Shown here: positions 1-11,475 of the stretch, one piece after another
Position numbering within the stretch: position 1 is the stretch's first letter
Layout of the letters: the number at the start of each line of letters is the position of its first letter
DNA from: an uncultured Porphyromonadaceae bacterium
GTDB taxonomy: Bacteria > Bacteroidota > Bacteroidia > Bacteroidales > Muribaculaceae
Assembly (NCBI GenBank): GCA_947174735.1
Contig: CAMWKC010000046.1
Location: 1 to 11,475 of the forward strand
DNA length: 11,475 nt
Direction of reading: 5' to 3'
The notes under the pieces: model-generated
What the model saw: only the letters and a program-made list of their open reading frames with translations
The model's database searches: none
What the model was told of the DNA's origin: nothing
Translations under genes and position numbers: made by a program

Positions 1-281
1 TACCTGAAGAGGTCAAAATCGAACGTCTTAACCGTATGATAGCACTCCAGAACGAGCTGTCTCTCGAATCCAATCTACGTGACGTGGGTAAAGAATTTGA
101 GGTGCTGGTAGAAGGTAAATCGAAGCGCAGTGACGAGGAAGTGTTCGGACGCACCTCGCAGAACAAAGTGGTGGTATTCGCACGCCGTAGTAAAGATGGC
201 AGCGAGCACCGTCCGGGTGATTTTGTGAAGGTAAGGGTGTTGTCTGCTACATCGGCTACTCTTCGTGGTGAAGAAATATAA
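1..281 (+). CDS. miaB: MiaB, tRNA 2-methylthiotransferase, C-terminal end (partial)
   Basis: Only the last ~93 residues are present; the frame is open to the left edge, so the gene starts outside the window. MiaB is a cytoplasmic radical-SAM iron-sulfur enzyme that adds a methylthio group to N6-isopentenyl-adenosine 37 of tRNAs reading UNN codons. The visible part has the linker seen after the radical-SAM domain (PEEVKIERLNRMIALQNELS) and then the RNA-binding TRAM domain, with VLVEGKSKRSDEEVFGRT and a closing GDFVKVRV strand. The radical-SAM and iron-sulfur residues are not in view. The spacing to the following amylase gene is short (25 bp), so the two may share a transcript. MiaB is preferred over the related RimO/MtaB enzymes because of the KSKRS...GRT TRAM pattern. 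Confidence 0.93.
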   Translation, partial: PEEVKIERLNRMIALQNELSLESNLRDVGKEFEVLVEGKSKRSDEEVFGRTSQNKVVVFARRSKDGSEHRPGDFVKVRVLSATSATLRGEEI

Positions 282-306
282 TCCTAATTTTCAATATTTC
301 TCAGTT

Positions 307-1746
307 ATGTTCAAGCTAATCAAACGTAGTCTTGTAGCGCTTTTGGCGTTACTCGGTATCGGAGCTGTACGTGGCGAAGCACAGCAGGACCCGCGTCAGC
401 TTACTATCTATCAGGTGATGGTAGCATCGTTTCAACACGCGGATGACGGTGCGCCCGGTTATACAGCTATGTGGGGACCGGACGGACATCGCAAGGACGG
501 TAATATAAAGGGTGTCACTGCTGCTCTTGACCATATCAAGGCTTTAGGAGCCAATGCTATATGGCTGACACCTATCTTTGACAGCACTTCAGCCGGCGGG
601 GGCGAGAAGTTACAGGCCACCGGTTACTTTACCAATAATTTCTTTGCTGTTGACCCTAATTTCGGCACTGAGGACGACTTGCGTGAACTGGTTCGCGAGG
701 CTCACGCACGCGGTATGTATGTAATACTTGACGGAGTATTCGGTCATCACGGCGGTGTTACCGACCCATCGCCCTCCGGCTATACTCTTGACGTGGAATG
801 GGTAGATAGTGATCGCGGTCCCGAGGGGGGCCAGGGTAATATCCGTTATCCCGGTTCACTTGACTATATCAAGGAAGTGGCTACTTACTGGATAGATAAC
901 TTTGATATTGATGGCTGGCGTCTTGACCAGGCTTATCAGGCTACACAGAACGGTGTCAATTACTGGAATGAAATACGTGGCGCTGTCGAAGAACTTACAG
1001 CCAAACGGCGTGAAGCAGGTGAACGCTGGGGTACACTCGGTTATATGGTTGGCGAGGACTGGGGTACAGCCGACGTCATCAATCGTGGGGTTTACCGTGA
1101 CGGCGGTCTGCTGAGTGCTTTTGATTTCGATGGTAAGGAACTTATAAGCGGCCCGATGCAGGACCCTTCACAACCGGGGCTTGCCAACGGCTGGGACGAT
1201 GTTGTGACTATCTATTCCGTTCCTACACTGCGCGGTTATCTCAACGATTCGGTCATGCCTAATCTCTATCTGAGCAATCATGACGGTTATCGTCTGGCCG
1301 ATCATTTTGCCGACGACGATGCCGACCGCTGGCGTCAGATGAAGCTGCGTCATGCCATACTTGCCGGCTACTCAGGGCCGATTACGTTGTATTACGGCGA
1401 TGAATACGGCGACCTCAGCCGCGATACCGAAGGCGGTCAGAAAGACAACATCGCCCGTACTACCGGTCATCTCGAACCGCGCACACCCGAAGAAGCCGAC
1501 CTCCGTGATTATGTGGCCTACGTTATGACGTTGCGTCAGAATAACCCCGCCCTGTGGCGCGGTACTTCCAACTTTGCCCGTATATCTTCTCCCGATGGCC
1601 CCGACATACTTCAGGTCACCAAGACCGACCCGGAGACCGGCAACTCTGTCCTCATTATTTTCTCTGACAGTGATACAGATGTGGAGACGCCTGTCGGTAC
1701 AGTTCATGTCGAGCGTCTTGTGCCGCGTTTCGTTCTGCTGAAATAA
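307..1746 (+). CDS. Secreted GH13 alpha-amylase family glycoside hydrolase
   Basis: A 479-residue enzyme predicted to cleave or transfer alpha-glucosidic bonds in starch or glycogen-like glucans. The ATG at 307 is chosen because it places a classic signal peptide at the N-terminus (MFKLIKRS, then a Leu/Ala core, cleavage near GEA|QQ). An upstream in-frame GTG at 265 would overlap miaB and bury that peptide. There is no lipobox Cys, so a periplasmic or secreted product is likely. The GH13 barrel motifs are in order: region I VILDGVFGHHG (Asp142), region II DGWRLDQ with nucleophile Asp207, region III VGEDW with acid/base Glu250, and region IV LSNHD with Asp326. A short beta domain ends the protein. 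No carbohydrate-binding module is seen, and no Sus-type genes are adjacent, so substrate specificity cannot be assigned. Confidence 0.92.
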   Translation: MFKLIKRSLVALLALLGIGAVRGEAQQDPRQLTIYQVMVASFQHADDGAPGYTAMWGPDGHRKDGNIKGVTAALDHIKALGANAIWLTPIFDSTSAGGGEKLQATGYFTNNFFAVDPNFGTEDDLRELVREAHARGMYVILDGVFGHHGGVTDPSPSGYTLDVEWVDSDRGPEGGQGNIRYPGSLDYIKEVATYWIDNFDIDGWRLDQAYQATQNGVNYWNEIRGAVEELTAKRREAGERWGTLGYMVGEDWGTADVINRGVYRDGGLLSAFDFDGKELISGPMQDPSQPGLANGWDDVVTIYSVPTLRGYLNDSVMPNLYLSNHDGYRLADHFADDDADRWRQMKLRHAILAGYSGPITLYYGDEYGDLSRDTEGGQKDNIARTTGHLEPRTPEEADLRDYVAYVMTLRQNNPALWRGTSNFARISSPDGPDILQVTKTDPETGNSVLIIFSDSDTDVETPVGTVHVERLVPRFVLLK

Positions 1747-1751
1747 GTTTG

Positions 1752-1933
1752 TCGGAGCTATCGGAGTAATCGGAGCTATCGGAGTAATCGGAGCTATCGG
1801 AATTATCGGATTTATCCGATTATTCTGATTACTCCGATAGCTCTGATTACTCCGATAGCTCCGATTACTCCGATCAAATCCGATTACTCCGATAGCTCCG
1901 ATTATTCCGATCAAATCCGATTACTCCGATTAG
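1752..1933. repeat. 9-bp tandem repeat with central inversion between convergent genes
   Basis: Seven head-to-tail units of the type tcggagcta/tcggagtaa (1752-1814) are followed by about thirteen units in the opposite orientation (tccgattac/tccgatagc, 1815-1933), two of them 10 bp long (tccgatcaaa). The orientation switches at atcggat-tt-atccgat (1805-1820). The two arms can pair over some 60 bp with register slips, so either strand would give a long imperfect hairpin. It starts 5 bp after the amylase stop and ends 3 bp before the tonB stop. A bidirectional terminator or 3'-end RNA stabiliser is the simplest reading; a replication-slippage locus with no function is the alternative. Confidence 0.9.
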
Positions 1934-1936
1934 TCA

Positions 1937-2686
1937 TCAACGTGGAGTGATGGTGAAGGTAATAGAGCCGTGAGTATCGCCGGCACCTTTCTTGGCGCTC
2001 CATGTAGCCTGACGTGCGGCCTGCTCGCAGGCACGTCGTATGGAGGCGTCAGCCGAGCCGGTGGCGGAGGCCGATATAACCTTACCCTCTTCGTTAACAA
2101 CGACTTCTACTTTAACAACGGTTTTGTGGCGCAGGCTGACGTTCGGCTTGGGACAGCCATTGAAAGTGCGGCCACGCACACTGCCCTGTATGCCGACACC
2201 GTCACCGCCGGCACCACTGTTGCTGTTCTTGCCGGTTTCGGTGCCATTACGTGGAACAAAGCCCTTGGCCACACTCGAAGTTACTTTTGCCTTTTCCTTA
2301 TCGGTGGCAGTAGGTGTAGTGGCTTTGACAGGACTTTCTTTCTTCTGTGTTATCGGTTTTTCGACCGGAGGTGCAGGTTTGGGATTCTCACCTTTGACTA
2401 TAAGTTCGGTATTGTCTTCCGGGGCCGGTTCCGGCTGTCCTTTAAATGAAGGTGCCGGAGCATCGTTGGTAACAGCCTTTTCCTCACCTAAGTCGAGAAG
2501 TTCAGGCTCTACAAACATTTCTTCCTCTTCTTCAGGTATCATCATTTCAGCCGGAGTGCTGTCAGCAGTCAGAGGAGGGTAGAAAGTAAGACGGCCGCCG
2601 ACTAGAAACAGAGCTATGAATACCATTACCAGAAGGGTCAGGCCCATAGCTATCAGCCGGTCTTTCTTTTCACGTTCGGTGCTCAT
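1937..2686 (-). CDS. tonB: TonB-like energy transducer
   Basis: A 249-residue inner-membrane anchored periplasmic protein that should pass proton-motive energy from ExbB/ExbD to outer-membrane TonB-dependent receptors. It has a short cytoplasmic N-terminus rich in charged residues, one membrane span at about residues 13-34, then an acidic and proline-rich spacer (an EEEEE stretch, many Pro, Lys and Glu) and a C-terminal TonB/TolA-like alpha-beta domain from about 160. That domain contains VVKVEVVVNEEGKVISA and the helix ACEQAARQATW, and ends in a final strand (GSITFTI). The ATG overlaps the exbD stop in an ATGA arrangement, so the two are translationally coupled. A TolA-like role in a Tol system is possible, but no Pal or TolB is present nearby. 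Confidence 0.88.
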   Translation of the reverse strand: MSTEREKKDRLIAMGLTLLVMVFIALFLVGGRLTFYPPLTADSTPAEMMIPEEEEEMFVEPELLDLGEEKAVTNDAPAPSFKGQPEPAPEDNTELIVKGENPKPAPPVEKPITQKKESPVKATTPTATDKEKAKVTSSVAKGFVPRNGTETGKNSNSGAGGDGVGIQGSVRGRTFNGCPKPNVSLRHKTVVKVEVVVNEEGKVISASATGSADASIRRACEQAARQATWSAKKGAGDTHGSITFTITPR

Positions 2687-3147
2687 TGCTGCTGGGGAGC
2701 GGATTGTGGAACGGACTGGGCTGCGCGTGTGGCCAATACTATATGCAGATGCCGGCGTGCTGCCATATCAAGGACTTCGATGACACGGGCGTATGCTACT
2801 GTGCTGTCGGCATACAGAGCTACTGCACGTGTGGAATCCATCTGCTGTATGAGCGAAAGTTTGTTCATAAGCTCTTCACGCTGCAACTGCTGAGGCAGAG
2901 TGTTCTCAACCGATACCGAGTCATTGCGGTCCACTACCAAATGATAGTTGGAGTCGGCATCTATATAGACTTCGGTGACCGGTTTAAGTGATGCCTGCTC
3001 ACTGCTCTGTGGCAGATTGACATCTATGGCGGCCGGAAAAATGATAGTCGAGGTCACCATAAAGAATATCAGAAGCAGGAAGATTATATCAGTCATCGAC
3101 GACATTGAGAATGTGTCTAGGGGAGCGAAAGTTTTCTTCAGTGCCAT
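2683..3147 (-). CDS. exbD: ExbD/TolR biopolymer transport protein
   Basis: A 154-residue partner of ExbB in the proton-driven motor that energises TonB. It has a short cytoplasmic N-terminus, then one membrane helix, MTDIIFLLLIFFMVTST, carrying the invariant proton-binding Asp (residue 20) seen in ExbD and TolR. A periplasmic domain follows, with the usual strand pattern (VYIDADSNYHLVVD ... AVALYADSTVAYARVIEVLD). The tail is Gln/Pro/Ser-rich. It lies 46 bp downstream of exbB and overlaps tonB by 4 bp. Many Bacteroidales loci of this type carry two exbD genes in a row; only one is seen here. Confidence 0.93.
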   Translation of the reverse strand: MALKKTFAPLDTFSMSSMTDIIFLLLIFFMVTSTIIFPAAIDVNLPQSSEQASLKPVTEVYIDADSNYHLVVDRNDSVSVENTLPQQLQREELMNKLSLIQQMDSTRAVALYADSTVAYARVIEVLDMAARRHLHIVLATRAAQSVPQSAPQQQ

Positions 3148-3193
3148 GCTTGGATAGTTTCAGAGAGTATTGCACGGGTCTGACCCGCGGATC

Positions 3194-3820
3194 TTACATG
3201 GAAGGCTCATTGAGAAGGTCCATGAACTCCATTGACTTCTGTTCAAACGAATTCATGATACGGTTGACCTTGGCTACAAGCACATTATAGGCGAACAGTG
3301 CTACGATACCCACTATAAGACCTGCCACAGTGGTGACAAGTGCCTGATATATGCCTGACGAAAGGACAGTGATATTGGCTGCCGAGCCGGCGCTTGCCAG
3401 AGAGAAGAAAGCCTCGATCATACCTACTACAGTACCGAGAAAGCCGAGCATTGGTGCGCCGGCGGCCGTGGTTGAGAGCCATGAAAAACCTTTGGTAAGG
3501 TTTGTGACTTCGATGTTGCCGGTGTTTTCGACAGCTACAAGCACATCGTTCATAGGTCGGCCGATACGGGTCAGACCTTTAAGAATCAATCGCGAGTAGG
3601 GAGTGGAGTGTTTCTTGCAGAGACTGACTGCGCTGTCAATGTCGCCTTCGTGCACATAATCGCGTATGCGACCCATGAAGGTGGGGTCTTCTCTCGCGGC
3701 ACGCCACAGCACAATGCAGCGCTCTATAAAGATATACAGGCTGGTGAGCAGCAGCAGGGCCAGCGGAATCATGATAAAGCCGCCGTCTTTGACCAGCGAC
3801 CATAAAGAAAGAGATGTCAT
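3194..3820 (-). CDS. exbB: ExbB/TolQ/MotA-family proton channel protein
   Basis: A 208-residue multi-span inner-membrane protein that forms the proton channel around ExbD and drives TonB. The start at 3820 (MTSLSLWSLVKDGG) is chosen because it gives the usual short N-terminus before the first span (about residues 15-37). The open frame continues upstream to 3943, but that extension is encoded by a tandem DNA repeat and is unlike the family. The signature segments of the last two helices are present: APMLGFLGTVVGMIEAF (about 122-138) and SGIYQALVTTVAGLIVGI (about 155-172). The cytoplasmic loop lies at about 40-110. The gap to exbD contains a small hairpin (cgggt-ctg-acccg, 3175-3187). Confidence 0.92.
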   Translation of the reverse strand: MTSLSLWSLVKDGGFIMIPLALLLLTSLYIFIERCIVLWRAAREDPTFMGRIRDYVHEGDIDSAVSLCKKHSTPYSRLILKGLTRIGRPMNDVLVAVENTGNIEVTNLTKGFSWLSTTAAGAPMLGFLGTVVGMIEAFFSLASAGSAANITVLSSGIYQALVTTVAGLIVGIVALFAYNVLVAKVNRIMNSFEQKSMEFMDLLNEPSM

Positions 3821-3861
3821 ATTGAGAAACTCACGAAAAGGGGTGGATATTGGCTGAATTA

Positions 3862-3876
3862 GGGAGCAGAGCTCCC
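3862..3876. other. Small GC hairpin in the exbB leader
   Basis: gggagc-aga-gctccc is a perfect 6-bp inverted repeat with a 3-nt loop, about 40 bp upstream of the exbB start on the - strand. No T run follows it on either strand, so it is not a standard terminator. It could separate pdxJ from exbB expression or act as an mRNA end-protecting stem. Confidence 0.4.
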
Positions 3877-3881
3877 GTCGG

Positions 3882-3972
3882 TAACCAGCTTCGCGCGGGT
3901 ACAAGCTGGCAATAATCAGCTTCGCGCGGGTGTAGGCGGGCATAACCGGCTTCGCGCGGGTATAGGCGGGGG
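3882..3972. repeat. Three tandem ~30-bp repeats between pdxJ and exbB
   Basis: Units of 31, 30 and 30 bp start at 3882, 3913 and 3943. Each contains the invariant core gcttcgcgcgggt (3888-3900, 3919-3931, 3949-3961), preceded by taa(c/t)c(a/g). The outer parts of the unit vary (tacaagctggcaa, tgtaggcgggca, tataggcggggg). The block lies just beyond the pdxJ stop codon and fills over half of the 159-bp gap to exbB. The unequal unit length breaks any reading frame through the block, which argues against it being coding. Confidence 0.85.
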
Positions 3973-3979
3973 CTAAGCT

Positions 3980-4702
3980 TTACTCTGCGTCTTTGAGGCA
4001 GTCGAGGTAGCGGTGTATGGTTTCTTCAATGCCTAAGTAAAGCGCATCGCAGACGAGGGCGTGGCCGATGCTCACCTCGTCGAGATGAGGAAGGGAGCGA
4101 TGGAAATAGGCGAGATTCTCAAGGCTGAGGTCGTGACCGGCATTGAGTCCGAGGCCGATTTCAAGTGCTGTGCGCGAAGCTTCGACGAACGGTTGTACCG
4201 CCTTTTCACGGTCGGCGGCATAATTGTCGGCGTATGGCTTGGTGTAAAGCTCCACACGGTCGGCACCGACTTCTTTGGCTGCGCGCACCTGTTCGGGCTC
4301 GGCTGCCACAAATATCGAGCTTCTGATACCGGCTTCACGGAGACGATGGGTTATACCTCGCAGGAAGTCAGCGTTAGCTATTACGTCCCAGCCTGCCGAT
4401 GAGGTCAGGGCGCCGGGAGCATCAGGCACGAGAGTGACCTGGGCCGGCTTTACAGAAGTGACCAACTGCATGAAGTCCTCGGTAGGATAACCCTCGATAT
4501 TAAACTCCGTATGCAGCACCGGGCTGAGGTCCGTGACATCACGGCGGCGTATGTGCCGCTCGTCAGGACGCGGATGCACTGTGATTCCTTGAGCGCCGAA
4601 ACGCTCGCAGTCGAGGGCAAAGGCCACTACATCGGGATTATTTTCACCCCGGGCATTACGCAGAGTGGCTATCTTGTTGATGTTAACGCTTAAACGTGTC
4701 AT
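3980..4702 (-). CDS. pdxJ: Pyridoxine 5'-phosphate synthase PdxJ
   Basis: A 240-residue cytoplasmic TIM-barrel enzyme that condenses 3-amino-2-oxopropyl phosphate with 1-deoxy-D-xylulose 5-phosphate to make pyridoxine 5'-phosphate, the ring-closing step of the DXP-dependent vitamin B6 pathway. The length is the family norm. Motifs appear in order: [14 protein letters not shown] at the N-terminus, [13 protein letters not shown] at about 39-51 (His and Arg used in catalysis and phosphate binding), [16 protein letters not shown], a phosphate-binding GLNAGHDLS near 194, and EVSIGHALV near 215. It is divergent from the CBS-protein/nadK pair and is the first gene before exbB on its strand, a neighbourhood familiar in Bacteroidales. 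No strong promoter could be picked upstream on its strand. Confidence 0.97.
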
Positions 4703-4781
4703 AATTTGTATAATGGCCTCCTGTGGCCTCTCCGGATTACGATAAAAACATCATGATAGTGTTTTTTCGGCACAAAATTTG

Positions 4782-4789
4782 TAACTTTG
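4782..4789 (+). promoter_or_regulatory. Bacteroidetes -7 promoter element TAACTTTG
   Basis: The box fits the TAnnTTTG consensus of the Bacteroidetes housekeeping sigma factor exactly. The expected -33 TTTG is weak; only a T-rich stretch (4762-4767) is near the right distance. A start of transcription around 4793-4797 would fall right at the base of the long stem described for 4795-4908. It points toward the CBS-protein/nadK pair. Confidence 0.55.
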
Positions 4790-4794
4790 AACTC

Positions 4795-4908
4795 GCAAGG
4801 CTCTGCGGCCGTTCACATAACAGCGAGTTACCTCGTTTCCGTGTATATAGCGCAGGGCTTCGCAATCGTCAGTCCGGACAGTCTGGGGACGGCAGATGAT
4901 AATTTTTT
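4795..4908 (+). ncRNA. Candidate structured small RNA or leader
   Basis: The stretch follows a perfect -7 box and ends in six T residues (4903-4908). A 10-bp stem pairs 4798-4807 (aggctctgcg) with 4851-4860 (cgcagggctt), with two G-U pairs, and is extended by G4795-C4863 and C4796-G4862 after one mismatch. Inside it is a small hairpin, cgag-ttac-ctcg (4824-4835). A second hairpin follows at 4867-4891: cgtc/gacg outside, ccgga/tctgg inside, with loop cag. The T run starts 11 bp after that hairpin, so it is not a textbook terminator. No family is recognised: the signal-recognition-particle loop and tmRNA ends were looked for and not found. A 6S-type RNA or an mRNA leader of the downstream gene remain possible. 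Confidence 0.35.
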
Positions 4909-5046
4909 GAAATCAAGCGCAAAAATAGATAAAATAATTGAAGGTCACAAAGAGCGGCTGCAAAGAATTATCACTCCGTTTCCCTCCGTTAGTTTGAACC
5001 GGACTGCGAACAGTATAAAAATTAATTTATTGAAAGAAATTTGTCT
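4909..5046 (+). promoter_or_regulatory. AT-rich upstream region of the CBS-protein/nadK pair
   Basis: This stretch carries no credible gene. A possible second promoter is TTTG at 4993-4996 followed after 17 bp by tataaaaatt (5014-5023); the -7 part does not fit TAnnTTTG well, so support is weak. No Shine-Dalgarno sequence precedes the ATG at 5047, as is usual in this phylum. Confidence 0.3.
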
Positions 5047-5550
5047 ATGACTGCAAGAGATGTGATATCGCCTGTGCGTCAGGCGCCGCAGGCCGGTATG
5101 CTGCCTTCTGTTGAGGCGGATATGCCGTTGGTCGATGTGTTGCATCGCTTGCTCGATGCACCCGGTCGCGAATTGGCTGTCACCAGCCGGGGTGAGGTGA
5201 TGGGGGTGGCTGACCAGACTACTGTGCTCGAAGGTTTGGGGCGTATGTTGGCACCACGTGATGACAGTAGTGTGCTGACTGTCGAGTGTCCGGCTTCCGA
5301 TTACAGTGCTTCGCGTCTGGCCCATGCTGTTGAGGATGCCGATGCGCATTTAGTGGATATGTGGAGTGTGCCCGCTCCTGACGGACGTGTGGCCGTGACA
5401 TTGCGTGTGTCACATCTTGACCCGGGTTCTGTGGCACACAATCTTGAGCGTTACGGTTATGAGGTCACTTCGGCCTACGGTGATACCGAACTCGATGCCG
5501 AGGTAGCGGCCGAACGCCTCCTGGCTTTACAGATGATGCTGAATATCTGA
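5047..5550 (+). CDS. Short CBS-domain protein with ACT-like C-terminus
   Basis: A 167-residue cytoplasmic protein. The ATG at 5047 is preferred to a TTG two codons upstream. The N-terminus (TARDVISPVRQAPQAG, then SVEADMPLVDVLHRLLDAPG and ELAVTSRGEVMGVADQTTVLEGL) follows the CBS pattern but supplies barely one CBS repeat pair. Residues from about 78 to the end (ECPASDYSASRLAHAVEDAD ... VAVTLRVSHLDPGSVAHNLE) match the ACT-like tail of the CBS proteins that sit beside nadK in other Bacteroidales, which as I recall are about 50 residues longer. CBS modules bind adenine nucleotides, so a sensor role next to an NAD kinase is attractive but is inference. It may be a shortened lineage version with one CBS repeat lost. 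Confidence 0.75.
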   Translation: MTARDVISPVRQAPQAGMLPSVEADMPLVDVLHRLLDAPGRELAVTSRGEVMGVADQTTVLEGLGRMLAPRDDSSVLTVECPASDYSASRLAHAVEDADAHLVDMWSVPAPDGRVAVTLRVSHLDPGSVAHNLERYGYEVTSAYGDTELDAEVAAERLLALQMMLNI

Positions 5551-5600
5551 GCTTTTACCATCAAAAGTTGCTGCCTGTGGAAACCACTTGCCTGAATCCT

Positions 5601-6467
5601 GTGTCTTCCGTACTGGTCTTCGGTAACAGCCGACAGGAAGGACATTTCGATGATATAGCTGATTTGTTCCGGATTCTCTTAGCCGACGGTTTTTCGGTTA
5701 TGGCCGAACGCCGTTTTGCCGGTTATCTCCGCTCTAACGGTGTGTTTTTACCTGACAGGGTACGAGAGGTTCCGGAAGTTGTTGCCGGTACCGAAGCTGT
5801 TATCTCTTTAGGCGGTGACGGTACTTTTCTGCGTGTCGCCCGTATGGTAGGCGACCGTGGCATTCCGATATTGGGCATAAATACCGGGCATTTAGGTTTT
5901 CTTGCTTCTTACACCCTTAACGAACGCTGTGAATTGTCACATTCGCTGCGTACAGGCAATGCCTGTGTCGAGCCGCGCACAGTGCTGCGTATGGAATCGG
6001 CCGCTTTGCCAGATGCCGAATGGCCTTTCGCCCTTAATGAAGTGGCTGTGCTCAAAGACGCTACGGCTTCTATGATAACCGTACATGCCGAGGTTGACGG
6101 TCATTTTCTTGCCGACTATCTTGCCGATGGGCTTGTAGTCTCCACTGCTACCGGTTCGACTGCCTACAATCTGTCGGCCGGCGGTCCTCTCTTGGCACCT
6201 ACTCTTACCAATATGGTGCTTTCGCCGTTAGCACCTCATTCGCTGACGCTGCGTCCGCTTGTACTTTCCGGCTCCTCACGGCTGAGACTGTGGGCTGACT
6301 CGCGTTCTTCCTATTGCCGTGTGGCTATTGACGGACACTCATTTCAGGTTAAATCGGGTACCTCCCTTACTGTGGAGCGTGCCCCTTTCTGCATATATGT
6401 CATTCGTCGCACCGGTGATGACTTCGCCTCGATACTGCGTAATAAACTTCTTTGGGGCGTGCGATAA
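5601..6467 (+). CDS. nadK: NAD kinase
   Basis: Phosphorylates NAD to NADP in the cytoplasm with ATP, the only route to NADP. Motifs in order, numbered from 5601: GGDGT at 71-75 (catalytic Asp), NTGHLGFL from 94, LNEVAVLKD from 145, and the NAD-binding DGLVVSTATGSTAYNLSAGG from 176. The last part has RPLVLSG and a C-terminal beta domain. No ATG is available: the frame offers TTG 5568, GTG 5577 and GTG 5601. GTG 5601 is preferred because it begins the protein directly at the first beta strand (SSVLVFGNSRQ), as in relatives, giving 288 residues; the longer versions add a tail of up to 11 residues without homology to the family. The gap to the CBS gene is at most 50 bp, so the two are probably one operon. 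Confidence 0.95.
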   Translation: MSSVLVFGNSRQEGHFDDIADLFRILLADGFSVMAERRFAGYLRSNGVFLPDRVREVPEVVAGTEAVISLGGDGTFLRVARMVGDRGIPILGINTGHLGFLASYTLNERCELSHSLRTGNACVEPRTVLRMESAALPDAEWPFALNEVAVLKDATASMITVHAEVDGHFLADYLADGLVVSTATGSTAYNLSAGGPLLAPTLTNMVLSPLAPHSLTLRPLVLSGSSRLRLWADSRSSYCRVAIDGHSFQVKSGTSLTVERAPFCIYVIRRTGDDFASILRNKLLWGVR

Positions 6468-6502
6468 TTAAATACTTATGCTTGGATAGGATACAATAGC
6501 TT

Positions 6503-8161
6503 ATGAAGGGTTTACGGTTTAATATATATGTAAGACTGCTATGGTTGCTTGCAGCGTTTGTATGTGGCTGTGACCAACACCGTGCAATAAGAGAAAAACT
6601 TGAACAAGCCGAAAGCCTGATGGATAGCCGGCCGGATTCTGCTCTTGCTGTGTTGGACTCTCTGACTTTGTCTTATCCTACTCTGGACAGCGATAGAGAC
6701 AGAGCCTTATACGGTATGCTTTACACACAGGCTCTTGATAAAAATCATCTTGACCCGAAAAATGATTCCCTTATCTCTTTTGCTGTGGATTACTACGACC
6801 GTAAGAAAGATATTCCGCGACAGATAATTTCAACCTACTATCGCGGACGGGTACTTTATCACAGAGAACAGTTTCCACAGGCTCTCGTGAGCTTCTACAA
6901 AGCTAAAGAGCTTGCCGAGAATGACAGCTCTTTTTTCTGGGCCGGTATGGCCTATCGCGGAATAGCAGATATTCATTATAATACTTATAATCCTACCGAA
7001 CAATTAATATATGCTCATAAAGAATATGAATATCTTAAGAAGAGCGGTAAGCAGCCTTATCTGAATTATGCTCTGCATGATTTAGGCAGAGCCTTAAGTA
7101 TTAATGGCAAAACTGACGAAGTTCTGACGGTCGCTTCACAACTGCTTGATTCGGCAAAAGTAGCCGATGATCCTTACCTGAATTATGGCTCCTTACATCT
7201 CAAGGCCGGCATTCTGCTGTATGATGACAGGTATGATGAGGCCTATCCCATACTCTCTGAGATATGTGAAAGCGGCTATGCCGATACGACTGATTCACTC
7301 GACTTGTGTCTTACTCTTGTTCATAAGGGAGCCGAGAATACTGCACTGAAACTAATAAATTATACATCGCCTTCGGATAGTCTTATGAAAAGTATGATCA
7401 GGTATGAAGCCTATAAGAAAATGGGTCTTTATCCCTTAGCTCTTACAGAACTCGAGCAAAGTAACTATGTGACCAACGATATACTTAGATCTGCTATGAA
7501 GCAGGAGCTGACAACGGCGCTTGCTGAATATTTTGAATTTGATAAAAAACTTAATAATGCGAAGTTAAAAGCTTCACGTATAAAAATCTGGTTGATTGTC
7601 ACTGTTTCGTTATTGATTTTAAGTATATGGTTTTATATTACGAATTCTATTCGCCGCCGTCAGAAACAGGAGATAGCTACTAAAGTTCTGTTTGCCGAAC
7701 AGCTTCAGGAAGCACTTGAACAAAGCAGAAACGAAAATTCAGCTTCCTTCCAGATTATAAAGACACTGTTAGCTTCAAAATACGAACTTTTTGAAGAACT
7801 CAGCGAAATACTTATACGCTATAATGATACTAAAATTGCAAGACGTAAAATTGCCGATAGGGTAACAGAACTCATAGACTCACTTTCCATAAAAGGTGAT
7901 AAAATAAAAGAACTGGAGAAACAGGTTAACGAACTTTATAATAATCTTTATTCCGATTTCAAAAATGATTTGCCAGGACTAAAAGAAGCCGATTATTTAC
8001 TCTATCTTTTCTCAGTTCTCAGTCTTTCCAGTACCTCAATTTCTCTACTTCTTAAAGAAGACAAAGTCGACGCAGTCTACAACAGAAAGAGACGTCTAAA
8101 GGATAAAATCAAACAGCTCGAAGCACCTAAACGCGATCGATATATGAGTTATTTAAGTTAA
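6503..8161 (+). CDS. TPR lipoprotein with membrane span and HTH-like cytoplasmic tail
   Basis: A 552-residue protein of a type common in Bacteroidetes, probably a membrane-bound sensor/regulator. The N-terminus has a signal peptide with lipobox V-C-G-C, lipidated Cys23 and Asp at +2. Residues about 25-345 form helical TPR-like repeats, recognisable in DSALAVLDSL, YYRGRVLYHREQFPQALVSF and LKAGILLYDDRYDEAYPIL. A membrane span follows at about 361-380 (IKIWLIVTVSLLILSIWFYI), then a basic RRRQKQE stretch, a coiled coil to about 485, and a C-terminal helical unit at 490-535 (EADYLLYLFSVLSLSSTSIS, then KVDAVYNRKRRLKDKI). That unit resembles the LuxR-like HTH tails of Bacteroidetes TPR regulators. 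It lies 35 bp after nadK, but its lower GC groups it with the protease locus downstream. Whether it controls that locus is inference. Confidence 0.75.
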   Translation: MKGLRFNIYVRLLWLLAAFVCGCDQHRAIREKLEQAESLMDSRPDSALAVLDSLTLSYPTLDSDRDRALYGMLYTQALDKNHLDPKNDSLISFAVDYYDRKKDIPRQIISTYYRGRVLYHREQFPQALVSFYKAKELAENDSSFFWAGMAYRGIADIHYNTYNPTEQLIYAHKEYEYLKKSGKQPYLNYALHDLGRALSINGKTDEVLTVASQLLDSAKVADDPYLNYGSLHLKAGILLYDDRYDEAYPILSEICESGYADTTDSLDLCLTLVHKGAENTALKLINYTSPSDSLMKSMIRYEAYKKMGLYPLALTELEQSNYVTNDILRSAMKQELTTALAEYFEFDKKLNNAKLKASRIKIWLIVTVSLLILSIWFYITNSIRRRQKQEIATKVLFAEQLQEALEQSRNENSASFQIIKTLLASKYELFEELSEILIRYNDTKIARRKIADRVTELIDSLSIKGDKIKELEKQVNELYNNLYSDFKNDLPGLKEADYLLYLFSVLSLSSTSISLLLKEDKVDAVYNRKRRLKDKIKQLEAPKRDRYMSYLS

Positions 8162-8238
8162 ATGTTTGATAATTAGGTTTTTATCATTATTTGTTTTTAA
8201 TATTTGGTATATATCACATAATCAATAACTTACAAATA

Positions 8239-8261
8239 AAACCAAATTTTATATTTGGTTT
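8239..8261. terminator. AT-rich 9-bp hairpin after the TPR gene
   Basis: aaaccaaat-tttat-atttggttt is a perfect 9-bp inverted repeat with a 5-nt loop, 77 bp beyond the TPR stop codon and followed by tcttatata. It may end the TPR transcript. It also contains TATATTTG (8250-8257), which fits the TAnnTTTG -7 consensus, so an operator/promoter role for the downstream genes is equally possible. The 222-bp gap (8162-8383) shows no gene. Confidence 0.4.
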
Positions 8262-8352
8262 CTTATATAAACGTTTGATTGATAATAAAATATAATTCCA
8301 AAAAAACAAACTTTATCACCTGTAAAATTAGGTCTAAGCCATTTCTGCATTG

Positions 8353-8360
8353 TAACTTTG
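8353..8360 (+). promoter_or_regulatory. -7 promoter element TAACTTTG before the DUF3244-like gene
   Basis: The box is identical to the one at 4782 and fits TAnnTTTG. It is 23 bp upstream of the ATG at 8384, which would give a leader of about 15-20 nt. No good TTTG is seen at the -33 distance. It is the likely start of transcription for the small exported protein, the C10 lipoprotein and the following lipoprotein gene. Confidence 0.5.
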
Positions 8361-8383
8361 TGGCCAAATCAATACTTTCAACT

Positions 8384-8761
8384 ATGTCGAAATTTAAGTT
8401 ATATCTTACAATACTGTTATGCACTCTCTCTGGATTGAGCGTATTAGCAGATTCCGAAGGAGATAAAAAAGATTATAGTAAGTTAACAATTCCGCAAAAA
8501 CGGAATAATAATTTACCTACTCGTCCTAATGCTCCTTCGCATATATTTATTGAATGTGAATATGGTGATGGATTTATGAAGTTCCTCTTCCCTGATGGAA
8601 TTTATTCCTTATCTGTACGTATCTATAATGAGCTTGATAACTGGTGGGGCATAGCAACAACAGAAGAATCATATATAGAAATTCCATCTTTTAACGGTGA
8701 GTATATTATTGAGTGTACCTCTGATGATGGAAGAATATTCTCCGGTGAAATATTTTTCTAA
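8384..8761 (+). CDS. Small exported DUF3244-like protein
   Basis: A 125-residue secreted protein. The ATG at 8384 is chosen because it opens directly on a signal peptide (MSKFKLYLTILLCTLSGLSVLA, cleaved before DSEG) and lies just after a promoter box; the in-frame TTG at 8279 would bury the signal. Mature residues about 50-125 form a small beta-rich unit (HIFIECEYGDGFMKFLF, ... SYIEIPSFNGEYIIECTSDD, closing GEIFF). The strand layout and the final G-Y-I-I...G...GE pattern resemble DUF3244 proteins, which are common near Bacteroidales C10 peptidases. In streptococcal and B. fragilis C10 loci, small neighbours act as protease inhibitors; that this protein does so is inference. The DUF3244 match is by eye. 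Confidence 0.6.
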   Translation: MSKFKLYLTILLCTLSGLSVLADSEGDKKDYSKLTIPQKRNNNLPTRPNAPSHIFIECEYGDGFMKFLFPDGIYSLSVRIYNELDNWWGIATTEESYIEIPSFNGEYIIECTSDDGRIFSGEIFF

Positions 8762-8828
8762 TGGTGGAATAATAATAACTGTTAACTAAGATCTGATATT
8801 ATTTACCTAACATTAATTTTATATTTTT

Positions 8829-10010
8829 ATGTCTAATATCTGCAAGAAATATCTGCTGAACTTGTTGGTCCCGATAGGCATTTTGACTCTCGGCCTATCT
8901 GCCTGTCATGATGCCTATGATCAACCTGAGTCTGCTTCCTCAGCGGAACAGGCTCTGCTAAGTAAATTACAACATTACTATGATGACCTCCCCGGGCAGT
9001 CACGAAGTGGTAACAGTATTTCTATTAAAGAAATTGAACAGCGTCACTATGTTATAGTAGATGACACTGTGGTCGAGACTCCTCAAACAAGAACACTCGA
9101 CCCCAATAGCTTTGATATTACACGTGTGTCTCTGAATATCGATGGTAAAGAAGGCTTTGCTATTATTTCTGAAGATGAACGTCTTGACCACGTGTATTAC
9201 TTTACAGATAACGGATGTATTTCCGATACTGTCCGGATAGGAGGATTAAAATGGGTGATAGAGCAAATACCTTATTTTGCAGCTACAGAATTACTGTCAG
9301 AGAAACCTGTGACACGGGCTGATTTTGGTGAAATGATCGTTGCTCCTTTGGTACGTTTTAATTGGCATCAAGGCTATCCGTTTAATATTCTTGCTCCTTA
9401 TTGCACATGTAAATCCTGTGCTCACATCACACACAAGAATCATAACCCTATGGGTTGTGTAACTATAGCTGTAGGGCAAACTATAGCCAAAATATGTTTA
9501 TCCAAGGGCATTCCTTTTAAAGGTACATATTTTGGTAGTAGAGATCTTGATTTTTGTACCTTGCCAGCTGATTGGAGTAGTTTTTCCGAAATGACAAAAC
9601 AGCGAATTGCTCATTTCTGTCATGAGATTGCTGTATGCTGTCAGGTAAAATTTGGCTGTACTGGAAGTAGTACCTCTGTCCATGCTGCTTATAATTATCT
9701 GCAGGATTTAGGTTATGAATGTACTTTTGCAGAGAATACCACACTTGACATTACGAGACTCATTAATAATCTTAAAAAAGGCTTTCCCCAGATTATGGGT
9801 GGTCACGATCTTAAGACAGGTGATGGGTATGCGTGGATTATAGATGGGATTAAAGTAGTGAATAATTCTTATGCTTTTAATTGTAATTGGGGAGATAGTG
9901 GTGTTAGCAATGGTTGGTGTTATGGTAATCCTTATACAGAAGTTACGAAAAATGATACCTTTGAATATGCTAAAAATGTAGCTTATTTGTATATTAATAA
10001 TGTAAAATAA
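8829..10010 (+). CDS. C10-family (streptopain-like) lipoprotein, catalytic His replaced
   Basis: A 393-residue surface or periplasmic lipoprotein with lipobox L-S-A-C (Cys26). Residues about 40-165 match the streptopain propeptide/Spi inhibitor fold (ISLNID-like strand then GFAIISEDERLDHVYYFTDN). The papain-like peptidase part follows: WHQGYPFN at about 179, nucleophile Cys210 in NPMGCVTIAVGQ, GSSTSVHAAYNYLQDLGY near 280-297, and DGYAWIIDG at 332-340. In C10 enzymes the last motif reads GHAxxIDG; here the general-base His position is Tyr334 (codon tat at 9828), with no replacement His obvious. The conserved NWGWGG segment reads NWGDSG. The enzyme is therefore probably inactive or altered. A CxCxxC cluster (Cys192, 194, 197, then His199) just before the nucleophile is unusual for the family. 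The 14-bp gap to the next gene suggests one operon. Confidence 0.85.
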   Translation: MSNICKKYLLNLLVPIGILTLGLSACHDAYDQPESASSAEQALLSKLQHYYDDLPGQSRSGNSISIKEIEQRHYVIVDDTVVETPQTRTLDPNSFDITRVSLNIDGKEGFAIISEDERLDHVYYFTDNGCISDTVRIGGLKWVIEQIPYFAATELLSEKPVTRADFGEMIVAPLVRFNWHQGYPFNILAPYCTCKSCAHITHKNHNPMGCVTIAVGQTIAKICLSKGIPFKGTYFGSRDLDFCTLPADWSSFSEMTKQRIAHFCHEIAVCCQVKFGCTGSSTSVHAAYNYLQDLGYECTFAENTTLDITRLINNLKKGFPQIMGGHDLKTGDGYAWIIDGIKVVNNSYAFNCNWGDSGVSNGWCYGNPYTEVTKNDTFEYAKNVAYLYINNVK

Positions 10011-10024
10011 TTAAATCATAAATT

Positions 10025-10921
10025 ATGATTAAAAAAATATATTATCTCTTAAATATAATATGCTCTATATCTATATCGCTAGTAAGCGGTTGTGTGCTTA
10101 CTTCATGTGATGAAAAGTCACATTCCGACCTTTGGGGTGCTACTATAAGGTCAATATGCTTAGAGCCTTTGGCATTCGAAATTAATGAGGTATCAGAGGA
10201 TTACATTATTCCATCTAACGAAGAAATTTACCTGTTTAAAGGAAGTGGGATAGATGAGCATTATTGTCCTGATTGGCAGAATGTAGAATTAGAACTTAAG
10301 GCTTGTGAGAACTACACTGTTTATCCTTCTGGAAGTTTGGAATATCAACAGCAATGGGAAAATGCCGATCAAGTTATTAAAACCGAAGTATCGAATGTAT
10401 TAATAGCAAACGATTGGATTAGTTGGGAAGCTGTTAAAGATAGTCAATCATTTTCTCTGAAATTAATCGTGAAGGAAAACAATACTAATAAACAGCGGGC
10501 TGCTCGGTTAAGTTTTGTAGAATTCTTTCCACCGTCTCATGATTATTGTTTTGTAGATTTGGTAATTGTACAGAAAGCTGCCGTTGATCCTACTCCTTTC
10601 AAAGTAAAGTTACGTTATAAAGGTAAGCTGTACGAAACAGAGGCCTCACTTAATGAAAATGAAGAACTTATTTTTCAAAATGATGAAGTATCTGAACTGA
10701 TGGCCATGTTACGCGCTAAACCGGATGTGGAAACTGTACTGATGGATAGTGAAATAGTGGATTTTATTGACAAGGAAGATTTAGATAAGGAACCTCGTTT
10801 AGTAGCATTAGCTGCTCGAGATGGTATGCAGCGTGTGACTTGTCCTTCCCATCCCCGGAAATTGGAATGCAGGTTTCCGTTTTATGGAAACTGGTGCGGT
10901 AGGTTATTGTGCATTGTTTGA
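10025..10921 (+). CDS. BACON-like lipoprotein, N-terminal part, ended by frameshift
   Basis: A lipoprotein signal peptide opens the protein, with two possible lipidation sites, V-S-G-C (Cys23) and L-T-S-C (Cys28). Residues about 125-190 (NDWISWEAV ... SFSLKLIVKENNTNKQRAAR ... FVDLVIVQKA) have the strand pattern of BACON modules of Bacteroidetes surface proteins. A small beta-alpha unit follows (TPFKVKLRYKGKLYETEASL). After residue 276, at the C run 10853-10856, the frame departs from homology and ends in a Cys/Arg-rich nonsense tail (RKLECRF...LLCIV). Removing one C continues in frame into the crystallin-like segment at 10884-11288, giving a protein of about 420 residues. So this is most likely the front half of a disrupted gene, or a sequencing error in a C run. 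Confidence 0.7.
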   Translation: MIKKIYYLLNIICSISISLVSGCVLTSCDEKSHSDLWGATIRSICLEPLAFEINEVSEDYIIPSNEEIYLFKGSGIDEHYCPDWQNVELELKACENYTVYPSGSLEYQQQWENADQVIKTEVSNVLIANDWISWEAVKDSQSFSLKLIVKENNTNKQRAARLSFVEFFPPSHDYCFVDLVIVQKAAVDPTPFKVKLRYKGKLYETEASLNENEELIFQNDEVSELMAMLRAKPDVETVLMDSEIVDFIDKEDLDKEPRLVALAARDGMQRVTCPSHPRKLECRFPFYGNWCGRLLCIV

Positions 10922-11288
10922 CGATAAAAACTTCTCCGATACTTATTTCGTAAAAAACCTGACAAGCCGCTATTCGGTGTTTGATGTTCTCGACATGCAT
11001 AAAATCGGTCTTAATGATAAGGTGTCTTCTATAGCTATAGCATACGAAGCTACTGACAATGATGTATGTGCTGTATTGACTTTGTGGGAAGATGATCACT
11101 TTAATTATGATGATACATACCGGAGTAAACATCGTCTAAGTCTTATAGCAGCTCCTTATAATGCTCATGCATGGTGGTCTGACTTAAAGAGTGTACCTTG
11201 TCTTGGATCATCAAAATCATGGAACGACAGAGCATCATCATTCTCCTTCCATTTCGGAAGAGTAGGTACACAGCTTAAAGACTACTGA
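10884..11288 (+). CDS. Beta/gamma-crystallin-like C-terminal part of the split lipoprotein
   Basis: A 134-residue frame with no signal peptide of its own; its ATG lies inside the preceding frame, so it is best read as the back half of that protein. It has two beta/gamma-crystallin motifs: ALFDDKNFSDTYF ... IGLNDKVSSIAI and LTLWEDDHFNYDDTY ... KSWNDRASSFSF. Each ends with the N-D-x-x-S-S calcium-site signature (NDKVSS at 44-49, NDRASS at 114-119). Similar domains occur in secreted bacterial proteins, including I36-type peptidase inhibitors, which would fit next to a C10 peptidase; that function is inference. Just upstream, the reconstructed frame reads HPGNWNAGFRFMETG, which flows naturally into this part. 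The end at LKDY looks like a natural C-terminus. Confidence 0.7.
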   Translation: METGAVGYCALFDDKNFSDTYFVKNLTSRYSVFDVLDMHKIGLNDKVSSIAIAYEATDNDVCAVLTLWEDDHFNYDDTYRSKHRLSLIAAPYNAHAWWSDLKSVPCLGSSKSWNDRASSFSFHFGRVGTQLKDY

Positions 11289-11475
11289 AACCTTCGTTTC
11301 ATATAGACGGAGCGATACACGGTGCCCGGATTAAGGTCAGGGAAGAAGGAATTGAAGCTACCGGTGCTACAGCTATTATTCTTTTAGGTTCCGATCTTGG
11401 TTCTAACCCTAAGGCAACAGTAGTAAACATTGATCATCCGTTTGTCTATACTATAAGTGAGGTTTCGACCGGTAC
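11279..11475 (+). pseudogene. Serpin C-terminal fragment (body missing, runs off the window)
   Basis: Directly after the crystallin-like frame, another frame reads SFHIDGAIHGARIKVREEG, then IEATGATAIILL and VVNIDHPFVYTISEV. This is the serpin C-terminal pattern: the hinge E-E-G-x-E-A-x-x-A-T-A, a variable reactive loop (about LLGSDLGSNPKATVV), and the following DHPFxYxI strand. A taa stop at 11276 precedes it, no ATG lies nearby, and the ~300-residue serpin body is absent: the DNA upstream is fully occupied by the crystallin part. It is therefore a 3' remnant left by deletion or recombination, or a recombination/assembly junction. Serpins trap serine or cysteine proteases, which suits the neighbouring C10 gene. 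The frame is still open at the window end. Confidence 0.65.

What the first reader, a model, noticed from the sequence alone, without database searches (positions are those of the whole stretch)
9402..9860. C10 peptidase homologue with catalytic His replaced by Tyr and a CxCxxC insert
The nucleophile motif is intact (Cys210), but the His of the GHAxxIDG motif is Tyr334, and NWGWGG reads NWGDSG. One base (tat for cat) separates it from an active-site His, but the second motif change argues for a settled pseudo-enzyme rather than a single error. A Cys-rich CxCxxC...H patch before the nucleophile could bind metal or form disulfides. A pseudo-protease kept with its propeptide could act as a decoy, an inhibitor sponge or a binding protein.
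Basis: partly seen in the sequence, partly recalled or inferred. Interest (0 to 1): 0.7.

Follow-up and report, generated by a model that had tools for sequence, protein, structure and literature searches.

The report
Inactivated streptopain-like protease lipoprotein
A gut bacterium carries a surface protein built like a known secreted protease but with one of its two essential catalytic residues replaced, while two close relatives have lost both, so it probably binds rather than cuts; this extends a known kind of dead protease and is not a new system.

The parts
8829..10010 (+). C10 (streptopain-family) homologue, 393 aa, predicted lipoprotein
8829..8906 (+). signal peptide ending in a lipobox-like LSAC (Cys26)
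   Evidence: Cys26 invariant in the 26-row alignment A3; lipobox motif recalled, no predictor run
8832..9233 (+). N-terminal/propeptide tract (residues 2-135), 97.7% identical to P0002 although residues 176-393 are 50.7% identical
9402..9443 (+). CxCxxC...H patch (C192, C194, C197, H205), a subfamily trait
9456..9458 (+). Cys210, nucleophile position, retained
9804..9806 (+). His326, nearest other His; not in the catalytic column
9828..9830 (+). Tyr334 in the catalytic His column
9885..9902 (+). NWGDSG (residues 353-358); N-W kept, fourth residue variable in the family
8384..8761 (+). small protein (125 aa) upstream with a signal-like N-terminus (by eye); all-beta, DUF3244-like predicted fold, candidate inhibitor
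   Evidence: model; Foldseek and VIA-align best to 3d33; no Pfam hit
6503..8161 (+). TPR protein, candidate membrane regulator; homologues lie upstream in several relatives
   Evidence: regulator role inferred by eye
10025..10921 (+). N-terminal part of a downstream lipoprotein gene that is one ORF in relatives
10875..11288 (+). C-terminal (crystallin-like by eye) part of the same gene, in another frame

Best explanation
It is an exported, lipid-anchored C10 homologue that keeps its propeptide, papain-like fold, Cys210 and subfamily Cys/His patch but, with Tyr in place of the catalytic His, most likely cannot activate the thiol and so does not cleave peptides. It probably works by binding. It would occupy the same partners as a working C10 protease (the DUF3244-like small protein encoded just upstream, or a protease substrate or propeptide) as a decoy or titrating partner in an envelope protease-inhibitor module. 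Shown by sequence or model: family, fold, loss of His, retention of the rest, close relatives with both residues lost, and the recurring neighbourhood. Inferred: export and anchoring, inactivity, the partner, and the decoy role.
Against: No activity or binding data. The downstream gene is frame-broken and a serpin-like fragment follows, which fits a decaying locus. In the tree of residues 176-393 P0001 is not placed with P0002-P0004, so the link to the doubly dead proteins rests on overall identity, the N-terminus and residues 271-393. No DNA of near relatives was at hand, so selection (dN/dS) was not measured. In the genomes searched no other copy is closer than 42%. No other C10 lipoprotein of this subfamily was found in the binned genome (72% complete); its two other C10 proteins are of other builds. 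The upstream ORF counts had no control, and by sequence the window's small ORF found only two of them.
Confidence: 0.5

Rival explanations
1. Recent loss of function in a decaying locus: the protein is on its way to being a pseudogene and has no new role.
For: The next gene is one ORF in relatives but split into two frames here (between about 10780 and 10875), and a serpin C-terminal-like fragment follows at about 11306-11470. The locus is A+T-rich (G+C 0.37 against 0.49 for 1-8200), which fits imported, turning-over DNA.
Against: The C10 ORF is full-length and keeps 42 of 44 conserved columns. The frame break lies within about 700 bases of the contig end and could be an assembly fault.
Confidence: 0.22
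2. The enzyme is still active by a rearranged site, for example with His326 taking over from the missing His.
For: His326 lies at the end of the strand before the one that carries Tyr334. Cys210, Asn353 and Trp354 are intact.
Against: P0006, L124, L130 and L131 have a His at this column and still keep the canonical His, so it is a natural variant there and not a replacement. P0002 and P0004 have no His in the motif at all. Atomic distances could not be measured, because coordinates are not given.
Confidence: 0.1
3. Tyr334 is a base-call or assembly error in a normal C10 protease.
For: The protein departs from conserved columns almost nowhere else; the genome is a fragmented assembly (388 contigs); the frame break downstream could be another error.
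Against: The same protein is recorded on two contigs, the longest of 11952 bases, so longer than this one, though perhaps from the same reads. Close relatives have lost both residues, so loss is plausible here.
Confidence: 0.08

Closest known systems
BtpZ of Bacteroides thetaiotaomicron (BT2220)
   Same: C10 homologue with lipoprotein signal and propeptide, judged by its authors not to be a functional protease, encoded next to and co-transcribed with a small staphostatin-like protein (PMC3462683, passages)
   Different: BtpZ lost the Cys; here the Cys is kept and the His is lost. No sequence comparison with BtpZ was made here.
Interpain A (Prevotella intermedia) and streptopain/SpeB, MEROPS C10
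   Different: Tyr in the catalytic His column; lineage-specific Cys patch; lipoprotein-like N-terminus
Bfp/Bfi C10 protease - staphostatin-like inhibitor pairs of B. fragilis
   Same: C10 gene beside a small exported protein gene (PMC2873492, passages)
   Different: The small protein here has no Pfam hit and only a fold-level link to DUF3244; it was not compared with Bfi or staphostatin sequences; inhibition untested
Pseudo-orthocaspases and SMIPP-C inactive cysteine proteases
   Same: Proteases whose catalytic residues were replaced while the fold is kept; in pseudo-orthocaspases His is replaced by Tyr (PMC6426788 abstract; PMC5956821 abstract and passages)
   Different: Orthocaspases are another family and SMIPP-Cs are mite proteins; in both the Cys is also replaced

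Membership tests
Peptidase family C10 (PF01640) by descent | significant match to the family profile over its length | tested here: met
   67.3 bits, cut-off 26, profile 1-193 of 194
Peptidase family C10 (PF01640) by descent | papain-like fold closest to SpeB and interpain A | tested here: met
Active C10 cysteine peptidase | nucleophile Cys in the GC motif | tested here: met
   Cys210
Active C10 cysteine peptidase | catalytic His in the GH motif | tested here: not met
   Tyr334 in that column
Active C10 cysteine peptidase | Asn-Trp pair after the His | tested here: met
   N353-W354
Active C10 cysteine peptidase | measured peptide hydrolysis | not testable with these tools
   no assay
BtpZ-like C10 non-peptidase homologue beside an inhibitor-like gene | one or both dyad residues lost in a full-length protein with an export-type N-terminus | tested here: met
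   export-type N-terminus by eye
BtpZ-like C10 non-peptidase homologue beside an inhibitor-like gene | adjacent small exported beta protein that inhibits C10 proteases | tested here: inconclusive
   8384-8761 is adjacent with an all-beta model; export by eye, inhibition untested
DUF3244 (upstream small protein) | match to the family sequence profile | tested here: not met
   no Pfam family at E up to 1 for 8279-8758
DUF3244 (upstream small protein) | DUF3244 beta-sandwich fold | tested here: inconclusive
Staphostatin-like inhibitor | binding to and inhibition of the neighbouring protease | not testable with these tools
   no assay; staphostatin and Bfi/Bti sequences were not compared

The most novel reading that the evidence does not exclude
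Gut Muribaculaceae-type bacteria keep paired C10 copies, one with a complete or nearly complete active site and one catalytically dead. Their propeptides are kept identical within a species by recombination while the catalytic halves diverge, so the dead copy shares export, anchoring and the propeptide/inhibitor contacts and titrates the inhibitor of the working copy: a built-in decoy that sets protease activity.
Probability: 0.2. Interest if true: 0.7.

Novelty: new variant of a known kind. Interest (0 to 1): 0.4.

Why it matters
An inactive C10 homologue beside an inhibitor-like gene has been described (BtpZ), and its role was called unclear in the passages read. The P0001-P0004 set gives a graded series (dyad kept, His lost, both lost) with near-identical propeptides within pairs and a recurring neighbourhood, so the decoy idea becomes testable with purified proteins. 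It also shows that a streptopain homologue counted by domain alone may be catalytically dead, although 129 of the 136 rows examined here keep the dyad.

Tried and rejected
Rejected: that NWGDSG is independent evidence of inactivation (that Trp is missing in 7 family rows with an intact dyad). Rejected: that the CxCxxC patch belongs to the pseudo-enzyme (20 of 26 family rows). Not supported: a phage or plasmid cassette. Two viral-contig scans gave no relative; 6 of 72,556 plasmid records matched, none covering 80% of the query at one place, the best at 29.9% identity; 1 of 50,697 phage records matched, at 23.9% identity over 66% of the query. Not found in the binned genome: a second copy of the propeptide DNA (one match only), although the genome is 72% complete.

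Led nowhere: phmmer of the window protein alone against the PDB gave nothing; NCBIfam gave no family for it at E up to 0.1; a profile search with 26 rows added only P0011-P0015, with only the 7998 candidates sharing most words scored. Searches of open-access papers for 'C10 family' with 'pseudoprotease' and 'Muribaculaceae' with 'C10 peptidase' found 0 papers each; 'DUF3244' found 2 papers that were not opened; a looser search matched 501 papers, of which 12 were listed and one was looked into. Subscription papers are not covered. VIA-align lists no staphostatin row for the small protein among the 50 shown, which shows nothing either way. Selection by dN/dS was not done, because no DNA of P0002-P0004 was at hand. 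Inter-residue distances were not measured, because the models' coordinates are not given.

Full report
What is there. The window is a whole contig (G000:C46, 11475 bases) of a 2.49-Mb, 388-contig genome judged 72% complete. The nearest named records are Muribaculaceae and Porphyromonadaceae metagenome genomes (P0002; the first two loci), so a gut Muribaculaceae-type bacterium is inferred. ORF 8829-10010 (+) encodes 393 aa: a signal peptide ending in a lipobox-like LSAC (Cys26, invariant in 26 rows; the motif name is recalled), a propeptide-like region and a C10 domain (PF01640, 67.3 bits against a cut-off of 26, residues 179-363). The Spi inhibitor/propeptide family I69 is only hinted at (13.2 bits, cut-off 25).

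Active site. Cys210 (9456-9458) is present and codon 334 (9828-9830) is tat, Tyr. A profile of 26 family members aligned to SpeB chains places the GC and GH motifs on SpeB's. I then took C10 domains at E up to 1e-5 from stop-to-stop frames of at least 150 aa in the loci in hand (L001, L002, L005-L136, found by similarity to this protein, its alignment or PF01640), and added ten proteins: 174 rows, 136 distinct. Of these 129 have Cys and His, 4 have a gap at one of the two positions (2 at the Cys, 2 at the His), 2 (P0002, P0004) have Gly for Cys and no His, and 1 (the window) has Cys with Tyr. The HMM was built partly from these same rows, and the sample leans to this clade. P0002 and P0004 read RPTW where others read GHxW; which residue falls in the His column depends on the aligner, but no His is in the motif. 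The fourth residue of NWGW is Trp in 116 of 136 rows (6 gapped), but in only 16 of the 26 family rows; 7 of the 10 others keep both catalytic residues. SpeB's Trp357 and Trp359 are both reported for substrate binding (PMC4309557, passage), so Trp-to-Asp may alter substrate binding, but it does not mark a dead enzyme here.

The Cys patch. C192, C194, C197 and H205 occur together in 20 of 26 family rows and in no other of the 136 rows by the pattern used. Six rows lack the full set: L125 lacks C197 and H205; L134 lacks C194, C197 and H205; L133 lacks C194; L045, L135 and L136 lack three of the four each. C271 and C277 are kept in L125, L133 and L134 as well. A metal-binding C3H site plus a separate disulfide is one guess; neither was tested. 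Of the 20 rows, 17 have an intact dyad, so the patch is a subfamily trait.

A mosaic among the closest proteins. Residues 2-135 are 97.7% identical between P0001 and P0002 and 98.5% between P0003 and P0004, but 78-81% across these pairs. Residues 176-393 are 88.3% identical between P0002 and P0004, and 50.7% between P0001 and P0002. Trees show the conflict: in residues 2-135 P0001 joins P0002 (support 99/97) and P0003 joins P0004 (87/73); in residues 271-393 P0002 joins P0004 (100/100), P0001 joins P0003 only weakly (87/71), and the four together have 86/79. The picture is not simple: in residues 136-270 P0003 is close to P0002 and P0004 (mostly 70-90% in 30-residue steps), and in the tree of residues 176-393 P0003 joins P0002 and P0004 (99/97) while P0001 is left unplaced. 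So there is more than one breakpoint, and the tie between the window's catalytic domain and the doubly dead ones is moderate. One reading is two species, each with a doubly dead copy and another copy, and propeptides homogenised within each species. That the members of a pair share a species is inferred: P0002 sits on a 2973-base contig named Muribaculaceae, and the binned window genome holds only one copy of the propeptide DNA. Exchange between species is a rival.

Distribution. At E up to 1e-30 the subfamily is in 12 of 111 genomes of the genus, the window's own included, and at E up to 1e-20 in 14 of 397 genomes drawn from the family, in 3 of 30 genera (this draw overlaps). It is patchy. 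The locus 8279-11475 has G+C 0.37 against 0.49 for window 1-8200, which fits lateral gain, but no phage or plasmid carrier was found.

Verdict. A C10 homologue by descent that fails one defining feature of an active C10 peptidase. The best-supported mechanism is binding without cutting, in an envelope protease-inhibitor module. Decay is the main rival. The kind is known (BtpZ); the His loss on an otherwise conserved backbone, the doubly dead relatives and the near-identical propeptides are the new variant.

Noticed in passing
10025-11288: A downstream lipoprotein gene that is a single ORF of about 400 aa in several relatives (for example L122, L125) lies in two frames here; the C-terminal part looks crystallin-like by eye.
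   Followed up: partly
about 11306-11470: A fragment resembling a serpin C-terminus (35% identity to the last part of the L133 serpin, E 2.9e-4) lies at the contig end; L133 has a serpin gene (PF00079, 195.7 bits) just before its C10 gene.
   Followed up: partly
6503-8161: A TPR protein with a candidate transmembrane segment and an HTH-like C-terminus by eye, distantly like NCBIfam BT3442 (51.8 bits, cut-off 940); homologues lie upstream of the C10 gene in several relatives.
   Followed up: partly
8279-11475: A+T-rich stretch (G+C 0.37) against 0.49 for 1-8200, suggesting a laterally gained locus.
   Followed up: no
P0003 (protein): A close relative with Cys and His kept but Lys for the Asn of the N-W pair (KWGKHG), perhaps another step of active-site change.
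   Followed up: no
G000:C3 and G000:C15 (L001, L002): The same genome has two other C10 proteins of different build (open frames of 931 and 571 aa) with Cys and His in place.
   Followed up: partly
L126:6699-8042: Two near-identical short lipoprotein genes stand in a row between the C10 gene and the longer lipoprotein gene.
   Followed up: no
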